A stretch of 5,859 nt of DNA from a bacterium (GTDB lineage: Bacteria; Blakebacterota; Blakebacteria; Blakebacterales; Blakebacteraceae): contig JALGVQ010000185.1 in NCBI GenBank assembly GCA_025774615.1, positions 1-5,859 on the forward strand. The letters run 5' to 3'. Below are positions 1-5,859 of the stretch, piece after piece. Numbering within the stretch: the first letter of the stretch is position 1; every line of letters begins with the position of its first letter. The notes below the pieces were generated by a model, which did no database searches, was not told where the DNA came from, and saw nothing but the letters and a program-made list of their open reading frames with translations. Position numbers and translations under genes: made by a program.

Positions 1-762
1 GAATATACCGAACCGATGAGATCTCCTGACCATCTGGAAAAACTTCTCAAATCATTCGGCGCCAACATGGAGACCAGGACCACTGGTGGGGGCAGGGGGG
101 AATACACGGTGCTCTACGATCCAGGTATGGCACTGGAGGGCAGAGAAGTCGACATTCCCGGTGATTTTTCAAAGGCTGTCTATCTCATGGTTGCCGCGCT
201 TCTGTTGCCACGCTCAGATCTTACGTTGAAGGGGGTCGGACTGAATCCCGCCCGCAGGGAGGCTCTGAACATCCTCACAAGAATGGGTGGTAAGATCGAG
301 GTTCTCGACCGGCGGACAATTGGTACTGAATCCCGTGGTGATATCCATATCAAGCACTCGAAACTCAAGGGAACGGGAGTATCCGGCAGGACGATTCGCA
401 TGCTGTTTGAGGAACTCACGGCCCTCACAGTGGCGGCGGCATTTGCCGAGGGTGAGACTTATTTCAAGGGGGCCCTTGAACTGCGAATGCCCGCGAGTGA
501 TCGGATTTCGGCACTCATCCACAACCTGAAGGTATTGAACCTTGAAACAGGTGAAGCGCCCGATTGGCTCGTGTTGCTCGTGTTCAGAGGGAAATCACCA
601 CTCGATGGAGGGGTCTTCGACAGTTTCGGTGACTACCGGATCGCGCTGGCGTTCCATGTATGTGCACTGGCCAGCCATGGGGACAGCATGATCCTCAACT
701 ATGAAGTGATTGATCAGTATTGGCCGGGATTTCCTGAGGTAATCGAGATATTGAAGGGGTAG
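1..762 (+). CDS. aroA: 3-phosphoshikimate 1-carboxyvinyltransferase (EPSP synthase) family protein, C-terminal part, with diverged active site
   Basis: The 5' end lies outside the window. The frame is open from base 1, and the ATG at 16 is internal, because the preceding codons read EYTEP, which joins the family's TEP-x-x-S-x-DH motif. About 253 of the usual ~430 residues are present. EPSP synthases join shikimate-3-phosphate and PEP in the cytoplasmic shikimate pathway. Counting from the Met at 16, recognisable blocks are DIPGDFSKA (46-54), GVGLNPAR (73-80), AAAFAEGET (140-148), ASDRI (160-164), SFGDYRIA (203-210) and WPGF (236-239). Compared from memory with the E. coli and B. subtilis enzymes, several active-site positions differ: S197 is K53, D313 is E132, K340 is P159, E341 is A160 and H385 is Y207. 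R344 (R163), D384 (D206) and R386 (R208) are kept. Family membership is secure. Authentic EPSP synthase activity is doubtful, and a neofunctionalised paralogue is possible. The reading frame is intact. The gene converges on the PLP-enzyme gene. Confidence 0.88.
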   Translation, partial: EYTEPMRSPDHLEKLLKSFGANMETRTTGGGRGEYTVLYDPGMALEGREVDIPGDFSKAVYLMVAALLLPRSDLTLKGVGLNPARREALNILTRMGGKIEVLDRRTIGTESRGDIHIKHSKLKGTGVSGRTIRMLFEELTALTVAAAFAEGETYFKGALELRMPASDRISALIHNLKVLNLETGEAPDWLVLLVFRGKSPLDGGVFDSFGDYRIALAFHVCALASHGDSMILNYEVIDQYWPGFPEVIEILKG

Positions 763-790
763 TCAGGAGATCAAGGTAATCTGAATCTGC

Positions 791-824
791 CTGAGGATCC
801 GACTGATAAGGTTCGGACTGTCAG
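791..824. terminator. weak stem-loop in the convergent gap (possible bidirectional terminator)
   Basis: Between two converging genes, TCCGA (798-802) can pair with TCGGA (813-817) around a 10-nt loop. An outer CTGA/TCAG pair (791-794 with 821-824) is separated from it by an imperfect internal loop. The outer arm overlaps the stop codon of the minus-strand gene. There is no T-tract on either side, so this is not a canonical intrinsic terminator. It is reported because it is the only structure seen in the 58-bp gap. Confidence 0.18.
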
Positions 825-2047
825 AGTGAAGCAACCGCCTCGATCAGTCGTTCGATCTCATCCATTGTCGTATAGCAGGCACATCCGGCTCTGATGAATC
901 CATGTTCCAACTGACCGTATCGCTCTGCAATCGTTCGCGCGTAGAAGTTCCCGTTTGTGAGGTAGAGCCCCTCTTTGGCGAGTGCCGTGGTTACATCACC
1001 CGATAGCATCCCCTCAACGGTGAATGAGAGGGTTGGGGTGCGTGGTGTTCCCGGCGCGGGGCCATACAGGGTGACGCGGTCCTGTGCGGCCAGTCCTGCC
1101 CACAATCTGCCGATCAGCTCTGTTCCCCATCCATGGAAGGTATCGAATGCGGAGATCAGGCATTCCCGGCGGGTCGATCCTGTGCCGAGCGATGCGAAAT
1201 ACTCCACGATTGCGCCGGTGCCTGCGATACCCTCGTAATTCAGCGTGCCGGTCTCGAAGCGATCGGGAGCGTTATCGGGAGAGGGGATGAGCTTTGCGAC
1301 ATCGAGTGATTCCAGCCGGTCCTGTCTGGTGTAAAGGAACCCTACGTGGGGGCCGTAGAACTTGTACACCGATCCCGCGAGGAACTCACAGTCGAGGGCC
1401 CTGACATCCACCAGCTGGTGGGGGAGGAGGTGGACCGCGTCCACGAATACCTCGGCGCCAACGGCATGAGCCATCTCGATCGCCCGTCCGGTCTCAATGA
1501 TCGTACCAAGGGCGTTCGAGGCGGCACTTATCGCGAGGAGTTTTGTATTGGAAGTGAGTTTTTCCGCCAGGTCATTCCAGTCGAGAAGGCCGCTGTCGGT
1601 ATCGAACCGGACCCACTTGAGGGTGATGCCCCGTTCCTTCTCCAGCGCCTGCCAGGGAGCGATATTCGCGTGGTGATCGAGCTCGGTGACGACGATCTCA
1701 TCACCGGGGCCGTATTCCCGTCCCAGGGCACGTGAGAGGTGGAACGTGAGGGTCGTCATGTTGGGGCCGAAGGCTATCTCGCTGGTGCCTGCTCCCAGCA
1801 TCTCTGCAACGGCTTCCCGGGCATAGGTGACGACTTTGTCGGTCTCGAGGCTGGTTGGGTAATTCCAGTGCCGATTCGAGTTGTGTGTCAGGAGGTATTC
1901 AGTAACCGCATCACTGACGTGGAGAGGGACCTGAGTCCCTCCCGGACCGTCGAAATACGCAACGGGGATATTGCCCTGCAGTCTTTGAAGGGCCGGAAAA
2001 CTGGAACGAACCTGCTCGACTGTCACAGATGGCTGCATATCAGTCAT
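821..2047 (-). CDS. cysteine desulfurase-like PLP-dependent enzyme (aminotransferase class V, VC1184-like family)
   Basis: This is a cytoplasmic fold-type I PLP enzyme of 408 residues, a full length for the family. Visible elements are FDGPGG (32-37), HHAN with PLP-stacking His (125-128), N178, DAVH with the pyridine-nitrogen Asp D203, and GSVYKFYGPH (225-234) with Schiff-base lysine K229. FETGT-x-x-x-EGIAGT (264-277) follows, and R386 is the likely substrate-carboxylate arginine. The DAVH, YKFYGPH and GNFYA blocks are what I know of the VC1184-like 'cysteine desulfurase-like' group. Aligned by eye to SufS, the persulfide cysteine (C364 in RTGHHCA) falls on Y369, so a classical desulfurase mechanism is not supported. 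C389 and C391 sit next to R386 but at non-equivalent positions. The substrate is unknown. The start at 2047 lies 7 bp after the foldase stop, with a weak AGG (2056-2054) inside and just after that stop codon, which suggests translational coupling. M4 is an alternative start. No isc or suf genes are nearby. Confidence 0.87.
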   Translation of the reverse strand: MTDMQPSVTVEQVRSSFPALQRLQGNIPVAYFDGPGGTQVPLHVSDAVTEYLLTHNSNRHWNYPTSLETDKVVTYAREAVAEMLGAGTSEIAFGPNMTTLTFHLSRALGREYGPGDEIVVTELDHHANIAPWQALEKERGITLKWVRFDTDSGLLDWNDLAEKLTSNTKLLAISAASNALGTIIETGRAIEMAHAVGAEVFVDAVHLLPHQLVDVRALDCEFLAGSVYKFYGPHVGFLYTRQDRLESLDVAKLIPSPDNAPDRFETGTLNYEGIAGTGAIVEYFASLGTGSTRRECLISAFDTFHGWGTELIGRLWAGLAAQDRVTLYGPAPGTPRTPTLSFTVEGMLSGDVTTALAKEGLYLTNGNFYARTIAERYGQLEHGFIRAGCACYTTMDEIERLIEAVASL

Positions 2048-2054
2048 GTTCAGC

Positions 2055-3854
2055 CTAGTAAAAATAGAGTGAACGGTTATCCACGATTCTGGCCTGCAGC
2101 CGGAGACCCCGGACCCATGTACTGTAGGCGCTCTGCCGACGCTGGTTCAATAGCAGTTCCTTCTCACTCTGGATCAGCGTCTCGAGCCCTATGGTTGTGA
2201 CTTCGGTATGCTCTGTCACTTTGGCGATGAACCAGCTGTCACCGCTTTGAATGAGATCGGTCACCTCACCGATCGGAGCGTTGAAAGCGATGGCGATGAA
2301 TTGTGGATCTCTTCCTATACCGCCCACGTAATCGTTTCTGGTGAAGGTCCCCGTTTCATCTGCAGACAGTCCCTCAGCCTCAACGATCGATGCGAACTGT
2401 TCCGGAGCTACCTGTAAGCGTGAAACAAGGTCGCGACCATACGATTCGAGTGCCGCGAGTCCCTTTTCGTAGAGAAGGTCCTGTTGGATCTGGTCACTGA
2501 CTGCAGCGAACTCGGAGATGCCTTCGTCGTATTTATCCCGGACCTGAAGAACGTAGTACGCTGACAGATGTTCAAAGACCTCAGAAACATCACCGATCTG
2601 GTTGGCGAATCCGAAATTGAGCGCCTTTGCCTCAAATCCGATACCCGGCACGAATCCACCCTGTGCAACCGGCCCGGTTGACATGACGGTAAGATTAAAA
2701 CGTTGTGCGGCTGTGGTGAAATCTTCAACTGCTGCGATTTCACGAATATCATCGAGGAGAGCCGTGATGCTGTCTAGTGTAGTGGGAGATGCCTCCTCCT
2801 TGAAGAGAATGTGACGGAGTGCTCTCTGCTCGGAATCGGTGCCGGCATCCCTGATCGAATCGCACTTGATGATGTGCCAGCCGAACTCGGAAAGGACCGG
2901 CTCCGATACTCCACCTTCGGCGAGCAGGAATGCCGCCGAGTCGAAACTCGATACCATGTCACCGGGACTCACCCACCCGAGATTTCCGCCATCGCCTGCC
3001 GAGGTGTCCTTGGAATACATTCTGGCGAGTGTCCCGAAATCTGATCCCTGTTGCAGACTGGTCTGTACGTAGGCCATCTCCCCTTCCATCTCAGCCATGT
3101 CACGTGGGCTGGGATTCTTGTAGAGGAGGACGTAATTCATGTCCACTTTCGCGGGCTCGATGAATTCATCGGAGTGTTCATCGTAATACGCCCGCACTTC
3201 ATCCGGGGAGACCGTGAGGGTGGAGTCAGGACGCGAATCCGGATCGATTCGGACGAACTGTGCCGCTACCCGTTCATTGCGGTACCGGTATGATTCTTCT
3301 GCTTCGGCGGTGGTGACCAGGGCGGTCGACATGACCAGATGACCGAGCTTCTCCTGAGGCAGCCACGCAGCCAGCTGCTGTTCCATCGTGATCCAGAAGT
3401 TGAGGAAATCGGGATGGACCATGGCCGCGTCATATTTCTGATAATCAAAGATACCGTCGGTCTGGAACTCGGGGATCTGCCGCATGACGGCCGGGGGATT
3501 GTTGCGCAGGACGAAGATGATCTCATCGGCTGTTACCGACATCCCCATTTTTCTCAGTTCCTGGTTCACGAGGATCTGATCCACCATCTGCTGCCAGGTC
3601 TGCTCCTGAACGAACTCGACAAAAGCATCATCAAGTTCCTGAATACCCAGCTGCTGGCGCTGCGCCTGATAACTTTCCTGCAGGGCAGCCTGATACTGCT
3701 GGATCATGATCTTGTGACCGTTGATTTTTCCAAGCACTGGATTGGTGTTGCCACCTGAGTAATCCATACCCCAGGCGAAAACGATCGTCAGAACGAACGC
3801 TCCTCCAACGACCCAGATCCAGAATTTCGTCTGTGCCCGCAATTTGCTCAGCAT
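2055..3854 (-). CDS. membrane-anchored peptidylprolyl isomerase/foldase, PpiD/SurA_N-parvulin type
   Basis: A 599-residue periplasmic folding helper. A short basic N-terminus (KLRAQTK) precedes one membrane helix at about 11-30, rich in W, V and F and ending FAWGM, as in PpiD-type proteins. The body therefore faces the periplasm. A SurA_N-like helical chaperone region spans about 40-185. A recognisable parvulin (PpiC) domain covers about 235-335, with FGTLARMYSKD (273-283), GGNLGWVSPGDM (289-300), F-D-S-A-A-F (304-309) and EFGWHIIK (323-330). A second parvulin-like segment at about 344-440 begins RALRHILF but has no GG-x-LGW block, so it is probably structural. A PpiD-like C-terminal region follows (about 445-599). 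The ATG at 3854 gives the expected membrane-anchor start; its ribosome site is weak. It is the first gene of an operon with the PLP enzyme and is divergent from the M23 gene. I found no convincing minus-strand promoter. PpiD-like is the best name, but orthology to E. coli ppiD is not shown. Confidence 0.87.
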   Translation of the reverse strand: MLSKLRAQTKFWIWVVGGAFVLTIVFAWGMDYSGGNTNPVLGKINGHKIMIQQYQAALQESYQAQRQQLGIQELDDAFVEFVQEQTWQQMVDQILVNQELRKMGMSVTADEIIFVLRNNPPAVMRQIPEFQTDGIFDYQKYDAAMVHPDFLNFWITMEQQLAAWLPQEKLGHLVMSTALVTTAEAEESYRYRNERVAAQFVRIDPDSRPDSTLTVSPDEVRAYYDEHSDEFIEPAKVDMNYVLLYKNPSPRDMAEMEGEMAYVQTSLQQGSDFGTLARMYSKDTSAGDGGNLGWVSPGDMVSSFDSAAFLLAEGGVSEPVLSEFGWHIIKCDSIRDAGTDSEQRALRHILFKEEASPTTLDSITALLDDIREIAAVEDFTTAAQRFNLTVMSTGPVAQGGFVPGIGFEAKALNFGFANQIGDVSEVFEHLSAYYVLQVRDKYDEGISEFAAVSDQIQQDLLYEKGLAALESYGRDLVSRLQVAPEQFASIVEAEGLSADETGTFTRNDYVGGIGRDPQFIAIAFNAPIGEVTDLIQSGDSWFIAKVTEHTEVTTIGLETLIQSEKELLLNQRRQSAYSTWVRGLRLQARIVDNRSLYFY

Positions 3855-3927
3855 ACGCTTGTCGCCCCGATTACTTTCCGGAAGAAGGTAATAGTGGTAA
3901 AATGACCATCAGTTACAGACTCAGCAA

Positions 3928-3943
3928 GATGACCGGGGTCACC
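3928..3943. promoter_or_regulatory. inverted repeat in the divergent intergenic region (candidate operator)
   Basis: GATGACCGGGGTCACC forms a dyad. The inner TGACC/GGTCA arms are perfect around a central GG, the next pair is mismatched (A/C), and the outermost G/C pair matches again. It lies about 75 bp upstream of the foldase ATG and about 60 bp upstream of the -35 of the rightward promoter. A regulator site is possible, but a 5-bp perfect arm can occur by chance. Confidence 0.25.
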
Positions 3944-4003
3944 GCAGGGAGCAAGGCTTTTCTGTTCGAATTACCCTGTCGTAATACCTTGAAAATAAAG
4001 GAC

Positions 4004-4031
4004 TTGACCACCATTCAGGCCTCCGTATCAT
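4004..4031 (+). promoter_or_regulatory. sigma70-type promoter for the M23 peptidase gene
   Basis: TTGACC (4004-4009, 5/6 to the -35 consensus) and TATCAT (4026-4031, 5/6 to the -10 consensus) are separated by 16 bp. An A-rich stretch (GAAAATAAAG, 3991-4000) sits just upstream, like an UP element. A transcript would start near 4038, giving a leader of roughly 65 nt before the ATG at 4105. The housekeeping consensus is assumed to apply in this organism. Confidence 0.5.
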
Positions 4032-4104
4032 ATCGCCGTCCCGAAATGGTACTCTCACCATCCTCCCCGTGGAACCCGTGAATCCAGGAACAGCATTCTG
4101 TCTC

Positions 4105-5859
4105 ATGATAGCGCAACTGTTCAACTGCTTGAATCCAATACGGTTACAGAGATCTGAAGGTGCATCTATCCGACCGGATCACCGCACGTCGCATACTCTT
4201 CTGAGTGGTTTCTTTGCTCTCATAATCTTCCTCGGTACCATATCGACTGCCTCGGGTCAGGGAGAGTCACTCGCGTGGCCGGCCAGGGTGGAAAAGGGCG
4301 TGACATCCTCGTTTGGTGAATGGCGACCGGGACATGTTCATGCGGGCACAGATGTGAAGACATGGGGACGTATAGGCGTTCCGCTTCTGGCAGTCGAGGA
4401 TGGATACATCCAGCGGGTGCGCACCTCACCATGGGGGTATGGCAAGGCGGTCTATCTGAAACTGGATGATGGCCGTCTGGCCGTGTACGCGCACATGGAC
4501 CGATTCACTCCCGAGATAGAGGATCTCATCGTGGATGCACAGCTGGCGGAGCTGCGCTATTCGGTTGATATCTGGCCGGAGACGGATCTCCATCGGGTGG
4601 AGCGGGGCGATATCATCGGATACTCGGGGACGACGGGTTCCTCGGCGCCACATCTCCATTTCGAGCTCAGAGACAGTCAGAACCGGCCGATCAATCCGCT
4701 TCGGAACGGTCTTCAGGCCCCGGATACAACCCCCCCCGTGATCCAGTTTCTTATCTTCAGACCGGTGGGCCCGGAGAGTCGCGTGGAGAAGGATATCCAG
4801 GTCAGACGCTTCGGCCTGACCCCGGCAGGTGGACGGACCTATCACCTGAGAGGTCGTCCGGAGGTTGAAGGGACCATCGCGATCGGCGCGGCGGCATACG
4901 ACCAGATGGATGGTGTCTGGAACCGGTTCAGTCCCTACCGACTGGTGCTGGAGATCGACGGGAATGAGGTCTTCGAGGTCCGGTACGATGAGTTCTCCTA
5001 CCTGCAGTCAGAGCTTATCGCCCTCGATCGCGATTACCGGTACATGATCAGGGAGGGGTCGAGAGCTCATACACTCTATCGTCAGCCGGGAAACGAACTC
5101 ACCTTTTACGGAGACTACGAGCAGGGTGAAGGATATCTCAGAGATTATGGCCCCGGGGTTCATCAGCTGAAGCTGACCATTGCCGACGCCAATGGCAACG
5201 AGTCGGTGGTTGAGGGGGAGGTGCTCTGGAACCGGACACCGCAGATCACACTACTGGTGCCTGAAGGGATGAGTACCGAAGAGAGGGGCGTTCGGATCGT
5301 CGGCGATGTGTCAGATCCCGACTCCGATCCCGTGCACATGATGTTCGAAGTGATGCGCGCCGGTGGGGATGTGGCCGAGAGGAGCAGCCGGCAGGACCGA
5401 TGGACAGCGCTTCCCGATGACGCGGTGATCGCCGATGGTCGCACCTTCGCACTCGATCCAGGTGTCGCGGACAGCCTGCGTTCGCAGGGCGGGTGGCTTG
5501 TAAGGTTCAAGGCCCGTGACAGGTGGGAGAGTGAGGCCGTATCACCACCTCTTTCTCTGGGTGAGGCTGATGTGCTGTTATCTGGTGGATTCTCATTGGC
5601 GGTCGAACGGTATGAGGGCTTCCTGCAGCTCACGGCCAGGACTGGTAATCCCATGCCCGCGCAGGTCGTTTTTACCGTGGATCAGGGGGAACTCGATCCG
5701 GTGACCCTCCCGGGAGTGCCAACCGGCAGGAGAAGTCACGAAGCGATCTATCCTCTGCAGATATCCTCAGAGAACCGGTTACTGGTCACCGCGCGCCTTG
5801 AGACTCCTGGTGGTCGTATCGAAACGGCGTCCGCTGAAGAGAACTATTACTCCCTGCCC
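4105..5859 (+). CDS. exported M23 (LytM-type) metallopeptidase with long C-terminal beta-rich extension, 3' partial
   Basis: The frame is open through the right edge (585 codons visible, no stop), so the gene is 3'-truncated. M23 enzymes are zinc endopeptidases that usually cut peptidoglycan cross-bridges or stem peptides. The zinc and catalytic set is complete: HAGTD (H79, D83), the YAHMD histidine H130, and HLHFE (H183, H185). The DGRLAVYAH and GYSGTTGSSAPHLHFELRD context is typical of LytM domains. An insert of about 29 residues (135-163) follows YAHMDRF. A hydrophobic segment (about 32-46) ending in TASGQ looks like a Sec signal with cleavage near 49-51. From D207 (TTPPV) a beta-rich region continues, including YDEFSY (294-299) and GVHQLKLTIADANGN (351-365), then Ig-like stretches. 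This order matches Bacteroidetes-type M23 proteins I know. The ATG at 4105 is the only nearby ATG, but it gives a long 31-residue n-region and AGGAA lies 14 nt away. TTG 4129 and GTG 4069/4078 are alternatives. It is divergent from the foldase gene. Confidence 0.85.
   Translation, partial: MIAQLFNCLNPIRLQRSEGASIRPDHRTSHTLLSGFFALIIFLGTISTASGQGESLAWPARVEKGVTSSFGEWRPGHVHAGTDVKTWGRIGVPLLAVEDGYIQRVRTSPWGYGKAVYLKLDDGRLAVYAHMDRFTPEIEDLIVDAQLAELRYSVDIWPETDLHRVERGDIIGYSGTTGSSAPHLHFELRDSQNRPINPLRNGLQAPDTTPPVIQFLIFRPVGPESRVEKDIQVRRFGLTPAGGRTYHLRGRPEVEGTIAIGAAAYDQMDGVWNRFSPYRLVLEIDGNEVFEVRYDEFSYLQSELIALDRDYRYMIREGSRAHTLYRQPGNELTFYGDYEQGEGYLRDYGPGVHQLKLTIADANGNESVVEGEVLWNRTPQITLLVPEGMSTEERGVRIVGDVSDPDSDPVHMMFEVMRAGGDVAERSSRQDRWTALPDDAVIADGRTFALDPGVADSLRSQGGWLVRFKARDRWESEAVSPPLSLGEADVLLSGGFSLAVERYEGFLQLTARTGNPMPAQVVFTVDQGELDPVTLPGVPTGRRSHEAIYPLQISSENRLLVTARLETPGGRIETASAEENYYSLP

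Follow-up and report, generated by a model that had tools for sequence, protein, structure and literature searches.

Is a protein that carries the framework of EPSP synthase (AroA), the enzyme that makes aromatic compounds and is targeted by glyphosate, still an EPSP synthase when its active-site residues are replaced? The question is raised by an open frame at one edge of a bacterial contig. The window analysed here is the entire contig (C264, 5859 bases), which belongs to a 3.3 Mb genome that is 82% complete with 1.2% contamination.

An AroA-related frame at the contig edge

The AroA-like frame occupies positions 1–762 of the plus strand. It encodes 253 residues and contains no internal stop, and its stop codon lies at 760–762. 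The gene starts upstream of the contig edge, and its 5' part is off the contig. The protein matches Pfam PF00275 with 127 bits (cut-off 22.8) and the aroA profile TIGR01356 with 143 bits over profile positions 176–412 of 415, in agreement with the initial annotation, which had described an intact frame carrying the C-terminal half of an EPSP synthase. The TIGR01356 score falls under the 287-bit cut-off because only half of the protein is present. The best solved relatives of the protein are all EPSP synthases. Judged by this family homology, the product of 1–762 is an AroA from which the N-terminal half is missing; frame, profile matches, and alignments together describe 253 C-terminal residues of a protein that derives from AroA, has the EPT fold, and has had its catalytic residues replaced.

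The likeness is most evident with class-II-like EPSP synthases, for example those of CP4, Coxiella burnetii, and Bacillus halodurans (PDB 2gg6, 3slh, and 3rmt). These enzymes share the C-terminal fold (Z ~24–25) and the motifs PGDxSxA, GVGLNP, ELR-x-x-x-SDR, GD-x-RIA, and PGF, and they and genomic AroA proteins are ~30–43% identical to the AroA-like protein. MurA, the UDP-GlcNAc enolpyruvyl transferase, belongs to the same fold family (Z ~19–20), but its identity over the aligned part is just 13–17%. An identification as MurA was rejected: the leading sequence matches are all AroA, and the genome has a separate MurA of its own, encoded on contig C178. NikO, the nikkomycin enolpyruvyl transferase (PDB 4fqd), also shares the fold family and acts on a different acceptor; it is 20–21% identical, and a related pathway is not seen here.

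Two side observations concern the relatives themselves. Some AroA relatives (L011, L013, L029, and L083) lie in open frames of 626–719 residues, which suggests fusions with another domain. PDB 4n3p, entitled 'De Novo designed Serine Hydrolase OSH18', is a relative of EPSP synthase by both sequence and fold, and presumably an EPSP synthase served as the design scaffold.

An AlphaFold2 model of the half protein (four sequences) has a mean pLDDT of 72 and a pTM of 0.70. It superimposes on solved EPSP synthases with Z ~24–25, for example over 194 residues at 2.0 Å with 3rmt and over 229 residues at 3.0 Å with 3slh; the modelling is poor at residues 43–54. As a prediction guided by homologues, the model supports a retained fold, short of proving it.

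Downstream, and convergent with the AroA-like gene, lies a gene for a cysteine-desulfurase-like PLP protein of the TIGR01976 (VC1184) type (821–2047, minus strand), which scores above the curated cut-off. The contig also encodes a SurA/PpiD-like protein on the minus strand and an M23-type peptidoglycan peptidase-like protein (4069–5859, plus strand) that runs past the contig end. A similar M23-type gene stands beside a SurA/PpiD-like gene in another genome of the set, G003, too (L051, 2–943, minus strand). After its SurA/PpiD-like gene G003 has different genes. Near the 3' end of the AroA-like gene no promoter or terminator signal is seen.

Because the cysteine-desulfurase-like and SurA/PpiD-like proteins have counterparts in one congener that are 83% and 77% identical, respectively, the contig can be assigned to this lineage. 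This assignment bears on an assembly or binning artefact, in which the first ~800 bases would come from another organism and the pathway context discussed below would not apply. The AroA-like gene does lie at a contig edge, and the contig of the congener breaks off within the flanking aminotransferase gene, short of the junction. The origin of the rest of the contig speaks against such an artefact, as does a GC3 (0.60) near that of the neighbouring genes (0.64–0.68); moreover, foreign origin would leave the replacements themselves unexplained. We consider it improbable.

Replaced and retained residues

In EPSP synthase, the N-terminal lobe together with CP4 R200 or E. coli K340 holds shikimate-3-phosphate (S3P). 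Proton transfer involves D313 and E341, and PEP is held by three arginines, R124, R344, and R386. Residues were compared in an alignment with E. coli K-12 AroA and up to 55 AroA relatives from other genomes. Thirty alignment columns are strict, that is, common to at least 97% of the 55 relatives, and eight of them are changed in the AroA-like protein: R9P, D137E, P140T, K164P, E165A, G180N, H212Y, and S240Y. At six of these columns (R9, D137, K164, E165, H212, and S240, but not P140 and G180) all 55 relatives are identical. When 32 relatives were left out one at a time, 27 broke no common column and five broke one each, compared with 6 of 26 broken by the AroA-like protein. By these counts, the residue losses are more than chance would give.

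The changes fall at the following places. P9 (25–27, plus strand, as for all positions in this section) replaces the arginine of the (T/S)EP-x-x-(S/T)-R-D-H motif, which is present in 55 of 55 relatives. This arginine corresponds to CP4 R200, which we take to be the class-II counterpart of the S3P contact in that segment. E137 (409–411) replaces E. coli D313, which is an aspartate in every one of the 55. P164-A165 (490–495) replaces E. coli K340-E341, a lysine and a glutamate in 55/55. In D211-Y212-R213 (631–639), the equivalents of E. coli D384 and R386 are kept and H385 becomes tyrosine. Y240 (718–720) stands in place of the serine of the S-x-P-x-F motif (serine in all 55), adjoining the position of E. 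coli K411. The equivalent of E. coli R344 is kept as R168 (502–504) in the alignments.

Thus, all five catalytic and S3P- or PEP-contacting residues considered in the C-terminal lobe (CP4 R200 and E. coli D313, K340, E341, and H385) are replaced, by P, E, P, A, and Y, and in this respect the protein is unlike class-II-like EPSP synthases. The PEP-contacting arginines R344 and R386, as well as D384, are present as R168, R213, and D211, and are shared with those enzymes.

Much of this pattern had been read correctly from the letters alone. The exchanges of D313 (409–411), K340 (490–492), E341 (493–495), and H385 (634–636), as well as the retention of R344 (502–504), D384 (631–633), and R386 (637–639), are borne out by the alignments with E. 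coli K-12 AroA and its relatives. The nucleotide positions given at that time hold; the residue numbers do not, being 5 lower than the 137, 164, 165, and 212 of the full frame because they were counted from an internal ATG at nt 16. A proposed pairing of E. coli S197 with 'K53' has to be given up. The lysine at nt 172–174 is K58, and its partner in the alignment is E. coli S245. That position belongs to the PGD-x-S-S-A motif and is serine in 50 of 55 relatives. P140T, G180N, and S240Y are additions of the present analysis, and so is R9P.

The substitutions could have defined a clade, as the initial annotation proposed to check. None of the 55 aligned AroA relatives, drawn from searches of 386 genomes and genome contigs, carries the same replacements, and viral contigs contain no relative of the protein. 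Within this sample, an AroA-like protein with these replacements is so far single.

The shikimate pathway in five genomes

Five genomes (G000–G004), 59–85% complete, were examined: the genome of the contig itself, a congener, two members of the family, and one member of another family. MurA is found in 5/5. In the own genome, the MurA on contig C178 is the only other PF00275 protein, and the congener and the two family members each have one PF00275 protein with a full-length MurA-like match. A second, canonical aroA was looked for in the own genome and not found, nor was the N-terminal half of the AroA-like gene, which would carry the equivalents of K22, S23, R27, R124, and S169–Q171, found elsewhere in it. 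An orthologue was likewise not found in the three nearest genomes, of which the congener is represented by the interrupted contig mentioned above. The term 'paralogue', which had been suggested for the protein, is thus not supported, as no second AroA was found in the genome or in its three nearest relatives, and MurA is the one further homologue.

The genes that would accompany an EPSP synthase are also not detected. AroB, AroE, AroK (shikimate kinase), and AroC were not found in any of the five genomes at their 59–85% completeness, and the same is true of chorismate-binding enzymes. Control genomes were positive for AroK in 12/14, AroB in 11/14, AroC in 14/14, and AroE in 14/14 cases, and of the genomes that carry canonical AroA relatives 52 were tested, all of which have AroC. 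If losses are independent, the probability that a gene carried by all five genomes would escape detection in each of them, incomplete as they are, is ~0.001. Non-homologous replacements of AroK and AroB are known in archaea. As these pathway genes are not found in the five genomes, the AroA-like protein is seemingly left without a supply of substrate or a downstream enzyme, which again sets it apart from class-II-like EPSP synthases. The lineage appears to be without the shikimate pathway, pointing to reliance on aromatic compounds from outside. A partial loss of the shikimate pathway is described in PMC3018139, and the excerpt of that paper makes no mention of an altered AroA.

Could the protein nevertheless be a working EPSP synthase with an altered active site, the other enzymes of the pathway being missed or replaced by unrelated ones? 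The kept C-terminal framework with its R344, D384, and R386 equivalents would fit such an enzyme, and the genome is only 82% complete. However, six residues that are invariant in 55 relatives are replaced, and AroB, AroE, AroK, AroC, and the chorismate-binding families were not found in five genomes by searches that were positive in control genomes. We regard this as very improbable. Because the residues are lost and the pathway partners are undetected, the protein is an orphan descendant of AroA, the sole detectable one in a lineage seemingly without the shikimate pathway, and very unlikely to be an EPSP synthase. We assign a probability of roughly 0.87 to the statement that it is not a working EPSP synthase. 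The earlier view that it is 'not a standard EPSP synthase' is therefore well supported, and the missing AroB, AroE, AroK, and AroC strengthen it.

Selection, decay, and a possible new role

An orphan of this kind could have been co-opted for another task or could be decaying. Several measurements bear on the choice. The terminal branch of the AroA-like protein is slightly the longest of 56 (1.27 vs 1.17; FastTree). Site-rate classes were computed without the AroA-like protein, and branch lengths were then split by class, which gives 0.31, 0.53, 0.86, 1.02, and 1.46 for its branch from slow to fast. The excess is concentrated in the slowest 30 sites, where its branch measures 0.31 and the second longest 0.045. 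It also ranks first, near the others, in the two classes that follow, and in the two fastest it ranks 11 and 23 of 56. A switch of function would give this pattern, and so, equally well, would an ordinary branch plus a uniform relaxed phase of ~0.3 changes per site.

The frame gives a different kind of information. Two insertions (7 and 3 residues), both in frame, are found only in the AroA-like protein, and it has no deletion of its own. In simulations of neutral change that breaks 8/30 strict columns, the frame stays free of stops in 9% of runs, and free of both stops and frameshifts in 0.1–0.7% at assumed indel:substitution ratios of 0.1–0.05. Losses affect 5/9 pocket columns vs 3/21 other strict columns (Fisher one-sided p 0.03), the pocket set being our own choice of contacts. 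Codon bias of the AroA-like gene is weaker (z 3.4) than in three neighbours (8–9.2), which are longer genes.

Decay would mean that aroA came under relaxed or no selection after the pathway was lost, with the frame kept by chance or because the loss is recent. The undetected shikimate genes in five genomes are what this explanation expects, and the slow-site excess of ~0.3 per site, the slightly longest branch, the weaker codon bias, and the loss of a near-invariant glycine are all compatible with it. What it accommodates less well are 759 bases without a stop or frameshift, insertions that occur in frame only, and the clustering of losses in the pocket. We give decay a substantial share, about a one-in-three standing.

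The open frame, the in-frame indels, and the pocket-clustered losses tip the balance slightly towards co-option of the fold and away from early decay, with co-option at about even odds overall. The continued rise of branch lengths from slow to fast sites and the match of the half-protein model to the C-terminal part of solved EPSP synthases speak for co-option as well. Against co-option stand the uniform relaxed phase, which explains the branch lengths just as well, the weaker codon bias and slightly lower GC3, the additional loss of the near-invariant columns G180N and P140T, and the lack of an orthologue in the three nearest genomes, with the congener's contig ending inside the flanking gene. 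As a result, the suggestion of a 'non-catalytic relative under selection to keep its fold' is retained as slightly preferred, with relaxed selection fitting too.

Co-option may have proceeded as follows. The ancestor of the gene is an ordinary class-II-like aroA, and the shikimate pathway is no longer apparent in the lineage. Once shikimate-3-phosphate was lost, selection for EPSP synthase chemistry would have ended. The S3P-contacting arginine, the adjoining lysine and glutamate, the catalytic aspartate, and the histidine were replaced, and the arginine pair (R344 and R386 equivalents, PEP contacts in EPSP synthase) was kept, as would be the C-terminal lobe's fold. The sequences themselves show the ancestry, the replacements, and the retained residues. 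We infer that the protein is made and folded, and that it is not an EPSP synthase and was co-opted for a small phosphorylated or carboxylated ligand. It would act as a binding or regulatory protein or as an enzyme of different chemistry, and would not be an early pseudogene. The C-terminal shares in holding S3P and in proton transfer are gone, and that in holding PEP is kept. If the protein has a task, binding of a PEP-like anion is the simplest one left by the kept residues.

A more far-reaching proposal is that it represents an EPT-fold protein of a new kind, one that descends from AroA and outlived the loss of its pathway by acquiring a new ligand or reaction, with the site for the PEP anion kept and that for shikimate phosphate not. 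We put this forward tentatively, as somewhat doubtful. A search for non-catalytic or orphan EPSP synthases found no such protein reported in the literature searched.

Homology pipelines would label this gene aroA. The organism would then be assumed to carry out one step in making aromatic compounds and to possess a target for glyphosate, and both assumptions are probably wrong. If the gene is kept by selection, it would offer a natural example of the EPSP synthase fold released from its pathway, from which other uses of a PEP-binding fold could be learned.
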